Assembly (NCBI RefSeq): GCF_017352155.2 | Contig: NZ_CP071462.1 | Location: 3,224,001 to 3,288,000 of the forward strand | Length of the DNA: 64,000 bases | Reading direction: 5' to 3' | Source: Haloterrigena alkaliphila | GTDB lineage: Archaea > Halobacteriota > Halobacteria > Halobacteriales > Natrialbaceae | Shown: piece after piece, positions 1-64,000 of the stretch | Position numbering within the stretch: position 1 is the first letter of the stretch | Layout: the number at the start of each line of letters is the position of its first letter | The notes under the pieces: generated by a model | What the model was told of the DNA's origin: nothing | What the model saw: the letters and a program-made list of their open reading frames with translations, nothing else | The model's database searches: none | Position numbers and translations under genes: made by a program

Positions 1-201
1 GTCGACGCCGCCCTCGGTCTTGATCGTGAGGATCGGTTCGGTCTGGCCGCCCGACTGTTCGGGGTTGACGTCGTAGGTGGCCGCGCTGACGTCCTCGTGC
101 TCGAGCAGGGCGCCCTTGAGGACGTTCATGAAGGTGTGATCCTCGCCGGCGATCTCGATCGAGAGTTCGTCCTCGCTGCTCTCGGTGACCCGCAGTTCCA
201 T
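1..201 (-). CDS. rpoL: DNA-directed RNA polymerase subunit L (Rpo11), 3' end outside window
   Basis: The first 67 residues are visible; the C-terminus lies beyond the left edge. Rpo11 pairs with Rpo3 (subunit D) to form the alpha-like assembly platform of the archaeal RNA polymerase. The segment [15 protein letters not shown] (residues 20-34), followed by the [12 protein letters not shown] stretch, is the typical dimerisation region of archaeal subunit L. The start is the ATG at 199-201, which gives the usual MELRV beginning. The rhomboid gene is divergent, 180 bp away. The identification rests on this strong N-terminal match. Confidence 0.95.
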
Positions 202-381
202 GTCACCTACTCCGGCCGTCGGCCGCTTGTACCTTTCTGTTCGGCCTCGTCGCGGGACGCTCGGGCGGGGACCGTGGGCACGACGATCGCGCCGACCGCT
301 GCTCTGGCGATGACGGTGCGACGACTGCGCCACATCGCGAGAACGGAAATCCATAAACGGTCGCGCTCGAACCACAGGGAT

Positions 382-2196
382 ATGCTTTCGCGCACGACCC
401 TCCTGACGGTCGTCCTGCCGCTGGTGGTGGTGGCGACCCTGCTCGGCTCCGTGGCCGTCGTCAGGCGGCTCCACAGACCGAGTCGGCGGTGGGGCGATAT
501 CGTCCGATCGCGGCTCGTGATGGGCGTCCCGTGGGGGTCGCTGCTCGTGATGGGGTTCGTGTTCTGCGTCTACCTGTTCGTCCAGGACGGCATCACCAAC
601 TTCGAGAACCCGGTCGTCATCCCCTTCCGGGCGTACTCGTACTTCTACCCGACGGGGATGCTGGCGGCGCCGTTCTCCCACGCCGGTTCGGGCCACCTCA
701 TCGGCAACCTCTCCGGCGCTACGGTCGTCGCCCCGATCGTCGAGTACGCCTGGGGCCACTACCCGGAGGGGCGCGGCGAGGGATCGTTCTCGTCGTGGCA
801 CGCGAACCCCTGGGTCCGCGCGCTGGTGATCTTCCCACTGGCCGTCCTCGCGATCGGCGTCCTCTCGAGTCTCTTCGCGCTCGGGCCCGTAATCGGCTTC
901 TCGGGGGTCGTCTTCGCCTTCGCCGCGTTCGCGCTCGTTCACTACCCGATCGTCACCCTCGTCGGCCTCCTCGGGGTCCAGAGCGTTCTCCTGACGCTGT
1001 ACCGAGCACTACAGGTCCCGATCGGGGTCTACGTCGCCCGGCCGCGGCCGCCGTCGGCCCCCTCCTGGGCCGGAATCGCCATCCAGGGGCACGCGCTGGG
1101 CTTCTTCCTGGGGCTCGTGCTCGGCGTCGCCGTGCTCCGCCGGCGGAACCGCCGCCCCGACGCCGTCCGAATCTGGCTGGCGATCCTGCTCTTCGGCTTC
1201 GTACAGGGGCTGTGGCAGATCTACTGGTTCGCCGACGAGAACGTCTACGTCCTCTTTCAGGGGCCCGGCGTTCTCGTCGTCACCGCGCTCGCCCTCGTCG
1301 TCACGGTCGCGATCGCGGGCTCCGACCGCTCGCTCGTCCCGGAGCGCCTCGAGCGCCGCCTTCCGTTGGTCGGCCGATCCGCCGACTCGCCGGTCGGTCG
1401 CCCCCTCGAGATGGCCGGCGACGGCGATGATCGTACCGTCGGGGCCCGCCTCGAGCGGATCGGCGAACTCGCGTCGGGCGCGGTCGATCGCCGCTCGCGG
1501 CTGTCGGCCGTGACCCCGCGGCGGACGGCCACGATGCTCGTCCTGCTGGTCTTCGCGATCGTCGCGGGGATGGCGATTCCGGTCAACTTCTTCGTCTACG
1601 AGGACGCCGCGTCGTCGTCCGAGACGGCCGTCGAGGTCGAGGATTACACCATCGAGTACGCCGAGGGCGTCGAGAACGAACTCACCTCGCCGGTGCAGGT
1701 CGGTCCGTTCGCCGAGGCGTTCTCCGTCGAGTCCAGCGGCGTGATCGTCACCAGCGATCGGCGACACGTCTGGTCCGAGGTGGTCCCGGCCCACAGTCTG
1801 GCCTTCACCGGCGAGGCGGAGATCGCGGTCGGCGGCCCCGGCTGGCGCGAGACCGTCCACGTCGAGCGAACCGGCTGGGAACCGGTCGGCAACGACACCG
1901 TCTATCAGGTCGAGATCTGGGCCGACGGCGAGGCGCCCCAACTCGCCCACGAGTCCAACGCCTCGCAGGCCGACGTCCGGATCGCCGGACGGAACGTGAC
2001 CGTCGCCTCTCAGGACGGCGAGTTCGTCCTCGAGGTCGAGTCGCCGGGCGCCGACGAGGTCGACACGGCCCCGCTCCCGAGTCCCGACGAGCCGACGACC
2101 GCAGCGGGAGTCACCTTCGAGCGCGAGGACGACACGGTCTACGCGACCGCGGAGGGAACGCAAGTCGCCGTCGCGAGCGAGGAGACGTACAACTGA
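382..2196 (+). CDS. Rhomboid-family intramembrane serine protease with extra C-terminal domain
   Basis: The predicted protein has 604 aa. Residues about 45-330 form a multi-helix rhomboid core: the [10 protein letters not shown] motif (His100, His105, Asn109), the catalytic serine in GFSG (Ser174) and the catalytic histidine in [10 protein letters not shown] (His237). Rhomboids cut single-pass membrane proteins inside the bilayer. After the core a further hydrophobic segment (about 384-405) leads to an acidic domain of about 200 aa that is rich in Thr/Val and probably extracellular; I do not recognise it, and it is not part of the minimal fold. The frame is open upstream to about position 97, but the ATG at 382 precedes the first hydrophobic segment and fits the divergent spacing to rpoL. 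The substrate is unknown. Confidence 0.88.
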
Positions 2197-2482
2197 ATCG
2201 AGCACCGTTCTCGGTGCGACGGACCGCGACGCCGACCGAACCCTCACTCGTGTAGTTAGTGAACGAGACAGTCAGACGTATATTGACGTTTCGGCGGGCG
2301 GCTTCCGGCGCTCGTCGGTGTATTCGTCCGTTTTTCTGATCGTCGGCTGTGAATTATAGTTCCGATTGGGAAACAGTTCAAACGCGAACGAAGAATCGGT
2401 TAAGGGCTACATGGTGGCGGGAAGCCGGAGAGAAACAATACCCCGCAGCGTCGTCGATTCGACCGAGTTAACCTTGGGACCG
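2197..2482. other. Intergenic region between rhomboid and ABC exporter operon
   Basis: This stretch contains AT-richer patches, including GTATATT near 2279 and TTATAG near 2353, that could serve as promoter boxes for the ABC operon. At about 2248-2270 there is a weak resemblance (about 17 of 23 positions) to the 27-bp repeat seen at 38972, 39251 and 41314. No gene is supported; the open frame that begins at 2366 only extends the ATPase upstream without conserved residues. Confidence 0.4.
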
Positions 2483-3241
2483 ATGAGCAACAACGCACTG
2501 CGGGAGACGGCCGGCCGGGACGAGCACGCGAGTACCGACGCCGAATCGACGACGGCTGTTCGTCTCGCTGGCGTCACCCACGAGTACGGCTCCGGCGGTC
2601 GTCGCTCGAGCGACGATCGGACGGTGACGGCGCTTCGAGACGTCACGTTCGACGTGCAGACGGGGGAGATCGTCGGCCTCGAGGGACCGAGCGGGAGCGG
2701 CAAGTCAACGATCCTGCACGCGGTCAGCGGGCTGCTGGTGCCGAGCGAGGGCTCCGTCGAACTCCTCGGGACGGATCTCACGAACGGATCGGAGCGCGAA
2801 CGGACGCGCCTGCGCCGGAACCACGTCGGCATCGTCTTCCAGCGGTTCCACCTCTTGCCGTCGCTGTCGGCCCGAGCGAACGTCGCGCTCCCGCTCGTGC
2901 AGGCCGGGGTCGACCGGTCGACCCGTCGGAACCGCGCGGAATCGCTCCTCGAGCAGGTCGGACTCGGCGATCGAATCGATCACCTGCCGGGCGAACTCAG
3001 CGGCGGCGAGCGCCAGCGCGTCGCCATCGCGCGAGCGCTGGTGACCGATCCGGACGTCATCGTCGCCGACGAGCCGACGGGTGAACTGGACACGGCGACG
3101 GGCGCGGACGTGCTCGGCCTCCTGACGGATATCGGTCGGGATCGAGCGCTGCTGGTCGCCTCCCACGACCACTCGACGCTCGGCGTCGCGGATCGGGTCG
3201 TGACGCTCCGGGACGGCCGGGTGGTCGACCGTGGGGAATGA
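2483..3241 (+). CDS. ABC transporter ATP-binding protein, LolD/MacB type
   Basis: This 252-aa ATPase has Walker A GPSGSGKST (from residue 68), a Q-loop (VFQRFHLLPSLSA), the signature LSGGERQRVAIARAL, Walker B VIVADEPTGELD and the switch histidine in ASHDH. The VFQRFHLLP and DEPTGELD wording is typical of the LolD/MacB/FtsE group, which powers FtsX-like permeases rather than importers. The ATG at 2483 was chosen because the upstream extension (to 2366) has no family similarity. Two permease genes follow with overlapping ends, so the three genes form one transcription unit. The substrate is not deducible; members of this family move lipoproteins, peptides or envelope components. Confidence 0.9.
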   Translation: MSNNALRETAGRDEHASTDAESTTAVRLAGVTHEYGSGGRRSSDDRTVTALRDVTFDVQTGEIVGLEGPSGSGKSTILHAVSGLLVPSEGSVELLGTDLTNGSERERTRLRRNHVGIVFQRFHLLPSLSARANVALPLVQAGVDRSTRRNRAESLLEQVGLGDRIDHLPGELSGGERQRVAIARALVTDPDVIVADEPTGELDTATGADVLGLLTDIGRDRALLVASHDHSTLGVADRVVTLRDGRVVDRGE

Positions 3242-4499
3242 CGAGTTCGATCCGGCCTCGGCGGGCGACCGCCGGGGGCGCTGGCGCGGGCTGATCGGCG
3301 TCTCGGTCACCAGACTCTGGAAGCGGGCGACGGGGACGCGCTCCCGGCGCATCGCGGCGACGGTCGCCGCCGTCGCGCTGACGATCGCGCTGCTGATCGT
3401 CGTGACCGGCGTCGCGCTGGGGCTGGCGGATGGCGGCGTCGTCGACGACGACGATGCCGACGTTCGGATCACGCCGGAGGACGATTCCCTGTCGGCCGTC
3501 GACGGGGTGGAGGGGCCGCGACTCGGGGCGACCAACGAGCGCGCCGACCGGATCCGCACTCGAGAGGGCGTCGCGCACGCGTCGCCGGCCCTCGTCGAAC
3601 CGGTTCGCCTCGAGTCGGCCGACGGGGGCGAGGCGCGGACCGTCCTGTTCGTCGGCGTCGTCCCGGACGACGAATCGCGGACGGTCAGCGGCCTCTCGAC
3701 GGCGTCGCTCGAGCCGGGCGACCCTCACTACGCCGACGGCGCCTACGACGGCCCGCGACGCGGCGAGGTGGTCCTCTCGCGGGCCGCCGCGGATCGACTC
3801 GCGGCCGAGGACGGGGACGAACTCGCGGTCACCGGGCCACAGATACCCGAGGGGATGCCGGCGCCGACGGTGACGGTGACCGCGGTCGAGGACGCGGGCG
3901 ACGACGAGACGCCGGTCGCGCTCGTCCACCTGAGCGAACTCCAGACGCTGGCCGGCGCCGACGACGGTCAACTCGCCGATCGGATGCTGGTGTGGGGCGA
4001 GCGCGACGCCGCGCAGGCGGCCGCCACCGACGCCTATCCCGAGGCGTCGATAACCGCCGTCGAGCGGACCAACCCGTCGGCGCTGTTCGACGACGGGCTG
4101 GCGTTCGTGACGAGCCTGCTCGCGCTGGTCGTCGGCGTGGTCATCTGCGCGTCGTTCGTCGCGACGACGACGGGGATGACCGTCAACGAGGACCGGCGAA
4201 CCCTCGCCGTGCTCGAGTCGATCGGCTTCTCGACGAGCAGCCGCCTCGCCATCGTCGCCGTCTCCACGCTGCTCACGACGTTGTTCGGCGCGCTCGTGGG
4301 CATCGTACTCGGTGCGGTCGGGATCTACGCGGTCAACGAGGTGGCCGCCGCGACCGTGGCGCCGGGCGCCGTCGCGCAACTCCACCCGGCGTTCGTCCCC
4401 TACGCAATCATCGTCGCGCTCGTCTCCGGACTGGTCGCGACGCCCTACCCGCTCCTGGTCGCCGCTCGAACGTCCGTCCTCGAGGAGGTGGGACGATGA
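3231..4499 (+). CDS. ABC transporter permease, FtsX/MacB-like (first of two)
   Basis: The protein has 422 aa. One transmembrane helix near residues 42-66 is followed by an acidic extracytoplasmic domain (about 70-280, MacB periplasmic-core like), then three C-terminal helices (about 285-415) with the typical FtsX coupling segment (VNEDRRTLAVLESIGFS). Translation appears to begin at the GTG at 3231, inside the last codons of the ATPase gene (11-nt overlap); no in-frame ATG lies closer. The stop overlaps the start of the next permease gene (ATGA). With the ATPase and the second permease it would form an exporter-type complex. Confidence 0.88.
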   Translation: MGNDEFDPASAGDRRGRWRGLIGVSVTRLWKRATGTRSRRIAATVAAVALTIALLIVVTGVALGLADGGVVDDDDADVRITPEDDSLSAVDGVEGPRLGATNERADRIRTREGVAHASPALVEPVRLESADGGEARTVLFVGVVPDDESRTVSGLSTASLEPGDPHYADGAYDGPRRGEVVLSRAAADRLAAEDGDELAVTGPQIPEGMPAPTVTVTAVEDAGDDETPVALVHLSELQTLAGADDGQLADRMLVWGERDAAQAAATDAYPEASITAVERTNPSALFDDGLAFVTSLLALVVGVVICASFVATTTGMTVNEDRRTLAVLESIGFSTSSRLAIVAVSTLLTTLFGALVGIVLGAVGIYAVNEVAAATVAPGAVAQLHPAFVPYAIIVALVSGLVATPYPLLVAARTSVLEEVGR

Positions 4500-5740
4500 G
4501 CCGTCGAACGGTGGTCCGGATCAGGGCGCTGTTCGGGCTGGCGTTCGCCCAGTTACGCCGGTCTCCGGGCAGAACCGCCCTCACCGTCCTCGCCGTGACG
4601 CTGGCCGTGCTCTCGGTGACGCTGCTCGCGAGTCTGGGCGTCGGTGTCGTCGAGACCGGGCAGGACGGCCTCGAGAACGCCGGGCGAGACATCTGGGTCT
4701 CGAGCGATCCGATCGATCCCTCGGCCAGCGGGACGGAGAACCCGATCGTCGGCGCCCACGGCGTCGCGGCGGAGATGGCCGCCCGCGACGACGTCAGTTC
4801 CGCGGCGCCCATCGCATTGCAGGAGGTCTACGTCGCGTCGGAGTCGGGCGAGATCGAACGGACGGCGGCCGTCGGGGTCCACGAAACGCACGACGGATTC
4901 GGCTTCGAGGCCGGCCGCGGCTTCGAGACCGAGATGAACCACTCCGGCGGCACCGCCTCACTCGCCGACCGGCCGACCGAGCCGACGACCGAGGAGGTCG
5001 TCCTGGAGCCGGACACCGCCGCGGAGCTGGGCGTCTCCGTCGGCGACACGGTCACCGTCGGTACCAGCCGCGAGACGGTCGACGACCACGAGTTCACCGT
5101 CGTCGGGATCGCGTCGTACTACTCGCAGTTCCTCGGGACGGACGTCGAGACGATTCCGCTGACCGATCTTCAGGCGGTCGCCGGCACGACCGGCTCCGAC
5201 CGGGCGACGTTCGTCACCGCCAGCGTCGCAGACGGCGCCGATCCGGCGGTCGTCGCGGACGACCTCGACGAGGAGTATCCGAGCTACGACGTCCGCACCA
5301 GCGACGAGCAGGTCGGCGCGATGGTCGAGGAACGGCCCCTCGTCCTGGCCAGCGGCGCGACCCTGGTGGGGCTGGCCGTCGTGGGCGGCATCGTCCTGAC
5401 GATCAACCTGTTCGCGCTCGTGGCCTACCAGCAGCGGGACGAACTCGCGGCGCTCCGGGCGATCGGACTGTCGCGGTGGGTCCTCGCGGGAATCATCGGC
5501 GTGCAGGGCCTACTCATCGGGATCGTCGGCGGCCTCGTCGGACTCGCCGCGACGCCGGCGCTCGCGACCGGCCTCAACCGCCTCGCGGGGTCGGTCGCCG
5601 GCTTCGACTCGCTGTTGCGGACGCCGACGGAAGTCTACGTCGCCGGCCTCGCGCTGGCGATATTCGTCGGGACGGTCGTCGCCGTCGTCACCGGCTGGCG
5701 GGCCGGTCGCTACGCGCGACTCCAGCACCTCGAGGGGTAG
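4496..5740 (+). CDS. ABC transporter permease, FtsX/MacB-like (second of two)
   Basis: The protein has 414 aa and the same architecture as its upstream partner: an N-terminal helix (about 24-48, ALTVLAVTLAVLSVTLLASL), a large extracytoplasmic MacB-core-like domain (about 50-285), and three C-terminal helices with the FtsX coupling stretch YQQRDELAALRAIGLSRWV. The ATG at 4496 overlaps the preceding stop codon (ATGA), indicating translational coupling. Two different FtsX-type permeases in one operon suggest a heterodimeric channel. It ends 1 nt before the stop of the convergent methyltransferase gene. Confidence 0.88.
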   Translation: MSRRTVVRIRALFGLAFAQLRRSPGRTALTVLAVTLAVLSVTLLASLGVGVVETGQDGLENAGRDIWVSSDPIDPSASGTENPIVGAHGVAAEMAARDDVSSAAPIALQEVYVASESGEIERTAAVGVHETHDGFGFEAGRGFETEMNHSGGTASLADRPTEPTTEEVVLEPDTAAELGVSVGDTVTVGTSRETVDDHEFTVVGIASYYSQFLGTDVETIPLTDLQAVAGTTGSDRATFVTASVADGADPAVVADDLDEEYPSYDVRTSDEQVGAMVEERPLVLASGATLVGLAVVGGIVLTINLFALVAYQQRDELAALRAIGLSRWVLAGIIGVQGLLIGIVGGLVGLAATPALATGLNRLAGSVAGFDSLLRTPTEVYVAGLALAIFVGTVVAVVTGWRAGRYARLQHLEG

Positions 5741-5741
5741 A

Positions 5742-6386
5742 TTACTCCCGGAGCCACTCGATCCGGAACACCTCGGCCTCGAGCGTCGCTTCGGACTCGG
5801 TGTGGAACTCGAACCGGTTGGCGATCGGGAACTCGGCGCGGAACGCGTGGGTCACCTCGCCGCCCTCGTCGGCCGCGAACGACTCGACGAATTCCTGGCT
5901 CCCCTCGTTGTGAATCGTGTAGGAGACGTCCGCGAGCGAGCGCGCCGTCTCGAGGAACCGCCGATCGGCGTGGCGGTTGTCGCGCTGGGCGCCGAAGGGC
6001 GGGTTCGAGAGGACGGTCACGGGGGCGTTAGGGGGCGATAACGGCGGATCAGTGGCGTCGCCCCGCACCCACTCGAGGGGGCCGTGTTTCCCCGCCTCGT
6101 CGATTCGGTCGGCGTTGCGGCGGGCCTGTGTGAGCGCGTCGGCGTCGACGTCGACGCCGACGACCCGCTCGGCGCCCACCAGCGAGGCCGCGATGGCGAG
6201 CATTCCGGTCCCCGTCCCGAGGTCGACGACCCAGCCATCGAGGTCGTCCTGCAGGCGCGCCTCGTGGCAGACGTGGGCGGCGATCTCCGGCGGGGTGAGA
6301 TACTGCTCGAGTGCGAGGGAGGGGTCGGCAAAATCGGCGAGCGCTTCGAGCGCTCGAGCGAGGGTGCGACGCGACGGGCCGGTCAT
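5742..6386 (-). CDS. METTL5-like SAM-dependent N6-adenine methyltransferase
   Basis: The protein has 214 aa. SAM-binding motif I is VVDLGTGTG (residues 53-61), motif II ends in DVDAD, and the catalytic motif is NPPF (128-131) in the context SNPPFGAQRDNRHAD. The family is close to human METTL5, which forms m6A in small-subunit rRNA; the substrate here is inferred, not shown. The N-terminal segment LEQYLTPPEIAAHV is also typical. The gene upstream on the same strand ends only 9 nt before this start, so the two are probably co-transcribed. Confidence 0.85.
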   Translation of the reverse strand: MTGPSRRTLARALEALADFADPSLALEQYLTPPEIAAHVCHEARLQDDLDGWVVDLGTGTGMLAIAASLVGAERVVGVDVDADALTQARRNADRIDEAGKHGPLEWVRGDATDPPLSPPNAPVTVLSNPPFGAQRDNRHADRRFLETARSLADVSYTIHNEGSQEFVESFAADEGGEVTHAFRAEFPIANRFEFHTESEATLEAEVFRIEWLRE

Positions 6387-6395
6387 ACCGCCGCG

Positions 6396-6797
6396 TTAGT
6401 GCTCGAGCGTGATAGGTCCCGCGAGTTCGAGTTCGAGCCCCTCCCGTTCGGCGCGTTCGGCGCAGGCGGCCAGGGCGGGGCGGACCTTCTCGGAATCGGC
6501 GACGTCGTCGATCTCGACCGTGACGGTTCCGACGCCGAGGAACGAACCGGCCCGGACGTAGCCGCGCACGCGGTCGATCTCATCCTGCGTGGCGAGCGAG
6601 CAGTCCTCGTCGAAACAGGCGTCGACGGCCAGGCCGGCGGGAACCAGTCCGTCGTCGGTCAGTTCGCGCTTGAGATCGCGGAGGTACTCCGGCGCAGTCG
6701 ACTCGAGGGCCTCGGCCTCGAGGGTGACGGGGGTGGCGTCCGCGGGTCGGCAGTTCTCGATCGGCGACTCGAGTTCGGGTGGCGATGACGTACTCAT
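6396..6797 (-). CDS. Uncharacterised haloarchaeal protein upstream of the METTL5-like gene
   Basis: The predicted 133-aa acidic protein (ending ELELAGPITLEH) has no domain I recognise. The segment DACFDEDCSLATQDEIDRVRGYV followed by VGTVTVEIDDV looks like a compact alpha/beta fold. I chose the ATG at 6797 (MSTSSPP); an alternative ATG lies eight codons upstream at 6821. It is the first gene of a likely two-gene unit with the methyltransferase, 9 nt apart, so a role in the same process (rRNA or tRNA modification) is possible but unproven. The coding call rests on codon bias and operon spacing. Confidence 0.7.
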   Translation of the reverse strand: MSTSSPPELESPIENCRPADATPVTLEAEALESTAPEYLRDLKRELTDDGLVPAGLAVDACFDEDCSLATQDEIDRVRGYVRAGSFLGVGTVTVEIDDVADSEKVRPALAACAERAEREGLELELAGPITLEH

Positions 6798-6959
6798 TGC
6801 CAGTGCATACATGAGTTGCATACAAAAGTCTTTGTAAATGTTCAGTAGTAATACGGCGCCCGCGGAGACGGCCCCGACGGCGACGTCGCTCGCGGAAAGA
6901 GTACGGTTTCATGATAATTTCGAATAGAGTTAAGGAGAGCCCGTGTGAGAGAGTCAGAT

Positions 6960-7127
6960 ATGAGCTGTCCACGGTGCCAGGGGTCGCTCGAGGAACTCTC
7001 GCTGGGCGACGTCTCCACGGTGACGTGTCCGCACTGTGGCTTCGCGGACGTCCCCGTCGAACACGTCCAGGAGGAAGAGGAGCCGGAATCCTGGCGCGAC
7101 GCGTTCAATCGATTCTACGAGCACTGA
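6960..7127 (+). CDS. Small zinc-ribbon protein (two CPxC/CPHC knuckles)
   Basis: A 55-aa protein beginning MSCPRCQG and carrying a second knuckle CPHCGF; the four cysteines would bind one zinc ion. The C-terminal half is acidic and helical (EEEEPESWRDAFNRFYEH). It belongs to the group of small two-CPxCG-motif proteins common in haloarchaea, whose roles are mostly unknown. The ATG at 6960 directly precedes the first knuckle; an upstream in-frame start at 6945 adds only five residues. It is transcribed divergently from the 6396-6797 gene. Confidence 0.8.
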   Translation: MSCPRCQGSLEELSLGDVSTVTCPHCGFADVPVEHVQEEEEPESWRDAFNRFYEH

Positions 7128-7218
7128 GACGAAGCGGGCGGTACCGGCGCCCGGTCGGGCGGCGACCTGACGTCGTCACTCGGGGTTCGTGCGCCCGAAA
7201 GAGAGAAAGTCGGCGACG

Positions 7219-8244
7219 TTACTCTTCTGCGGCGGCCGCTTCGGCTTCTTCCTCGTCGTGGTCGACGTCCTCGTCGGAGCGGGCGGCCACGAGGCCACCG
7301 CGTGCGACGCTGTAGAGGGGTTCGTTCGCGTGGGAGACGCCGCTGATCGAGAACGGAATGTTCGCGTCCTCGAGGTGGTCGCGGAACAGCGCCTCGAAGC
7401 CGCTGGGGCTCGAGGTCCCGCCGGTGACGACGACGGGCACGTCGAGTCCTTCCTCGACGTCCTCCTCGTCGACTTCCTTGACGATGTTCTCGATGACGTA
7501 GTCGAGCAGGTTCTCGTAGTAGATCGAGAGCGCGCCCTCGACGCCGCCGACGTCCGTCGTGAAGTCGAGTTCGAAGTCGTCCTCCTTGATGGAGGTGACC
7601 TTGTCGACGGGCGTGCCCGTCGCGCGGGCGGCCTGCTCGTCGACCCAGTCGCCACCGCGGGCGACGGAGAACTTCATGACGGGCACCGCGTAGTAGGCCA
7701 GGCAGACGTTCGTCATGCCGGCGCCGAAACTGATGCCCAGTCCGGTGAAGTTGTTGTCCGCGAGTTCGCTGTAGATGACGGACATCCCTTCGTTGATCGG
7801 TTCGGAGTCGTATCCCATGTCGTCGAGGAACGACTCGATCGTCTTCTGGTGGTACAGCGTCGAGAGATCCGAGTCGATCGGATCAGCCGGCGAGGAGAAG
7901 TAGAGCTTCTCGTCCGGATACGCGGGTTCGCCGACGACCTGTTCGATGATGAGCTTCATCATCGGGATCGCGCTCTTCTCGTCGTTCGAGAGGATCCCGT
8001 GTTTCATCGGTCGGCGGGTCTCCTTGTTGAAGATGTTCGCGAAGTTCAGGGCGTCGTCGCCGACGACGTACACCTTGTCGTCCTTCCTGATGTGAAGGAC
8101 TTCGCTCCGGGAGAGCATCTGCTCGGCCATATCCGAGTACTCGATTTCCACGAAGGAGTTACGCTGCTGCACGAATACCGTGTCGTTCCCATCCTGCTGT
8201 GCAGACAGGATGTTCATCGTTCCAACGTCTAGGCCTTTCGCCAT
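7219..8244 (-). CDS. Archaeal actin homologue of the salactin/volactin type
   Basis: The 341-aa protein has the actin-ATPase skeleton: phosphate-1 loop KGLDVGTMN (residues 3-11), phosphate-2 loop [12 protein letters not shown] (169-180) and adenosine motif [12 protein letters not shown] (271-282). An acidic tail (324-341) ends the protein. Length and motif wording fit the haloarchaeal actins described as salactin (Halobacterium) and volactin (Haloferax), which form dynamic filaments and affect cell shape or division. A good TATA-like box lies 23-31 nt before the ATG, so it has its own promoter even though a membrane-protein gene lies directly upstream on the same strand. I infer a cytoskeletal role. 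Confidence 0.88.
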
Positions 8245-8266
8245 AGTTGGGCAAGGCGGCCGATGG

Positions 8267-8275
8267 ATTATAAAT
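8267..8275 (-). promoter_or_regulatory. TATA box of the archaeal actin gene
   Basis: On the minus strand the box reads ATTTATAAT, centred about 27 nt before the actin ATG. This is the expected place for a leaderless haloarchaeal transcript. A run of AATAATAATAATATATTAA (about 8308-8326) lies behind it and is much more AT-rich than the surroundings. Confidence 0.6.
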
Positions 8276-8342
8276 CTATGTGAATTGCTTACATCTCAAG
8301 CTACGCGATAATAATAATATATTAACGCCGAGTACCGGAGGA

Positions 8343-9239
8343 TTACTCGCGGCGGAGGAGTTGACGGAACCGTTCCAGCAGTCCGGACAATCCACCGTCA
8401 TCGTCGGCGGTCGCCAACTCTTCAGCGCGCTGTTGCTCGCGCAGTTCCTTCAGTTTCGCCGTCTGATTGTCGACCGTCGCGCTCGAGGTCGTCTTCTTCG
8501 TCTCGCCGCCTTTCAGTCCCTTGAGGCCGGCGACCTGCGCGTCGACGCCCGTCGAACGGGTCGTCTTCGTGCCCGCGTCGGAGTCGACCGAGACTTCCTC
8601 AAAATCGTCATTGGAGAAGTTGAGGCGCTTGTGCTCGGTCTTCTGGACGCCGCCCCAGGAGAGTTCGACGTCCTCCATCGCCTCGTCGATGTCGCTGCGG
8701 ACGTCGGCGTCGGTGACGTCGTCCGCCTCGTCTTCCTCGCCGACCTCGACCGCCTCGACGCGCTTCGCCATGTCGAGGTAGTGTGCGATCAACGCGGCGC
8801 CCGTCGAGGCCGTGATACCGGCGAGTCCGACGGCGTAGACCGCGACGATCTGGGCCGTGTAGTCGGCGCCGTAGCCGTTCCAGTCGTCGGGATAGGCGTA
8901 GAGGAAGCCGCCGACCGCGACGGCCGTGATCGCGACGCCGGCGAGCGACGTGTACAGGACGCGACCGTCGGAGGGAAGCAGGACTACGATTCCCAGCATC
9001 AGGAGGGGAAGCGCGATCATCACGATCCCGTACGCGGGCTCGGCCCACGTGATGTGACCCGCGCTCCGGGCTTCGAACGTGCTACTCCACATGAAGAGCA
9101 ACAGCGCGATGATCGCGAGGCCGATGCCGCCGAGGAACAGACCGAAGCCGACGTAGACGTCGGTCCGATCCTCCGGTTCGCCGATGTACCGACGGTAGAG
9201 GTCGAAGAGATAGCCGTCTGGAGACTGTTCCGCTGACAT
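8343..9239 (-). CDS. Four-helix membrane protein next to actin (DUF7139-like)
   Basis: The 298-aa protein has four predicted transmembrane helices (about residues 26-48, 64-84, 90-110 and 124-148) and then a long, charged, presumably cytoplasmic tail (about 150-298) ending in a basic amphipathic stretch (LSGLLERFRQLLRRE). No enzyme motif is visible. The gene lies directly upstream of the actin gene on the same strand, about 100 bp apart. I recall a DUF7139 annotation for such proteins; the family name is from memory. A role as membrane anchor or regulator of the actin is inference from position and topology. The ATG at 9239 was preferred over the GTG two codons upstream. Confidence 0.8.
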   Translation of the reverse strand: MSAEQSPDGYLFDLYRRYIGEPEDRTDVYVGFGLFLGGIGLAIIALLLFMWSSTFEARSAGHITWAEPAYGIVMIALPLLMLGIVVLLPSDGRVLYTSLAGVAITAVAVGGFLYAYPDDWNGYGADYTAQIVAVYAVGLAGITASTGAALIAHYLDMAKRVEAVEVGEEDEADDVTDADVRSDIDEAMEDVELSWGGVQKTEHKRLNFSNDDFEEVSVDSDAGTKTTRSTGVDAQVAGLKGLKGGETKKTTSSATVDNQTAKLKELREQQRAEELATADDDGGLSGLLERFRQLLRRE

Positions 9240-9423
9240 TAGCACCCCGTTTACACTCCAGTACTATGACTGTTGGGTCAGGTGACTCGTGGTCGGCAGG
9301 AGACGCCGAAACTAGCAGGAGGCGACTCACCGCTATTTACGATCGAAACCGCCCTCGAGAGCATCGAATTCGGCGCTTCGCGACAGCGTGCAGTATATAC
9401 GTCCGTGGCCGTTAGGACGGCCA

Positions 9424-10473
9424 ATGAGTCAGGAGTCGGAGTACACCGAGGGGGACCTCCGGAACACCGGAATGCAGCTCAAGCACGATCGGGAGTGGGA
9501 CTACGAACTCGAGCAGATCGTCGACGCGATCGAGGAGCGCGACGCGAAGACGGTCGGCCTGCAGTTCCCCGAGGGGCTGAAACGGCGCGGTCCGGCCGTG
9601 GCCGACGACCTCCGGGAACTGACCGGCGACGACGTGACGTTCATGCTCTCGGGTCAGCCGTGTTACGGCGCCTGCGATCTGGACACCTATCTGATGAAGC
9701 GGACCGACGTGTTCGTTCACTTCGGCCACTCGCCGATGAAGGACACGGACAAGGTGATCTACGTCCCGCTGTTCTCGAACGTCGAGGTCGCGCCGATCAT
9801 GGAGGAGGCCCTCGACACCCTCGAGCCACCCGAAGAGACCGACGACATCGGCCTCGTGACGACCGCCCAGCACATGAACCGCTACGAGGAGATGCGCGAG
9901 TTCCTCGAAGAGCGTGGCTACGACGTCCACAGCCGTCGCGGCGACGAACGGCTGACCCACGAGGGGCAGGTGCTCGGCTGTAACTACGCGAGCGCGGACG
10001 TGCCCGCGGAGCAGGTCCTCTACGTCGGCGGCGGCAAGTTCCACCCCCTGGGCCTGGCGATGGAGTACCCCGAGAAACACGTCGTCATCGCCGACCCGGT
10101 CAACAACGTCGTCACCGTCGCCGACACGGAGAAGTTCATGAAGCAGCGCTACGGCGCGGTCCACCGCGCGATGGACGCCGAGAAGTGGGGCGTCATCTTC
10201 TGTACCAAGATCGGGCAGGGTCGCTGGGAACAGGCTCAGGAAATCCTCGAGGACAACGACGACGCGTATCTCATCACGATGGACGAGGTGACCCCGGATC
10301 GCCTGCGCAACTTCGACATGGACGCCTTCGTCAACACCGGCTGTCCGCGGATCACCACCGACGACGGCCCGCAGTTCCACAAGCCGATGCTGACGCCCGG
10401 GGAGTACGAAATCGCTATCGGCAACAAGTCCCTGGACGAACTCTCCTTCGACACGTTCCACGGCACCTGGTAG
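9424..10473 (+). CDS. dph2: Diphthamide biosynthesis enzyme Dph2 (radical-SAM-like, non-canonical 4Fe-4S)
   Basis: The 349-aa protein carries the three cysteines that hold the unusual 4Fe-4S cluster of archaeal Dph2: Cys80 (SGQPCYGACD), Cys186 (VLGCNYAS) and Cys307 (NTGCPR). Archaeal Dph2 transfers the 3-amino-3-carboxypropyl group of SAM to a histidine of elongation factor 2, the first step of diphthamide synthesis. Length and cysteine spacing fit the family. The ATG at 9424 gives MSQESEY; the upstream extension to 9388 is not conserved-looking. It stands alone, between a minus-strand membrane gene and a regulator gene. Confidence 0.93.
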   Translation: MSQESEYTEGDLRNTGMQLKHDREWDYELEQIVDAIEERDAKTVGLQFPEGLKRRGPAVADDLRELTGDDVTFMLSGQPCYGACDLDTYLMKRTDVFVHFGHSPMKDTDKVIYVPLFSNVEVAPIMEEALDTLEPPEETDDIGLVTTAQHMNRYEEMREFLEERGYDVHSRRGDERLTHEGQVLGCNYASADVPAEQVLYVGGGKFHPLGLAMEYPEKHVVIADPVNNVVTVADTEKFMKQRYGAVHRAMDAEKWGVIFCTKIGQGRWEQAQEILEDNDDAYLITMDEVTPDRLRNFDMDAFVNTGCPRITTDDGPQFHKPMLTPGEYEIAIGNKSLDELSFDTFHGTW

Positions 10474-10767
10474 GTCGAATCGGAGGGTCGGTCGACGCTG
10501 TGGCGGACCGGTAACCGTTGGCGTCGCAGTTCTGGCCGATCGGACACCGCTGTAAGGTGACCACAACCCGTTCGAAACGCGGATCGTATCAGTAGACGGA
10601 ACGGTATCTCGGAGACTACTCATTCTAATGATATCGAAATACCTCGCTATCTCTTAGACATATTTTCCAATTTTTTAGTGAAATTCAGGATTTTGTAAGC
10701 AATCACTCGCTGATTCCAACACAGTTTGGAACAGTACTTTTGCCCCATCCGCACCGACCAGTAGTCG
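10474..10767. other. AT-rich intergenic region after dph2
   Basis: The right half (about 10620-10740) is clearly AT-rich, with T-runs such as ATTTTCCAATTTTTTAG near 10660-10677. These could terminate dph2 transcription and supply the promoter of the regulator gene that starts at 10768. No gene is supported here. Confidence 0.45.
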
Positions 10768-11967
10768 ATGAGTAATCCAGCCGTCAGCCGACGAACATCG
10801 GACTCTCGGGACGCCATCTTCGGCGCGCTCGCCGACGAGCAACGCCGCGAAATCCTCCGCATCGTCCGCGAACGCTCGCCGAGTCGGATCGATAAAAGCG
10901 ACCTTGCCTACGAACTCGCCGCGGTAATCGGCGACAAACGGCTCGCAGACGTGACCGACGACGAATATCGGCGCGCGCTCGTCGACTGTCAGCACCGATC
11001 GCTGCCCGCCCTGATCGATGCCGGCCTCCTCGCGGGGACCGACGACGACGCAGTCGTCGCGACCGATCACTGGGCGTTCGACGACTCCGAACTCGCCACC
11101 GTTCTCGACGGTCGAACCGACGCCCGCGAGGGTGACCTCGACGCGCTGTTCGATTCGCTCGCCGACGCGCGACGCCGAACGATCCTCACCGTACTCGGGA
11201 ATCAATACCACGCGATTTCGACGGAGACGCTCGCGCGAGACGTCGCGGCTCGAGAGTCGGGAACGGCCGAGCGGGACGTCTCCCAGGACCGACTCGAGCG
11301 CGTCCACTCCTCGCTCGTTCACAGCCACCTGCCGCGCCTGCGTGACGCCGGCCTCGTCGGCTACGACGCGGACGCCGGCAGCGTCTCCTACGAGGGTCAC
11401 CCGATGCTGCGTACCGAGTGGCTCGAGGACGGCGCGGACGACCCGTCGTCGGACGCCGATGACTCCGACGTGACGGCCGAGACCGACGTTCGAACGCTGC
11501 AGGGTCGAGAGACCATCATCACGACCGGCCAGTCGCTCTGCGAGCGGGCGGAGGACGAACTGTTCATGATGTTCACGACCACGGGGCTGCTCGAGGAGGG
11601 CTGTTTCCGTCGGATCGAGGACGCCCTCGACCGCGGCGTCGACGTCTATCTGGGCTCGAGCGATCCGCGCGTGCGCGAACTCGTTCGGGAACGGACGCCC
11701 GACGTCGTCCTCTGGGAGCCACAGCAGGACTGGCTCAACCTGCCGCCGAACGGGGAGTCGATCGGTCGACTCGTGTTCGCGGACCGTGAGGCCGTGATGC
11801 TGGGAACCTTCGGACCGCCGGCCGGAAACGAGGAGACGGTCGAAACGGCGATCGTCGGCGACGGACCGGACAACGGGCTCGTCACCCTCATGCGACAGCT
11901 GCTGGGATCCAGACTCGATCGGTTGGACGAGCAGACGGAACTCGCGCAAGCGGAACTCCCGCTGTAA
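10768..11967 (+). CDS. Tandem winged-helix transcription regulator (DUF7344-like) with sensor-like C-terminus
   Basis: The 399-aa protein has two repeated ArsR-like winged-helix units: residues about 8-100 (IFGALADEQRREILRIV, later SLPALIDAGLL) and about 118-215 (LFDSLADARRRTILTVL, later HLPRLRDAGLV). The C-terminal part (about 235-385) resembles the phospholipase-D-like sensor regions of haloarchaeal TrmB-type regulators (RIEDALDRGVDVYLGSSD). Such proteins are common haloarchaeal regulators; the target is unknown. The ATG at 10768 follows the AT-rich region directly. The nearest neighbours are unrelated single genes, so no target is suggested by context. Confidence 0.82.
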   Translation: MSNPAVSRRTSDSRDAIFGALADEQRREILRIVRERSPSRIDKSDLAYELAAVIGDKRLADVTDDEYRRALVDCQHRSLPALIDAGLLAGTDDDAVVATDHWAFDDSELATVLDGRTDAREGDLDALFDSLADARRRTILTVLGNQYHAISTETLARDVAARESGTAERDVSQDRLERVHSSLVHSHLPRLRDAGLVGYDADAGSVSYEGHPMLRTEWLEDGADDPSSDADDSDVTAETDVRTLQGRETIITTGQSLCERAEDELFMMFTTTGLLEEGCFRRIEDALDRGVDVYLGSSDPRVRELVRERTPDVVLWEPQQDWLNLPPNGESIGRLVFADREAVMLGTFGPPAGNEETVETAIVGDGPDNGLVTLMRQLLGSRLDRLDEQTELAQAELPL

Positions 11968-12132
11968 CGCCGTTACGACGCTCGGCGACGCGGCGCCGTC
12001 GACCGGACGCTGACGACCCCGGATTACTCTTCGTTCGCGGCACGTCTATCGACCGACGCACTCCTTTCGACTAGCCTGGCGACGGCCGCGGAGACAACAA
12101 CACTTACCGGGCCAGTTCTCGCACGCACACGT

Positions 12133-12966
12133 ATGATCCACAGCGACTGGGGAGACTGGCTCGTTCGCGATGTCGAAGACGCCTCGCCCGACGGCGTGGT
12201 GATCTGGTATCTCGGCTGCAACGGCTTCGTACTCAAAGGCAGCGAGGGGACGACGATCTACGTCGATCCCTACCTCGGAGTGGGCGATCCGCCCCGGACC
12301 GTCCGGATGATTCCCGTTCCCTTCGATCCCGCCGACGTCACCGAGGCCGACGCCGTCCTGGCGACCCACGAGCACTCCGACCACGTCGACGGGGAGAGTC
12401 AGGCCCCCATCCTCGAAGCCACGGGGGCGACCTTCTACGCGCCCGACGACAGCCTCGCGGTCGCGCGCGAGAAACAACGGTGGACCGACGAGTGGGACCT
12501 GACCGACGAGCAATTTGCGGAGGTAGCCGAGGGCGATACCCTCGAGATCGGCGAGTTCACGGTCCACGTCGAGGTGGCCCACGACCCGGACGCGACGCAT
12601 CCGGTCAGCTACGTCTTCGAACACGACGCCGGGACGTTCTTCCACGGCGGCGATACGAAACCGTCCGACGAGTTCGAACGACTCGGGGCGGAGTACGACA
12701 TCGATCTCGGAGCGCTCGCTTTCGGGACCGTCGGTCAGATCCCTGACAAGGAAACGCGAGAACCGAAACGGACGCGCTGGTACAACGACGAGAATCAGAT
12801 CGTCGAGTGCGCGTCAGCGCTCCAGTTCGATCGCCTCCTCCCCAGCCACTGGGACATGTGGAAGGGCCTCACCGCGGATCCGACGGCGCTTCACCACCAC
12901 GCCAACAGCTTCGCGTACCCGTCGCGACTCGAGATCGTCGAGATCGGTGACCGAGTCGACCTCTAG
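12133..12966 (+). CDS. Metallo-beta-lactamase-fold hydrolase, UlaG-like
   Basis: The 277-aa protein has the metal-binding motif ATHEHSDHVDG (about residues 77-87), a second ligand set in HDPDATHPVSY, FFHGGDTK for the bridging aspartate, and a C-terminal LLPSHWDMW histidine. The early WYLGCNGFVLK segment is typical of UlaG-like lactonases (COG2220). The family hydrolyses diverse cyclic or phosphate esters; the substrate cannot be read from the sequence. It is a single gene. It ends about 65 bp before the next gene's start, which has its own TATA box. Confidence 0.87.
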   Translation: MIHSDWGDWLVRDVEDASPDGVVIWYLGCNGFVLKGSEGTTIYVDPYLGVGDPPRTVRMIPVPFDPADVTEADAVLATHEHSDHVDGESQAPILEATGATFYAPDDSLAVAREKQRWTDEWDLTDEQFAEVAEGDTLEIGEFTVHVEVAHDPDATHPVSYVFEHDAGTFFHGGDTKPSDEFERLGAEYDIDLGALAFGTVGQIPDKETREPKRTRWYNDENQIVECASALQFDRLLPSHWDMWKGLTADPTALHHHANSFAYPSRLEIVEIGDRVDL

Positions 12967-13000
12967 CACAGTTGTGAACCAGATCTGATACTGTCCGTAT

Positions 13001-13010
13001 CATTTATAGT
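13001..13010 (+). promoter_or_regulatory. TATA box of the acidic coiled-coil protein gene
   Basis: CATTTATAGT lies 24-33 nt before the ATG at 13034, the standard distance for a leaderless haloarchaeal transcript. Confidence 0.55.
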
Positions 13011-13033
13011 AATGGTGTGGTAACGTTGGCCCC

Positions 13034-14860
13034 ATGAGTAGCACCGCCGACACGGACGACGTGGTCGAGGTCAGTGCTGACGGGTTGACCGTCCGGAAAT
13101 CGTTCACGCCGGACGAGTTCCCTGTCCCTGCGATCCGGTTCGAAATCGAATCCGATCGTAACGACCAGGTGATATTTCGTCTCTCCGAGGACATTCCCGA
13201 ATCGTTCCCGATGGACAAAGTCGGGTTCCATCCCGAGTATCACAGCGACGACTGGACCGCCTTCCAGGACAATCACGTCGAGTTCACCGGGACGCTCGAG
13301 TCGGGCGACCCACTCGTGACCGTCTACGGGATTCGCATCGACGACGAGAGCGAGGCCGACCAGTTCCTGACCGAACCGGAACTCGTCGAGGTCAACGCCG
13401 ACGGCGAGAGCGGCTCCGACGCCGACGAGGTCGACGACGACGTCATCGTCAACATCGTCTCCGAGGACCGCAACCAGCCGGTCAAGGATATGATCGCCGG
13501 CGAGTCGGACAGCGTTCCCGGACTCGAGGACGACGAGGAAGACGCAACTGGCGCCGAGGAAGAGGCGACCGGCGCGGAGGAAGACGCGACTAGCGCCGAA
13601 GAGGACGCAGCCGGCACAGCGGAAGACGAGGCCGAAGACGACGATTTCGAGGCGGAGTCGAGCGGCCTCGATCTGGACCTCGGTAACGTCGACACCGATC
13701 CCGAGCCGGTCGACGACGAGGACGATCCCGAAGCCGACGCGCCCGATATCGACCTCGGGTTCGAGGAAGAGGAGATTCCGGATCCCGACGAGTCCGAGGC
13801 CGAGTCCGAACCCGACGACGAGGCGGACGGCTCGCTCGAGATCGACCTCGCAGACGACGAAGACGCCGAGTCGGCGACCGACGCGGACGAGGAGTCGGCA
13901 TCCGACGCGGACGCCGAACCGGAGATCGAACTCGACCTCGACGCGGCGGCGGCAGGCGCGGTTGCCGACGAAACCGACGACGAACCGGCCGAGGCGGACG
14001 ACGCCGAATCGACGGCCGACGGCGAGTCCACGGAAACGGACGACGAACCGGCGGACGCCGAGGACGGGATCGATATCGAGACCGACGAGTCCGTGGACGA
14101 CGGGGCGAGTGACGAGGTGGCCGACGAACCGACGGAAGACGACGAGTCGACCACCGAGTCCGACCACGAATCCGACAGCGCGGCCGACACGGCGGACGAC
14201 GGCGCTGCCGACACGGTAGAGGACGACGCCGAGTCCGAACCCGAACCGACGACGGTCGACGGCTCCGTCGCCGCTCGACTCGCAACCGAACTCCGCGAGG
14301 GGACGATCGACGACGACGATATCGCGGTCCTTCGCTCCGAACTCGACCTCGAGCCGTCCGGTCCCGACGTCGCGAAGGTCGAACACCTCCAGTCGCGCGT
14401 CGAGGAGGTCGCCGCCTACACCGACGCGCTCGAGCAGTTCCTCGACGAGAACGGCACCGGGCAACAGCTCATCGAGGAGGTGCAGGCCGACCTCGACGAC
14501 CTCGCGGCCGACGTCGCGGGGCTCGACGAGCGCCTCGACGGGACCGAAGATCACGTCGCCGACGTCGAGACCGACCTCGAGTCCGTCTCGGAGACGGTCG
14601 ACACCGTCGAAACGGGCCTCGACGACGTCGAAGCGACCGTGGACGATCTCGACGAGGATCTCACCGCCGTCGCGGACGACGTCGAAGCGGTCGACGACAC
14701 CGTCGAGACCCTCTCGGACGACCTCGGCGATCTCGAGGAAGACGTCGACGACGTATCGGCGGACGTCGAATCGATCGAGGAGGACGTCGAAGACGTTCGG
14801 GCCGAAGTCACCGACATTCAGGAGTGGCGCGACCAGCTCGGCTCGATGTTCACCGACTGA
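13034..14860 (+). CDS. Long acidic protein: folded N-terminus, low-complexity Asp/Glu region, C-terminal coiled coil
   Basis: The 608-aa protein has three parts. Residues 1-125 look like a folded beta-rich domain (RKSFTPDEFPVPAIRFEIES, then VIFRLSEDIPESFPMDKVGFHP). Residues about 130-410 are almost entirely Asp, Glu, Ala, Ser and Thr. Residues about 440-600 form a heptad-type coiled coil with repeated V/L-D/E-D-V spacing. No catalytic motif or signal peptide is seen. The shape suggests a scaffold or filament-like adaptor in the cytoplasm; this is inference. The acidic middle part is extreme even for a halophile. It is followed closely by the HisG-like gene on the same strand. Confidence 0.82.
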   Translation: MSSTADTDDVVEVSADGLTVRKSFTPDEFPVPAIRFEIESDRNDQVIFRLSEDIPESFPMDKVGFHPEYHSDDWTAFQDNHVEFTGTLESGDPLVTVYGIRIDDESEADQFLTEPELVEVNADGESGSDADEVDDDVIVNIVSEDRNQPVKDMIAGESDSVPGLEDDEEDATGAEEEATGAEEDATSAEEDAAGTAEDEAEDDDFEAESSGLDLDLGNVDTDPEPVDDEDDPEADAPDIDLGFEEEEIPDPDESEAESEPDDEADGSLEIDLADDEDAESATDADEESASDADAEPEIELDLDAAAAGAVADETDDEPAEADDAESTADGESTETDDEPADAEDGIDIETDESVDDGASDEVADEPTEDDESTTESDHESDSAADTADDGAADTVEDDAESEPEPTTVDGSVAARLATELREGTIDDDDIAVLRSELDLEPSGPDVAKVEHLQSRVEEVAAYTDALEQFLDENGTGQQLIEEVQADLDDLAADVAGLDERLDGTEDHVADVETDLESVSETVDTVETGLDDVEATVDDLDEDLTAVADDVEAVDDTVETLSDDLGDLEEDVDDVSADVESIEEDVEDVRAEVTDIQEWRDQLGSMFTD

Positions 14861-14890
14861 TCGAGCGCTTCGTTCCGGAAACACAACTCG

Positions 14891-14898
14891 TTTATCCG
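14891..14898 (+). promoter_or_regulatory. TATA box of the HisG-like gene
   Basis: TTTATCCG lies 22-29 nt before the ATG at 14920. It supports that ATG over the in-frame start at 14824, which lies inside the previous coding region. Confidence 0.55.
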
Positions 14899-14919
14899 TC
14901 GCCGGTCGACACGCAGTCG

Positions 14920-15855
14920 ATGGGCGAGACGATTCCGATCGCAGTGCCACGGAAAGGGCGACCGCTCGAGTCGGTGCTGGACCGACTCGCGCGGCGACTC
15001 GACGTTCCCGACCTCGCGGACGACATCACGTCGACGCTTCGCCACGAGAAGGCGGTCACGAAGGGAACGGTCGACGCTGAACCCGACGCCGAGGAACACG
15101 TCTACCGTCGTCTCGCCGACTACAGCACCGTCGACGATCCTACCGAACCCGAGTACACCCTGTTGCGAGACGACCGCGCCGGGAAACCCCGACGGATCGT
15201 CTTCGACAGCGTGACGATTCCGCTCGAGGGCGTCGACGGCGTGCCCGACGACGCGGCGATCCAACTCGTCGGTCGGGAGGAGCCGTTTCGGGCGCTTCGA
15301 ACCCACGAGTTCGCGCTCGGATTCGACAGCGCCGATCTCATCTTGGAGGAGGTCGTCGAACTCCGCCCGGAGCCGCTGGACCGGATCGCCGACGTCAACG
15401 CGCGGATCGACCCCGCCGATACCGACGTCCGCGTGGTGACGGGCCTCGGCGACACAGTGTATCACACGTTGATGGCCACGCCCGACGTCGCTCCGTCGGG
15501 TGACGCGCTCGATCGGGAGTTCCTCGAGGGCTACGAGGGAGCGCTCTGTATCGAGCCGCGATACGAACGGCTCGTCCAGGCCGTTCTCGGCACCCGAACG
15601 CTCGACGGCGTTCACTTCGAGTACCCCGAAGAGGGCCGCGAGGAGGAGGCCGCCATCGCCGACGCCGGACTCGGCGTCTACCTCACCGTCACCGGATCGA
15701 CGGCTCGAGACCACGGACTCTTGCTGGGCGAGCAACTGTTCCCCAGCGAAACCGTGTTGCTCGAGACGACGCCGGAAGTGACCGATACCGCGGCGGCCGT
15801 TCGTGCGCTGTTGAACGGGGCTGACCTCGAGACGGAACTCGCGGTCGAGTCGTAG
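14920..15855 (+). CDS. HisG-like protein of unknown function
   Basis: The 311-aa protein begins MGETIPIAVPRKGRPLESVLDRL, which resembles the start of ATP phosphoribosyltransferase (HisG, IAVPKGRL). It later has VVTGLGDTVYHTLMATPD, and ends with a VYLTVTGSTARDHGLLLGEQL segment. This suggests a periplasmic-binding-protein-like two-lobed fold as in HisG. The full HisG pattern is not visible, and there are no other histidine genes nearby, so a role in histidine synthesis is doubtful. The TATA box at 14891 fixes the start. The cellular role is unknown. Confidence 0.72.
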   Translation: MGETIPIAVPRKGRPLESVLDRLARRLDVPDLADDITSTLRHEKAVTKGTVDAEPDAEEHVYRRLADYSTVDDPTEPEYTLLRDDRAGKPRRIVFDSVTIPLEGVDGVPDDAAIQLVGREEPFRALRTHEFALGFDSADLILEEVVELRPEPLDRIADVNARIDPADTDVRVVTGLGDTVYHTLMATPDVAPSGDALDREFLEGYEGALCIEPRYERLVQAVLGTRTLDGVHFEYPEEGREEEAAIADAGLGVYLTVTGSTARDHGLLLGEQLFPSETVLLETTPEVTDTAAAVRALLNGADLETELAVES

Positions 15856-16127
15856 CTCACCGGAACGACTCCGAGGTAACCGTCGAATTCGACCGCCTCA
15901 ATGCTGATACCGGAGAAAATTTCGAATTCAAATCGAAGTCGATCGCCCACCAATTAGATATAGCGACATACGATTTAGGAGACTGATTTCGACCACACAT
16001 AGATACTACGATTGTAGTAAACTTCGACATCCGAAACGGGCGTGAAGCGTAATTCGCCCGAAATCGCCGTTATGAGATGAAGCCCTGCTGTGGACGATGC
16101 AGGTCGTCGCGGAGCGCTACCGCTTCC
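15856..16127. other. Intergenic region between convergent HisG-like and integrase genes
   Basis: No gene is seen in this 270-bp stretch. It contains an AT-rich part (about 15955-16025) that could hold transcription stops for both convergent genes. I saw no tRNA-like cloverleaf or obvious att core for the recombinase. Confidence 0.4.
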
Positions 16128-17174
16128 TCAGGGCGTCACGGAGTAGATGTGCTCGAGGTACGTCTCTCGCACTCGATCGCCCCAGTTGTGGGTGTAGGTG
16201 TCGATCACGTCGCCGGCGACGTCTCCGCGGAGGTACTGGACGATCCCCCGGTCTCCCGTTCGATCGCGTAGGTGAGTCGTGAAGAAGTGCCTGAAGTAAT
16301 GGGGGGTAACGTTCTCCTGGGTCCCACCGCCGGTTTGGTACCAGCCTCGTTCTCGAGCGTGTTTTTCGACGACGTAGCGAACGTCCGACGGCGTCAATCG
16401 CTCTCCCCACGACTCGCCGGTATCGAGGAAGAGCGGGTCGGCGTCCGAAACGGGGTCCGGTCGGATCGCCAGCCACTCGACGAGCGCTCGTCGGAGTTCA
16501 CCGTCCACGGGGACGACCGTGTCCCGCTTGCGTTTGTTCGATGCCGTCCGTTCTTCGCCGTTGACGGTGGCGCCGCGAGCGGGTTCCGCGGCGACGAACA
16601 CCGACGACTGCCGGCGCTCGAGGCCGACGCGCGGCGTCCACTCGCGGTCGATTTCCGGGGCCTCGAGGTTCAAGTCCCGAAGATCGAGGTTGCAGCACTC
16701 CCCGACACGCATCCCCGTCTTCAACAGGGTGACAACGACGGCTCGTTCGAGCGGATGGTCGATCGCGGCGACGAACGAGCGCATCTCCGCGACCGAGATA
16801 TCCCGCCTCGTCGGGTTCGTATCGATCGATTCGGACAGCTCTTCCATGACCAGTGCCATCGGATTCTCGTCGAAGACGCCGACGCGGTTCATGTAATCGT
16901 AAAACCGGTTGAGATACGACGCGTAGGTCGCGATCGTACTCGGTTCGAACCCGCCTCGGAGGGAGTGGATCCAGGCCATACACTCCCGTCGCTGCACCGC
17001 CCCGACCCGATCCACGTCGAAGCGCTCGCTCACGAAGGCCTCGAAACGCCGGAGGACGCGCTCGTAGGCCTCGAGCGTCCGTTCGCTCTTGCCGTGGTAC
17101 CGCTGGTCGTCGAGAAAGTAGGCGATCGGATCGGAGACGTCCGCCGGGGCGTCGCTGGCGCGTTCAGTCGCCAT
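16128..17174 (-). CDS. Tyrosine recombinase/integrase (XerA/phage-integrase family)
   Basis: The 348-aa protein has an N-terminal SAM-like DNA-binding domain (about 15-105, KSERTLEAYERVLRRFEAF) and a catalytic domain with Arg156 (TGMRVGE), HxxR at 292-295 (PHYFRHFF) and the nucleophile Tyr327 in DTYTHNW. The second box, usually LGH, reads LRGD, so the second histidine is replaced by Asp. The ATG at 17174 overlaps the end of the upstream small gene by 11 nt, indicating co-expression. The gene may be a resident recombinase rather than part of a live element, since no viral or conjugation genes surround it. Confidence 0.87.
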   Translation of the reverse strand: MATERASDAPADVSDPIAYFLDDQRYHGKSERTLEAYERVLRRFEAFVSERFDVDRVGAVQRRECMAWIHSLRGGFEPSTIATYASYLNRFYDYMNRVGVFDENPMALVMEELSESIDTNPTRRDISVAEMRSFVAAIDHPLERAVVVTLLKTGMRVGECCNLDLRDLNLEAPEIDREWTPRVGLERRQSSVFVAAEPARGATVNGEERTASNKRKRDTVVPVDGELRRALVEWLAIRPDPVSDADPLFLDTGESWGERLTPSDVRYVVEKHARERGWYQTGGGTQENVTPHYFRHFFTTHLRDRTGDRGIVQYLRGDVAGDVIDTYTHNWGDRVRETYLEHIYSVTP

Positions 17175-17559
17175 CCCCACCACCGTCGACGGCGGTGTAT
17201 CCGCCGTGGCGTCCGCTGTATCGAATACGATTGTTCGTTTGAAGTTCCTCGAGCGTCTCGTCGAGTCGCGATTCGACGTCCTCGCTGACCGCCTCGAGGA
17301 GTTCATCCCAGGAGAGCGTGTCAGATCTGAGTAATCTTAGGACCCGTGTTTCGAGGCCGTTACCCCCGGGGTCTCCGCCCGGAGAATCGGGTTCCTCGCG
17401 ACCGGAATCGAACCCCTTTCGGCCGGCCTGGACCATCGTCCGAACGAACTCGGCCTGACTCATCCCCAGTTCGTCGGCGTGAGACTGCCACTCGGATTTT
17501 TGGTAGGTCGGCACGTACGTTTTGACGGTGGTTCGGTCGGTGTCCGCCGAATCGCTCAT
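17164..17559 (-). CDS. Small integrase-associated protein (DUF5805-like)
   Basis: The 131-aa protein starts MSDSADTDRTTVKTYVPTYQ and continues with SEWQSHADELGMSQAEFVRTMVQAGRK, which looks like a ribbon-helix-helix-like or short helical DNA-binding region (about 12-45). A C-terminal winged-helix-like part follows (about 70-125, LLRSDTLSWDELLEAV, later YSGRHGGYTAV). It precedes the integrase with an 11-nt overlap. I recall DUF5805 proteins next to haloarchaeal integrases; the name is from memory. An accessory role in recombination (directionality or DNA binding) is inferred from position. An upstream in-frame start at 17598 is less likely. Confidence 0.75.
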   Translation of the reverse strand: MSDSADTDRTTVKTYVPTYQKSEWQSHADELGMSQAEFVRTMVQAGRKGFDSGREEPDSPGGDPGGNGLETRVLRLLRSDTLSWDELLEAVSEDVESRLDETLEELQTNNRIRYSGRHGGYTAVDGGGDGD

Positions 17560-17599
17560 ACGCCACCCATCAGACGCCGGGAGTATCAATCTACCCATT

Positions 17600-19554
17600 A
17601 TTCGAGCTAAGTGTTTTTATCTCTCATCGTAGGACCGTTTCAGCACCGAATGTGGACCCGCCATTCTAGATAAAAGTCGAATAGGACCCACTGTTTCGGA
17701 TGTAGAATCCCCGTTTTTAGGCCTATCGTTCTATATAAAGATTGTAGCCGACGTACGAGGCCCCAGTATCGAGCGAGGAAACCCGCAAATATACGCCCGT
17801 TTCGGGCGTCGACAGAACTACCAGATGTATTGTATATTGGGTCTGATCGCGTGTATCTATCACGGCGAAGACGGCGAAATATTCCACTTCGTTCCGCCCC
17901 CACACGCTGCGAATAATTTCGAGTTCGAGACGAGATTCCGCGGAAACGATGGCGTCGTTCTCACCGGTAATTCTGGACGTCCGATTTCGCACTGGCTCCG
18001 ATCACGACCCTGGTACATCTCGGTCGTAGTGTGGGACGCTCGTCACGTCGACCCACGAACGGAGGGACGGGGCACCGTCCGATCGGTTACGGCAGGCGCA
18101 GGGAGGAGATCCACGCTTCAATCGCGGGAGAAGTCAGCGGTAACCCTCCCCACGTTTTCCGGGGCTGTCGGCGCCGTTACTCGACGGCTGATCTCCGACG
18201 GTTTCGAGCGCCCGACGTTCGCGATATCGATTCGCAGCATCGAGGCGCGTCCCGGGCGAGTCGCTGCCGTCGGTGTTCTCGTCTCCACTCGACGGGTGCG
18301 GCGGCGCACACCGCCACGAACGGTGCCCGCTCGGCTTCACCGACTCGTTCGAGAGTGCCGGCGCCGCAGACCCAGACGAGAGGGTTCCTCGAGACCGTGT
18401 GAGCAACCGAGAGGCGTATCTGCCCCATTACATTCGTATATTGAGAAAATCGTCTCAGCGACAATGTAGCGGCCTTACGAGGAAACGGAGTAGCACGTCA
18501 CTGGCGGGGTACAGCAGGACGGCCTCCGTTCCGACGGTGGTCGAGACACGACAGACTTCGTCGGATGCGCACCCTCCAGTATGCCGATGCGTTCGGAGCA
18601 CCCGTCGGTCCGTCAGGAGGTCCGATTCCGCGATCGTTCGGTCGGACGCTCAGCGAGCCTCGAGACGGTCGTGACGGTGCTGCCGTCGAATCACTTCGTC
18701 GTCGATCGACGGTTTCGCGAACGTGAAGCGGTGTCTCGAGGCTGCATCAGACAGAGTGTACTCTACCCAGGAGGTGGGTCGATGGCGGTGCAGACGAAAT
18801 CGAATCCGCGGTCGAGGTCTCGACGCGGTCCGGAAGCGAACGGTCGTCATCACGACGGAAGAGCGAGCCGGACGAGACGGTGTTCGATTCCACGGGCTGC
18901 TGTGCGGTTTCTTGGAGGGCCTCGAGAAGGCGAAAACGGGCCGCTATCGGCCGACTTTCTCGCAGTGGGGTCTCGGGCTCGCAATCGGTCTCCGGTCTCG
19001 AGACGACAGGGGCGTCTCGAGCGAGTATCTCCAGCGCGCTGCGCTTCCGGAAGGTGAACGGCGAGACGAGCGGCGACCGACCGGACCAGTGCGTCACGGT
19101 CAGTAGATCGAACCGCCGTTCGAGGAGCCGATACAGCCGTCTCGGTCGGGTTGATGCCGTTAGCAGACCTGAGGAGAGTTACGCACGGGATCGCCGGTAA
19201 GACTTCGTGAAGTACCGGTTGTGACTCTCGCACGGTCGTCGAGAGGCGGTTCTCCGGTAGATCGTTCGCGGATATCTCGCTCTCGGCGATCGGGCACCTA
19301 CTGTCCCGTTCGGTTCTATCGAGTGGGAACGACCTTCGGGAGGCGGTCGACGCTGTCGAACTCCGAGACGAAGTTCGCCTACTAGCCGGTGAACGCGACG
19401 GTATTTGTTCTTTGGTAACAATTGTCTGTAGCAGCGTTCGGCGGCGGAGATACGACCCGTATAGTGTATAATGCTATATCGAAACTGTGCGATGCGCGCG
19501 ACTGGGGGCACTCGCTCCACCCACTCTTATCAGGACCTACGCGGATGAACGCAC
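17600..19554. other. About 2 kb gene desert beside the integrase
   Basis: Several open frames exist on both strands, but none shows the acidic composition or codon bias of its neighbours, and none matches a family I know; their translations are Arg/Ser-rich, as expected of shadow frames. The first 250 bp (17600-17870) are AT-rich and probably hold the promoter of the DUF5805-integrase unit. One short stretch near 19300-19395 on the plus strand (LREAVDAVELRDEVRLLAGE) has coding-like acidic composition and runs to a stop at about 19470, without a clear start; it may be the tail of a lost gene. Confidence 0.5.
19525..19532 (+). promoter_or_regulatory. TATA box of the enoyl-CoA hydratase gene
   Basis: TCTTATCA is centred about 27 nt before the ATG at 19555. 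Confidence 0.5.
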
Positions 19555-20211
19555 ATGGCCTCGTCACCGCTCGTCGCCGTCGGGATCACCGACGGAATCG
19601 CTACCGTTCGACTGGACCGACCGGATAACCTCAACGCCGTGACGATCCAGTTACTCACCGATCTCCGGGACGCGCTCGTCGACCTCCCCGAGGACGAAGT
19701 CGACGGACTCGTCGTCACCGGTGCCGGCAACGTCACCTGCGCCGGGATGGACCGAGAGATCGTCGCCGATCCCGACTACGAGGAGCAGTACGCCGACGAG
19801 ATCGCCGCGTTGACCGACGAAATTTACGGGTTCCTCACCTCCCGGCCGTACCCGACTGCGGTGGCGGCCCGAGGCGCCCTCGTCGGGATCGGCTTCATCC
19901 TCTCGCTGCGCTGTGACTTCCTCGTCGCCGGCGAGGAGACGAAACTCGCCCTGCCGGAGGTACAGTTCGGCATCGCCGCGACGCACACGATCCCCTACCT
20001 CGAGGCGATGACCGGTACCAGAGTCGCGAAGGAGATCGCCCTTACCGGCGAGGCCCTCGCTCCGGAGCGGGCTCGAGAGCTGGGGATCGCCAACAGGGTC
20101 GTCTCCGAAAACGCGGTCGAGGAGGCGGCGACGGAACTGGTCGGCACCGTCGCCGCACACGACGCCGACGTCGTCAGTGAACTGAAAGCTGCGATGTCGG
20201 ATCCAGCGTAG
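19555..20211 (+). CDS. Enoyl-CoA hydratase/isomerase family protein (short)
   Basis: The 218-aa crotonase-fold protein shows the family opening (GIATVRLDRPDNLNAVT), the first oxyanion segment (VVTGAGNVTCAGMDREI) and the second (ARGALVGIGFILSLRCDFLVAG). It is shorter than the usual 255-265 aa because the C-terminal helical region is reduced. The usual second catalytic Glu position reads PEVQFGIAAT. It would act on acyl-CoA thioesters in fatty-acid or amino-acid degradation; the exact reaction cannot be assigned. The start is supported by the TATA box at 19525. No other beta-oxidation gene is nearby. Confidence 0.85.
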   Translation: MASSPLVAVGITDGIATVRLDRPDNLNAVTIQLLTDLRDALVDLPEDEVDGLVVTGAGNVTCAGMDREIVADPDYEEQYADEIAALTDEIYGFLTSRPYPTAVAARGALVGIGFILSLRCDFLVAGEETKLALPEVQFGIAATHTIPYLEAMTGTRVAKEIALTGEALAPERARELGIANRVVSENAVEEAATELVGTVAAHDADVVSELKAAMSDPA

Positions 20212-20348
20212 ATATCTCGGCACGTTGCACCGGCCACGGCTTCCGACAGCGGTCCGTGCGCACACGCGACAGGGGTCGCCCGCAGGGAAAAGGAGCGTCG
20301 CAATCGGGTCCCAGTCGAAAACAGTCGAACCGCGCCCGCCGCCCGGTC

Positions 20349-20582
20349 TCAGTGCGTCGTCGTTCGGACGTCTTCGATTCGATACAGGTCTTCCTGTAAC
20401 CCCTCGGCCTCGCACTCGTCGTTCGGACACTCGTAGTGCCACCCGTCCTGGGTCGCGTCACCCTCCCGGAATCGTTCGCCACATACCTGGCAAAAGAGTT
20501 GTCCCTTTTTGCACGTATCGCGGTGGAGTTCGAGGGCGAGCTCGGTCTGGAACGACTGGTTGCAGTTGCGACAAGTGTGCAT
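20349..20582 (-). CDS. Small zinc-finger protein (C2H2-like plus CxxC knuckles)
   Basis: The 77-aa protein begins MHTCRNCNQSFQTELALELH, a C2H2/C2HC-like finger (Cys4, Cys7, His20, Cys25). A second cluster follows, with CQVCGERF and CPNDEC. Two zinc sites are plausible. It ends RIEDVRTTTH. Such small zinc-finger proteins are frequent in haloarchaea, usually of unknown role; nucleic-acid or protein binding is likely. It is a single gene, convergent with the enoyl-CoA hydratase. Confidence 0.78.
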   Translation of the reverse strand: MHTCRNCNQSFQTELALELHRDTCKKGQLFCQVCGERFREGDATQDGWHYECPNDECEAEGLQEDLYRIEDVRTTTH

Positions 20583-20892
20583 ATTTCGTCAGACGCGAGC
20601 CTCCTTCAAAACTGCTTGGGTTCTTTTATTACGTCTGATTCGGCCCTGATTCGGGTCCACTGCGCCGGTTTACTCGATTCTCTGTGGGAAAAAAGAGTTA
20701 TCGAATATGCAGTTTACTCGGCTTCGAGTATTCCGATTGCTGTTAGATAGCTCGTCCATCGGGTCGCGTGAACGGCTACCTCGATCGTATGTCGGCGGTC
20801 GAGGTGATCGGGCCGGTCGACGGCAATGGTGGCCGATCGACCGGTGCTGTATCCACTCGATTACTTAGTCCGTCCTCGGGGCATCGCCGGTA
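20583..20892. other. Intergenic region before the CNNM/CorC gene
   Basis: This 310-bp stretch has a T-rich part near 20620-20640 and AT-richer sequence near 20695-20750. It must carry the divergent promoters of the zinc-finger gene and the CNNM gene. I see no gene and no strong single TATA candidate. Confidence 0.35.
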
Positions 20893-22104
20893 ATGAACGC
20901 GCTCGAGATCGGCATGCGATTGACCGCCGGCGCGGTTCTCATCCTCCTGAACGCCTTTTTCGTCGCGATAGAGTTCGGTCTGACTCGGGCCCGCCAGTAT
21001 CCCGAATCGGACTTCGACACGCCGGGACTCCGCCGGGCCTGGGAGATGACCGACGACCTCGAGTTCTACCTGACGACCTGCCAGATCTGGATCTCGGGGA
21101 CGAGCATCGCGCTGGGGATCATCGCCGAACCGGGACTGGCGGCGCTGATCGAACCGGTCTTCGAAAACTCGCGGCTCGCGTCGATCGGCGCCGGCTCCCT
21201 GCTCGCGTTCGGGCTGATCAACCTGGTCCATCTCACTCACGGCGAACAGACGCCGACCTACCTCGGCGTCGAGCGTTCCAAACAGGTGTGTCGGTACGGC
21301 GCGCGACCGCTGTACTGGTTCGCGAAGGCGATCGCGCCGCTGATCAAATTCGGCGACTGGGTCGCCAAGGGGACGCTCGGGCTGTTCGGCGTCGAGATGA
21401 CCCAGTCGTGGACCGAGACCGAGACGGACGTCATCGAGTCGCGAGCGGAACTGCGCAATCGACTCGGGTCGGTCCTCGAGGAGGGTGATCTCCCGCCGGA
21501 GCGCCGCGAAGAGGTGATGAACGCGCTGCGAATCGGTGAGAAGCCGATCCGCGAGGTGATGGTGCCGGCCGAGAAGATCGTCGCGCTGTCGACGGCCGCC
21601 GATACCGAGGAGAACCTCCGACGGATGGCCGAGCGACCGCAGACGCGGTATCCGCTGGTCGGCGACTCGCTGACGGAATTCCGGGGAATCGTCTACACGC
21701 CGGTCCTCCTCGAGCACCGCGAGGACCTCGCTTCCGGCGAGATCGACTTCGCCGAACTGGCGGCGCCGCCGATTACGCTCGGGCCGGAGACGGGCGTCAG
21801 CGACGCGATCGATCGGTTCCAGCGGGAGAACCAGGAGCTTGCACTGGTGGTCGAGAACAGCGAGGAACGGAGTTCCTCGAGCAATCGAACGCAGTCCGAT
21901 GATAGCGAGGAACGGAGTTCCTCGAGCAATCGAACGCAGTCCGATGATAGCGAGGGACAACGTCCCTCGAGGGGTCGACCGCAGTCCGACGACGAGGTGA
22001 TCGGATTGGTGACCGTCACCGACCTCCTCGAGGCGGTGATGGGCGACGTCGAGGACCCGCTCGATCAGGGCGTGGTCGATACGGGCGAGGTCGACGACGT
22101 CTGA
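20893..22104 (+). CDS. CNNM/CorC-family membrane protein with in-frame repeat insertion in its second CBS domain
   Basis: The 403-aa protein has an N-terminal CNNM (DUF21) transmembrane domain (about residues 1-170, with FVAIEFGLTRAR and LINLVHLTHGEQTPTYL) and two CBS motifs (about 205-330 and 330-395). Family members are linked to Mg2+ or Na+ transport and to ion homeostasis. The second CBS motif is interrupted: after LALVVEN (about residue 322) come 45 residues of Ser/Arg/Asp-rich sequence encoded by three 45-bp repeat units (21859-21993), then the normal EVIGLVTVTDLLEAVMGD resumes. No frame is lost. The start ATG gives a hydrophobic N-terminus directly. Confidence 0.85.
   Translation: MNALEIGMRLTAGAVLILLNAFFVAIEFGLTRARQYPESDFDTPGLRRAWEMTDDLEFYLTTCQIWISGTSIALGIIAEPGLAALIEPVFENSRLASIGAGSLLAFGLINLVHLTHGEQTPTYLGVERSKQVCRYGARPLYWFAKAIAPLIKFGDWVAKGTLGLFGVEMTQSWTETETDVIESRAELRNRLGSVLEEGDLPPERREEVMNALRIGEKPIREVMVPAEKIVALSTAADTEENLRRMAERPQTRYPLVGDSLTEFRGIVYTPVLLEHREDLASGEIDFAELAAPPITLGPETGVSDAIDRFQRENQELALVVENSEERSSSSNRTQSDDSEERSSSSNRTQSDDSEGQRPSRGRPQSDDEVIGLVTVTDLLEAVMGDVEDPLDQGVVDTGEVDDV
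21859..21993 (+). repeat. Three tandem 45-bp palindromic repeat units inside the CNNM gene
   Basis: Units run 21859-21903, 21904-21948 and 21949-21993. The first two are identical. Each starts with a perfect hairpin: CGAGGAACGGAGTTCCTCG in units 1 and 2 (8-bp stem, 3-nt loop) and CGAGGGACAACGTCCCTCG in unit 3. In unit 3 both arms carry compensating changes, so the stem is kept. The unit length is a multiple of three, so the gene stays in frame. Confidence 0.9.
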
Positions 22105-22167
22105 TCGGGACGCGCAGCCGCGTCCCGACGACGGAAGAACGCGAGATCGGAACCGAGGACCGTCGGT

Positions 22168-23583
22168 TCAGTCGTCCTGCCCGAGGATACCGCGCTCGGC
22201 CATCTTGCGGGGGTCGAGCACTTCGTCGGCCTCCTCCTCGGTGAGGTACCCCTTCTCGAGGACGACCTCGCGGACCGTCTTGTCTTCCTTGAGCGCGGTC
22301 TTGGCGACCTCGCTGGCTTTGTCGTAGCCGATGTGGACGTTCAGCGAGGTGGCCATCGCCATCGACTGTTCGACGCGCTCTTCGCAGTACGCCTCGTTGG
22401 CCTCGAGTTTTCGGACGAAGCGCTCGCCGAAGACCTGGCTCGCGTTCGAGATCAGTTCCGCTGACTCGAGGAAGTTGTGGGCTAGCACGGGCTTGTAGAG
22501 GTTGAGATCGATCTGGCCCTCGGCGGCGCCTGCGGAGACGGCGGCGTCGTTGCCGACGACCTGCTTGTGGACCTGGTTGACGGCCTCCGCGACGACGGGG
22601 TTGATCTTGCCGGGCATGATCGAGGAACCGGGCTGGTTCTCCGGCTGTTCGATCTCGCCGAGTCCGTTGCGCGGCCCGGAAGCGAGCAGTCGGAGGTCGT
22701 TGGCGATCTTGTTCAGCGAGCCCGCGACCACGCGGAGGGCGCCGTGGGCCTCGCTCATCGCGTCGTGGGCGGCCTGGGCCTCGAAGTGGTTGTCGGCCTC
22801 GCGGAACTGGACGCCGGTCTCCTTCGTGATGTACTCGGCGGCGCGACCTGGGAACTCCTCGTGGGTGTTCAGACCGGTCCCCGTCGCGGTACCGCCTAGC
22901 GCGAGTTCGGCGAGGTGATCGCGGACCGTGTCGACGCGGCCGAGGCCCTTCTCGACCTGCGTGCGGTAGCCGGAGAACTCCTGGCCCAGCGTGACCGGCG
23001 TCGCGTCCTGGAGGTGCGTGCGGCCGGTTTTGACGACGTCGTCGAACTCCTCCTCCTTCTCCTCGAGGGCCTCGCGGAGCGTATCGAGCGCGGGGATGAC
23101 GTCCTTCTCGACGGCCTCGAGGGAGGCGACGTGCATCGCGGTCGGGATGACGTCGTTGCTCGACTGGCCGTAGTTGACGTGGTCGTTGGGGTGGACGACG
23201 CGGTCGCCGATTTCGCTGCCCATGAGCTCGGCGGCGCGGTTGGCGATGACCTCGTTGGCGTTCATATTGGAGGAGGTTCCGGAGCCGGTCTGGAAGACGT
23301 CGACCGGGAACTGGTCGTCGTGCTCGCCGGCGATGACCTCGTCGGCGGCCTCGACGATGGCCTCGGCGACGTCGTCCTCGATCAGGTCCAGATCGCGGTT
23401 AGCCTGCGCGGCGGCCTTCTTGACGACCCCGAGCGCGCGGACGAACCGCCGTCCGAACGTGATCCCCGAGATGGGGAAGTTCTGGATCGCGCGCTGGGTC
23501 TGGGCACCCCAGTAGGCGTCCGCGGGAACCTGCATCTCGCCGAGACTGTCCTCCTCGATGCGGAACTCGTCATCGTCTGCCAT
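22168..23583 (-). CDS. fumC: Fumarate hydratase class II
   Basis: The 471-aa protein carries the fumarase/aspartase signature GSSIMPGKINP, the substrate-binding GSGTSSNMNANEV segment, HVNYGQSSNDVIPTAMH and KTGRTHLQDATPV. It converts fumarate and malate in the citric-acid cycle; class II enzymes are iron-free homotetramers. The TSSNMN and the FumC-like wording (rather than the AspA pattern) favour fumarase, though aspartate ammonia-lyase belongs to the same superfamily. The length is as expected. It is a single gene, convergent with the CNNM gene. Confidence 0.93.
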   Translation of the reverse strand: MADDDEFRIEEDSLGEMQVPADAYWGAQTQRAIQNFPISGITFGRRFVRALGVVKKAAAQANRDLDLIEDDVAEAIVEAADEVIAGEHDDQFPVDVFQTGSGTSSNMNANEVIANRAAELMGSEIGDRVVHPNDHVNYGQSSNDVIPTAMHVASLEAVEKDVIPALDTLREALEEKEEEFDDVVKTGRTHLQDATPVTLGQEFSGYRTQVEKGLGRVDTVRDHLAELALGGTATGTGLNTHEEFPGRAAEYITKETGVQFREADNHFEAQAAHDAMSEAHGALRVVAGSLNKIANDLRLLASGPRNGLGEIEQPENQPGSSIMPGKINPVVAEAVNQVHKQVVGNDAAVSAGAAEGQIDLNLYKPVLAHNFLESAELISNASQVFGERFVRKLEANEAYCEERVEQSMAMATSLNVHIGYDKASEVAKTALKEDKTVREVVLEKGYLTEEEADEVLDPRKMAERGILGQDD

Positions 23584-23685
23584 ACGCGAGCGGTCACGCG
23601 GAGCGGGGTAAAAGCCACCGAAACGGTCGCGTCTGACTCTCGTATCAGGTGACGGGCCGGCGGGAACCCGGCGGTCGAACGTCGA

Positions 23686-25359
23686 TCACGGGAACTCCGC
23701 CGCCAGTGGTGAGCCGTCGTCGCGTTCGTGTTCGCGTTCGCGCAACGACGTCTGCAGCCGCTCCCGACAGGTCTGCCGCAGGTCTCGAGCCGTCTCGAGG
23801 TCGAGATCCGGAATCGCGGGCGTCGACCAGACGAACGTCCGGGAACTGGCCGTATCGATGACCAGCGACGCCAGTCCGAGTCGGCGCTGGAAGAGCGACC
23901 GGCGCGTCGAGACGGTCTGAACTCGGTAGTAGGGGATCACGGTCGTCCGGCGGCGCCAGAACCCGCGGCGAATCACGAGGTGATCCTCGGCGACGAAGTA
24001 GCCCAGATTGGCGTACTTCAGGTGCGCCGCGGGGGGCACCGCGGCGAAGACGACGGCGGCGAGATACCAGCGCTCGAGACCGGTGACTCGAGTGGCCGCG
24101 AAAGCGGCCGCGACGACGCCGGCGGCGAGCAGCGTGTAGCGCGCGAGATAGCGGCGCCGGGCCAGTCGGGGCGGGGCCCGGAACTCGGCGCGATCGACGC
24201 CGGTCAGCGCCGTCGCGAACCGGTAGACCCGCGACTCGGCGGCCAGCGGGACGGCCGACTGGCTCCCGCCGCTGCTCTCGGGGCCGTAGCCGGCCGTCTC
24301 GACCCAGAGGCCGGCGTAGCCGACGAGCCGCTGGAGCGGGTTGTCGGTGATCGTCACCGACTGGATCTTGTCGGTCGGGATCGACCCGCTGTAGCGCTGG
24401 AGCAGGCCGCGTTCGTAGACGAGGTCGTTGTCCCGTCGGCCGAGTCTGAATCCGTAGTAGTTCGCGATCGTGTAGAGCCCGCTCGCGACGTACGTGGCGA
24501 CGACCCACTGCAGCGCCGTGATCACCGACAGCACCACGAGCGCGCCGTCCGCGGCGCCGTCGATCGATTCCGGGCCGCCGAAGGGACGGGCGATCTCCAC
24601 GAGAAACGCGGATACCCCGCCTGCTCCCGAATCGACGTCCAGCAACAGCACGACGAGCGCGATCGGGAAAATTGCGGCCCCCCACCGAAACGCGGTTCCG
24701 GCGTAGACCAGCAGTTCGCGGGCCTCGAGTTCGAACAGCAGCGTCGGCGACCGATCGATCCGAGCGGCGTCGCCGCTGCGGTGCTCGCCGTCGCCGTCGT
24801 CGACGTCCGGCGTCCCGGTCGGCGCGGATCGGGTGGTCTCGCCGTCGATCGCACCGGCGTCGGCGTCTGTCGTGACGGCCGAATCCGTCCGTTCCTCGAC
24901 GCCGCGCTCGTCACTGCGCGCGGCCGTCCGCCGCCGGATCTCGGTTCGGATCCGTTCGGCCTCGTCGCTGCTGACGTGTCGCAACGTCGCCTCGGTGGCG
25001 CCGCCGCCGGCGGTCTCGATGGAGACGACGGCGAGGCCGAGCAGTCGCTGGACGAGTCCCTGCGAGACGTCGACGTTCTGGACGCGCCGGTACGGGATCT
25101 CGCGGGAACGCCTCGAGAGGACGCCCGAGGTCACGTCGAACGTGTCCGCCGTGAGCGCGTACGTGAAGCGGTAGTAGTACGCGAGGCCGTAGCCGGCGCC
25201 GACGACGAAGCCGACGGGTGCCAGCCAGAAGATCCAGCCGACGTCGACGGCGTCGACGACGCTCGAGAGCACCATCACGAAGAAAAACGGCATCGAGAAC
25301 CCAGTGAACCCTCGCTGGAGGGCCAGCATCGCCCCGCTGAGTGGATGGAGGCGGTTCAT
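23686..25359 (-). CDS. PH-domain membrane protein, YdbT-like (copy A, large)
   Basis: The 557-aa membrane protein contains three bacterial PH-2 (DUF304) units: about residues 60-130 (VTSGVLSRRSREIPYRRVQNVDVSQG), 300-350 (GLLQRYSGSIPTDKIQSVTI) and 465-520 (IRRGFWRRRTTVIPYYRVQTVST). Paired hydrophobic helices lie before each unit, and a Ser/Asp-rich linker spans about 140-205. This is the YdbT layout. The small partner gene lies 1 nt upstream, and a second near-identical pair follows upstream at 25975-28122. In Bacillus the YdbS/YdbT pair has been linked to resistance to antimicrobial peptides; the role in archaea is unknown. Confidence 0.85.
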   Translation of the reverse strand: MNRLHPLSGAMLALQRGFTGFSMPFFFVMVLSSVVDAVDVGWIFWLAPVGFVVGAGYGLAYYYRFTYALTADTFDVTSGVLSRRSREIPYRRVQNVDVSQGLVQRLLGLAVVSIETAGGGATEATLRHVSSDEAERIRTEIRRRTAARSDERGVEERTDSAVTTDADAGAIDGETTRSAPTGTPDVDDGDGEHRSGDAARIDRSPTLLFELEARELLVYAGTAFRWGAAIFPIALVVLLLDVDSGAGGVSAFLVEIARPFGGPESIDGAADGALVVLSVITALQWVVATYVASGLYTIANYYGFRLGRRDNDLVYERGLLQRYSGSIPTDKIQSVTITDNPLQRLVGYAGLWVETAGYGPESSGGSQSAVPLAAESRVYRFATALTGVDRAEFRAPPRLARRRYLARYTLLAAGVVAAAFAATRVTGLERWYLAAVVFAAVPPAAHLKYANLGYFVAEDHLVIRRGFWRRRTTVIPYYRVQTVSTRRSLFQRRLGLASLVIDTASSRTFVWSTPAIPDLDLETARDLRQTCRERLQTSLREREHERDDGSPLAAEFP

Positions 25360-25360
25360 G

Positions 25361-25828
25361 TTAGACGGCGTCGTCGGCCTCGCTCTCGACGGCCAGTTCG
25401 CGGAGCGTGTCCTGCAGGCTGCGCGCTCGATCCGGCGTCAGCCCCGGAATGCGGACGTCGGCGTTACGTGATCCGGCCGTGTAGACGACCACGCTCGAGA
25501 GGCCCAGCACCCGTTCGACGGGGCCGAACTGGGTGTCGACGTGCTGGACGCGGACGAACGGCACCGCCGTCTCGACGAACGTGATCACGCCGCGCTCGAG
25601 GTAGAGCGCGTCGGCCTGCAGTTCGAACCGCCAGACCTGATAGCGACGGACGGCGTAGACGACGCCGAGGAGTAAGCCGAGCGCGACGAGGCCGGCGAGA
25701 GCGACCGTCGGAACGTCGACGGCGGCGATCCACCGGTCGACGAGTGCCAGCGCGACGGCGAGGACGAGCGCCGTAATCGCTCCCTTGGCGATCCAGAGGA
25801 GTCGGATGCGGGGATGGAGGGGTTCCAT
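25361..25828 (-). CDS. PH-domain membrane protein, YdbS-like (copy A, small)
   Basis: The 155-aa protein has two adjacent hydrophobic helices (about 14-34 and 40-62) and one PH-2 unit with the characteristic LERGVITFVETAVPFVRVQHVDTQFGP pattern (about 78-104). It is the usual small partner of YdbT-like proteins and overlaps or abuts its partner (1 nt gap to the next start). The C-terminus TPDRARSLQDTLRELAVE is nearly identical to copy B. The ATG at 25828 is the first of the unit; a promoter is expected in the 146-bp gap to copy B. Confidence 0.85.
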   Translation of the reverse strand: MEPLHPRIRLLWIAKGAITALVLAVALALVDRWIAAVDVPTVALAGLVALGLLLGVVYAVRRYQVWRFELQADALYLERGVITFVETAVPFVRVQHVDTQFGPVERVLGLSSVVVYTAGSRNADVRIPGLTPDRARSLQDTLRELAVESEADDAV

Positions 25829-25974
25829 ATTGGATCGTTGTCATCACTGGCCCATAAATTGCGGTGTTCGATTCGTTCGAACGAGAGAGCATCGCACCGA
25901 GTGGATCGTGATCCGATCATCGGCACAGGGCGTCACGGCCCGAAGCCGGGTGTGATCGGTGACGTCCGGTCGCC

Positions 25975-27654
25975 TCAGGTGAAATCCACCGACAGCCCGG
26001 CGCCCTCGTCTCGAGCGCGCTCGCGCAACGCGCGCTGGAGGCGGTCGCGCCCGGTCTCGTGGACGTCCCGGGCGTCCGCGAGGTGGACGTCGTAGATCGT
26101 CGGCGTCTCCCAGAAGAGGGTCTGCGAACTGGCGGTGTCGACGGATAGCGACGCCAGTCCGAGCCGGCGCTGGAAGATCGAGCGACGCGTCGAGACGGTC
26201 TGGATCCGGTAGTAGGGGATCACGGTCGTTCGCCGCTGCCAGAACCCGCGCCGGATCACGAGGTGATCCTCGGCGACGAAGTAGCCCAGATTGGCGTACT
26301 TCAGGTGCGCCGCGGGGGGTACCGCCGCGAAGACGATACCGGCGAGATACCAGCGCTCGAGGACGGTGATCCGGGTGATCCCGAAGGCGACCGCGACGAC
26401 GACGGCGGCGAGGAGCGAATAGCGGACCAGATACCGACGGCGGGCGAGCGTCGGCGGACTCCGGAACTTCGGCGTCTCGACGCCGGTGAGGTTCTCGGTG
26501 AACCGGTGGACCCGTCCCTCCTTGGCCAGCGGGACGGCCGACTGGCTCCCGCTGTTGCTCTCGGGGCCGTAGCCGGCCGTCTCGACCCAGAGGCCGGCGT
26601 AGCCGATCAGCCGCTGGAGCGGGTTGTCGGTCACCGTCACCGACTGCACCTTGTCGGTCGGGATCGATCCGCTGTAGCGCTGGAGCAGGCCGCGCTCGTA
26701 GACGAAGTCCGTATCGACGCGACCGAGCCGGAAGGCGTAGTAGGTGCCGAACGTGTAGGCGACGCTCAGCACGTACGTGACGACGATCCCGTTGATCACC
26801 GAGACGAGCGTCAGGATGCCGTAACTGGACGCCGACCCCTCGCCGAGTGCCGCCGGTCCGCCGAACGGCTGTGCGACGGCGACGAGCGTCTCGATGATCG
26901 TATCGGTCGCGAGGAAGAAGACGAACATCACGCCCGCCACCGCGGCGGGTCGCAGCGAGGTGAACGAGTACAACAGCAGTTCCCGGGACTCGAGCTCGAA
27001 CAGTCGCTGTCGGCGCGGTTCGGTCGGTTCGGTCGATTCGGCCGATTCGGGAGCGGGTGCCTGACGATCCGTAGCGGCGTCCGGGCTCCCGTTCCGGGGT
27101 GCCGAGGTTCCCGAGCGATCCCCGTCGACGGAGCTTTCAGCCCCTTCGTCCGACAGGGAGTCGGCCCCGTCGCGGTCACGGTCACGGTCACGGTCGCGAC
27201 GGCGTTCTTTCACCGCGGCCGTCCGCCGTCGGATCCGGTCCTGTAGCCGTCTCGCCTCGGCGTCGCCGACGAAGTTCAGCGTCGCTTCCGTGTTGCCCCC
27301 GCCGGCGGTTTCGACCGAGACGATCGCGAGGCCGAGCACCCGCTGGAGCACGCCCTGTCGGACGTCGACGTTCTGGATCCGTTCGTAGGGAATCTCCCGC
27401 GATCGGCGGGCGAACACCCCCGAAGCCACGTCGAACGTGTCCGGCGTGACGCCGTACTCGAATCGGTAGTAGTAGGCGATGCCGTACGCGGCCCCGGCGA
27501 CGAAGCCGACGGGTGCGGCGACGGGGAACCAGGCCGAACTGACCGGATCGAAGAGGCCGCCGAGGATGACGACGGCCGCCATCGGGATCCACAGCCAGAA
27601 GAACCCGTACTGGAGGGCGTAAGTGACCGCACTGAGTGGGTGGAGTCGATTCAT
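25975..27654 (-). CDS. PH-domain membrane protein, YdbT-like (copy B, large)
   Basis: The 559-aa paralogue of the 23686-25359 protein has the same three PH-2 units and helix pairs; long stretches such as DEDHLVIRRGF, GSIPTDKVQSVT and LAKEGRVHRF are shared or nearly so. The hydrophilic linker (about 145-220) differs, carrying a short Arg-Asp repeat (RDRDRDRDGAD) and a Pro-Thr-Glu run (ESTEPTEP). The difference shows that the linker evolves quickly while the PH units are conserved. It is 6 nt from its small partner upstream. The function is as unclear as for copy A. Confidence 0.85.
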   Translation of the reverse strand: MNRLHPLSAVTYALQYGFFWLWIPMAAVVILGGLFDPVSSAWFPVAAPVGFVAGAAYGIAYYYRFEYGVTPDTFDVASGVFARRSREIPYERIQNVDVRQGVLQRVLGLAIVSVETAGGGNTEATLNFVGDAEARRLQDRIRRRTAAVKERRRDRDRDRDRDGADSLSDEGAESSVDGDRSGTSAPRNGSPDAATDRQAPAPESAESTEPTEPRRQRLFELESRELLLYSFTSLRPAAVAGVMFVFFLATDTIIETLVAVAQPFGGPAALGEGSASSYGILTLVSVINGIVVTYVLSVAYTFGTYYAFRLGRVDTDFVYERGLLQRYSGSIPTDKVQSVTVTDNPLQRLIGYAGLWVETAGYGPESNSGSQSAVPLAKEGRVHRFTENLTGVETPKFRSPPTLARRRYLVRYSLLAAVVVAVAFGITRITVLERWYLAGIVFAAVPPAAHLKYANLGYFVAEDHLVIRRGFWQRRTTVIPYYRIQTVSTRRSIFQRRLGLASLSVDTASSQTLFWETPTIYDVHLADARDVHETGRDRLQRALRERARDEGAGLSVDFT

Positions 27655-27660
27655 CGGCGG

Positions 27661-28122
27661 TTAGACGGCGTCGTCGGCCTCGCTCTCGACGGCGAGGTCG
27701 CGAAGCGTGTGCTGCAATTCGCGGGCGCGGTCGGGCGTCAGCCCCGGAATGCGAACGTCGGCGTTTCGCGATCCGGCCGTGTAGACGACCACGCTCGAGA
27801 GACCGAGCGCTCGCTCGACGGGGCCGAACTGGGTGTCGACGTGCTGGACCCGGACGAACGGCACCGCGGTCTCGACGAACGTGACCACGCCCCGCTCGAG
27901 GTAGAGCGCGTCCGACTGGATCTCGAATTTCCAGATCTGGTAGAGCCTGACGGCGTAGACGATCCCGAGAAGTAGGCCGACGGCGACGAGGGCAGCGATG
28001 GCGACCGTCGGCACGGTGATCAGCCAGCGGTCGACGGCCACGAGGAGAAGGCCGAGAACGATCGACGCGATCGCTCCCTTGGCGATCCAGAGCAGCCTGA
28101 TCCGAGGGTGCAGCGATTCCAT
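27661..28122 (-). CDS. PH-domain membrane protein, YdbS-like (copy B, small)
   Basis: The 153-aa protein has two hydrophobic helices (about 14-34 and 38-58) and one PH-2 unit (LERGVVTFVETAVPFVRVQHVDTQFGP). It is highly similar to the 155-aa copy A over the entire length, including the C-terminal GSRNADVRIPGLTPDRA. Order and spacing of the pair match copy A, so the two pairs arose by duplication of the two-gene unit. It is the first gene of the four-gene minus-strand series. Confidence 0.85.
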   Translation of the reverse strand: MESLHPRIRLLWIAKGAIASIVLGLLLVAVDRWLITVPTVAIAALVAVGLLLGIVYAVRLYQIWKFEIQSDALYLERGVVTFVETAVPFVRVQHVDTQFGPVERALGLSSVVVYTAGSRNADVRIPGLTPDRARELQHTLRDLAVESEADDAV

Positions 28123-28232
28123 ACGGGTATCCTATCAGGAGCAGAGGATAAAATGCGGGGTCTGTCCGCTGCGCGCGATACCGGGCGGCCCCTCCAAATC
28201 CCGGCCCCTCCCGATCCGACACTCGGCAGGTG

Positions 28233-28487
28233 TTAGCCCTCGTATTCCTCGTACTCCTCGGGCGTGTACGTCGAGAGTTCGAGGGCGTGGATGTCGGTCG
28301 TCATGTGCTCGCCGAGCGCGTCGTAGACCGCCTGGTGTTGCTGGACCAGCGGCAGTCCATCGAACGCCGGCGAGACGACCGTCGCGGCGAGATGATCGTC
28401 GTCGTGTTCGTCACGCGCGTGCGTGACCGTCGCCCGCGCGTCCTCGAGTTCCGCTTCGATGAGCTTCTCGATCTCCGAGAGGTCCAT
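28233..28487 (-). CDS. BolA family protein
   Basis: The 84-aa protein starts MDLSEIEKLIEAELEDARATVTH and has the BolA pattern HLAATVVSPAFDGLPLVQQHQAVYDALGEHM. The usual BolA helix with FxGxxLVxRHRxVY is clear (FDGLPLVQQHQAVY), and the conserved C-terminal HALELSTYTPEEY matches family ends. BolA proteins work with monothiol glutaredoxins in iron-sulphur cluster handling, and some bind DNA. The frame extends upstream to 28664, but only the ATG at 28487 gives the family length. No glutaredoxin gene is nearby. Confidence 0.88.
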   Translation of the reverse strand: MDLSEIEKLIEAELEDARATVTHARDEHDDDHLAATVVSPAFDGLPLVQQHQAVYDALGEHMTTDIHALELSTYTPEEYEEYEG

Positions 28488-28640
28488 ACTCGAGCGATCG
28501 GGCGCTCGCGGCAAAAGGAACGCGGTCTCGAGCAGTTCCGCGAGTCGGTTGGTCGCCGCCGCGTCCACGGCCGCGGTCGCGGCCTGGTGTCGTGACGTCG
28601 ACGGTCGACGCCGCGGCCGAACGCCGTCCCGGTCGTCGCG

Positions 28641-28648
28641 CTTATCCC
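28641..28648 (+). promoter_or_regulatory. TATA box of the 28671 gene
   Basis: CTTATCCC lies 23-30 nt before the ATG at 28671, which supports that start. Confidence 0.5.
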
Positions 28649-28670
28649 GGCGGGACTCCCTCACTTCGAT

Positions 28671-29162
28671 ATGTCACTGGCAGCCGAGACGCGTCGCGCC
28701 GCCGAATCGCATCCGTTTCTGGTCGCGGCGCTTCGAGCGGGCGTGGTCAACTACACCGCCGCTGCCCGGTTCCTCGAGGTCGAGGGCGAGATCGACGCGA
28801 TCGCGACGGCGCTGCGCCGCTACGCCGAGGAGTTGCCGGAATACGAGACCGACGCGCGAGACGTCCGGGTGCGAATGGAGAGCGGGATCGGGCCGATCGA
28901 CGCGGAGGGCGACGAGGCGCTCGTTACCGTCGGCGGGACCGCCTTCGGCCCCGACGGCGGTGATCGAACGGCCATCGTCGCGACCGGCGCCGTCGACGCG
29001 GCCGCGCTCGCGGAGGTCCTCCAGCGGCTCGCACTCGAGGAGATCACCCCCATCGCGGCGGGCGTCGGCGCGGAGACGCTGCTCGTCGTGGTCGACCGCC
29101 TCGAGGGTGCGAACGCGTTGCGCGCGGTCGACGGCGCGCTCGACGCCGTTCCCCTCGAGTGA
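28671..29162 (+). CDS. Uncharacterised haloarchaeal protein with HTH-like N-terminus and ACT-like C-terminus
   Basis: The 163-aa protein begins MSLAAETRRAAESHPFLVAALRAGVVNYTAAARFLE, which looks like a helix-turn-helix segment (about 15-50). The C-terminal half has the alternating strand-helix pattern of an ACT-like domain: AIVATGAVDAAALAEVLQRLALEEITPIAAGVGAETLLVVV. I recall such proteins under DUF7523, from memory. The N-terminal DNA-binding look with a small regulatory domain suggests a regulator; this is inference. It is divergent from bolA and has its own TATA box. Confidence 0.75.
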   Translation: MSLAAETRRAAESHPFLVAALRAGVVNYTAAARFLEVEGEIDAIATALRRYAEELPEYETDARDVRVRMESGIGPIDAEGDEALVTVGGTAFGPDGGDRTAIVATGAVDAAALAEVLQRLALEEITPIAAGVGAETLLVVVDRLEGANALRAVDGALDAVPLE

Positions 29163-29230
29163 CTCCCCCACCCGACGACACCACCCAACGACACTGCGGT
29201 TTTCGGGCGCGTGTGACGCCGCGTTTCGCG

Positions 29231-29524
29231 TCAGTCGAGGAGCCAGACGCGGTTCCGATCGACGTGGTAGGCGATCAGACCGGCGTCGGCGAGTTTGGGG
29301 AGATCGACGTGGTGGAGGCGAATCCGAATCGTCTCCGCGTCATCGTCGACGGCATCGTCCCCCCGCGTCAGGAGCGCGTCGACGAGTTCGTCGACCGTCG
29401 CCCGCCCCGACAGCGACTCGAGCGCTTCGAGAACGAACCGGCGCCGGAGCTGCGGTTCGGTTCCGGTCGCCGAGGCGAGCGAAGCGTCAGTTGCGGCCGT
29501 CTGCGGCAGGTCGTTTCGGATCAT
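29231..29524 (-). CDS. Small winged-helix regulator (DUF7344-like)
   Basis: The 97-aa protein is a single winged-helix unit: RRRFVLEALESLSGRATVDELVDALL, then IRIRLHHVDLPKLADAGLIAYHVDRNRVW. It is of the same type as the tandem regulator at 10768 but contains just one unit. It probably binds DNA as a dimer. The gene is divergent from cysS, with 206 bp between the starts, so regulation of its own promoter or of the neighbourhood is possible. The ATG at 29524 is used. Confidence 0.8.
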   Translation of the reverse strand: MIRNDLPQTAATDASLASATGTEPQLRRRFVLEALESLSGRATVDELVDALLTRGDDAVDDDAETIRIRLHHVDLPKLADAGLIAYHVDRNRVWLLD

Positions 29525-29730
29525 CGTCGCTCGTCGGTATTCGCACCACCAAAAAAGGGGTTCTGACGAAACCGTCCAAGGGTCGGCCCGTCGGCAAGAC
29601 GGTTGGCGACAGTGGGCCGAGGTTTCGTTCCACGAACCCGTCGGTGGGTGACCGGCGGCGCGGATCGGACTCGAGCGGTCCGCGAGCGTCCATCATACGC
29701 TTTAACTTTCGTCCGGCGGAAGTGAGCGTA

Positions 29731-31224
29731 ATGACCCTGCACGTGACGAACACGTTGACGGGCGAAAAGGAGCCGTTCGAGCCACGTGATCCCGAGAACG
29801 TCCTCCTGTACTACTGTGGCCTGACGGTCTCCGATCCGCCCCACCTCGGCCACGCCCGGTCGTGGGTCCACGTCGACGTCATGCACCGCTGGCTCGAGTA
29901 CCTCGGCTACGACGTCCGTCACGTCGAAAATTTCACTGACATTAACGAGAAGATCGTCGCCCGCGTCGGCGAGGACGACCTCGGCGAGGACGAACTCGAC
30001 GTCGCGGAGACCTACATCGAGCGCACCATCGCGGACATGCGCGCGCTAAACCTCCTGCGTGCGGAGGTCTACCCCCGCGTCTCCGAACACGTCCCGGAGA
30101 TCGTCGACCTCGTCGAGACGCTCGTCGAGGAGGGGTACGCCTACGAGTCCAACGACTCGGTCTACTTCGACGTCTCCAGCTTCGACGAGTACGGCAAACT
30201 CTCGAATCAGGAACTCGAGGAGATCGAATCCCAGGGCGACCCCGACGAGCGCTCGGAGAAGCGCCACCCCGCGGACTTCGCCCTCTGGAAGGCCGGGGGC
30301 GTCGATTCCGACGCGGTCGCGGAGCACCGCCACGAGGGCGTCGACCATGGCGGCGACCCGCCCGACGGACGGACCTGGGAGTCGCCGTGGGGCGAGGGCC
30401 GACCCGGTTGGCACATCGAGTGCTCGGCGATGAGCATGACCCATCTGGGCGAGACGCTGGACATCCATGTCGGCGGGCGCGACCTCGTCTTCCCGCACCA
30501 CGAAAACGAGATCGCCCAGTCCGAGGCCGCCACCGGGCAGGCGTTCGCCAACTACTGGCTCCACTGCGAACTGTTCCAGATGGACGACGAGAAGATGTCC
30601 TCGAGTCTGGGCAACTTCGTCACCGTCGAGGACGCGGTCGACCAGTGGGAGACGAACGTCCTCCGGACGTTCCTGACCGCGGGCTCGTACAACAGCAAAC
30701 AGCTCTATTCGGACGAGACGATCGCCGAGGCAGAGGAGCGCTGGGACCGCCTCGAGCGCGCCTACGAGTCGGCCGTCGAGGCCCTCGACTCGCCCGACGC
30801 GCGGACGAAAGTCGAGGACGCATCGCTGCGGACCGAAACCGAGGCGGCGCGCGACTCGTTCGTCACCGCGATGAACGACGACTTCAACACGCGCGAGGCG
30901 CAGTCGGCCCTGCTCGAAATCGCGACGGCGATCAACAGCCACCTCGAGGGCCGCGAAGAGTACGACTACCGCGGGCTCCGGGAGGCCGTCGACGCCCTCG
31001 AGGAACTCGGCGACGTGCTCGGCCTCTCCTTCGAGGGCGAGACGACGGGGACGGCGACCCTGGCCGGCGACGTGGTGGACCTCGTCCTCGAGGTGCGCGA
31101 ACACGAACGCGAGGCGGGCAACTACGACCGGGCCGACGAGTTGCGCGACGAACTCGAGGCGCTGGGGATCGAGGTGCAGGATACCGACGACGGCGCGACC
31201 TATCGACTGCCGTCCGGCGAGTAG
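29731..31224 (+). CDS. cysS: Cysteinyl-tRNA synthetase
   Basis: The 497-aa class I aminoacyl-tRNA synthetase has its HIGH signature as [14 protein letters not shown] (about residues 37-50), zinc ligands in YYCG, ECSAMS and HHENE, and the KMSKS loop as KMSSSLGN (about 289-296). The C-terminal DALR-like helical domain is present (about 360-497). The N-terminus [16 protein letters not shown] is the family opening. It charges tRNA-Cys. The start ATG at 29731 is the only one that fits; the upstream open frame (to 28423) overlaps other genes and is spurious. Confidence 0.96.
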
Positions 31225-31452
31225 CGATTTCTGGGAGATCGGTCAATTCGAGACGGACCGGTACGGCGGGTGCGACCGATACCTCGCGTCGCATCCGTTC
31301 GAACGCGTTCGATCCATCGTTTCTCGGGTCGTCGACGCTCACGACTGGCCGATCACGGTCGCAGACGCCGACGACGGCGCCCGGTTCGAGATTCGCGGCG
31401 TCGCCGTGCCCGACGCTTCCGGTCGAGTACCCAGAATATGACGAAGACCACG

Positions 31453-31461
31453 AAATTTATA
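31453..31461 (+). promoter_or_regulatory. TATA box of the Tat lipoprotein gene
   Basis: AAATTTATA is centred about 32 nt before the ATG at 31489. Confidence 0.5.
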
Positions 31462-31488
31462 CTTCAGAATGCGGTCGGGTCGAATAGT

Positions 31489-32199
31489 ATGAATCGACGC
31501 ACATTCGTTGCCGCGGCTACGGCCGGCGCGGTCGGGGCATCGGCGGGCTGTCTCAGCGGCCTCATCGACGATATGACGACGTTCGAGGCGTCCCCGATTC
31601 GCGTTTCCGAGGCGGCTGCGGGCGAGGCCGGCTACGAGTATCAGGGCACGACCGAACTGGTCGAAGAACGCGAGTTCGGCGGCGAGAGCGTCGAAGTGAC
31701 GAACTATCTGACCGAGTACACGCGGACCATCGACATGCCGCTGGACGGCTTCGGCGAGCAACCGGAGGCGGGCGTCTTCGCCTTCGTCTCGACGCCGCAA
31801 GTCAGGGTCGCGGGCGAGGATTTCAACCCCGTCGGCGACATGAGCGAGGCGGAACTCGCCGAGTACATCCAGAAACAGTACGAGCAGTTCGAACTCGGCG
31901 ACGGCATCGGCGGGCGCGCCATCCAGCCGGACGACATCGAGGGGCTCGACACCATCGTCTCGTTTCAGTCCTACGAGGGGACGGCGACGCTCCAGGGGGA
32001 AACCGAAATCGACGTCCTCCTCGACATCGCTCGAGCCGAAGACAGCGGCGACCACCTCGTCGTCGCCGCCGTCTATCCCGACGACAGCGACCTCCCGATG
32101 GAGACCGAGCGCGAGCGGGCCGACACGATGACGACCGGTATCCAGCACGGTGACGACGTCGAGGTAGACCTGCAAGAGGACGGGGAGAGCGGGGAGTAA
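31489..32199 (+). CDS. Tat-exported lipoprotein (DUF6517-like)
   Basis: The 236-aa protein begins MNRRTFVAAATAGAVGASAGC, a twin-arginine signal with a lipobox cysteine at residue 21, typical of haloarchaeal lipoproteins. The rest is acidic with no enzyme motif. I recall the DUF6517 name for such proteins, from memory. Placement outside the membrane is supported by the signal; the function is unknown. The TATA box at 31453 fixes the start; the open frame upstream to 31270 is Arg-rich and unlikely to be translated. Its end faces the convergent presenilin-like protease gene. Confidence 0.84.
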   Translation: MNRRTFVAAATAGAVGASAGCLSGLIDDMTTFEASPIRVSEAAAGEAGYEYQGTTELVEEREFGGESVEVTNYLTEYTRTIDMPLDGFGEQPEAGVFAFVSTPQVRVAGEDFNPVGDMSEAELAEYIQKQYEQFELGDGIGGRAIQPDDIEGLDTIVSFQSYEGTATLQGETEIDVLLDIARAEDSGDHLVVAAVYPDDSDLPMETERERADTMTTGIQHGDDVEVDLQEDGESGE

Positions 32200-32225
32200 G
32201 CGAACCGACTCGAGTCCAAGAGCAG

Positions 32226-33302
32226 TTACAGCCCGAGCGCCGTCGCGAGCGACAGTCCGCTCGCGAGCGCGCCGACGAGGTAGCCGCCGATCGCGCCGCC
32301 GTTCAGCAGCGGTAATCCGGCGTGTGGCCGGCCTTTGAGGACCATATACATGAGCACCAGCAGCCCCGCGATGGTGCCGACGAGTGCGCCCAGCGCCGGC
32401 ACGTTCAGCGCGATTCCGGGCACCGCGATCGCTCCGACGTCGAGGAAGTACGCCGCGCTCGCGACGAGGATCGTCGGGATGACGGCGTCGCCGAGCCCGA
32501 TGAAGAGGGCGTCGCGCTCGAGGGCGTCGTCCGACTCGTTATCGTCCGACTCGTCGTTCCGGTTCAGGTCGCTCGACGCTGCGTTCCGGTTGGGGTCGTC
32601 AGTCGCCGCGGTCGGATTCGAATCAGCAGCAGCGCCGTCACCGCCCTCGCTCGAGCCGTCTTCCGTCCGGTTCTCGAGGACGTCGTCGGTGCTGCCGGCC
32701 GCGCGGTAGGAGTACGAGAGCGTCGTGGGGACGACGAGGACGACGGGAATTTTGAGCGCCATCACGCCCTCGGCGAGGTCGAGCATGTGTTCGGTGCCGT
32801 AGACGCTGATCGCGTCGTAGACGGCGAGGACGGTCAGCAACACCAGCGCCGGCAGGAGCCCGAAGCTGATCCCGAACAGGGCGGCGGCGCCGGCGCCCAT
32901 CACCACGCCGGCGCCGTCGATGACGTACCACTCCGGATAGAACAGGAGGGCGGCGCCGACGGCGACTGCCGCGGTGACCGCGAGGACGTTGACCGAGCCG
33001 ACCGTGACCACCGACGGGACGAGTTCGGCGAAGACGTACCACGAGATCATCACGCTGACGCCGATGATCATGGCCTTGATGAGCCACTCGACGTCGTACT
33101 TGATCGTGACGAGCATGAGGGCGGTCGCGACGAGAATGATGCCGAAGTAGACGAAACTGTTCGTCGGATCGTCGGGGTTCTCGACGGCCTGGTGACCGCC
33201 CTCGTAGAAGGGTTCGACCAGCGCCAGCGCCCCGAGCTGGACGCCGAGGAACAGGGCCACCGTCAGTCCGACGGCGGCGAGGACGCGCGTCCGTTGGTTC
33301 AT
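32226..33302 (-). CDS. Presenilin-type intramembrane aspartyl protease
   Basis: The 358-aa polytopic protein has the two catalytic aspartates of the presenilin/SPP family: Asp163 in VYDAISVYG and Asp272 in GLGD (269-272). The PALP-like motif appears as LPLLNGG (330-336). About nine helices are predicted. A hydrophilic, Asn/Asp/Ser-rich loop (about 203-262) between the two catalytic helices is long and contains repeated NRN and SDD stretches; it corresponds to the loop that is cleaved or disordered in presenilins. The family cuts transmembrane segments. The substrate is unknown. The window also has a rhomboid. Confidence 0.88.
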   Translation of the reverse strand: MNQRTRVLAAVGLTVALFLGVQLGALALVEPFYEGGHQAVENPDDPTNSFVYFGIILVATALMLVTIKYDVEWLIKAMIIGVSVMISWYVFAELVPSVVTVGSVNVLAVTAAVAVGAALLFYPEWYVIDGAGVVMGAGAAALFGISFGLLPALVLLTVLAVYDAISVYGTEHMLDLAEGVMALKIPVVLVVPTTLSYSYRAAGSTDDVLENRTEDGSSEGGDGAAADSNPTAATDDPNRNAASSDLNRNDESDDNESDDALERDALFIGLGDAVIPTILVASAAYFLDVGAIAVPGIALNVPALGALVGTIAGLLVLMYMVLKGRPHAGLPLLNGGAIGGYLVGALASGLSLATALGL

Positions 33303-33481
33303 GGCCCGGCGTTTGCACCCGGTTCCTATGGGTGTTTTCGTCTCCGCTCGAGGACCGCTCGAGATCGATAGCCACGATACCCGGAGGTGGACGGCGGCCC
33401 TAGAGGTGGACGACGGCCCTGGGGCCGGACGGCGACGATCTGTGTGCGTGTGACGGCGACGAACGCCGGACGCGGTCGGTG

Positions 33482-33757
33482 CTAGCGGGCGTACAGCGCC
33501 GATCCGACGAGCGACGGCAGGTGGACGTCGTCGTCGGGCGTCACCGCGAGGTAGGGGCGCTCGACCGGGCCGAAGACGTCGACGACCCGGCCGACCGACT
33601 CGAGGGAGTCGTCGAGGACGGTCGTCCCGATCTCGTCGCGGAACGGATCGCCCGCGGCGCTCGCGGACCCGCTCTCGGACGCGCCGTCGTCGGTGTCGTC
33701 CGCCCGGAGGACGGCCAGTCCCTGTGCGGTACGGACGACCGAGCCGATCCGGCGCAT
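33482..33757 (-). CDS. gar1: H/ACA ribonucleoprotein subunit Gar1
   Basis: The 91-aa protein has the Gar1/Naf1 beta-barrel pattern: RRIGSVVRTAQGLAVL, then the conserved IGTTVLDDSLESVGRVVDVFGPVERPYLAV. Gar1 is a component of the H/ACA guide complex that makes pseudouridine in rRNA, where it contacts Cbf5. The hydrophilic insert DDTDDGASESGSASAAGD is haloarchaeal in style. The srp19 gene lies 1 nt upstream on the same strand, a common archaeal arrangement, so the two share a transcript. Confidence 0.9.
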   Translation of the reverse strand: MRRIGSVVRTAQGLAVLRADDTDDGASESGSASAAGDPFRDEIGTTVLDDSLESVGRVVDVFGPVERPYLAVTPDDDVHLPSLVGSALYAR

Positions 33758-33758
33758 C

Positions 33759-34040
33759 TCACTCCCGCATCGCGACGACGTACGCCGCGACGGCTTGCAC
33801 GAGGTCGTTCTTCGTCGAGTCGTCGGCCCCGCGGACGACGACCCGGCCCCGGTCGGCCCAGTGTTCCCGGGAGTAGGCCTTGTCCCGCTCGATCGTGGCG
33901 TCGTACCCGATCTGCTGGACCGCCTTGGCGATTTCGTCGACTGTCGGCTCTTCGACCGCGAGATCCCGTGACACGCGCCGGCCGTCGGCCCGTGAGAGGC
34001 CCGCGTCGAGATAGGCGGGCCAGATGACGTTCTCGACCAT
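33759..34040 (-). CDS. srp19: Signal recognition particle protein SRP19
   Basis: The 93-aa protein matches archaeal SRP19: [45 protein letters not shown], followed by [23 protein letters not shown]19 binds 7S RNA and prepares it for SRP54. The ATG at 34040 gives the family length; the frame's extension to 34502 lies antisense to btuF and is not real. It is followed 1 nt later by gar1. No 7S RNA gene was seen in the window. Confidence 0.92.
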
Positions 34041-34141
34041 ACGTTCGTCTCGAGCGGCCGGTGAGTAAACCCTTTTCAAAATAGTACGCCGGCTCGCGGG
34101 CCTACCGCGAACCGGACGAGCGGAGAATCGGCCCTCGAGCG

Positions 34142-35263
34142 CTATCGCCGCCGAGCGGCGACACCGGTCGCGGCCAACAGGGCGACCAGCGCGGCGGCCA
34201 CGCCGAAGCCGGGGATGGAGCTCTCGCCGTCCTCCTCGCTCTCCGATCCGTCGTCCGACTCGTTTCCGCCGTCGCGGTACTCCTCGTCGACCGCCTCGAG
34301 GTCGCCTTCGATCTCGCCGTACACGTCGGGGTGGACCGCCTCGATGATCGTCTCGATCGCGTAGACGACGTCGGGACCGGGCTGGCTCATCGCGTTGTCG
34401 TCGACGGCGACGACGTTGTCCTCCCGGATGGCGGTCACCCCGTCGAAGTCGGCCGTCGACGGCGGCGCGTCCCAGCGGTCGCTGTCGGGGTAGACGATCC
34501 ACTCCGGATCCTCGTTGACGACGACTTCCGAGTTCAGCTCCACCCAGCCGGATTCGCCGACCGAGGCGGCAAGGTTCTCGAGTCCCGCCGCGGTCATCAC
34601 GTCGTGTTGGAACGTCTCCATGCCGTGCGTGTCACCGCTCTCGCCGCCGTCGTAGTACGCGAGCGGTGCGGACTCGTTCGCGAGCGCGTCCTCGTAGATC
34701 TCGAGCCGCTCGTTCATCCACTGGACCGTCTCCTCGGCGCTCTCACACTCGCCGGTCACCTGCCCGGTCACGCGGACGTTCTCGCGAACGTCGTCGAGCG
34801 ACGTCGCGGTGTCGAGGACGACGACCGTGATCCCGGCGTCCTCGAGCCGCTCGAGGAGGTCCTGGTTGTAGAGGGCGACGTTCGCGGCGAGGACGACGTC
34901 GGGGTTCAGGTTGATGATCTCCTCGGCGACGGGCGTCACGCCGTCGTCTTCGGTGATGTCGGTCCTGTCGCCGGCCTCGAGCGACTCGGTGTACTGGCCG
35001 ACGGGCATTCCGACGACCTTGTCCTCGGCACCGATCGAGTAGGCGAGCTGGGCGTCACCAGGATAGAGCGTGACGACCGACTCGGGTTCGTCCTCGATCG
35101 TCACGTTCTCGCCGGTCGCATCGGTCATCGTGAGCGGGTATTCACACTGTGCTTCGGAATCTTGTACGGCCGCTCCGGTCCCGGTTCCAGCGCCGGCCGC
35201 GGCGGGGCCGATCGCCGAAACGGTAAGGAGAACGGTCAGGATAACGGTTAGCTGTCGTCGCAT
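34142..35263 (-). CDS. btuF: Corrinoid ABC transporter substrate-binding protein with PGF-CTERM anchor (BtuF)
   Basis: The 373-aa exported protein has a signal peptide (about 1-24), the periplasmic-binding-protein family 2 pattern of cobalamin/iron-siderophore binders ([41 protein letters not shown]) and a C-terminal [22 protein letters not shown] tail, the PGF-CTERM signal recognised by archaeosortase. The tail is preceded by an Asp/Glu/Ser stretch that probably crosses the S-layer. It captures cobamides for the BtuCD transporter encoded divergently. The ATG at 35263 was chosen; a longer start at 35278 would run into the core promoter region. Confidence 0.88.
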
Positions 35264-35288
35264 CGAGAGTACGTCCACACCACTTCAA

Positions 35289-35298
35289 CAAATATTTG
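35289..35298. promoter_or_regulatory. Shared palindromic TATA box between btuF and btuC
   Basis: CAAATATTTG is a perfect 10-bp palindrome centred at 35293.5. It lies about 30 nt from the btuF ATG (35263, minus) and 30.5 nt from the btuC ATG (35324, plus). No other AT-rich box exists in the 60-bp gap, so one box probably drives both leaderless transcripts. Confidence 0.65.
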
Positions 35299-35323
35299 CC
35301 TACTGCAAGCGAGGTTGAGACGA

Positions 35324-36427
35324 ATGCAGCGACGGCTCCGGACCGCGGTGTGGTCGGCGGGACTGAGCGTCCTGCTCGCGGCCGTCGTCGTCGGCAGCGC
35401 CGCGCTCGGACCGGTCGGGATCGAACCGCGCATCGTGGCGATGGCGATCCTCAACGGGGTCGCCGTCCCCTCGGGGATCGAGACCGGGACCGCAACGCTG
35501 CCCGTACTCGATCGGCCCGTGCCGGTGCCGGGCCTCGAGTTTTCGTCCGTATTCTCGTTTCCCGTCGAGGGGACACACGAGTACATCGTCGTCCAGCTCC
35601 GGCTCCCGCGGATCGTCCTCGCGGCGACGGTCGGGTTCGGGCTCGCCGCCGCGGGGACGGTGATGCAGGGGTTCTTCCGGAACCCGCTGGCGGACCCGTC
35701 GATCATCGGCGTCTCGTCCGGCGGCGCGGCCGGTGCGGTCGCGGCCATCGCCTTTCCCGCGCTCGTCCCGTTCGGCGGCCTCCATCTCGCCGCGTTCGTC
35801 GGCGCGCTCGCGACGGCGTTTCTCGTCTACGCGATCGCGACCGAGGGCGGACGGACGCCGGTCGCGACGCTGTTGCTCGCCGGCGTCGCCGTCCAGGCCT
35901 TCCTCGGCGCGATGATTTCGTACATGCTCGTCCACAGCGGCGACGGACTCAGGGAGGCCGTCGTCTGGCTGATGGGGAGCCTGCGGGACCGGGGCTGGAG
36001 CGACGTCGCGTTCGCGCTGCCGGTCTCGGTCCTGGGCGTTCTCGTGCTGGCGACGTACGCGCGGGAACTCAACGTCCTCCTGCTCGGCGAGGAGGACGCC
36101 CACCACCTCGGGGTCGCGGTCGAACGGACCAAACTCCTCTTGCTCGCGCTCGCGAGTATCGTCACCGCGGCGGGGGTCGCCGTCACGGGCGTCATCGGGT
36201 TCGTCGGACTGGTCGTCCCACACATCATGCGGCTGCTCGTCGGGCCGGACCACCGGGTTCTGTTTCCCACGAGCGCGCTCGCCGGCGCGTCGTTTCTGGT
36301 CGTGACGGACACGATCGCGCGGTGGCCGACCGGCCCGACCGAAGTCCCGGTCGGCATCGTCACGGCGGCGCTCGGTGCCCCCTTCTTCCTGTTCCTGCTC
36401 ACGCGTCGGGAGGTGCATGCGGTGTGA
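35324..36427 (+). CDS. btuC: Corrinoid ABC transporter permease (BtuC, FecCD family)
   Basis: The 367-aa permease has about ten helices and the FecCD signature pattern: LRLPRIVLAATVGFGLAAAGTVMQGFFRNPLADPSIIGVSSGGAAGA, then GFVGLVVPHIMRLLVGPDHR, the coupling region for the ATPase. BtuC forms a dimeric channel for vitamin B12-type corrinoids in other organisms, including Halobacterium. The substrate call comes from the btuF-btuC-btuD order rather than from a specific residue; an iron-siderophore system remains possible. The ATG at 35324 was preferred over a TTG at 35315. The stop overlaps the GTG of btuD. Confidence 0.87.
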   Translation: MQRRLRTAVWSAGLSVLLAAVVVGSAALGPVGIEPRIVAMAILNGVAVPSGIETGTATLPVLDRPVPVPGLEFSSVFSFPVEGTHEYIVVQLRLPRIVLAATVGFGLAAAGTVMQGFFRNPLADPSIIGVSSGGAAGAVAAIAFPALVPFGGLHLAAFVGALATAFLVYAIATEGGRTPVATLLLAGVAVQAFLGAMISYMLVHSGDGLREAVVWLMGSLRDRGWSDVAFALPVSVLGVLVLATYARELNVLLLGEEDAHHLGVAVERTKLLLLALASIVTAAGVAVTGVIGFVGLVVPHIMRLLVGPDHRVLFPTSALAGASFLVVTDTIARWPTGPTEVPVGIVTAALGAPFFLFLLTRREVHAV

Positions 36428-37905
36428 CGCCGACCGACCGGGAATCCGGGTCCGACCGCGAACCCGACCTCGAGCCGGCGTCGATCTCGATCGCGGACTG
36501 TTCGCTGTCGTTCGGCGATCTGGCGGTCCTCGAAGACGTATCACTGGCAATCGAGCCCGGCGAGTTCGTCGGGTTCGTCGGCCCCAACGGGGCCGGCAAA
36601 ACGACCCTGCTGCGGCTGATAAGCGGGGCGCTCGAGCCCGACTCGGGATCGATCGCGATCGACGGGACCGACATGCACGGGCTCTCCTCGCGAGCATCGA
36701 GCCGACTCGTCTCGGTCGTCCCGCAGGACACGACGCTGTCGTTTTCCTTCCCCGTACGCGACGTCGTCGAGATGGGGCGCCATCCCCACCGCTCGCGCTT
36801 TTCCGGGCCGACGGCCGCAGATCGCGAGGCGGTCGAGCGCGCCCTCGAGCGCACGCGCACCGACGAACTCGCGGCTCGACCGATCGACGAGGTGAGCGGC
36901 GGCCAGCGCCAGCGCGTCGTGCTCGCGCGAGCGATCGCCCAGGAGACGCCGGTCATGCTGCTCGACGAACCGACGGGGAGTCTCGACGTCAATCACCAGA
37001 TCGAGACGCTCGAGCTGGTCCGGGAACTGGTCTCCGAGGGACGGACCGTCTGCGCGGCGATTCACGACCTCGATCTGGCCGCGCGCTACTGCGATCGGCT
37101 GGTGATGCTCGCCGACGGCGCCGTCTCCCGGACCGGACCGCCCGCAGAGGTGCTGACCGGCGAGTCGCTGTCGACCGTCTTCGACGCGACGGCGGCGGTC
37201 ACGCGGAACCCGATCACGGGGACGGAGACGGTGACGGCGCTCCCGAACGGTGCTGAAATCGGAACGCGGACCGAAAACGGTGGCGCCGAGAGCGCCACCG
37301 GTGGAGCGAAGAGACGCACCGGTGGAGACGGCGAACGCGAGGGCCGAATTCACGTCGTCGGGACCGGCCCGATCGCCTCGAGCGTCCTCGCGCGACTCGA
37401 GACGGCGGCTCTCGATCTCGCCCTCTCCGTCGGACCCGTCACGGACGGAGATACGGCGGCCGAGACCGCACGATCGCTCGAGATCGACCGGCTCGAGGTC
37501 AAGCCGTTCGAGTCGCTGTCGGCGGCCGATCTGACGGCCTTCGAGGAGCGAGTTCGGAGCGCCGACGTCGCGGTCGTCACCGAACCCGTGTGGGAATCGA
37601 CGGACGCTGGTGTGGCGCCCCTTCTCGAGTCGCTGAACGAGGTCGCGACTCCCGTCGTGATTGTGTCTCGGTCGGACGGCGACCAGTCCGGGTCTCGAGC
37701 GGCTGTCGACACCCGCGGAAACCGCGCCGAGCGGTTCGAAGCGACGCCGGAGACGATCCTCGAGGTCGTCGGGGACGCACTCGAGTCGAGTTCGACGGCG
37801 ACGGAATCGGAGTCGGCACCCCCGTTCGACTCGTCGGACGGCGGATCGACGTCGTCCGAGGGCGACTCGGGAACCGGCGTCTCGGCGGGCTCCTCGAGCG
37901 ACTGA
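36424..37905 (+). CDS. btuD: Corrinoid ABC transporter ATPase (BtuD) with C-terminal extension
   Basis: The 493-aa protein starts with GTG at 36424, overlapping the btuC stop (GTGTGA). Residues about 20-260 form the ATPase: Walker A GPNGAGKTT, the signature SGGQRQRVVLARAI and Walker B VMLLDEPTGSLD. After a Gly/Thr/Arg linker (about 275-310, palindromic DNA at 37278-37300), a second domain follows (about 312-460): GRIHVVGTGPIASSVLARLETAALDLALSVGP, with a Rossmann-like look. An acidic Ser-rich tail ends the protein. Haloarchaeal BtuD proteins are often longer than bacterial ones; the function of the added domain is unknown to me. Confidence 0.85.
   Translation: MTPTDRESGSDREPDLEPASISIADCSLSFGDLAVLEDVSLAIEPGEFVGFVGPNGAGKTTLLRLISGALEPDSGSIAIDGTDMHGLSSRASSRLVSVVPQDTTLSFSFPVRDVVEMGRHPHRSRFSGPTAADREAVERALERTRTDELAARPIDEVSGGQRQRVVLARAIAQETPVMLLDEPTGSLDVNHQIETLELVRELVSEGRTVCAAIHDLDLAARYCDRLVMLADGAVSRTGPPAEVLTGESLSTVFDATAAVTRNPITGTETVTALPNGAEIGTRTENGGAESATGGAKRRTGGDGEREGRIHVVGTGPIASSVLARLETAALDLALSVGPVTDGDTAAETARSLEIDRLEVKPFESLSAADLTAFEERVRSADVAVVTEPVWESTDAGVAPLLESLNEVATPVVIVSRSDGDQSGSRAAVDTRGNRAERFEATPETILEVVGDALESSSTATESESAPPFDSSDGGSTSSEGDSGTGVSAGSSSD
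37278..37300 (+). repeat. Palindrome in the linker of btuD
   Basis: CGGTGGCGC (37278-37286) and its complement GCGCCACCG (37292-37300) form a 9-bp stem with a 5-nt loop. It encodes the Gly/Thr/Ala-rich linker between the ATPase and the extra C-terminal domain. Confidence 0.75.
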
Positions 37906-37907
37906 GC

Positions 37908-38054
37908 CTAGTGCCCGAGCAGGCGGAGAATGATCCCGAGCACGATCCCCGAGAGTCCGACGACGATACCGACGCCGGGAAGGATGGGAATCGGGACGAG
38001 GCCGATACCGAGGACGATCGCGAGCACGATCACGATTGTGGAGAGGCGGACCAT
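37908..38054 (-). CDS. 48-aa hydrophobic small membrane protein
   Basis: The protein is almost all Val, Ile, Leu and Gly: MVRLSTIVIVLAIVLG, then a Pro-rich turn PIPILPG, then a second hydrophobic run ending LRLLGH. Two short helices joined by a Pro-Gly hinge are likely. The gene lies 2 nt past the btuD stop on the opposite strand. The coding call rests on the clean hydrophobic pattern, the strand-typical codon use and a sensible ATG (38052-38054). The function is unknown. Confidence 0.65.
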   Translation of the reverse strand: MVRLSTIVIVLAIVLGIGLVPIPILPGVGIVVGLSGIVLGIILRLLGH

Positions 38055-38350
38055 ACTCGAGCGTACCGGGACCCGAGCGGAGACGTTGGTGCTTGCTCCT
38101 GCGACGACCGGCTCACGTCGTTTCGTGGACGTACAGTCACTATCTGTGTTCGGTAAAGGTGGTAGACGTAACGCTCAGTGCATGGAACGTACGTATCCAG
38201 TGGCCCGCGAAGGTCGCCGTAGGATTCTTGCTGACGATAGGTATCGAGTGTGGTCCACTAGGTCACCGTCTACGGAATTACCGTATCATTGCGTTCGAAG
38301 TGGTCTATACAACCCATCATCACTTCCGCAAGATAGCTGTGTATACTCAC
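38055..38350. other. Non-coding stretch at the start of the accessory patch
   Basis: Base composition drops from the GC-rich norm here, and no open frame has halophile-like composition. I see no gene. It marks the left border of the low-GC patch that runs to about 42 kb. Confidence 0.4.
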
Positions 38351-38542
38351 ATGGTTGGGCACCAACAGTCACACAGTACCACCACCACCACGACTAATGA
38401 GCGTCCGAAAGTAGCCGGGAGGTGTTGTGAGTGTGGTGCGGTCTATTCCGCGTGGATACTTGCCGATGGAACCGTTCAACCGATTGGGAAAACGGACGGC
38501 TGTCAGTGTGGTGCCTCGAACTTCGAGGCGATCTCGAAATAA
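38351..38542 (+). CDS. Small zinc-ribbon protein with Thr-rich N-terminus
   Basis: The 63-aa product reads MVGHQQSHSTTTTTTNERPK, then GRCCECGAVYSAWILADGTVQ and GCQCGASNFEAISK. The CCEC and CQCG knuckles would form one zinc ribbon. The frame is open further upstream, but that part lacks coding character, so the ATG at 38351 is used. Codon use is less GC-biased than in the neighbouring core genes, matching an accessory origin. A diverged copy of the 27-bp repeat follows 30 nt after the stop. Confidence 0.62.
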   Translation: MVGHQQSHSTTTTTTNERPKVAGRCCECGAVYSAWILADGTVQPIGKTDGCQCGASNFEAISK

Positions 38543-38571
38543 CCCTATTCAGTGATCAGGACCGTTCAGTT

Positions 38572-38598
38572 CGCATGTCTAGTTGCCGTTCGGTATAG
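38572..38598 (+). repeat. Diverged copy of the 27-bp repeat
   Basis: This copy matches 21 of 27 positions of the consensus that opens CGCACGTGTAGTTAC and ends CAGTACAG. It lies 30 nt after a small gene. Confidence 0.6.
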
Positions 38599-38689
38599 AG
38601 TAATGACATACCGGACTGAGCAGTACTTGCGTGAGAAACTGATGACCGAGGATGGGCACCTTTATCTGTCCGAAGTGGTTCGATCGAAA

Positions 38690-38695
38690 GAGGTA
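38690..38695 (+). promoter_or_regulatory. Shine-Dalgarno-like site before the 38703 gene
   Basis: AGAGGT lies 8 nt before the ATG. A TATA-like CCTTTATCT box is at 38659-38667, which would give a transcript with a short leader. A ribosome binding site is unusual here, because most genes in the window look leaderless. Confidence 0.4.
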
Positions 38696-38702
38696 TCATA
38701 AA

Positions 38703-38936
38703 ATGGGAATTTTGGATTCATTCGGTGCGCTGGCAAGTAGTATTATCGCTGCAGTCGTGATGTTGGTGTTCGCCATCCTCAGTTTCTTCGTGACAATATT
38801 CATCGTGCAGGCGGGCGCCGGGTTAGCCGGGTACTCGCCGAGCGGAGACTTTGTTGCCCTGTCAGCTGCAATTCTGTCTGCCGGTGCAATCGCTGCAGGG
38901 GCCTCTCCGATGACCGGCCTCACTGATAACGTGTGA
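38703..38936 (+). CDS. Small two-to-three-helix membrane protein
   Basis: The 77-aa protein begins MGILDSFGALASSIIAAVVML and has helices at about 8-40 and 52-70, with the loop GYSPSGDF between. It has no charged C-terminal tail. No family is recognised. It has an SD-like site and a TATA box, and an exact-type 27-bp repeat follows 32 nt after the stop. Its genomic setting (low GC, repeats, hairpins) suggests an accessory gene. Confidence 0.65.
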   Translation: MGILDSFGALASSIIAAVVMLVFAILSFFVTIFIVQAGAGLAGYSPSGDFVALSAAILSAGAIAAGASPMTGLTDNV

Positions 38937-38968
38937 TTGGTCGCTGATACGATTCACGGCGATACAGT

Positions 38969-38995
38969 CGCACGTGTAGTTACTGTTCAGTACAG
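38969..38995 (+). repeat. 27-bp repeat, copy 1
   Basis: Opens CGCACGTGTAGTTACTG and ends TTCAGTACAG. It differs from the copies at 39251 and 41314 by two or three pyrimidine changes in the middle. Confidence 0.8.
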
Positions 38996-39017
38996 AGAAC
39001 GAACTTTTTCCGCCTCG

Positions 39018-39206
39018 GGTTCGCCACGGCGAACCACTCTCTGTTCGCGGACGGAGTCCGCTCACACGGCTCGAGGGACGCTCCGCGTCCCTCGCTGGGC
39101 GCAAAAACGTCCTCAGAAATCGAAGATTTCTGATGGGCCCGCGAGAGCGACGCTCTCGCGGACTTCGATGAAAAAGGCCGACGGCGAGGCCGAAGGCCGA
39201 GCCGTC
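39018..39206. repeat. Array of six short palindromes (hairpins)
   Basis: Perfect or near-perfect stems: GGTTCGCC/GGCGAACC (39018-39035); GCGGAC/GTCCGC (39047-39061, loop GGA); a 10-bp stem opening CGAGGGACGC (39072-39094, loop TCC); CAGAAATC/GATTTCTG (39114-39132, loop GAA); CGCGAGAGC/GCTCTCGCG (39140-39160, loop GAC); and GACGGC/GCCGTC (39180-39206) enclosing GGCCGAAGGCC. Five of the six have loops of two or three bases, like the hairpins inside the CNNM gene. Confidence 0.85.
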
Positions 39207-39250
39207 GATGAACCGCTCACTTCGTTCGCGGATGCTGGAAACGCTCCATG

Positions 39251-39277
39251 CGCACGTGTAGTTACCGCTCAGTACAG
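39251..39277 (+). repeat. 27-bp repeat, copy 2 (left side of dsrE-Nramp)
   Basis: Opens CGCACGTGTAGTTACCG and ends CTCAGTACAG. It is followed by a related GAGTAGTTACCG stretch. Copy 3 at 41314 differs by one base, is in the same orientation, and its flank is also similar. Confidence 0.85.
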
Positions 39278-39454
39278 GCCGAGTAGTTACCGGATCAGTT
39301 GTTCATCTCTCCAGTAGCCGTCAAAAGTTGCGTGCTGAATACAGAGGCTGTATCCATCACGACAGGCGATTTCTTTTTACGCTGGATTGACTGAAGTAGC
39401 TGTTAGACAGCTGTTGTGAACCTTTCCCAATCAAGGTGGACTTTTGTGAGGTCA

Positions 39455-39795
39455 CTACGGCCGCATATAGGTGTATCCTTCTGCTCCCAACCGCGTTACT
39501 TCCACAGCTCCCTCCAGGACGGTCTCAACGCCCTCAACGAGGTCAGATTCGTCAAGATCCATCATATCGAGGGTGTTGCTGCAGGCCTTGAATGAGACAC
39601 CGTCGTCCAAGAGGGCCCGGACTTGCTCCTCGCTCTCCTGGCCAGTTTTGATCGCCTTCATTCCATCCGCCTGAACGATAACCGCAACATCGTCTATACT
39701 GCCAGTCTCATCCTCTAAGAGGTTGCTGGCAATAGCCAGTGATGTTTCCTGTTCGGTCCCGGTTCGCTCCTGGAGAAGGCGAGGAAACGTCAGAC
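39455..39795 (-). pseudogene. 5'-truncated DsrE-family protein gene
   Basis: The frame encodes an almost complete DsrE-type domain: EQETSLAIASNLLEDETGSIDDVAVIVQADGMKAIK, then LLDDGVSFKACSNTLDMMDLDESDLVEG, ending EGYTYMRP. DsrE proteins are small sulphur-relay-like subunits; the Cys in KACSNT matches the usual single cysteine. The family's first strand (a start such as MKTVxHLSSG) is missing, and there is no ATG or GTG in frame before the conserved part. The frame simply runs back through the 3' end of the Nramp gene. Either the gene has lost its start or it uses a rare initiation codon. About 110 codons remain. Confidence 0.6.
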
Positions 39796-41025
39796 AAGCA
39801 TTCTGATCGTCTCGGCCAACGACGTGGCCGTCAGGAGTGCTACGAGGAACATGAGGATCACGATGCCGATGAAGATCACATTTTCGATCCACGTGGGGTT
39901 GTAATACCGGTGCATCGCGCCGTAGAGTGCCAGCACCGTCACCGGCAGGCCGATTACGCCGTTCACAGCGGGCACCACGAGTGCCAGTTGCACCGCCGAG
40001 AAGTCGGTGAATGTGAGGATCGGCACGGCAAGGAGCAACGACAGGACGATCAGACCGTTGACGACGATGCGGAACGGCCGGTCGCCGAATGCGGTGTCGT
40101 TGCCGAACGCCTGGGGGACCATGAACCCGGCCCCGAACAGGGTGCCCGTCGCGCTGGAAAAGGAGGCCGCCCCGGCCCCGACGATGAACACGGTCAGGGC
40201 CCAGGATCCGAGCTCCTCCACGAGTGGCCGGGCCGGATCGACGAGCGAGACCACGCCGGACGGAACCGTGATCGCGGCTACGATCAGCACGGCCATGCTC
40301 ATCAGGACGGCCGCAACCAGGCCGACGGTGTGGTCCCGTCGGTACTGGCTGACGGTGTCGAACTCCTTCGCCTGGTGCATGCTCGTCTGGATGAAGAAGT
40401 TCGGGTAGTAGATTGTCGTACCGACCAGCGCGATGATCATCGTGAGAGGTCCCATCTTGGTCCGGACCGCTGGGACCAACCCCCGGGCGACGTCGGCGAC
40501 CGGGATGTCGATGCCGAGGAAGATCACGAGATACGACCCGAAGACCACGAGTACGAGGGTCGCGATGACCGCCTCGATCCGCTGATAGACGCGGAGTTCG
40601 ATGAGTGTGATCCCGGCGGCACCACTGAGGACGGTGGCGATCACAACGCTGTCGAGCGGAGTGAGAAACGCAAGTGCGGCCCCCGTCAGCGCGTAGTTCG
40701 CCACGCTCCAGAGGTGCATGATAAACGCGATGAACACTGCAAACGCCTTCGCGGCAGGTGACCCGATAACGTCGCGGATGTACCCCATGAGTGGCTGATC
40801 GAGCACGGCGAGCCGTGCGGACATCTCGTGGACCACGAGACCGACACCAAGGGAGAGTGGGAGGACCCACAGGAGGGTGAACCTAAACGATACGCCGACG
40901 GAAGAGAGAATGTAAATCGACCCAGCGCCGAAGATGTTCGCCGCAAATATCAGCCCCATGCCGTAACTCCGAAACAGGTTCCATACGTATCGGTACGAGT
41001 CGTCGGTCCACTGAACGTTGTTCAT
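39790..41025 (-). CDS. Divergent Nramp-family transporter
   Basis: The 411-aa protein has about 11 helices and the LeuT-like Nramp outline. The first helix (FAANIFGAGSIYILSSVG) replaces the metal-binding DPGN with GAGS, and helix 6 (IIALVGTTIYYPNFFIQTSM) lacks the MPH motif. Classical Nramps use those residues to bind Mn2+ or Fe2+, so the substrate here is likely different; distant Nramp relatives transport Mg2+ or other solutes. It overlaps the truncated dsrE frame by a few bases. It is flanked by same-oriented 27-bp repeats at 39251 and 41314. Confidence 0.8.
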   Translation of the reverse strand: MNNVQWTDDSYRYVWNLFRSYGMGLIFAANIFGAGSIYILSSVGVSFRFTLLWVLPLSLGVGLVVHEMSARLAVLDQPLMGYIRDVIGSPAAKAFAVFIAFIMHLWSVANYALTGAALAFLTPLDSVVIATVLSGAAGITLIELRVYQRIEAVIATLVLVVFGSYLVIFLGIDIPVADVARGLVPAVRTKMGPLTMIIALVGTTIYYPNFFIQTSMHQAKEFDTVSQYRRDHTVGLVAAVLMSMAVLIVAAITVPSGVVSLVDPARPLVEELGSWALTVFIVGAGAASFSSATGTLFGAGFMVPQAFGNDTAFGDRPFRIVVNGLIVLSLLLAVPILTFTDFSAVQLALVVPAVNGVIGLPVTVLALYGAMHRYYNPTWIENVIFIGIVILMFLVALLTATSLAETIRMLV

Positions 41026-41313
41026 TGGCGGTTGACCCCACTGTCGGTGGCGGCGGGCGGAACCGTACCATACCGGTTCGGCGGCACATTGTCCATTGTG
41101 TGTGGTGAGTTCCGCCCATTACCGCGGCGTGGTACCACGGGGATGACCTGCATACGAATACGGGGGATGGTCAATGGGATGCGGATTATCCCTGTTTATG
41201 AAAGTGGCTTCCCCAAGCGGTCGTCCGACATCGGAACGGCTGTATTCGCGCCCTGTGTCCAACACGACTCGCTGGACATCATTAGGAACTATCAGGAACC
41301 TTAGCGGTATGTC

Positions 41314-41340
41314 CGCACGTGTAGTTACCGCCCAGTACAG
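41314..41340 (+). repeat. 27-bp repeat, copy 3 (right side of dsrE-Nramp)
   Basis: Opens CGCACGTGTAGTTACCG and ends CCCAGTACAG. It differs from copy 2 at one position. It is followed by GGCAGTAGAGTTACC, similar to the flank of copy 2. Confidence 0.85.
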
Positions 41341-41689
41341 GCAGTAGAGTTACCACAGCTACCGCAGTTCATTCGATCCAAACTCGTCTATATCTGCTGT
41401 TTGATACTCTGATGTATTGGTCAGGACGGACTGATGGCTCGCTGAAATCCCTTAACGAACGCACGGTTTTTATGCCGTGAGATAGTATAGCACGGTGGCC
41501 GCCCCATAACGTGGTTGGGGGCCCATGGGAGTTAGTTGGGGCAACGCTCCTTCGTTATTGCAGTGGCGATCCGATCTTTTTGCTTTGGTACAAATGCCGT
41601 GTTCAGTTCGCAGATAGCGTGAACAGATGGCTGAGATGGGCATACAGGGTGGCAGACCAGTTCGAGCCACCGAATAGGAGGTCGTTTCA

Positions 41690-41880
41690 GCGGCCTTCGA
41701 CGGGACCTACGACTCGAGGATACTCGAGTCGAACCGAGGTTCTCCGAGCGGGGCAACAGGGAGTCGCCACGCCCTCCCCAGCCGACTCGTTCGCTCCCGT
41801 CGGTCGCTCGCTCGTCCCTCGCGAATCGTCGGCCGCCCTCACTCGCGTTCGGACGGCCGACAGCGCGCCATCACCCAGTG
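41690..41880. repeat. Probable dispersed haloarchaeal repeat
   Basis: A GC-rich non-coding stretch with phased CGCTCG/GTCGGTCG runs and inverted CGGCCG motifs. From memory, very similar strings occur at many places in haloarchaeal genomes; a genome-wide search is needed to confirm it. Confidence 0.4.
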
Positions 41881-41940
41881 CTGCGGTCGGTCGATAGAAA
41901 CGGTGGGACGGGAAAGTCTGTGGCAGACGAACGACCGGGC

Positions 41941-41985
41941 GATCAGTTCGGAGTCGATCGGTTCGGAATCGATCGGTTCGGAGTC
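41941..41985 (+). repeat. Three tandem 15-bp repeats upstream of gatE
   Basis: Units GATCAGTTCGGAGTC, GATCGGTTCGGAATC and GATCGGTTCGGAGTC lie head to tail at 41941-41955, 41956-41970 and 41971-41985. They end 110 bp before the gatE start. Confidence 0.8.
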
Positions 41986-42061
41986 GCCTCGAGTCGGCGC
42001 GACCCGAGAGCGGACGGGAGTGCGGTCGCCACGACGACGGTCGGTCCGAACGCAACTGGAC

Positions 42062-42071
42062 GGTTTTTTAC
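42062..42071 (+). promoter_or_regulatory. TATA-like box of gatE
   Basis: GTTTTTTACC lies 25-34 nt before the gatE ATG and is the only AT-rich box in this GC-rich stretch. Confidence 0.5.
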
Positions 42072-42095
42072 CCCTCGGCCTCCGAGTGGCCGCCA

Positions 42096-43964
42096 ATGAG
42101 CGAGTACGATTACGACGAGCTCGGACTCGTCGCCGGGCTGGAGATCCACCAGCAACTCGACACGGCGACGAAGCTGTTCTGCCAGTGCCCGACCGAGCTC
42201 CGCGAGCCCGAGGCGTCGACGCGCCGCTTCACGCGCTACCTCCACCCGACGCGGAGCGAACTGGGCGAGATCGACCAGGCCGCACTCGAGGAGAGCCGGG
42301 TCGACCGCGAGTTCGAGTACCTCGCGTACGACACGACCTGTCTCGTCGAGGAGGACGACGAACCGCCCCACGAGCTGGACGACGAGGCCCTCGAGACGGC
42401 CCTCGAGATCGCCCAGTTGATGGACATGCACCCGGTCGATCAGGCGAACGTCATGCGCAAGATCGTCGTCGACGGCTCCAACACGACGGGGTTCCAGCGC
42501 TCGACGCTCATCGCGACCGGCGGTGCGATCGAGACCAGCGAGGGCGAGGTGGGGATCGAGGACCTGCTGCTCGAAGAGGAGAGCGCCCAGCGCGTCGAAG
42601 AGACCGACGACGGTGTGCGCTACAGCCTCGACCGGCTGGGCATTCCGCTGGTCGAGATCGGAACGAGCCCCGACATCTCGACGCCCGAACAGGCCCTCGA
42701 GGCCGCCGAGCGCATCGGAATGCTCCTGCGATCGACGGGGAAGGTCAAGCGCGGGCTGGGGACGATTCGCCAGGACGTCAACGTCTCCATCGCGGAGGGC
42801 GCCCGGGTCGAGATCAAGGGCGTCCAGAGCTTAGACGACATCGACGACATCGTCCGCAACGAGGTCGCCCGACAGGCCGAACTCGTCGAGATACGGGACG
42901 AACTCGCCGAGCGCGAGGCGTCCGTCGGCGAGGTGCAGGACGTGACCGACGTCTTCGAGGCCACCGACAGCGGCGTCATCGCGGGAGCGCTGAACTCCGG
43001 CGGTTCCGTAACGGCCGTTCCCCTCTACGGGTTCGACGGCGTCGTCGGTCGCGAAATTGCGCCCGATCGCCGCCTCGGGACCGAACTCTCCGACCACGCG
43101 AAGCGCCACGGCGCCGGCGGCATCTTCCACACCGACGAACTGCCCGCGTACGGGGTCACCGAGGGCGAGGTCGCGGACCTGCGGGATGCAGTCGGTGTCG
43201 GTCCCGAGGACGCCGTGGCGATCGTGGCCGCGGACACCGATGTAGCCGAGGCGGCGATCGACGCCGCGGCCGAGCGCGCGGCGACCGCCCTCGAGGGCGT
43301 TCCCGAGGAGACCCGCGGGGCGAACGACGACGGGACGACGCGTTACCTCCGCCCCCTCCCGGGTGCGGCGCGGATGTATCCCGAGACGGACGTGCCGCCC
43401 GTCGAACCCGATCCGAGCGAGGTCCCCGAGCCGGAACTGTTGACCGAGAAGGTCGAACGCTATCAGGACGAACACGATCTCGGCGCGGGACTGGCCGAGC
43501 AGGTCGCCTACGGGAAGTACATGCCGCTGTTCGAGGACGTCGTGGCCGACGGAATCGATCCGACGCTGGCCGCCTCGACGCTCGAGTCGACGCTGACCGA
43601 ACTCCGGCGCGACGACGTCCCCGTCGAACATCTCACGCGCGAGCACCTCGAGGGCGTGTTCGCGATGGCCGAGGCCGGTGACCTCCCCAACGAGGGAGTG
43701 CCGGATCTCCTCACCGCGCTGGCCGAGGAGCCCGACCGTTCGGCCGAAGAGGCCGCCGACGAAGCGGGCCTCGGCGGTGCCGACGAGGCGGAAGTCCGCG
43801 AAGCGGTCGTCGAAGTCGTCGAGCGAAACGAGGCACAGGTCGAAGAAGAAGGGATGCAGGCGTTCTCCGGACTCATGGGCGAGTGCATGGGTGCCCTGCG
43901 CGGGAAGGCCGACGGCGACCTCGTGAGCGAACTGCTGCGCGAGGAGATCCAGAAGCGCGCGTAG
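42096..43964 (+). CDS. gatE: Glutamyl-tRNA(Gln) amidotransferase subunit E
   Basis: The 622-aa protein follows the GatE layout: a GatB-like catalytic domain at the N-terminus (LVAGLEIHQQLDTATKLFCQCP, with MRKIVVDGSNTTGFQRSTLIATGG), an inserted AspRS-like GAD domain (about 265-400), and a C-terminal helical and YqeY-like tail (about 450-622). With GatD it converts Glu-tRNA(Gln) to Gln-tRNA(Gln); this pair is unique to archaea. The N-terminal metal-site Cys residues (FCQCP) are kept. gatD is not in the window. The start gives the family's MSEYDYDELGLVAGLEIH opening. Confidence 0.96.
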   Translation: MSEYDYDELGLVAGLEIHQQLDTATKLFCQCPTELREPEASTRRFTRYLHPTRSELGEIDQAALEESRVDREFEYLAYDTTCLVEEDDEPPHELDDEALETALEIAQLMDMHPVDQANVMRKIVVDGSNTTGFQRSTLIATGGAIETSEGEVGIEDLLLEEESAQRVEETDDGVRYSLDRLGIPLVEIGTSPDISTPEQALEAAERIGMLLRSTGKVKRGLGTIRQDVNVSIAEGARVEIKGVQSLDDIDDIVRNEVARQAELVEIRDELAEREASVGEVQDVTDVFEATDSGVIAGALNSGGSVTAVPLYGFDGVVGREIAPDRRLGTELSDHAKRHGAGGIFHTDELPAYGVTEGEVADLRDAVGVGPEDAVAIVAADTDVAEAAIDAAAERAATALEGVPEETRGANDDGTTRYLRPLPGAARMYPETDVPPVEPDPSEVPEPELLTEKVERYQDEHDLGAGLAEQVAYGKYMPLFEDVVADGIDPTLAASTLESTLTELRRDDVPVEHLTREHLEGVFAMAEAGDLPNEGVPDLLTALAEEPDRSAEEAADEAGLGGADEAEVREAVVEVVERNEAQVEEEGMQAFSGLMGECMGALRGKADGDLVSELLREEIQKRA

Positions 43965-44258
43965 GCATCCGGCGCGTACCTGAAACTGTTACTGGGGATC
44001 CTCCTGATCCCGACGGGTACGTATCCGGTCGTCTGAGCGAACCGGACGGCATGGCCTCGATAGCTGAATCCTCGCGATCGATACCCGGCGTTTGCGACCG
44101 ATATTCGGATCCTCGAGACCGTTACTGGCCGGTTCCGGACTCGACGAGACGTAGCGCCTATCGCCGTGCGGGAGTGTCTCCGCTACTGGCTAGTGTCGGA
44201 TATCTGCGGCGTCGAAAATATTTATCAGGATACACGTCGCCCGAACGCACACCGAACG
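43965..44258. other. Intergenic region between gatE and the 44259 gene
   Basis: It contains repeated short motifs (CGATATTCGG, GGATCCTC, CCGTTACTGG) in irregular order and an AT-rich AAAATATTTATC box at 44215-44226 that is the likely promoter of the next gene. No gene is seen. Confidence 0.4.
44215..44226 (+). promoter_or_regulatory. TATA box of the 44259 gene
   Basis: AAAATATTTATC is centred about 38 nt before the ATG, so a short leader of about 10 nt is expected. Confidence 0.45.
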
Positions 44259-44951
44259 ATGACACAGCCATCACAGACAAGCGAGACCGAGATCACGGCC
44301 GTCTGCCACGTCCGCGCCCCGCTGTTGCTCGAGCCGATCGACAGGCAGATCGAGACACTGAACGCCTGTGAGGCGGAAGGAACGATCGACGACCTGCTGC
44401 TGCGCAGTTGGCCCCAGGAGATCACGCTGTCCGTCAAGAGCCCGTACCAGGAGGCCCTCGAGAGCTTCGAGCGGTTCGTGGAGTGGGCCGATCGGCGGGG
44501 CGTGAGCATCCGCCCGCCGTTCCGGAAGCGTACCTCGACGAACCAGATCACCGGCGAGACGAACGACTTGCTCGTGTTGCCGATGCTGTGTCTCGAACTC
44601 TACGCGGACGACGAACTCGTCGGCGTCTTCCCACACACCGACGAGGAAAGCGGGGAGACGTACACGTCCGACGAGGCGATCGCCGCCCTCCGGACTGGCG
44701 ACGTTCCGACCCCGCTGGGCGATGAGACCGAAGCCCTAGGCGACGAGACCGAGGCGTCGACTGCGACGCCCGGGGACTCGAGTACGACCGACTGCCCGGA
44801 CTGCGGCGGGTCGTTGGTCGACGGCCAGGGCCTATTCGCCTGTCCCGACTGCGGGTGGGTCGGGACCGTCACCACGACGGGCCAGTTCCGCTCGGGAACG
44901 GATCGCGCTCCCGCGGACGAGCGCGAGGCGCCGTTGGCGGAATCGGAGTAA
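44259..44951 (+). CDS. Haloarchaeal zinc-ribbon regulator-like protein
   Basis: The 230-aa protein has an N-terminal alpha/beta part (about 12-140; AVCHVRAPLLLEPIDRQIETLNAC, then SWPQEITLSVKSPYQEALESFERFVEWADRRGVSIRPPF), an acidic linker with a repeated GDETEA (about 150-167), and a C-terminal zinc ribbon (CPDCGGSLVDGQGLFACPDCGW, about 175-200). I recall similar haloarchaeal proteins annotated only as HTH-domain proteins. Function unknown; nucleic-acid binding is plausible. The start is supported by the upstream TATA box. The end faces the trmJ gene across a short repeat block. Confidence 0.75.
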   Translation: MTQPSQTSETEITAVCHVRAPLLLEPIDRQIETLNACEAEGTIDDLLLRSWPQEITLSVKSPYQEALESFERFVEWADRRGVSIRPPFRKRTSTNQITGETNDLLVLPMLCLELYADDELVGVFPHTDEESGETYTSDEAIAALRTGDVPTPLGDETEALGDETEASTATPGDSSTTDCPDCGGSLVDGQGLFACPDCGWVGTVTTTGQFRSGTDRAPADEREAPLAESE

Positions 44952-45003
44952 CCGGGCGGCGCCACCGTAGCCTCGAACGACGAGGTCGACTCGGATCGGT
45001 CGG

Positions 45004-45098
45004 TGTTCGTGGGACCGACTACCGTTCGCGGAACCAACTACTGTTCGCTGAACCAACTATTGTTCGTGGAATCGACCGCCACTCGCGGCACCGATCAG
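45004..45098 (+). repeat. Five tandem imperfect 19-bp repeats at the 3' end of trmJ
   Basis: Units start at 45004, 45023, 45042, 45061 and 45080 and follow the pattern TGTTCGYGGAAYCRACTAY. The last unit reaches the trmJ stop codon (45095-45097). Confidence 0.75.
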
Positions 45099-45862
45099 TT
45101 TTCGGCGGGGCGTTCCGTCGCGCGTCGAACGATACCGAGGAGCGTGTTCGCCTCGCGTTCGGTTAGGTCCGCGCGGCCGAAGACGCGTCGCAGCATCCGC
45201 ATCGTCTTGTCGCGTTTCTCCTCGGGGTGGTTGAGTTCCGCGAGCAGGGCGGCCCACTGGTCGTACAGGCGATCGATCGTCGCTTCGGGGGCCCGGACCC
45301 GTTCGACGTCCGGTAGCTGGGTCCCGTCGTCGCCGAGGGTCAGCGAGCGGAGCTCGTACAGCGTGATCGTCGCGGCCTGTCCGAGATTGAGGACGGGATA
45401 CTCGGCGCTGGCCGGAATCGAGCAGATCTCGTCGATTCGGGCGAGTTCCTCGTTGGTCAGGCCGACGCGTTCGCGCCCGAAGACGAGCGCGGTGGGGGCC
45501 TCGACGGTCGGCAGCCGATCGGCGAGTTCGGCCGGCGTCGAGAACGGGAACCGGACGTGACGGCGATCGTCCTCGTTGGTGACCGCCGTACAGCCGATCG
45601 TGTGGTAGTTCTCGACGAGGTGGTCGAACGAGATTTCGGTCGCGTTCGGAAGCACGTCGTCTCGAGCGTGGCCCGCGTAGCCGTAGGCCTCGCCGTCGGG
45701 ATCGAGTTCCGGTGGATCGACCAGCAACAGGTCTGAGAAGCCGAAGTTCTTCATCGCTCGAGCGATGGTGCCGACGTTGCCCGGCGACTGGGCATCGACG
45801 ACGGCGACCGCTGGCGGCGTTCGATCCGTCGACTGCGCTCGTTCGGACGGATTTGAAGTCAT
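45095..45862 (-). CDS. trmJ: tRNA (cytidine/uridine-2'-O-)-methyltransferase TrmJ (SPOUT)
   Basis: The 255-aa protein has the three SPOUT motifs: QSPGNVGTIARAMKNFGF, ALVFGRERVGLTNEEL and LNLGQAATITLYELRS. These form the trefoil-knot SAM site. TrmJ methylates the ribose at position 32 of the tRNA anticodon loop. The C-terminal helical extension (about 190-245) is typical of TrmJ and separates it from the shorter TrmL. The ATG at 45862 is followed by a Thr/Ser-rich N-terminus before the first strand. It is read away from the origin that lies 200 bp upstream. Confidence 0.88.
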   Translation of the reverse strand: MTSNPSERAQSTDRTPPAVAVVDAQSPGNVGTIARAMKNFGFSDLLLVDPPELDPDGEAYGYAGHARDDVLPNATEISFDHLVENYHTIGCTAVTNEDDRRHVRFPFSTPAELADRLPTVEAPTALVFGRERVGLTNEELARIDEICSIPASAEYPVLNLGQAATITLYELRSLTLGDDGTQLPDVERVRAPEATIDRLYDQWAALLAELNHPEEKRDKTMRMLRRVFGRADLTEREANTLLGIVRRATERPAEN

Positions 45863-46034
45863 CGTTCGATGGGGATATCGTCTCGAGACGGCGGGTAGCC
45901 GTTTCGGTTCTTCGGTTCGGAGCGAGGTGGGGTCCTCGAGCGAACGAGGTCGTTCGGAGTCCTCGAGTTTTTTGTTGTTGGTTGTGGTTTCAGTTGATCA
46001 GGTGGACGACTGCTATCTAACAACGGTTTACCAT

Positions 46035-46078
46035 CTATTCTAGCTAGATCTAGAATAGTTCTAGACTAGTAGTCTAGA
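46035..46078. repeat. CTAG-rich double palindrome beside the origin
   Basis: First palindrome: CTATTCTAG (46035-46043) with CTAGAATAG (46050-46058), 6-nt loop. Second: TCTAGACTAGTAGTCTAGA (46060-46078), 8-bp stem, 3-nt loop. Six CTAG sites fall within 46040-46077, and a seventh is at about 46214. Confidence 0.9.
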
Positions 46079-46170
46079 TACGGCTTGCTACTGTGGCACA
46101 TAATGTCTTGGAAGCGGGTTGAGAGCAGTTAGTAGCCGTATATCGTGGAATTTCTTCCATCGTGAGGGGG

Positions 46171-46194
46171 CACACACCCCCGTCGCGTTTGTAA
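46171..46194 (-). other. Origin recognition box A
   Basis: On the minus strand it opens TTACAAACGCGACGGGGG and ends TGTGTG; the 24-bp core is identical to box C, in opposite orientation. The G-run and the spacing fit the archaeal ORB plan. Confidence 0.75.
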
Positions 46195-46226
46195 CGGTGT
46201 ATTCGTGTGGGGGACTAGTCGTGGAG

Positions 46227-46248
46227 CACACCTCCTCCGCGGATGTAA
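46227..46248 (-). other. Origin recognition box B (diverged)
   Basis: On the minus strand it opens TTACATCCGCGGAGG and ends AGGTGTG; it keeps the TTACA, CGCG and GTGTG blocks while the G-run is interrupted. Confidence 0.55.
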
Positions 46249-46319
46249 AATCGCGTCGTCTACGGGGTGAATTCTGACAAATTCCGGGATACGCTTCCAC
46301 CCCACCCCTCCGTTCACAC

Positions 46320-46343
46320 TTACAAACGCGACGGGGGTGTGTG
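46320..46343 (+). other. Origin recognition box C
   Basis: Opens TTACAAACGCGACGGGGG and ends TGTGTG. It is the exact inverse repeat of box A at a distance of about 125 bp. Confidence 0.75.
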
Positions 46344-46493
46344 TCCCATGCGCGGGCGGCAATCGCGGCCGAAAGGGGCAATATCACCCCATATCAGCGG
46401 CGTATGGCCGATTCGCACTCGAGCGAGTGCGTCGGTCGCCACTCCGATCGCTCGCCGAGTTCCGCCGAACACCGCCGAAGACCGTCAGTACCG

Positions 46494-46514
46494 TTACATC
46501 CGCGATGGGGGTGT
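46494..46514 (+). other. Origin recognition box D (diverged)
   Basis: Opens TTACATCCGCGATGGGGG and ends TGT, in the same orientation as box C; preceded by CCG as in box A. Confidence 0.6.
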
Positions 46515-46689
46515 CGGTGGCTGGCACGCTCGAGTCACGGTTCGGTTAGAAGCGCGAGACCGCTGGTCAGAAGGGCATACTATCACGGGTGTGAATACTG
46601 CCTCCTGGTGGCCTGTGACGGGATATTTACATCCGCGAGCGATCTCCATACCTTTATCCCAGTCCAGGCGGAAGGCACGGCGTACCGCA

Positions 46690-47934
46690 ATGTCCGCCAA
46701 CGACGATCGTGATCCACTCTTTCAGTACGACGATCCGGTCTTCGCCGACGAGCGATTGCTCGAGATCACGCATCTCCCCGGCCCGGACCGGATCGTCGGA
46801 CGCGACGAGCAGATGCAACGGGTTGCGGACGCCCTGAACCCGGCTATCTTCGGAAGCGAGCCCAATCACCTGTTCATCTTCGGGAAGACCGGGACCGGCA
46901 AATCGTTGATCTCCCGGTCGGTTACCCAACGCGTCATCTCGGAAGCACAGCGCGACGACGTCACCGTCAAGTACGCCTTCATCGACTGCGGCGAGCAGAA
47001 CACCGAGGCGTCGATCGTGAAGACGATCGCCCAGATCGTCAACGAACCCGACCGCAGCGGCATCAACGTCCCCGATCGGGGGCTCGGCACCGGCGACTAC
47101 TACAAGCGCCTCTGGCAGGCCGTCGACCACTGCACCGACGTCACCATCGTCATCCTCGACGAGATCGACATGCTCGAGGACGACGAGGTGCTCCGCAAAC
47201 TCTCCCGCGCAGGCGAGAACCGCCGCATCTCGGACTCGAGCATCGGCATCATCGGCATCTCGAACAAGATCGACTTTCCCGACCACCTCTCGGAACGCGT
47301 CAAGTCCAGCCTCTCGCGGGACGAACTCGTCTTCTCGCCGTACGACGCCAATCAACTCGTCGAGATCCTCGAGAAGCGACGGGACGCCTTCCACGACGGC
47401 GTGCTCTCGGACGACGTGATCCCGCTTACTGCCGCCCTCGCCGCCCAGGAGCACGGCGACGCGCGCAAGGCGATCGACATTCTCCGGAACGCGGGCCGCA
47501 TCGCGAAGAAACAGAACGCGACCCGAGTCACGGCGGACCACGTCCGCGACGCCAAGGAGAAGACCGAAGCCGACCGCTTCAACGAACTGATCGAGGGGTC
47601 GCCCCAGCAGGCCAAGGCGATTCTCTACTCGCTGACGCTGCTCACCGAGAACAGTTCGGAGAAAGAGTTCCCGACGAAGATCATCTACAACCAGTACAAG
47701 TCGATCGCCCGACAGCTCGACTTCGACGTGCTCTCCGAGCGACGCGTCCAGGAGATCCTCCAGGAGCAGAACTTCCTGAACGTGATCCAGTCCGAGCGGG
47801 AGGGCCGGGGTCGTGGCCGCGGCGCTCACGCCAAACACCGTCTGCTCGAGAACCCGACCATCGTCAAGAAGGTCCTCTTGCGCGATTCCCGCCTGGCGGT
47901 GCTCGCTGAGGACGACGAGGAAGCCGCCGCGTAG
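46690..47934 (+). CDS. orc1: Origin-binding initiator Orc1/Cdc6
   Basis: The 414-aa protein has the AAA+ core with Walker A FGKTGTGKS (64-72), Walker B VILDEID (154-160) and sensor 1 in IIGISNKIDF, then a C-terminal winged helix (about 300-395, RRVQEILQEQNFLNVIQ). It binds ORB sites and starts replication. The Lys- and Arg-rich REGRGRGRGAHAKHR stretch is typical for the DNA-binding tail. The ATG at 46690 is used because the upstream frame is not coding-like. The gene lies at the edge of the ORB cluster and is very probably its cognate initiator. Confidence 0.95.
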   Translation: MSANDDRDPLFQYDDPVFADERLLEITHLPGPDRIVGRDEQMQRVADALNPAIFGSEPNHLFIFGKTGTGKSLISRSVTQRVISEAQRDDVTVKYAFIDCGEQNTEASIVKTIAQIVNEPDRSGINVPDRGLGTGDYYKRLWQAVDHCTDVTIVILDEIDMLEDDEVLRKLSRAGENRRISDSSIGIIGISNKIDFPDHLSERVKSSLSRDELVFSPYDANQLVEILEKRRDAFHDGVLSDDVIPLTAALAAQEHGDARKAIDILRNAGRIAKKQNATRVTADHVRDAKEKTEADRFNELIEGSPQQAKAILYSLTLLTENSSEKEFPTKIIYNQYKSIARQLDFDVLSERRVQEILQEQNFLNVIQSEREGRGRGRGAHAKHRLLENPTIVKKVLLRDSRLAVLAEDDEEAAA

Positions 47935-48078
47935 TGGGTTCGGAAGACCGCCGCGTCGTCGATCCGCGAACTGTTTTCCGAGACCGCTTCTACCGTCCGA
48001 CGGCTCAGCGCCCCGTTTCGAGCCGCCCGCCGCTTCCGGAACCGGGGGCCATTTCAGTCTGCTCTCCACAGATCGGGT

Positions 48079-49272
48079 ATGCACAACGTCGACGCGGCGG
48101 GGCTGGGAATCGGCGACGAACACCCGCCCCGGATCATGGGCGTGTTGAACGTCAGCGAGGAGTCCCCCTACGATCCCAGCGTCTACGACGACCCCGGCGA
48201 GGCGGCCCGATACGTCGACGAAGAACTGATCGGCGAGGGCGCCGATATCGTGGATATCGGCCTCGAGTCGGCGAACAAGCGCTTCGACGTCCTCTCGGCT
48301 GAGGAGGAACTCGAGCGGCTCCACGTCGCGCTGGAGACGATCCAGAGCGTCGCCGGCGACGCCGTCTTCTCGATCGAGACCCGCTACGCCGAGGTGGCCG
48401 ACGCGGCGCTCTCGCGGGGGTTCGACATGGTCAACGATATCGCGGGGTTCGCGGACCCGGAGATGCCGGCCGTCTGCGAGGACCACGACGCCGCCGTCGT
48501 GAAGATGGCGAGTCCGCCGGACCTCGAGCGGCCCGGTGCGGTCGAGGAGACCGACTGGTCGGCGCGGAAGTCCGCCGACTGGGCCGCCGAGGCCGACTAC
48601 GTCGATCAGATCTACGAGGCTCTCAAACAGAACGGCCTGACCGACAAGACGATCGTCGACCCCGCCTTCGGCGGTTGGAGCGAAGCCCAGACGATCGCGG
48701 ACGACCGGGAGACGTTCCGGCGACTGCGCGAGTTCCGGGCGCTCGACCGGCCGATGCTGGTCTCGATCAATCGGAAGAACTTCCTCGGCGAGATCGCGGG
48801 GCGAGAGACCGAGGAGCGACTGCCGGTCAGCCTCGCGGCCACCTCGATGGCCGTCGAACGCGGCGCGCACGTGATCCGGACCCACGACGTGGCGGAGACG
48901 CGCGACGCGGCGCTGATCGGGGACGCGTTCACCGACCGCTCGCGAGCGACCGAGGACGGGCTCTCGGTGGCTCGGCTGGACGTCCGCTCGAGTCGGGACC
49001 TCGAGGCGCACCTCCGGGAACGCGGCGTCGATTCTGCGGTCGCCGGCGACTGGTATTCACTGGCCGTCGAAATCGACGGACTCGACGCGGACGATCGAGA
49101 CCGACTCGCTTCGATCGCGACCGATCGCGACGCGTCCGTGCACAGTGTTCCCACTGGACGTATACTACTCCTCGGGACGACAGTCGGAATTTCCGGGATA
49201 CTGTCCCGTCTGCGCGAAAAAGAGGGCGATCTGCGCGCGCTCGGCGACACTCTCGAGCGAACCCTCGAGTAA
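48079..49272 (+). CDS. folP: Dihydropteroate synthase-like protein with C-terminal extension
   Basis: The 397-aa protein has an N-terminal TIM-barrel pattern of dihydropteroate synthase: IMGVLNVSEESPYDPS (family GILNVTPDSFSD), GADIVDIGLESANKR (family GADIIDVGGEST), FSIETRYAEVADAALSRGFDMVNDIAG. The first signature is altered (the SFSD loop reads SPYD). The C-terminal about 125 aa is an extra domain (SRDLEAHLRERGVDSAVAGDWYSLAVEI) not seen in classical FolP. It would join a pterin and an aminobenzoate-type ring in folate or methanopterin-type cofactor synthesis. The mptE gene 300 bp downstream strengthens this. Confidence 0.82.
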   Translation: MHNVDAAGLGIGDEHPPRIMGVLNVSEESPYDPSVYDDPGEAARYVDEELIGEGADIVDIGLESANKRFDVLSAEEELERLHVALETIQSVAGDAVFSIETRYAEVADAALSRGFDMVNDIAGFADPEMPAVCEDHDAAVVKMASPPDLERPGAVEETDWSARKSADWAAEADYVDQIYEALKQNGLTDKTIVDPAFGGWSEAQTIADDRETFRRLREFRALDRPMLVSINRKNFLGEIAGRETEERLPVSLAATSMAVERGAHVIRTHDVAETRDAALIGDAFTDRSRATEDGLSVARLDVRSSRDLEAHLRERGVDSAVAGDWYSLAVEIDGLDADDRDRLASIATDRDASVHSVPTGRILLLGTTVGISGILSRLREKEGDLRALGDTLERTLE

Positions 49273-49570
49273 GAGAAAGCTTATGGCGGAGGCTTCGAAA
49301 AAAGGGAGTGGACGCCGGGCGGCCTCCCGGGTAGGGGTACTTTGGAGGCGACTCCCGGCCCACAACACGGAATTATTGTGGTGTCACGTCGACCAGTGAC
49401 GACTCGAATCGAGCAGTGTTCTTGCTGAATCGAGCGCCATCTCTCGGCTATTCGTCAGTATCACTCGGCTGAATCGAGTGGTGTCTCTCGGCTATTCGGT
49501 GGCGACTCAGTCTCGTGGCGGGACGTCGTCGAGTCCGAACAGCAATACGGGTCGACCACGGAATTCGGGT
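49273..49570. other. Intergenic region with 44-bp repeat between folP and mptE
   Basis: It contains two 44-bp direct repeats (49424-49467 and 49468-49511) that open GCTGAATCGAG and share TCTCTCGGCTATTCG. No gene is present; the mptE promoter should lie at the right end, but no clear TATA box is seen. Confidence 0.6.
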
Positions 49571-50269
49571 ATGGAGTTCGACGAGTGGGAACCCGTCTAC
49601 GAGGCGATCCTGCGCGACTTCGGCTACGACAGAGCCGGCGACGAGCGGGCGCGCGACGTGCTGGCGTCGCTGACCGACGACTTCGATCTCACACGGCTGT
49701 CACGGGTTCGCGATGCCACGGTCGCCGTCGCCGGGGCCGGCCCGTCACTCCAGTCGTCCGGTGCGCTCGAGCGAGCCCGCACGGCGGATCTCGTCTTCGC
49801 GGCGTCGACGGCGGCCGATACGCTCGCGGCCCGCGACGTCGACGTCGACTGCATGGTGACGGACCTCGACAAGAACCCGGAGACGGTCCGCCAACTGTCC
49901 GAGCAGGGCGTGCCGGTCGCGGTTCACGCCCACGGCGACAACGTCCCCGCGATTCGGGACGTCGTTCCCGACTGCGCGGACGCGGCCGTGCTGGCGACGA
50001 CGCAGTGTGCACCCCGCGCCCCCGTCCGCAACGTCGGGGGCTTCACCGACGGCGACCGGGCGGCGTTCCTCGCGGACCATCTCGGGGCCGCCGAACTCGT
50101 CTTCGTCGGCTGGGATTTCGACGATCCGAGCGTCGATCCGACGAAGGCCCGAAAACTCGCGTGGGCCGAACGGCTGCTGTACTGGCTCGAGCGGCGGCGC
50201 GGCGACCGGTTCGCCGTCCTGGACGGTCGCCGGGACGATATCGAGACGGCGGCGCTCCCGGTCGAGTGA
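49571..50269 (+). CDS. mptE: 6-hydroxymethylpterin pyrophosphokinase, MptE-like
   Basis: The 232-aa protein belongs to the archaeal DUF115/MptE type: EWEPVYEAILRDFGYDRAGDERARDVL, VAVAGAGPSLQSSGALERA, MVTDLDKNPETV with the Asp pair that binds Mg-ATP, and VAVHAHGDNVPAI. MptE passes pyrophosphate from ATP to 6-hydroxymethyl-dihydropterin, the step just before dihydropteroate synthase, so it fits with folP upstream. The ATG at 49571 gives the usual MEFDEWEPV opening. Bacterial FolK has a different fold, so this is the archaeal replacement. Confidence 0.88.
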   Translation: MEFDEWEPVYEAILRDFGYDRAGDERARDVLASLTDDFDLTRLSRVRDATVAVAGAGPSLQSSGALERARTADLVFAASTAADTLAARDVDVDCMVTDLDKNPETVRQLSEQGVPVAVHAHGDNVPAIRDVVPDCADAAVLATTQCAPRAPVRNVGGFTDGDRAAFLADHLGAAELVFVGWDFDDPSVDPTKARKLAWAERLLYWLERRRGDRFAVLDGRRDDIETAALPVE

Positions 50270-50355
50270 CTGATCCTCTTCGAGCCGCTAGCTCCGTCTC
50301 CCCTCGAGTCGCTGCTTCTGTCGTGTGGCCGCTTCCAGAGTCACACCACTCGTCG

Positions 50356-50550
50356 TCACTCGATTCGATAGCGAGCGACCTCCTCGGCGCCACAGGTCGG
50401 ACAGCCGTGGGTCTCCGACTCGAGGCTCGTTCCACACCGCCGGCACTCCTCGACGACGGTTCCACCGCTGTTCCCGAGGAAAACTGACTCGAGCGCTTTT
50501 CGCACTCGCGATGGCGACGACGTTCGGTTCGTGTGCCCCTGACCAGACAT
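50356..50550 (-). CDS. Small zinc-ribbon protein
   Basis: The 64-aa protein starts MSGQGHTNRTSSPSRVRKALES and contains one zinc ribbon, CRRCGTSLESETHGCPTCG, near the C-terminus. It is one of the small two-knuckle zinc proteins common in haloarchaea. A start at 50586 is also possible (12 more residues), but the ATG at 50550 gives a basic N-terminus with a sensible length. It lies convergent with mptE. Function unknown. Confidence 0.68.
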   Translation of the reverse strand: MSGQGHTNRTSSPSRVRKALESVFLGNSGGTVVEECRRCGTSLESETHGCPTCGAEEVARYRIE

Positions 50551-50724
50551 AGCTACTGATCCGCGGATATCAGTATTCGTTATCATCCTCTTACTATGAA
50601 TAACACGAGATTCTATATTTCGACTTGTCCGACGACACCGGTCGACGCAGTCGAACGGGACAGTAAGTCAGAGATTAACATGCATTTGTCACACTCAACA
50701 CGGGTGATTCGGTCCTCGAGGCTG

Positions 50725-51720
50725 TCATTCGATCGGGTCGTAACTGACCGGATCGTTGGCGACTCGTTCGACGACACCGTCGCGCTCGAGTCGCCGACAG
50801 TGGGCCGCCGCTTCGCCGGCCCCGAACTTCACGTGGCTGCCCTCGAGGTCGCCGAACAGGTCGACGGCCAGTCGCCACGGGCTCGTCCCCTCGCGGTCAG
50901 AATCGTCGTCAGCGCGGCGCTCGAGGGCAGTGAGCACGCGTCGAGTCCGCTCGCGGTGATGGTCGCGGATCGTCGGGATGCGGTCCGGCTGAATCGTCTC
51001 CCCGTGGCCCGGCAGGAGGCGCTCCGATCGGTCGGCGAGTCGATCGAGCGTCTCGAGGTAGGCAGCGAGCGGGTCGCCATCGACGACCGATTCCGGCGGT
51101 TCCTGTACCCGGGAATCGGTCGACGCAGAGCGGAGCGTTCGGGTGTCGCTCCCCCCGACGTTCGGCGTGTAGGTGGGCAGGACGGCGTCGCCAACCAGCA
51201 GCACGTCCCCCGCCGCGAAGGCGGTGTGGCCGAGCGTGTGGCCGGGGGTCGAGACCGCCTCGAGGCCCGCGATGCGGTCGCCGTCGGCGAGGCGCTCGAC
51301 CGGGATCGAGTCGGGCATCGGCGAGGGCGTATCGTCCTCGAGGACGGATTCGATCGCGTCGGCGGGGACTCCCCACCGTCGCATCGTCTCGCGATCGCGC
51401 TCGAGTCGTCGGTCGCGTTCGACCGCGTAGTCGGCCACCAGCGGTGCGTCTCCGGTGCCCATCGCGAGGGTCGCGTCCGCGGCGTCGGCGAGTCGCGGCG
51501 CCAACCCCGCGTGGTCGACGTGCCAGTGGGTGACGAGGACGGCCTCGAGATCGGACGGGGCGACGCCGGCGCGCTCGAGGCCCGCCCGCAGGTCGGCCCA
51601 GGCGTCGTCGGTCGGCGGCCCGGGATCGACGAGGGCGCGGTCGCCGACGAGGTAGGCGCTGTTGTCCCCTTCGGGCGACTCGCCGCCGACGCCGATTCGC
51701 TCGACGATCTCGGTGTGCAT
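50725..51720 (-). CDS. Metallo-beta-lactamase-fold hydrolase (glyoxalase II-like)
   Basis: The 331-aa protein has the THWHVDHAG metal motif (about 63-71), GHTLGHTAF with a metal histidine, GDAVLP for the bridging Asp and LPGHG for the last metal ligand. A helical C-terminal extension follows (about 235-331, SPWRLAVDLFGDLEGSHVKFGAGEAAAHCRRLERDG), similar to the winged-helix-like tails of LACTB2-type enzymes. Its natural ester or thioester substrate is unknown. The ATG at 51720 is used; the longer frame lies antisense to the neighbouring membrane gene. It is a single gene. Confidence 0.85.
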   Translation of the reverse strand: MHTEIVERIGVGGESPEGDNSAYLVGDRALVDPGPPTDDAWADLRAGLERAGVAPSDLEAVLVTHWHVDHAGLAPRLADAADATLAMGTGDAPLVADYAVERDRRLERDRETMRRWGVPADAIESVLEDDTPSPMPDSIPVERLADGDRIAGLEAVSTPGHTLGHTAFAAGDVLLVGDAVLPTYTPNVGGSDTRTLRSASTDSRVQEPPESVVDGDPLAAYLETLDRLADRSERLLPGHGETIQPDRIPTIRDHHRERTRRVLTALERRADDDSDREGTSPWRLAVDLFGDLEGSHVKFGAGEAAAHCRRLERDGVVERVANDPVSYDPIE

Positions 51721-51840
51721 ACGTACGCGTTCGACTCGAGTCCCGTCAGGCCGCCGATTCCGAACGTGACGATTGGCTGGCGAGAATACATCAATCAAAT
51801 GGTAATAACGGTTAAGATGGACAGGTGGCCATCGTAGTAC

Positions 51841-52281
51841 GTGGATACTCGACTCATCGTTACGGTTCCGTTCATGGCGTACATCGCCATTCTGGGACTG
51901 TTCGGACTCGCCCTGTCGATGGTCAACGCACCGTTCACGGAGGGCCAGCCGGCGTTCATCGTCGTCGTCGGCGTCCTCGGTCCCCTGGTCGCGTTCGGGT
52001 TGATCTGGCTCAAGAATTACGCCTACGGCGCCCCGTTGCTCGTGGCCATGCTGTTGCCGAACGCGTGGTTCGTGAGCTACTTCTTCTTCCTTCACGACAA
52101 CCCGGCGAACGCGTTCGCGGTGTCGGGCGAGGGATCGACCGCGTATCTGACCGCGACGGGCGGACTCGTCGCCACCTCCCTCATCGTCGCCGGCGTCGCC
52201 TGCTGGCTGTGGTACCGGGAGAGCCCGCAGTTCAGAGCCGCCGTCGACCGGTTCATTCATCCGGACGCGGTCGATACCTGA
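51841..52281 (+). CDS. Four-helix membrane protein of unknown function
   Basis: The 146-aa protein starts with GTG at 51841 and has four hydrophobic helices (about 5-28, 37-58, 64-86 and 102-126). A short basic/acidic tail RESPQFRAAVDRFIHP follows. No family signature is recognised. An ATG exists at residue 12 (MAYIAIL) and would shorten the first helix. It is divergent from the MBL gene with a 120-bp gap. Coding status is supported by the clear helix pattern and halophile codon use. Confidence 0.7.
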   Translation: MDTRLIVTVPFMAYIAILGLFGLALSMVNAPFTEGQPAFIVVVGVLGPLVAFGLIWLKNYAYGAPLLVAMLLPNAWFVSYFFFLHDNPANAFAVSGEGSTAYLTATGGLVATSLIVAGVACWLWYRESPQFRAAVDRFIHPDAVDT

Positions 52282-52523
52282 GTTCCCGGCGTTCCCCATC
52301 GCGCTCGAGATTTCTGCGCTTCGGTATCTACTTGAGATCCCTGCGTTCCGCTGCGATGGCAGGTCGCCTTCCGTTCTACCGGTGAGCTCGGTCTCGTCAC
52401 AACTGTCGCTCGAACGGTCCAGTCGACTCGAGACGCATTAGCGCAGACGTTTCATCAGTAAATCGTAGACTCGGTGGTTGCGGTCGAGGGGTTCTGTTGA
52501 AATCCTAAGGGCGTACAACTCTC
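52282..52523. other. Intergenic region before the lysyl-oxidase-like gene
   Basis: No gene, repeat or hairpin was seen. The base composition falls toward the right side, where the lower-GC lysyl-oxidase-like gene begins. Confidence 0.35.
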
Positions 52524-53432
52524 TTAGCACGCAGACGGTTTCACGTAGTGGCTTCGTGAAGTATGGACCGTAACTGTGTCATCGGTTATACTGAGGTCAA
52601 CCCGAACGGTGTTATCGTCGTCGCAAGTCTCGTCAATAGTGCCTGCTGCGTTCGTCGTGGCTTGCAGCGTGTACTCTCCATCAGGGAGACCGTCAATAAC
52701 AATATATTGACCGGGCAGAGACGAGTCGTACTCGTCAGCCCAGCCGGCACTGATCCCTTGATACTCACAATCGAACTGGGCACTACTATTGGCCGATGAG
52801 CGGGTCTGGTACAGATCCCGAAGACAGAACGTCTGTTTTCTGACCGCGCCCGTCCTCTCGCCCGATTCGTCGAGCAGGACATAGTTATTGAAACCTTTCA
52901 AGTGCGCGTGACCGTGGGACTCCGAATATTCGAACAGATCCGGGCGGTTCTCGGGACGCCCCAGTTCGGCATCCTCGTCTCCGACGTTGTAGATGATCAT
53001 GTCGAATCGAAGGAGCCGATGTTCGCCTGGGGTTACAAAGCCGTCTTCAACGTCGGAACTGGACTCATCAAACACCTCTGTTGAAACGCTGAATTCCCTG
53101 ACGCCTGGAACGAAGTTGACTCCCGATCTGTCCTCACCGTGGTCGTCTTCGGACTGGTTGTCCGCAACGTGGTCGTCCGAGGGCTCAGAGTCGGATTCGC
53201 CTGTCGAGGGTGGTGTCTCCGAGTTCTCTTCGTCCGCCGGAGTAGCCTCCTCGTCCGCGGTACCTTCGCCTCCGGTGGCCGCGGAGGCGTCCGTGCTAGT
53301 GTCGATGACTGAGAACGGGTTGTCAGCCACAACGCCTCCGAGGGAAATCATGCCGACCCCCGCCACGACAACGAGGAGAACCCCCACCAGTGCCGCTGCA
53401 CGCTTCCTATCTTTTCTCCATTTTATCTTCAT
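52524..53432 (-). CDS. Exported lysyl-oxidase-like copper protein
   Basis: The 302-aa protein has an N-terminal membrane anchor or signal (about 12-34), an acidic Ser/Thr-rich linker (about 40-105) and a C-terminal lysyl-oxidase-type domain (106-302). The three copper histidines are His173, His175 and His177 (SHGHAHLKG). The cofactor lysine is Lys199 (VRKQTFCLRD) and the cofactor tyrosine is Tyr235 (GWADEYDSSLPGQYI). In human LOX, His296 to Lys320 is 24 and Lys320 to Tyr355 is 35 residues; here it is 22 and 36. Cysteines at 203, 222, 270 and 302 could form disulphides. Base composition is lower in GC than in the neighbours, suggesting transfer. Confidence 0.85.
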   Translation of the reverse strand: MKIKWRKDRKRAAALVGVLLVVVAGVGMISLGGVVADNPFSVIDTSTDASAATGGEGTADEEATPADEENSETPPSTGESDSEPSDDHVADNQSEDDHGEDRSGVNFVPGVREFSVSTEVFDESSSDVEDGFVTPGEHRLLRFDMIIYNVGDEDAELGRPENRPDLFEYSESHGHAHLKGFNNYVLLDESGERTGAVRKQTFCLRDLYQTRSSANSSAQFDCEYQGISAGWADEYDSSLPGQYIVIDGLPDGEYTLQATTNAAGTIDETCDDDNTVRVDLSITDDTVTVHTSRSHYVKPSAC

Positions 53433-53580
53433 ACTTTCTCACCAGACTATACCCGGAGCTAAGCGAGAAGAAATATAGTAAGAATCCTACTAATCACGAA
53501 GTAAAACAATAGGCGCGTCCTAACTCATCGGTAACTGGTGAACATCCCTCTCGATCTCGTGTAGTGTCTGAGTCGAGGGT

Positions 53581-53643
53581 TCACCGTCTCGTATAGTAGT
53601 TCGGGGCGTGACTTCGGTCGAATTTCGAGACGTCGATTCCAAC
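53581..53643 (-). pseudogene. Short IS5-family transposase remnant
   Basis: The frame ends in a stop and reads VGIDVSKFDRSHAPNYYTRR, which closely resembles the D-x-S-x-F-DRSxAS-x-HYTKR region around the first catalytic Asp of haloarchaeal IS5-type transposases. Neither flank continues the protein in any frame, and no terminal inverted repeats are seen. Only about 20 residues remain, so this is a suggestion. Confidence 0.4.
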
Positions 53644-53895
53644 GATGCCAGTAGTCGGGCGCAGAGAAACAGAGAAGGTGAGCAGCACTCTTCAACAAAG
53701 CCGGTCGAGGGGCTCCTCGAGTCGGTCTGACAGTTCTTCGAGACGCGTTTCGGGCCGGCGAACGTCGACGGCGAGTAGTCGCCGAGAGTCCGACCGAACC
53801 GCTCTCGGGAACCGAACGGAATCTCGCTCCCGGTCGAATATCGCGGAAAGACCCGCTGACACGGGGTTTTGTCACGACATCATGTTCGCCAGTAC

Positions 53896-53904
53896 GCTTA
53901 TCGG
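53896..53904 (+). promoter_or_regulatory. TATA box of the HalOD1 gene
   Basis: CGCTTATCG lies 23-31 nt before the ATG at 53927. Confidence 0.5.
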
Positions 53905-53926
53905 GAGAACCGATGTAACACCGATC

Positions 53927-54235
53927 ATGTCCGCCCCCCTCGACCATTCGACGTCCGACGACTGGGGAGATCCGTCCCGAGCCATCATCGAAGCGGTCGC
54001 CGCCCGCGAGGGTGTAGACGTCACCGACATCGAGCCGCCAGCCTACGAACCGCTGTTTACCGCCATCAACCCGGAGGCGCTGGACCGACTGTTTCGGAAC
54101 CCAGCGGAGATGGCGACCGCCCGCGTCGTCCTCGAGTACGAGGGCTACGAGGTGGTCGTCCACGGCGACGGTCGCGTCGAGGTGAGCGATCCCTCCTTCG
54201 ACCCCGACGGTGTCGGGCAGCCCGTCGAGGACTGA
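53927..54235 (+). CDS. HalOD1 output-domain protein
   Basis: The 102-aa protein is essentially a single HalOD1 domain: AIIEAVAAREGVDVTDIEPPAYEPLFTAINPEALDRLF, then VLEYEGYEVVVHGDGRVEV. HalOD1 is a haloarchaeal domain thought to be an output module of signalling proteins; here it stands alone, as is common. The ATG at 53927 matches its TATA box. The end is 10 nt from the stop of the convergent isomerase-like gene. Confidence 0.85.
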   Translation: MSAPLDHSTSDDWGDPSRAIIEAVAAREGVDVTDIEPPAYEPLFTAINPEALDRLFRNPAEMATARVVLEYEGYEVVVHGDGRVEVSDPSFDPDGVGQPVED

Positions 54236-54244
54236 CGGTCCGAT

Positions 54245-55213
54245 CTACTCCGCCCAGTACGCTTCGCCCGGTTGCGTCTCGAAGACGGCCCGATCGAGCA
54301 GGTCGATCGCCTTCTCGAGGCCCTCCCGGGAACTCGTCAGCGAATCCTCGTGCTCGATGCTCAGCGCGCCGTCGTAGCCGACCATGCGCAGCGTCGAGAC
54401 GACGTCCTTCCAGTGGGCCTCGCCGTGCCCGTAGCCGACCGACCGGAAGAGCCACGAGCGGTTCGGCTCGTCGTCGTAGGCGGTCGTATCGAGAACGCCC
54501 TTCTCGCGGGCCTGCGCGTCGTAGATCTTCGTGTCCTTGGCGTGGAAATGGTGGATCGCGTCGCGCTCGCCGAGGTACCGAATCGCGTCGGTGATCGTGA
54601 TTCCCTGCCAGTAGAGGTGTGAGGGGTCGAAGTTCGCGCCGATCCGATCGCCCGTCCCCTCGCGCAGTCGGGCCATCCCGTGGGGTTCGTAGACCAGCAT
54701 GTTCGGGTGCATCTCGATGGCGATATCGACGCCGCGCTCGTCCGCGTAGTCGTCGAGGTCCGACCAGTAGTCGATCGCCCGCTCCCACTGGTAGGCGAGG
54801 GCCTCGTCGTGTTCGGGCGGCCACGGTGCGGTGATCCAGTTGGGTACCTCGTCGTTCGGTCCCCCCGCCGGCAGCCCGGAGAAACAGGTGACGACGCCGA
54901 CCTCGAGCTGGCTCGCGAGCTCGATCGCCTCGCGGAGTTCGGTGTCGGCCTCGTCGGCCCGCTCCGCGTCGGGATGGAGCGGGTTGTTGTGGGTCGCGAG
55001 CGCGCTGATCCGCATGTCGTACTCCTCGAGAGCGTTTCGAACCTCCTGCTGGGCGCCCTCGTCGTCGAGGTGTTCGTCCCGTGGGAGGTGGGCCTGGCCG
55101 GGGTGGCCGCCGACCCCCGGTTCGATCGCGTCGACGCCGAGTTCGGCCAGGTACGAGAGCGCGCCCTCGAGCGATTCGTCCGCGAGCGGCGGGGTGTGGA
55201 CACCGATCTCCAT
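54245..55213 (-). CDS. Sugar phosphate isomerase/epimerase (xylose-isomerase-like TIM barrel)
   Basis: The 322-aa protein is an AP-endonuclease-2/xylose-isomerase-like barrel. Metal residues are visible in IAIEMHPN, NFDPSHLYWQG, HHFHAKD and LSIEHED, as in IolE/IolI and tagatose-type epimerases. It probably interconverts or dehydrates a keto-sugar or inositol derivative. It belongs to the minus-strand series that includes a Gfo/Idh oxidoreductase and a sugar ABC importer, a combination typical of inositol or rare-sugar catabolism. The ATG at 55213 was chosen; a longer frame has no family match. The substrate is not determined. Confidence 0.87.
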   Translation of the reverse strand: MEIGVHTPPLADESLEGALSYLAELGVDAIEPGVGGHPGQAHLPRDEHLDDEGAQQEVRNALEEYDMRISALATHNNPLHPDAERADEADTELREAIELASQLEVGVVTCFSGLPAGGPNDEVPNWITAPWPPEHDEALAYQWERAIDYWSDLDDYADERGVDIAIEMHPNMLVYEPHGMARLREGTGDRIGANFDPSHLYWQGITITDAIRYLGERDAIHHFHAKDTKIYDAQAREKGVLDTTAYDDEPNRSWLFRSVGYGHGEAHWKDVVSTLRMVGYDGALSIEHEDSLTSSREGLEKAIDLLDRAVFETQPGEAYWAE

Positions 55214-55326
55214 ACGGAGCGACGCACCACGGCGGGAGAAATAAAACGGGGGCCGGCGAGCGGACGGGAACCGTCTCCAAGCGGCTCCGAACCACACCAG
55301 TCGGTCGAAAGAGCCGCGAACGGTGT

Positions 55327-55434
55327 CATAGCGTCGGCGGTCCGATGCGACGCGGACGGTCTCACAGCGTCGGCGGCCCGGTACGCCGCGGGCGATGTCA
55401 CAGCGTCGGGGGCCCCGTGCGACGCGGCCGTCGC
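55327..55434. repeat. Three tandem 36-bp repeats
   Basis: Units start at 55327, 55363 and 55399 and follow the pattern CAYAGCGTCGGCGGYCC, then GCGACGCGG. Twelve codons per unit keep a reading frame. The third unit overlaps the stop codon (55398-55400) of the neighbouring gene and its last codons. Confidence 0.85.
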
Positions 55435-55715
55435 GCCGTCGTCGATCGAGGGACCGCCCGAACGAGCGACGACGTCGACTCGTAGGCGACGCGGTCGGTC
55501 GGCGATTTGGCCGCGACGAGTTTCCAGAACCCGGGCGAGTAGAACGTGATCTCGCATCGCCCGTTGGAATCGGTTCGCGTTCGTTTCGTCCCGGCTTCGA
55601 CGATCGCTCCCTCGATCGGGTTGTTCCCCTCGTCGCGGACGCGGAGGGTGATCGCTCGCCCCACCGGGACCTCGTGACGGCTGATCTCGAGGACGAGTTG
55701 TCGTGTGATCCTCAT
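55398..55715 (-). CDS. Carboxypeptidase-regulatory-like beta-sandwich protein
   Basis: The 105-aa protein starts MRITRQLVLEISRHEVPVGRAITLRV and shows a CarboxypepD-like or Big-type strand pattern: GNNPIEGAIVEAGTKRTRTDSNGRCEITFYSPGFW. No signal peptide is present, which is unusual for this fold. The C-terminus is Arg/Pro-rich (RSTTARRPRRTGPPTL) and partly encoded by the 36-bp repeat, so it may be a recent replacement of the original end. It sits between the isomerase and oxidoreductase genes on the same strand. Function unknown. Confidence 0.65.
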   Translation of the reverse strand: MRITRQLVLEISRHEVPVGRAITLRVRDEGNNPIEGAIVEAGTKRTRTDSNGRCEITFYSPGFWKLVAAKSPTDRVAYESTSSLVRAVPRSTTARRPRRTGPPTL

Positions 55716-55815
55716 GCGAGTCAGTACCACATCGGCGCCCAAAACCTCACACCTGCACACGAACGGTGTGACTCCAAACGACGGGACGCGCCCGGGGAAA
55801 GGCCGTCCGCGGTGC

Positions 55816-56880
55816 TCACTCGTCGTCGACGGCGATCGTGTGGCCCTCGTCGCTCGAGCGGTAGATCGCGTCGATGATCCGCTGGACGGTCAGCGCCTCG
55901 TCGACGCTGTCGTCCGCGCCGTCGTCGCGACAGATGCGGTCGAAAAACGCTTCCTGTTCTTCCGTGTGGGTATCGTTCTGGTGGGTCTCGACGGACGTAT
56001 CCTCGAGGTGGTCGGGCCCGACCGTGTTCGCCGAGTGAAGCGAGAGATCCCCCTCGAGCAAGTCGAACCGGGCGGCCGATTCGGTTCCCCGGACGACGAA
56101 CTCGTGGGTCGACGGCCGGTTGGTCGCCCACGCCACCTCGAGCGAGATCGTTTGATCGCCCGCACACCGGATGAACGCGCTGGCCGAATCGTCGACGTCG
56201 AAGCCGGCGGGGCCGGCGTCCTCGCCCCACATGTCGAGATAGGCGTAGTCCTCGCTGTTGCCGAATTCTCCCCGAGCAACGCCGGTTACCTCTTCGACGG
56301 TCGGGTAGTCCAGCAGGTAGAGCGCGAGATCGATCGCGTGGACGCCGAGGTCGATGAGGGAGCCGCCGCCGGCGATCTGGCGGCGAGTGAACCACGAACC
56401 GCGGCCGGGAATGCCGCGGCGTCGGACGTAGTTGGCCTCGACGTGGGTGATGTCGCCGAGGTCGCCCTGTGCGATCCGGTTGTGGACGATCCGGACCGTG
56501 TTCGCGAACCGGTTGTTGAAGCCGACCATAGTGTGGCCGTCGGAGCCGACCGCGGCGTCGGCGATCCGCTGGGCGCTCTCGATCGAGTGGGCCAGGGGCT
56601 TCTCCAACAGGACGTGGAGATCGCGATCGAAGGCGTCGACGGCGTACTCCTCGTGGTACTTGTTGGGAGTCGTGATGACGACGGCGTCGATCGTGTCGTA
56701 CAGTTCGTGGTGGTCCTCGTAGACGTCGACGTCGTATCGGCGGGCGAACCGCGACCGGGCCTCCGTCGCGATGTCCATCCCGCCGACCAGCGGCACCCCG
56801 AGTTCGACGAGTCGCTCCGCGTGGTACTGACCGATGTTCCCCAGCCCGACGATTCCCGTTCTGATGTCGCTTCGATCCAT
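55816..56880 (-). CDS. Gfo/Idh/MocA family oxidoreductase
   Basis: The 354-aa protein has an N-terminal Rossmann fold (TGIVGLGNIGQYHAERL), the EKPLAHS motif with the catalytic lysine (about residue 95) and the C-terminal Gfo/Idh sheet domain with GGGSLIDLGVHAIDLALYLLD. It would oxidise a sugar, inositol or derivative with NAD(P)+. The context with an epimerase-like barrel and an ABC importer supports a sugar pathway. The start is the ATG at 56880; another ATG lies two codons upstream at 56886 (ATGACAATG). Confidence 0.9.
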   Translation of the reverse strand: MDRSDIRTGIVGLGNIGQYHAERLVELGVPLVGGMDIATEARSRFARRYDVDVYEDHHELYDTIDAVVITTPNKYHEEYAVDAFDRDLHVLLEKPLAHSIESAQRIADAAVGSDGHTMVGFNNRFANTVRIVHNRIAQGDLGDITHVEANYVRRRGIPGRGSWFTRRQIAGGGSLIDLGVHAIDLALYLLDYPTVEEVTGVARGEFGNSEDYAYLDMWGEDAGPAGFDVDDSASAFIRCAGDQTISLEVAWATNRPSTHEFVVRGTESAARFDLLEGDLSLHSANTVGPDHLEDTSVETHQNDTHTEEQEAFFDRICRDDGADDSVDEALTVQRIIDAIYRSSDEGHTIAVDDE

Positions 56881-57078
56881 TGTCATCCGAGTATCAGTAT
56901 CGCATTCGCAGTCCGTTCTCGTACCCATACAGTCGATACCGCTATATCGAATTGTTGTACTGGATCACCTTTTGTCCGTTGCCAAACGAGGACAAACCCG
57001 GTGAGCCATTCGTCGTCGGCCGCTCGAGTTCCGGCGTCGGCGACAATCCGAGTCCCGGCGTCGGCGGCCGACGGGAGC

Positions 57079-58266
57079 TCAGCTGTCGGCTTCCGTCGGC
57101 GTCGTCCCGGGCTCTCGCTCCGAGCGGTCGGTCAGGCCGTGGAGCAGGGCGTCGCCGGTCGCGGTATCGAAGAGGTGAATCTTCGATCGATCCAGCACGA
57201 CCTCGACGTCCTGTCCCGCCTCGATCTCCGTGTCGGGGGTGACGCTCATCAGCAGCTGATTCGGTGAGGTGGCTGGATCCTGATCCATCGACCCCTCCGC
57301 GGCCTCGGAGAGCAGGAGGTAGATGAAGACCTCGTCGCCCATCGGCTCCAGGACGTCGGTCCGGGCGGGGATCCGATCCGTCGGCGAGGACAGCGAGTCC
57401 GCGTACCGGGTCAGGTGGACGTCCTCCGGCCTGACTCCCAGCGTGACGGTGTCGCCGACGGAGACGCCCTGTAGCTGGGTCGGATCGAACTCGACGGTGA
57501 AGTTGTTGGTCTCGAGGCCGTTCTCGACGAGGGTCCCCTCGGCGAAGTTCATCGACGGCGAGCCGATGAAGCCCGCGACGAACAGGTTCGTGGGTTCGTT
57601 GTAGCAGACCAGCGGCGGGGCGATCTGCTGGAGCTTGCCGTCGTTCAGGACGGCGATCCGGTTGGACATCGTCATCGCCTCGGCCTGATCGTGAGTGACG
57701 TAGATGACCGTGGCGTCCAGCTCTCGGTGGAGCCGCTGGAGCTCCGTGCGCATGTGCACTCGGAGCTTCGCGTCTAAGTTCGCCAGCGGCTCGTCCATCA
57801 GGAACACGTCCGGATTGCGAACGATCGCGCGGGCGATGCCGACCCGCTGTTGCTGACCGCCGGACATCTCCGCCGGCATCCGGTCTAACATCCCCTCGAG
57901 CTGGACGATGTCGGCGGCTTCCTCGACGCGGTGCCGGACCTCCTCGTCGTCGTACTTGCGCAGTCGGAGGCCGAAGGAGATGTTCTCGTAGACGTCCATG
58001 TGGGGGAACAGCGCGATGTTCTGGAAGACCATCGCGACCCCGCGGTCCTTGGGGGCGAGATTGGTGACCTCGTCGTCGCCGATGTAGACCCGACCCTCGG
58101 TGGGCTGGGTCAGCCCCGCGACCGTCTCCATCGTCGTCGACTTCCCACAGCCCGACGGGCCGACGAAGGTGACGAACTCGCCGTCCTCGACCTCGAGACT
58201 GATGTCGTCCACTGCCGTTTCGTCTCCGTATCGTTTCGTGATGTTCTCGAGTCGTACTCGTGCCAT
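57079..58266 (-). CDS. Sugar ABC importer ATPase (UgpC/MalK type)
   Basis: The 395-aa protein has an ATPase domain with Walker A GPSGCGKST (about 34-42), signature MSGGQQQRVGIARAI, Walker B VFLMDEPLANLDA and the H-loop THDQ. The C-terminal half (about 240-395) is the MalK-type regulatory OB/TOBE region (LGVRPEDVHLTRY). This type serves carbohydrate importers and can be shared between systems. The gene ends the importer operon and starts 4 nt after the permease. Confidence 0.92.
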   Translation of the reverse strand: MARVRLENITKRYGDETAVDDISLEVEDGEFVTFVGPSGCGKSTTMETVAGLTQPTEGRVYIGDDEVTNLAPKDRGVAMVFQNIALFPHMDVYENISFGLRLRKYDDEEVRHRVEEAADIVQLEGMLDRMPAEMSGGQQQRVGIARAIVRNPDVFLMDEPLANLDAKLRVHMRTELQRLHRELDATVIYVTHDQAEAMTMSNRIAVLNDGKLQQIAPPLVCYNEPTNLFVAGFIGSPSMNFAEGTLVENGLETNNFTVEFDPTQLQGVSVGDTVTLGVRPEDVHLTRYADSLSSPTDRIPARTDVLEPMGDEVFIYLLLSEAAEGSMDQDPATSPNQLLMSVTPDTEIEAGQDVEVVLDRSKIHLFDTATGDALLHGLTDRSEREPGTTPTEADS

Positions 58267-58270
58267 TGTG

Positions 58271-59308
58271 TTACTCCTTGAGTGCTCCTGCGGTGAGTCC
58301 GCTGACGATCTTCTCCTGTGCGATGACCACGAGTATCGCGACGGGAATTACTCCGATGATACTCGCGGCGGCCATCAGATGGTAAAGCACCTCGTACTGG
58401 CCCTGATAGGCGAGGATCCCGTCGAGGATCGGCGCCCAGTTCTGGGGCTGGCCGTCGGTCATCAGGAACGAGAAGAAGAACTCGTTGTAGGTTGCGATGA
58501 ACGTCAGCACGCCCGCCGTCGCGACGCCGGGTGCCGACAGCGGGATGATGACCCGGAACAGCGCGCCCAGTCGAGTCGTCCCCTCGACGCGGGCGGCGTC
58601 CTCGAGCCCGTCGGGAATCTGCCCGTAGAAGGTCGTGAGGATGAATATCGCGAGCGGCATGAAGATCGCCGACAGCGGCGTCACCAGCGCGAAGGGCGTG
58701 TTGTAGAGGGTTCCGTCGCCGGTGATCGGCTCGAGGAAGAAGAACGAGGTGTTGAAGAGGTCGTTCAGCGGGATGAAGAAGGCCGCCGGCGGGAAGAACG
58801 AAATCACTAACACCAGCAGCATGAGCGGCGTCCGGCCGGGGAACTCGAGGCGACCGAAGGCGTACCCCGCGAGGCTGGCGACGACGAGGACGACGACCGT
58901 CGAGGCCAGCGCGATCACGAAGCTGTTGAACATGTAGACGTGGAACGGGATGACCTCGAAGACCTCGATGAAGGCGCCGGGGTTGAACCCGTTCGGCGTG
59001 AAGACGATGTCTTGAAGCTGGCCTTCCGGCGTCAGCGCGACCATGAGCAGCCAGTAGAACGGGAACAGCGTCGTAAAGAGGAAGAAGATCGCCGCGACGT
59101 AGAACAGCGCCCGGTAGACTCGTTCGGGGTTCTCGATGGAGTCGGCGGCCCACTGCTGGAGCGGGCCGCGGTCGAGTTCCGCGTCGCGGCCCTCCTTGAG
59201 GACGTCCCTGCCCCCGTCGGGACGGCGGAGCGTCGGGTCTCTCGGTCGGTCACCGTCGTCGGTACCGCTGGGGTCGTTCGGATCGGTGGGGTCGTTCGGA
59301 TCGGACAT
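58271..59308 (-). CDS. Sugar ABC importer permease, MalG type
   Basis: The 345-aa permease has an acidic Pro/Asp-rich N-terminal tail (SDPNDPTDPNDPSGTDDGD), six helices and the EAA loop YGQIPDGLEDAARVEGTTRLGALFRVIIPLSAPGV. The end GLTAGALKE is typical of MalG/UgpE proteins. Its ATG (59306-59308) overlaps the TGA of the other permease, indicating coupling. The importer needs both permeases, the ATPase and the binding protein, all present in this operon. Confidence 0.92.
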   Translation of the reverse strand: MSDPNDPTDPNDPSGTDDGDRPRDPTLRRPDGGRDVLKEGRDAELDRGPLQQWAADSIENPERVYRALFYVAAIFFLFTTLFPFYWLLMVALTPEGQLQDIVFTPNGFNPGAFIEVFEVIPFHVYMFNSFVIALASTVVVLVVASLAGYAFGRLEFPGRTPLMLLVLVISFFPPAAFFIPLNDLFNTSFFFLEPITGDGTLYNTPFALVTPLSAIFMPLAIFILTTFYGQIPDGLEDAARVEGTTRLGALFRVIIPLSAPGVATAGVLTFIATYNEFFFSFLMTDGQPQNWAPILDGILAYQGQYEVLYHLMAAASIIGVIPVAILVVIAQEKIVSGLTAGALKE

Positions 59309-60351
59309 CAGTACATCCCTCCTTCGGTGTCGCGGAAGAGCACGACGTAGCCGCCGATGATCAGGCCGATGACCAGCGCCGTCGAGAAGGCGACGGCGGC
59401 GGCCGTCGCGTAGATTCGCGTCCCGCCGAACATCGCCTCGACGACGAGGCAGGTCAGCGAGGGCACGGTCGTACAGCCGGCGGTCGACTCGATCAGCCCG
59501 AAGACGCGCATCGCGTCCATGGTTCGGAACAGCATCGCGACCAGCAGCGCCGGCATCACCAGCGGCAGCGTGATCAGTTTGAACCGCTGCCACGGCGAGG
59601 CCCCGGCCACGCGGGCGACGTCGTACAGGCTCCGGTCGACGCTCTGGAGCCCCGCGAGGATCAGCAGGGCCATGAACGCCGAGGACTTCCAGATGTCGGC
59701 AACGAGGATGATGATGAACGCGTCCCGGCTGTTGGCCAGCGGCGTTCCGCTGAAGATGCCGAGGCTCTGCATGAGATCGGAGCCGAATCCGACCGTCGGC
59801 TGGAACATCAGGAAGAAGATCATCCCCTGGATGACGATCGGGACCGCCCACGGGAGGATGATCGCGACGCGGACCCAGCGCCGGCCGCGGAAGTCCTGAT
59901 CGAGCACGTATGCCTGTCCGAACCCGATCAGCGTCTCCATAACGACGCTGATGATCGCGAACGCGAGCGTGACGAACAGCGCCTGCTGGAAGAACGGCGT
60001 CCCGAGTTCGATGAAGGGGAACGAACCGGTCAGCCCGACGTCGAGGAACTGTCGAGCCAGCTGCGCGTTCCCGGTGAGGATGTCGACGTAGTTCTCGATG
60101 CCGACGAACCCGCCGAGCGGGTCCATACCCCGCGTCTGATCGGCCCGGAGCGACATGATGAACGTCTGAATCATCGGATAGAACGCGACGAGCGTCAACA
60201 ACGCGAACGCCGGCAGCAACAACAGGTACGCGTAGGCCGCCTCGCTCAGGCCCTCCATCCAGTTGACGACGGCATTGCCGCTGCGTTCTCGATCCTGACT
60301 CCGTCCGGATTCGTCGCCGGTCAGTACGTCCGTATCGGTATCAGTTGCCAT
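59308..60351 (-). CDS. Sugar ABC importer permease, MalF type
   Basis: The 347-aa permease has six helices, an acidic N-terminal tail and the EAA loop QSVDRSLYDVARVAGASPWQRFKLITLPLVMPALLV. The shape is that of MalF/UgpA-type sugar permeases, in which an extra N-terminal region precedes the core. The start (60351) overlaps the binding-protein stop by 11 nt. Between helices lies an extracytoplasmic loop (about 75-125) with GGFVGIENYVDILTGN. All four importer genes lie on the minus strand without gaps of more than 4 nt. Confidence 0.92.
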   Translation of the reverse strand: MATDTDTDVLTGDESGRSQDRERSGNAVVNWMEGLSEAAYAYLLLLPAFALLTLVAFYPMIQTFIMSLRADQTRGMDPLGGFVGIENYVDILTGNAQLARQFLDVGLTGSFPFIELGTPFFQQALFVTLAFAIISVVMETLIGFGQAYVLDQDFRGRRWVRVAIILPWAVPIVIQGMIFFLMFQPTVGFGSDLMQSLGIFSGTPLANSRDAFIIILVADIWKSSAFMALLILAGLQSVDRSLYDVARVAGASPWQRFKLITLPLVMPALLVAMLFRTMDAMRVFGLIESTAGCTTVPSLTCLVVEAMFGGTRIYATAAAVAFSTALVIGLIIGGYVVLFRDTEGGMY

Positions 60352-61810
60352 TCGTTGGTACCTCCGATTCGCTCTGCTGGAGTTCTTCGGCGAGGTCGTT
60401 CATCGCCGCCGTGGGCGAACTCGCACCGCGGTACGCCGCGTTGACCGATTGGTAGATCAGCGGCGACTCAGCGGGCCAGATGTCGGTGGCCGGCCGCGGA
60501 ATCGCGTTGTCGCTGGCCGCCTGCACGACGTCGCCGTAGCGGGCGACCGGGCCGACGTCGTCCGGGCTGGCCTCCGCGACCAGATCGAGATTCGGCGGGA
60601 GGTATCCCCCGAGTTCGAAGATCGTGAGCATCACCTCTTCGCTGGCGAACGCCTCGAGGACCTGCAGCGCTTCCTCCTTGCGGTCCGAGAACGGGCTCAC
60701 GACCAGGTTCCAGCCGCCGAGTGCCGCGGCGGTACCGCCGGTGCCGTCGTACTCGGCCTCCGCTTCGGGGACCCCGACCGGACTCGTCGTGACGCCGAGG
60801 TCCTCACCGAAGGCCTCCTCCGCGCCGGTCTGGGAGATCGCGAACGACCAGTTCCGGTTCGAGACGGCGTTGCCGGCATCGAACGGGCTGAGCGACTCCT
60901 GTTCGGTCCACTGGACGATCGCCGACGGAGAAATCTGAGCGTAGCCGTCGAGGGTGTTCTGGTTCTCTCCCTCGATGAACGAGCGCATCATCCGAATCGC
61001 GTCGATGACCGGCTGTTCGTCGACGGTGATCGGCCGGTCGCCGGCGGTGAAGAGGTTGTCCACGCCGCCGAAGTACGCCCCGCCCCAGCTCGTCATCACC
61101 TCGTTGAACGTACAGCAGGAGAGCCCCTCGTAGGCGGCCGCCTGCGTCGTGTACCCGTAGTCGAGTCCGGCCTGGTCCCTCGCGTCGCGGACCGCGTTCG
61201 CGAACTCCTCCCACCGAGGCGGATCGGTCGCCCAGCTACTGGTGTCGTAGCCGGCGTCCTCGATCAGGTCCTGTCTGTAGAGGGTAAACCCGAGGTCCGG
61301 AAACAGCGGCAGTCCGTGGAGGTCTCCGGACTCGGGATGGCGAGCCGTCTCGAGGATCGCGTCGAGGTAGTTCTCGTCGACGAACGAGACCGTCTCCTCG
61401 GAGAGTTCTTCGGTCAGGTTGACCGTCTGATTGCGCAGGACGAACGGGACCGTCCAGCCGCTGTCCATCATGTGAATGTCCGGCGGGGCGCGACCCGCCT
61501 CGAGCGCCGCTTGCGCCGTCTGCATCCGCGATGCGGAGTCGCTGACGACGGTCTGAATTTCGAGGCGGATATCCTCGTCGAGGCCGGCGTCCCAGAGCGC
61601 CTGCTGGACCGAGGGCCCGTCACCGTCGCTGTGTATGATTCCTTCGACACCCGAATCTGCCGTCAGTACCACTGTCCCCGGCGTCCGACCCCGGCCGAGA
61701 CAGCCGGCGACGGCCACCGTCCCCACTGCGGCCGACGCTGACGCGGTCTTCAGGAACGACCGTCGCCCGAGGCGAGACCGGTCGTTTCGACCGGCGGTAT
61801 CGCGTCCCAT
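60341..61810 (-). CDS. Sugar ABC importer substrate-binding lipoprotein (Tat)
   Basis: The 489-aa protein has a Tat signal (RRSFLK at 16-21) and a lipobox ending at Cys37 (VAVAGCLGRG), so it is exported folded and lipid-anchored. The mature part is a family 1 extracellular solute-binding protein (DIHMMDSGWTVPFVLRNQ, LYRQDLIEDAGYDTSSWATDPPRWEEF). The ligand is probably a sugar or oligosaccharide; no specificity can be read. The ATG at 61810 was chosen over a TTG at 61852 because a TATA-like CCTATAGT lies 24 nt away. The first gene of the importer operon. Confidence 0.9.
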   Translation of the reverse strand: MGRDTAGRNDRSRLGRRSFLKTASASAAVGTVAVAGCLGRGRTPGTVVLTADSGVEGIIHSDGDGPSVQQALWDAGLDEDIRLEIQTVVSDSASRMQTAQAALEAGRAPPDIHMMDSGWTVPFVLRNQTVNLTEELSEETVSFVDENYLDAILETARHPESGDLHGLPLFPDLGFTLYRQDLIEDAGYDTSSWATDPPRWEEFANAVRDARDQAGLDYGYTTQAAAYEGLSCCTFNEVMTSWGGAYFGGVDNLFTAGDRPITVDEQPVIDAIRMMRSFIEGENQNTLDGYAQISPSAIVQWTEQESLSPFDAGNAVSNRNWSFAISQTGAEEAFGEDLGVTTSPVGVPEAEAEYDGTGGTAAALGGWNLVVSPFSDRKEEALQVLEAFASEEVMLTIFELGGYLPPNLDLVAEASPDDVGPVARYGDVVQAASDNAIPRPATDIWPAESPLIYQSVNAAYRGASSPTAAMNDLAEELQQSESEVPTNGN

Positions 61811-62223
61811 GACCAGTGGGTCGTCCACACTATAGGACTTAGATGTTGGCAATAAATGATGTACTACGGTGTGACAGTCACAATAGCGGCGTCATTACGG
61901 CTTCTTTGTCTGTGATCGCAGATTAGCGGCGAGACGAAAAGCGGGTCACTTCCGGAACGAGATTTCGGGCAATCGGCCATTGTCGATCGGGGTCGGCAGG
62001 TGCCGGCCGATGAGCGATATTCCAGCGGACTGACATCAATCGGAACAGGTATCGACTCGGACCGACGTCGGGTTCGGGTGCGTCCCGGGACGTGTTCGGG
62101 AGCGTTACTGACGGACGCGACCGGGTCCGTGAGTCGAGTCGCGATGACGACGGGATCGGAGACGATGCGACGGGATCGGAGACGATGCGACGGCGACGGG
62201 ACCCGTCGGACGCCGCCGCCCGC
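61811..62223. other. Promoter region of the sugar operon and 3' region of trmB
   Basis: The 413-bp gap holds the operon promoter in the AT-rich part (61825-61920) and three tandem 20-bp repeats close to the trmB end (62141-62200). I did not find a full copy of the published Halobacterium TrmB motif (TACT, spacer, GAGTA) here. No gene is seen. Confidence 0.45.
62141..62200 (+). repeat. Three tandem 20-bp repeats behind trmB
   Basis: Units of 20 bp, with the middle one reading GACGATGCGACGGGATCGGA, the others differing at few positions. They lie 24-83 bp after the trmB stop codon, read on the minus strand. Confidence 0.75.
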
Positions 62224-63288
62224 TCAGTCCTCGAGCGCCGGCGGTTCGTTGCGGCCGATATGGATCTCGTGGGCTTCGACGTCCTCGAGGGCGGCGACGC
62301 GACCACCGATCGAGAGCTGCTCGCCCGACTCCGTCTCGATGGTGAGGCTGGCGACCTCCTCGCTGACCTCGAAGGAGACGTCGAGAATGCGCCCGCGGAC
62401 GACGCGCGGACCGCCGACCTCGACGTCCCGGCCCTCGATGGTCGCGTAGAACTCGCCGCCTTCCTCCATCACGTCCTTGACACAACGGCGGATCGACGCG
62501 TACTTGCGGGGGTAGGTCCGGGCGGTGCCGTCCTCGCCGAGGGTTCGTTCGGCGGTCGTCCAGAGGACGGTGCCGAAGAAGCCCGAGACCAGAAAGCCCA
62601 GCGCCGAGCGGTTGAAGATGACGCCGTAGCGGTCCTGATCGTCGCGTAGCGCGTCCTGGGTCGCGTAGATCGAGTAGTTGCCGTCGGCGACGGCGACGAC
62701 CGGCGTCGTGATTCCGCGTCGCGCGCGGGCGGTCGTGGCGACCGCGAGGTAGTCGAACTCGGCCGGGTCGGGCGCCTCGCTGGCCGGCGTCACGATCAGG
62801 TCGACGCTGACGCCGGCGTCGACGGTCGCCTTCAGTTCCTCCTCGAAGCGAGTCAGCAGGTCCGGTGTCAGCGACAGGGAGAGTTCGTACTCCGCGGCGT
62901 CGATGACCTCCTCGAGGTATCGCAGAATCGTCGACCGGGACTTGACCAGCGAGACGGCTTCCGTGTCCCGGGCGGGGGCGGTGTAGCGGGCCTCGAGCTC
63001 GTCGATCATGCTCTCGAGGGAGTTCTGGACGTTCTCGAAGGCCTCCCCGGGATCGATCGCGACGACTTTCATCGGGCGCGACTCCCGGAGTTCGACCAGT
63101 CCGCGGTCGCTGAGGCTACGGACGGTGTCGTAGACTCGCGGCTGTGGAATGTCGGTTCGGTCGGCGATTTCGCTGGCGGTGAGTTGCCCCTGCTCGAGGA
63201 CGGTCAAGTAGGCGTCGATCTCGTACTCGCCGAGATTGAACCGCTCGCCGACCTGCTCGACGGTCGAACGGAGTTCGTCTGGTGCCAT
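62224..63288 (-). CDS. TrmB-family sugar-responsive transcription regulator
   Basis: The 354-aa protein has an N-terminal winged helix (about 18-85, [49 protein letters not shown]) and a C-terminal TrmB sensor domain (about 105-354, with [12 protein letters not shown] and [18 protein letters not shown]). TrmB proteins bind sugars and control transport and central carbon genes. It lies just upstream of the sugar ABC operon on the same strand and would be expected to regulate it. The start matches a TATA box (minus-strand CTTATCC) about 26 nt upstream. Confidence 0.88.
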
Positions 63289-63309
63289 ACGAGACCGTAC
63301 GCTCCCGAC

Positions 63310-63318
63310 GGATAAGTG
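63310..63318 (-). promoter_or_regulatory. TATA box of trmB
   Basis: On the minus strand CACTTATCC, centred about 26 nt before the ATG at 63288. A second AT-rich run (TTTATTATA, 63320-63328) lies next to it and might serve the divergent MscS gene or an operator. Confidence 0.5.
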
Positions 63319-63445
63319 ATTTATTATACACCGAGTAGCACCTGTTTTCGAAATCGGGTTGTTCGACCCCCGCGCCGAGTTACCACGAATCAACGCGAGC
63401 CTGACAGTCAGAACGCTTAACCACAGTGAGCCAGAGTGTGTTGCC

Positions 63446-64000
63446 ATGCGCGGGGTGTTGCAGGCCAACGAGAACGAGGCCAACCAGAGTGAGGCCAGTG
63501 AAGCGGCCGAAGGGATCCGAGGCGTGCTACCGTTCGACGTCTCCCAGACCACCGTCGACATCGTCCTCGCGCTCTTCGTGGTCGTCGTCGGCTGGTACCT
63601 CTCGAAGTACGTCGTTCGGATCGCCGGACGAACCGTCGCCCGCCGGATCGAACGACCCAGCGTCACCAGGACCGTCCTTCGGGCCGTCAGACTCTCGGTG
63701 CTGTTGCTCTCCCTGTTCGTCGCCGCGGGCATTCTCGGCGTCGGCGACACGCAGATCCTCCTCTCGGTGACCGTCATCTCGGCGGTCGTCGCAGTCGTCC
63801 TCGCACCGCTGGTCGGGAGCCTGATCAACGGCTTCTTCGTGCTCGCCGATCGGCCCTACGAGATCGGCGACATGATAGAGGTCCCCGACCAAGGCCACCG
63901 CGGGTTCGTCGAGGACATCACCATTCGGTACACCAAGATCTTCACCCTCCAGAACACGTTCATCGTGATCCCGAACTCCGCCATTCAGGAACGTGACGTG
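63446..64000 (+). CDS. MscS-type mechanosensitive channel, 3' end outside window
   Basis: The first 185 residues are visible and the frame is open to the window edge. After a short acidic N-terminus come three helices (about 38-60, 82-103 and 108-135), with the pore helix region [35 protein letters not shown] of MscS, and the beta domain starts ([11 protein letters not shown]). The channel would open under membrane tension and release solutes at low salinity. The gene is divergent from trmB. The ATG at 63446 is the first with a suitable N-terminus. Confidence 0.92.

Follow-up and report, generated by a model that had tools for sequence, protein, structure and literature searches.

The Rickettsia palindromic elements (RPEs) are 105-146 bp long and form a long stem-loop (PMC2229807), and they are described as losing repeat identity over time (PMC6649704). 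Wolbachia also carries coding palindromes (PMC2996958), and those of Methanocaldococcus jannaschii (Suyama, Lathe and Bork 2005), known here by citation alone, are cited in PMC2229807 and PMC2996958 as palindromic sequences with coding potential that are fused into genes. In nematomorph mitochondria, perfect inverted repeats of up to 284 bp are kept in coding sequence, and template switching has been proposed for them (PMC6649704). REPs are mainly intergenic, with some lying within ORFs (PMC3733652), and Haloquadratum walsbyi harbours the IS605-related PATEs, which are small, transposase-free and palindromic without inverted terminal repeats, one of them having a 52-bp form made of ends only (PMC3119063).

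Here we analyse an array of in-frame repeats in Haloterrigena alkaliphila, at positions 21859-21993 of a 64,000-nucleotide stretch of contig NZ_CP071462.1 that we refer to as the window. We think it probable that the array is made up of three copies, in tandem, of a small non-autonomous repeat whose family spans the haloarchaea as a class. The initial annotation had likened it to the RPEs and held that such elements are not well described for archaea. The likeness is one of look and behaviour and does not extend to membership. As with the coding palindromes of Rickettsia and Wolbachia, copies are dispersed, lie in frame in unrelated conserved proteins and also occur outside genes (PMC2229807, PMC2996958), but the haloarchaeal unit is 45 bp with two short hairpins rather than one long stem-loop, its arms change yet stay complementary where RPE repeats decay, and the family, being class-wide in archaea, is set apart from RPEs by description. 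The remark on archaea has to be qualified, since the M. jannaschii palindromes are archaeal too; as cited they belong to one species, whereas the present family spans a whole class. PATEs share the small size and lack of transposase, and one IS1341-type family carries a relative of the module; in contrast to PATEs, however, the 45-mers are mostly coding and have no recognised IS end, and in-frame insertion of PATEs does not figure in the parts of PMC3119063 drawn on here. REP/BIME elements resemble the units in their short stems and small loops, and multi-hairpin intergenic chains in our material contain a 49-nt relative, but REPs are mainly intergenic and 129 of our 133 copies are coding. The nematomorph palindromes differ in length and in being mitochondrial, and in the portions of PMC6649704 cited here they are not presented as dispersed copies of one element. 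Judged from its sequences, the haloarchaeal family is one of protein-coding palindromic elements, with dispersed in-frame copies and orthologues that have no insert. Coding palindromes were previously reported, as cited, from a few intracellular bacteria and one methanogen, and here they occur across a class of free-living archaea. A full-text search at the level of titles and abstract openings, with few subscription journals covered, found no literature on coding palindromes of haloarchaea.

The array lies in a plus-strand gene (20893-22104) for a CNNM/CorC-like protein of 403 aa, in which Pfam recognises a CNNM domain (residues 14-201) and a CBS domain (residues 292-322). It was scored by TRF as a tandem repeat (score 199) and encodes, in frame, residues 323-367 in the second CBS domain. 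The CBS match ends at residue 322, exactly where the insert begins, and in the alignment with structure 7cfk query residues 321 and 370 flank a segment that corresponds to chain residues 144 to 150, which places the insert in a turn only about five residues long. The Pfam boundary and the structural alignment thus bear out the earlier placement of the insert within the CBS domain, and sequence and TRF agree on the three in-frame 45-bp units, the first two identical, that had been proposed. Unit 1 (21859-21903) and unit 2 (21904-21948), both on the plus strand, encode the peptide SEERSSSSNRTQSDD and score 64.4 bits each with model R1; unit 3 (21949-21993, same strand) has diverged, carries two compensated pairs, encodes SEGQRPSRGRPQSDD and scores 50.6 bits. 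Five matches to a palindrome-plus-CTCGAG pattern (at most 3 mismatches) were found in the window, all within the array, with 0.31 expected.

The unit had been read as a single 45-bp palindrome. It is indeed palindromic, but one palindrome per unit is ruled out by the alignment, in which each unit consists of two adjacent hairpins. The layout is a first hairpin, H1, of eight pairs with a 3-nt loop, an AGCA joint, and a second hairpin, H2, of seven pairs with a 3-nt loop, the last codon usually being GAC. The commonest loops are GAA in H1 and GCA in H2, closed by C-G; DNA mini-hairpins of the type C(GNA)G are unusually stable. In the array, H1 occupies 21861-21879, 21906-21924 and 21951-21969 on the plus strand and reads CGAGGAAC-GGA-GTTCCTCG in units 1 and 2, whereas H2, at 21884-21900, 21929-21945 and 21974-21990, reads ATCGAAC-GCA-GTCCGAT in those two units, with one A-C mismatch. 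The compensated changes noted earlier for both arms of the third unit are present, with an A-T pair replaced by G-C in H1 and another at the base of H2; the palindrome is nevertheless not fully kept, H2 being imperfect in all three units and having two mismatches in unit 3.

A search for the unit elsewhere in the same genome, in genes and in intergenic DNA, had been suggested as a check and recovered it at nine places (11 matches at E <= 0.001). Seven of these places, counting the CNNM gene itself, are genic and in frame, and two are intergenic and of a 49-nt form; the other in-frame hosts are a CoA-disulfide-reductase-like protein, a periplasmic-binding-type protein, a sulfatase, a HerA-like ATPase and two histidine kinases. 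In the taxonomic family of the host, a DNA pattern running from the end of H1 to H2 (at most 3 mismatches) matched 54 of 125 genomes and 17 of 29 genera, and the reversed pattern, used as a control, matched nothing in those 125 genomes. The covariance model matched all six genomes of the genus and, at E <= 1e-4, 286 of 391 genomes and 67 of 86 genera of the class, which is a minimum, as scoring covered 16 candidates in each genome. Among 148 genomes sampled from the phylum 15 matched, all 15 within the same order, and no sampled genome outside that order did so. When one genome for each of 84,980 species was scanned for an exact 27-mer, six stretches came up, all haloarchaeal (Halapricum, Halovivax, two in Natrinema and two in Halorussus), and a single genome, G314, holds 47 matches at E <= 0.001. 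At the DNA level near-identical 45-nt units are found in unrelated genes, and the ten host proteins scanned with Pfam fall into nine different families. With regard to a virus as vector, phages gave no match and an exact 23-mer was absent from viral contigs. Rfam, applied to 15 loci with non-coding, antisense or doubtful copies, reported only a tRNA near one copy.

The counts that follow refer to a set of 133 45-nt copies in 61 site clusters, composed of 80 pattern hits and 53 of 71 covariance-model matches. The other 18 matches were dropped, 11 as further tandem units of loci already counted and seven for their length or context (L189 and L178 in frame; L184, L191, L175 and L176 non-coding; L179 ambiguous). 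Two of the three window units are in the set, the second one forming a separate site cluster. For gene calling we used a custom codon-usage caller that had been trained on the window, and the counts for G314 were the same after retraining on G314 loci. All of these counts refer to the loci collected.

In this set, 129 copies and 57 site clusters lie sense and in frame of a called gene, and none of the 133 copies is antisense or in another frame. The four copies called intergenic are an upper count, because two of them (L230 and L232) were so called though the canonical peptide is open there. The peptide read in this frame is S-E/A/V-x-R-S-x-S-S-x-R-T-Q-S-D/G-D. Its translation is strongly implied by the open frame, by codon use and by RefSeq CDS WP_222912708.1, for a CNNM-type protein of Natrinema sp. 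SYSU A 869, which reads through one copy. Besides 45 nt, coding variants of 48, 51, 54 and 57 nt occur, all multiples of three, and the non-coding relatives are 47 or 49 nt long. Twenty weaker matches of other lengths in the genus are distributed as 12 beginning sense in frame, six intergenic, one antisense and one in another frame; L246 and L249 among the 12 hit a stop inside the unit, and L247, L248 and L251, of 50 or 53 nt, have indistinct ends. Of the 47 matches in G314, 40 were read, giving 34 sense in frame, four antisense and two intergenic copies, with codon boundaries kept in all 38 genic ones. The four antisense hosts are identified by Pfam as a DUF7117 protein, an M24 peptidase, a DJ-1/PfpI protein and a class I lysyl-tRNA synthetase, and Pfam found no family in the sense frames of the same four copies; orientation is therefore strongly but not absolutely fixed. 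The last of these loci (L412) represents an antisense, codon-aligned insert in an essential enzyme.

The codon to the left of the unit is GAC at 36 of the 61 sites, compared with 6.9% of codons. A GAC target alone cannot give the observed frame, since only 33% of the GAC triplets on either strand of the window's genes are sense and in frame; the frame thus rests on assumed selection. Target-site duplication was considered in view of the frequency of GAC on both sides of the unit and was rejected, as L078 and L137 have no left GAC and one site is filled in three registers; no consistent duplication was seen at the sites compared. In the N-box loop of histidine kinases (L228, L231, L188, L182, L218 and L220) tandem 45-bp units SVEHGSTSSRTQSGD are present, and the H1 left arm of these units coincides with native-looking N-box codons GTG GAA CAC. 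The histidine kinase N-box may be the source of the family or a homology-driven target of it.

Two findings had been named beforehand as speaking against the proposal, an insertion common to orthologues in distant genera and absence of the unit from the rest of the genome; neither was obtained. The protein was matched in 57 of 61 relatives, and at the array site none of 28 aligned orthologues (L036-L063) has the unit, 25 showing a plain turn and three other short additions. A single unit is present at the same position in six other CNNM genes from five other genomes. Empty orthologues are 346-371 aa long, and lengths rise in steps of 15 residues (358, 373 and, in the window, 403 aa); in further comparisons empty and filled proteins measure 412 vs 427 and 146 vs 161 aa. 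In the CNNM gene tree the window gene is the only filled one in its group of ten. One second CNNM gene (L097, G004:C1:2298000-2301500), with a unit at the same CBS position, matches piecewise in different frames and is apparently broken.

Comparison of filled and empty sites in other genes gave precise boundaries. The filled beta-CASP nuclease gene L093 differs from two empty genes of the same genus (L259 and L260) by a clean 45-nt gap with native flanks at 94% DNA identity, and a filled DUF302 gene (L133) differs by a clean 45-nt gap from 12 listed empty genes at 77-89% identity, one of which belongs to the genome of the window itself. At the nuclease site the unit occurs in three registers (V|, VD| and VDD|) around a GAC GAC run, with different stem arms. 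In G033 (L264) this shared site holds a shorter, decayed-looking insert, which may be a remnant of the unit. Gene trees need at least four state changes for DUF302, at least five for the nuclease and at least four for CNNM; these are quick single-gene trees, and their strongly supported branches force only one, four and two changes, respectively. Repeated gain and loss of units at the same sites is our best reading of these data.

Distances between copies were calculated for 121 of the 133, with the long-stem form starting with GAG excluded. Their mean was 0.123 for the same site across genomes, 0.265 within a genome and 0.235 for unrelated copies, and in G314 the within-genome distance was 0.301 vs 0.305 between genomes. 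Copies that share a genome resemble each other no more than copies from different genomes do, and recent genome-specific bursts are not supported. What remains is either a class-wide insertion pool, or old sites with allele loss and exchange, or fast rewriting of the arms. The likeness at the same site also fits old insertions combined with frequent loss and allele exchange by recombination. A rival account has a single ancient insertion per site in early haloarchaea and no current mobility, the patchiness being produced by homologous exchange of alleles and by precise deletion, in which the hairpins would assist slippage between short GAC repeats. The close same-site copies and the lack of within-genome likeness speak for it, GAC is common on both sides of the unit, and stem arms at the DUF302 site are common to families f1 and f5. 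Against this, the flanks of the filled beta-CASP gene in G102 are those native to its genus right up to the insertion point while its two nearest relatives are empty, and the three registers and different arms at that site suggest several insertions. We regard ancient insertion as a serious contender, though a doubtful one.

A different origin is raised by relatives of the unit near transposons. Double-hairpin relatives of 47 nt lie on the strand opposite to tnpB at L191:1537-1583, L184:1568-1614, L234:1010-1056 and L237:947-993. The L191 variant is about 40 nt after tnpB and that of L184 about 200 nt from a TnpB match, and L234 and L237 are placed in the same IS1341-type family by shared right-end sequence (81-120 nt). 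IS1341/IS605 TnpB elements might accordingly be where the module comes from, their right end (omegaRNA region) having given rise to a PATE-type miniature moved by their TnpA, a reading helped by the same linker and end in the right-end hairpin variant of this one family, by the lack of a regular target duplication and by the IS605-end-related PATEs described for Haloquadratum (PMC3119063). The variant was present, however, at only one of 30 TnpB loci scanned, and other right ends in the genus look different, so that the module may have passed into the IS and not out of it. Y1_Tnp occurs in three of the six genus genomes and the element in all six, which counts against a Y1 enzyme as the mover. 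On this balance, descent from TnpB elements appears unlikely.

Covariation between the arms was scored on 63 distinct copies with at least five of the eight H1 pairs, taken from 80 rows, from which the covariance model was also built; the filter favours H1, and the search pattern has the H1 left arm outside it and H2 inside it. The score was 0.293, compared with 0.103 (sd 0.008) after shuffling and at most 0.063 with slid partners. Double changes were seen in eight of the 15 pairs, with 105 double-change cells vs nine one-sided ones. In two of the most variable pairs, both in H1 (columns 5-19 and 8-16), codon position 2 is paired with codon position 1, so both partners change the amino acid while pairing stays; the residues that covary are E/A/V with S/A/T and G/E/A/V with P/S/A/T. 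Of 121 copies, 91 have a perfect H1, and 22 different perfect arm pairs are represented among them. For G314, 34 of the 35 copies have a fully paired H2, made of 11 distinct perfect arm pairs, and H1 is fully paired in 14 of 35 when all eight pairs are counted.

Covariation of this strength, in units that lie in the sense strand of genes, would also be expected if the hairpins acted in RNA, through selection for mRNA structure that serves stability, translation pausing or excision. The 1665 cells of 111 distinct copies comprise 1596 Watson-Crick pairs, 14 G-T, 30 A-C and 25 others; G-T on the sense strand is thus rarer than its mirror, and there is no excess of RNA wobble. One-sided changes are few, the inserts are optional in the same gene and also occur antisense and in non-coding DNA, and the clear coding copies come in multiples of three, which translation needs and excision does not. 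We consider a role in RNA quite improbable, and maintenance of the palindromes at the DNA level is the best reading. Repeated convergence on a useful polar linker peptide, with no transfer of DNA, is scarcely credible: the peptide is hydrophilic and sits in a turn of CNNM, but near-identical 45-nt DNA recurs in unrelated genes and the double amino-acid-changing substitutions preserve base pairing and not the peptide, so that this candidate is contradicted by the stem covariation.

Taken as a whole, the data are probably best explained by a mobile coding double-hairpin module whose frame is kept by selection and whose stems are kept at the DNA level. The clean gaps with native flanks, the several registers and the lack of a regular target duplication would favour single-strand routes, which leave no duplication behind. 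We infer that the module enters and leaves genes as single-stranded DNA without regular target duplication, either by hairpin transposition with a Y1/HUH-type enzyme acting in trans or by slippage at the replication fork with template switching. Entry would be most often directly after a GAC codon in a surface turn, and purifying selection would then preserve a hydrophilic frame, tolerable as a loop to a halophilic protein; for the host protein the insert is probably close to neutral. The stems could stay complementary through repair of imperfect arms from each other, or because only good DNA hairpins stay mobile, and tandem duplication would then yield arrays such as that in CNNM. The four antisense copies in G314, the imperfect H2 of all three window units, the patchy occurrence of Y1_Tnp and the lack of within-genome likeness speak against this account. 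We entertain, more tentatively, a stronger form of this account, in which a codon-aligned process is still placing double DNA hairpins in haloarchaeal genes and continually rewrites both arms together by template switching or hairpin transposition, with DNA structure driving correlated loop changes across the class and with a TnpB-linked source. If this were true, DNA secondary structure and not protein function would drive correlated changes even in essential proteins, and the presence of the module in intergenic chains and in the IS1341/TnpB right end would tie the coding copies to an origin in a mobile element or omegaRNA.

The paired substitutions that alter two amino acids at once offer a clean example of protein sequence being steered by DNA structure. 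The family also accounts for 15-residue indels and for SSSRTQSDD-like loops, which would otherwise lead annotation and structural work astray. Some of the archaea that carry it are genetically tractable, and the family offers filled and empty alleles that are nearly identical; gain and loss of the unit, its effect on the protein and the upkeep of its stems are therefore directly measurable.

Elsewhere in the window, a weak non-coding double-hairpin match of uncertain relation lies at 39056-39096 on the minus strand (R1 22.9 bits, E 0.0028 in the window). The chain that contains it (39050-39250, minus strand) is intergenic and consists of small, perfect, short-looped hairpins, and similar intergenic hairpin chains hold 49-nt relatives at L233, L236, L241 and L175. 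The window has another tandem repeat at 55315-55427, of 36 bp in 3.1 copies (TRF score 149).

Follow-up and report, generated by a model that had tools for sequence, protein, structure and literature searches.

A likely second, lineage-conserved chromosomal replication origin of Natrialbaceae with its own Orc1/Cdc6 and an adjacent tract of CTAG palindromes

The region directly upstream of an orc1/cdc6 gene on the chromosome of Haloterrigena alkaliphila is likely to be a second chromosomal origin of replication that is conserved within the Natrialbaceae lineage and equipped with its own Orc1/Cdc6 initiator. This assessment, which is based on sequence comparison, covers the origin itself and does not extend to a role of methylation. 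The analyzed stretch of 64,000 nt (hereafter the window; NZ_CP071462.1, positions 3,224,001-3,288,000, assembly GCF_017352155.2) contains an initiator gene, four origin recognition boxes (ORBs) with conserved order and spacing that set the region apart in the genome, mostly retained neighboring genes and a local enrichment of CTAG. Genome-wide searches covered 4.27 Mb in 3 contigs, of which C1 is the chromosome. The features of the region, in window coordinates, are the following.

45095-45862, minus strand: TrmJ/SpoU-type RNA methyltransferase gene, left border, divergent from orc1/cdc6 (PF00588 and TIGR00050, over cut-off)
46035-46078, no strand assigned: CTAG tract, candidate unwinding element and candidate m4C site cluster (six CTAG at 46040-46077)
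46171-46194, minus strand: ORB 1, exact core with G-string (repeat and genome core search)
46228-46248, minus strand: ORB 2, two mismatches to the consensus (relaxed pattern search)
46320-46343, plus strand: ORB 3, exact core with G-string, perfect inverse of ORB 1 (repeat and genome core search)
46494-46514, plus strand: ORB 4, exact match to the relaxed consensus (relaxed pattern search)
46627-46638, plus strand: half element TTACATCCGCGA without G-string, close to the orc promoter (repeat family D3)
46690-47934, plus strand: orc1/cdc6 initiator gene, 414 aa (PF22703, PF09079, PF13401, TIGR02928)
48079-49272, plus strand: dihydropteroate-synthase-like (DHPS-like) gene, conserved right neighbor (PF00809, TIGR01496)

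A preceding sequence-only reading of the window had proposed an origin in a gene-free region of about 800 bp that carries a 24-bp core in perfect inverted orientation and two diverged copies of it. The intergenic interval between the TrmJ/SpoU-type gene on the minus strand and orc1/cdc6 on the plus strand spans 827 bp (45863-46689), in agreement with that estimate. ORB 1 (46171-46194), read on the opposite strand, is identical to ORB 3 (46320-46343; TTACAAACGCGACGGGGGTGTGTG), and the inverted repeat that the two form extends to 33 nt at 91% identity; the diverged copies were recovered at 46228-46248 (inverted) and 46494-46514 (direct), within one base of the positions originally given. The sequence features expected of a haloarchaeal orc/cdc6-adjacent origin are all in place: besides the initiator gene, there are ORB-like elements in inverted orientation that terminate in a G-string, and a stretch rich in AT. 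Even when 3 mismatches are allowed, the 22-bp core is confined in the whole genome to two places, both within the origin region, and hence is not scattered over unrelated regions, the pattern that the sequence-only reading had named as evidence against its proposal.

When the whole genome was searched with a relaxed pattern (TTACANNCGCGANGGGGGTGT, up to 3 mismatches), seven matches were found, compared to one for the reversed control; the four ORBs of the window comprise three exact matches and one of the two matches with two mismatches. The array has the orientation (-)(-)(+)(+), with two elements on each strand. In three of the four elements, the G-string that follows CGCGAn is GGGGG; in ORB 2, it is GGAGG. 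Comparisons of arrays, neighbors and CTAG were made on 58 related loci retrieved with the Orc protein as query. The order (-)(-)(+)(+) recurs at the Natrialbaceae loci, where ORB 1 and ORB 2 are usually 54 bp apart and ORB 3 is usually located 89-92 bp from ORB 2, so that the spacing of the three left elements is nearly fixed and the position of ORB 4 is more variable; the control for the array scan yielded one comparable match in 69.6 kb of coding sequence. The consensus summed over the relatives is TTACA(A/T)(A/C)CGCGANGGGGGTGT. A fifth ORB near -144 is weakly discernible in relatives, and the scan of the window did not recover one. Separately, a lone ORB-like element with two mismatches is located at C1:3480158-3480178, just downstream of an RNase-J-like gene; neither CTAG nor orc was seen in the stretch read around it.

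The same elements could be explained as operators that control orc transcription, or as sites that titrate Orc, with no origin involved. The array is indeed located upstream of orc, its nearest ORB being about 175 bp from the start of the gene, and ORB-rich titration regions have been described downstream of oriC2 in Haloarcula hispanica (PMC3936714). However, an inverted set of G-string elements that, together with the AT-rich tract, extends over about 500 bp exceeds the needs of a promoter operator, and we consider this explanation highly improbable.

The initiator of the window combines an AAA+ domain, a Cdc6 lid and a C-terminal winged helix, and has solved homologues (2v1u and 2qby). It is 81-98% identical in most of the sampled Natrialbaceae, with a few genomes of the family having no close copy, and 64-77% identical in other, scattered genomes. 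Of the six genes in the genome that carry Cdc6_C, three are chromosomal. The universal Orc, which is represented in all 391 genomes of the class (class-wide search), is encoded at C1:1361692-1363500, passes the NF001625 cut-off and is flanked by genes for a GTP-binding protein (gbp) and a signal peptidase, the neighbors given for oriC1 in a review (PMC4010727). Against the same model, the window Orc scores 322 bits, with the cut-off at 501. Given the presence of the universal Orc with gbp and signal peptidase at C1:1.36 Mb and of a different Orc family in the window, identity of the window site with oriC1 was ruled out. The site is very probably an Orc1/Cdc6-linked origin of the known haloarchaeal kind, other than the universal oriC1. 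It shares with the oriC1 of Haloarcula hispanica the inverted ORBs, the G-string, a dedicated initiator and an AT-rich stretch, but differs from haloarchaeal oriC1 in the Orc family, in the ORB sequence (TTACAnnCGCGAnGGGGGTGT instead of TTCCACnnGAAACGAAGGGG) and in the placement of the AT-richest tract, which is found outside the inverted ORBs instead of between them (PMC3936714). The universal oriC1 Orc itself (L112:2690-4501) contains a long insert inside the AAA+ domain, at roughly residues 175-300; an intein was considered and rejected, the insert being an acidic low-complexity linker.

The gene neighborhood is mostly conserved as well. Among the 58 loci, trmJ is divergent and upstream of orc in 44, the DHPS-like gene is downstream of orc in 40, both neighbors are kept in 39 and at least one of them in 45. 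Two relatives (L046 and L048) have a different gene context and nevertheless keep the ORBs together with the CTAG tract, which ties the tract to the origin rather than to trmJ. In the survey of Wu et al. (2012), haloarchaeal genomes likewise carry several inverted sets of G-string ORBs directly upstream of orc/cdc6, but the non-oriC1 origins were described as scattered almost randomly, and the two families looked at closely (oriCa and one type of oriCb) largely lacked a shared gene context (PMC3528665). Because of this picture, the conservation of the window origin across a family, with mostly the same neighbors, is noteworthy: a clearly delimited second origin that is retained across a large family of haloarchaea would stand against the view of non-oriC1 origins as scattered and transient.

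Conservation of the site also bears on the possibility of a dormant or conditional origin, where ORBs and orc are retained, the wild type starts replication from oriC1 and the window site fires only once other origins are lost. Such behavior, firing only on loss of the other origins, has been reported for Haloferax mediterranei, and ORB-bearing, orc-linked haloarchaeal origins that are inactive are documented (PMC4595724, PMC3936714; see also PMC3528665). The genome possesses a complete oriC1, including a dedicated Orc and the gbp and signal peptidase neighbors, and a few relatives (L022, L045) have weaker ORBs or have lost the tract, which fits dormancy. Against it, nearly all sampled members of the family have retained both the exact array and the initiator, beyond what would be expected for a rarely used site, and we consider dormancy unlikely. 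The cumulative GC skew, computed from 39 samples of 20 kb, is weak; it stays low over a plateau at about 2.6-3.2 Mb and climbs after 3.3 Mb, but has other local minima as well, and neither supports nor refutes an origin at 3.27 Mb.

The window site and oriC1 are 0.499 of the chromosome apart, i.e., almost exactly opposite. A separation of at least 0.40 of the chromosome was found in 12 of 14 genomes; when the candidate CTAG methyltransferase gene described below was used as a control, the result was again 12 of 14. Because the control gene behaves alike, the antipodal pattern is attributed to shared gene order, and such placement was rejected as a feature of the origins.

Between trmJ and ORB 1, the region contains six CTAG in 38 bp (46040-46077), a feature absent from the sequence-only reading. 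CTAG is rare in the window (25 in 64 kb compared to 91 expected), and the sampled chromosome has one CTAG per 2.8 kb. Dinucleotide shuffling of the intergenic region (5000 times) or of its AT-rich part (20000 times) never produced six CTAG in 38 bp, and a whole-genome scan for three CTAG at short distance identified seven places, of which the window tract is by far the densest; no orc was recognized beside those of the six less dense clusters that were read. Nowhere in the region is the AT content higher than in the tract (65% in 60 bp, with only 38-47% between the inner ORBs), which lies to the left of the ORB array and forms two adjacent palindromes (fold z -3.4). CTAG clusters occupy the same relative place in about 50 of the 58 relatives, in surroundings that are not conserved in sequence; in the Halorussus relatives, the tract is missing at the counterpart of the window origin. 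In the tracts of 39 origins, CTAG is 3.0-fold enriched over dinucleotide shuffles (z 20.5) and TATA, AATT and TTAA are at or below the shuffle expectation; accordingly, a mere by-product of AT-richness was rejected as the source of the CTAG.

By analogy with known Orc1/Cdc6 families, the following sequence of events can be envisaged. Orc produced from the adjacent gene would use its winged helix and AAA+ domain to bind the four ORBs, which form inverted pairs, with the G-string providing binding strength at high salt. Strain imposed on the DNA by the bound complex would melt the AT-rich CTAG tract, which flanks the array on its left, and thereby open it for MCM loading. Binding and opening are the most likely course, and activity of the site as an origin is expected on the same grounds. 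That melting starts in the CTAG tract is speculative: the position of the tract outside the inverted array, unlike the usual layout, counts against it, and hence the melting stretch need not be the tract.

CTAG clustering extends to other origins. The oriC1 of this genome contains seven CTAG in about 200 bp, most of them between the inverted ORBs, and the origin of the C2 replicon contains four between inverted G-string elements. Such an arrangement was found neither at the third chromosomal orc of the genome nor at the other Orc families fetched from Natrialbaceae relatives. In an alignment of Natrialbaceae oriC1, several CTAG columns are nearly invariant, often inside CTAGTAA, amid diverged sequence. 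At these origins (L198-L217), the CTAGTAA words lie between the ORBs in a single orientation, with spacings near whole helical turns (e.g., 20, 31, 10, 21, and 21 bp). The oriC1 comparison also revealed CTAG clusters, with at least four CTAG in 100 bp, in 7 of 8 genomes examined from family f3. The clustering of CTAG upstream of haloarchaeal orc genes is thus an already known phenomenon: Blow et al. (2016) reported such clusters upstream of orc1/cdc6 and their correlation with an orphan CTAG methyltransferase (PMC4752239; HG1 in PMC10609329). The present genome shares with that description the CTAG cluster upstream of orc, and it has a candidate for the orphan CTAG methyltransferase. Whereas the published data are density plots, the present analysis adds fine structure, namely the tract at base level, its place relative to the ORBs, palindrome specificity and turnover.

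In Halobacteria, a widespread orphan m4C methyltransferase acts on CTAG (PMC5867850, PMC6471742, PMC10609329). A candidate gene of this genome is located at C1:3529463-3530527 (L074:1426-2490; PF01555). The candidate is present in 333 of the 391 genomes of the class, among them all Natrialbaceae sampled; the genomes that lack it belong mainly to one Halorubrum-like genus. This distribution resembles that published for cHG U/HG1 (PMC6471742, PMC10609329) and therefore fits that family, of which the PF01555 protein is likely to be a member. The link to CTAG was tested at oriC1 in family f4, where presence of the gene varies. Outside the Halorubrum-like genus, CTAG occurs between the oriC1 ORBs in 15 of 18 genomes with the methyltransferase compared to 2 of 14 without it, the respective densities being 6.46 and 0.62 per kb between the ORBs and 0.36 and 0.30 in the flanks, and CTAG differs most among 16 palindromes between methyltransferase-positive and -negative genomes. 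Within the genus itself, CTAG and the gene are not associated (1 of 7 with and 10 of 36 without the gene). Clusters of at least three CTAG are absent from f4 oriC1 with or without the methyltransferase, except in one genome. Phylogenetically independent pairs yielded four cases for the association, three against it and five ties. Given that the raw counts are strong and the independent pairs neutral, we do not claim the association: the link between the methyltransferase and the origin CTAG is suggestive, not established. The correlation seen by Blow et al. is weak here once ancestry is considered, and the published one may share the same weakness.

There is about an even chance that the tract has no methylation role at all and was selected for easy bending or melting, or for a CTAG-binding protein, an alternative that competes only with the methylation part of the interpretation. 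It is consistent with the preference for 4-6 bp spacing of CTAG pairs and the mostly A/T flanks in the 39 tracts, with the longer CTAGTAA word at oriC1, with the many methyltransferase-bearing genomes that have no CTAG cluster at oriC1 and with the neutral pair test. On the other side are the lack of enrichment of other easily melted palindromes, the f4 contrast outside the Halorubrum-like genus, and the fact that none of the methyltransferase-negative genomes examined has three CTAG in 100 bp at oriC1.

The methylation interpretation is speculative: the CTAG of the tract might be m4C-methylated by the orphan methyltransferase of the genome, and hemimethylation after replication might influence re-initiation or the ease of melting. 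In its fullest form, m4C hemimethylation of a CTAG array within or next to the unwinding element would distinguish new from old origins and limit re-initiation, at oriC1 and at the window origin, as an independently evolved counterpart of Dam/SeqA. We consider this possible but doubtful; the methyltransferase-bearing genomes without an oriC1 cluster, the Halorussus loci without the tract and the neutral pairs all count against it. The similarity to Dam/SeqA control of Escherichia coli oriC would consist in a cluster of short palindromes at the origin and a possible hemimethylation signal, with m4C on CTAG here and m6A on GATC there. No reader protein for m4C CTAG is known, and the parallel goes no further than analogy. 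Methylation control of the window origin is treated as hypothetical; CTAG methylation may control firing, may alter how easily the DNA melts or may play no part. The base-level map of the origin CTAG arrays makes the role of the orphan methyltransferase testable by point mutations.

Four of the less dense CTAG clusters of the genome lie at C1 2.55-2.62 Mb (2549088, 2592231, 2611836, and 2618743). In the 20-kb samples taken at 2.50 and 2.60 Mb, GC content is below and CTAG frequency above the average, possibly marking a genomic island.
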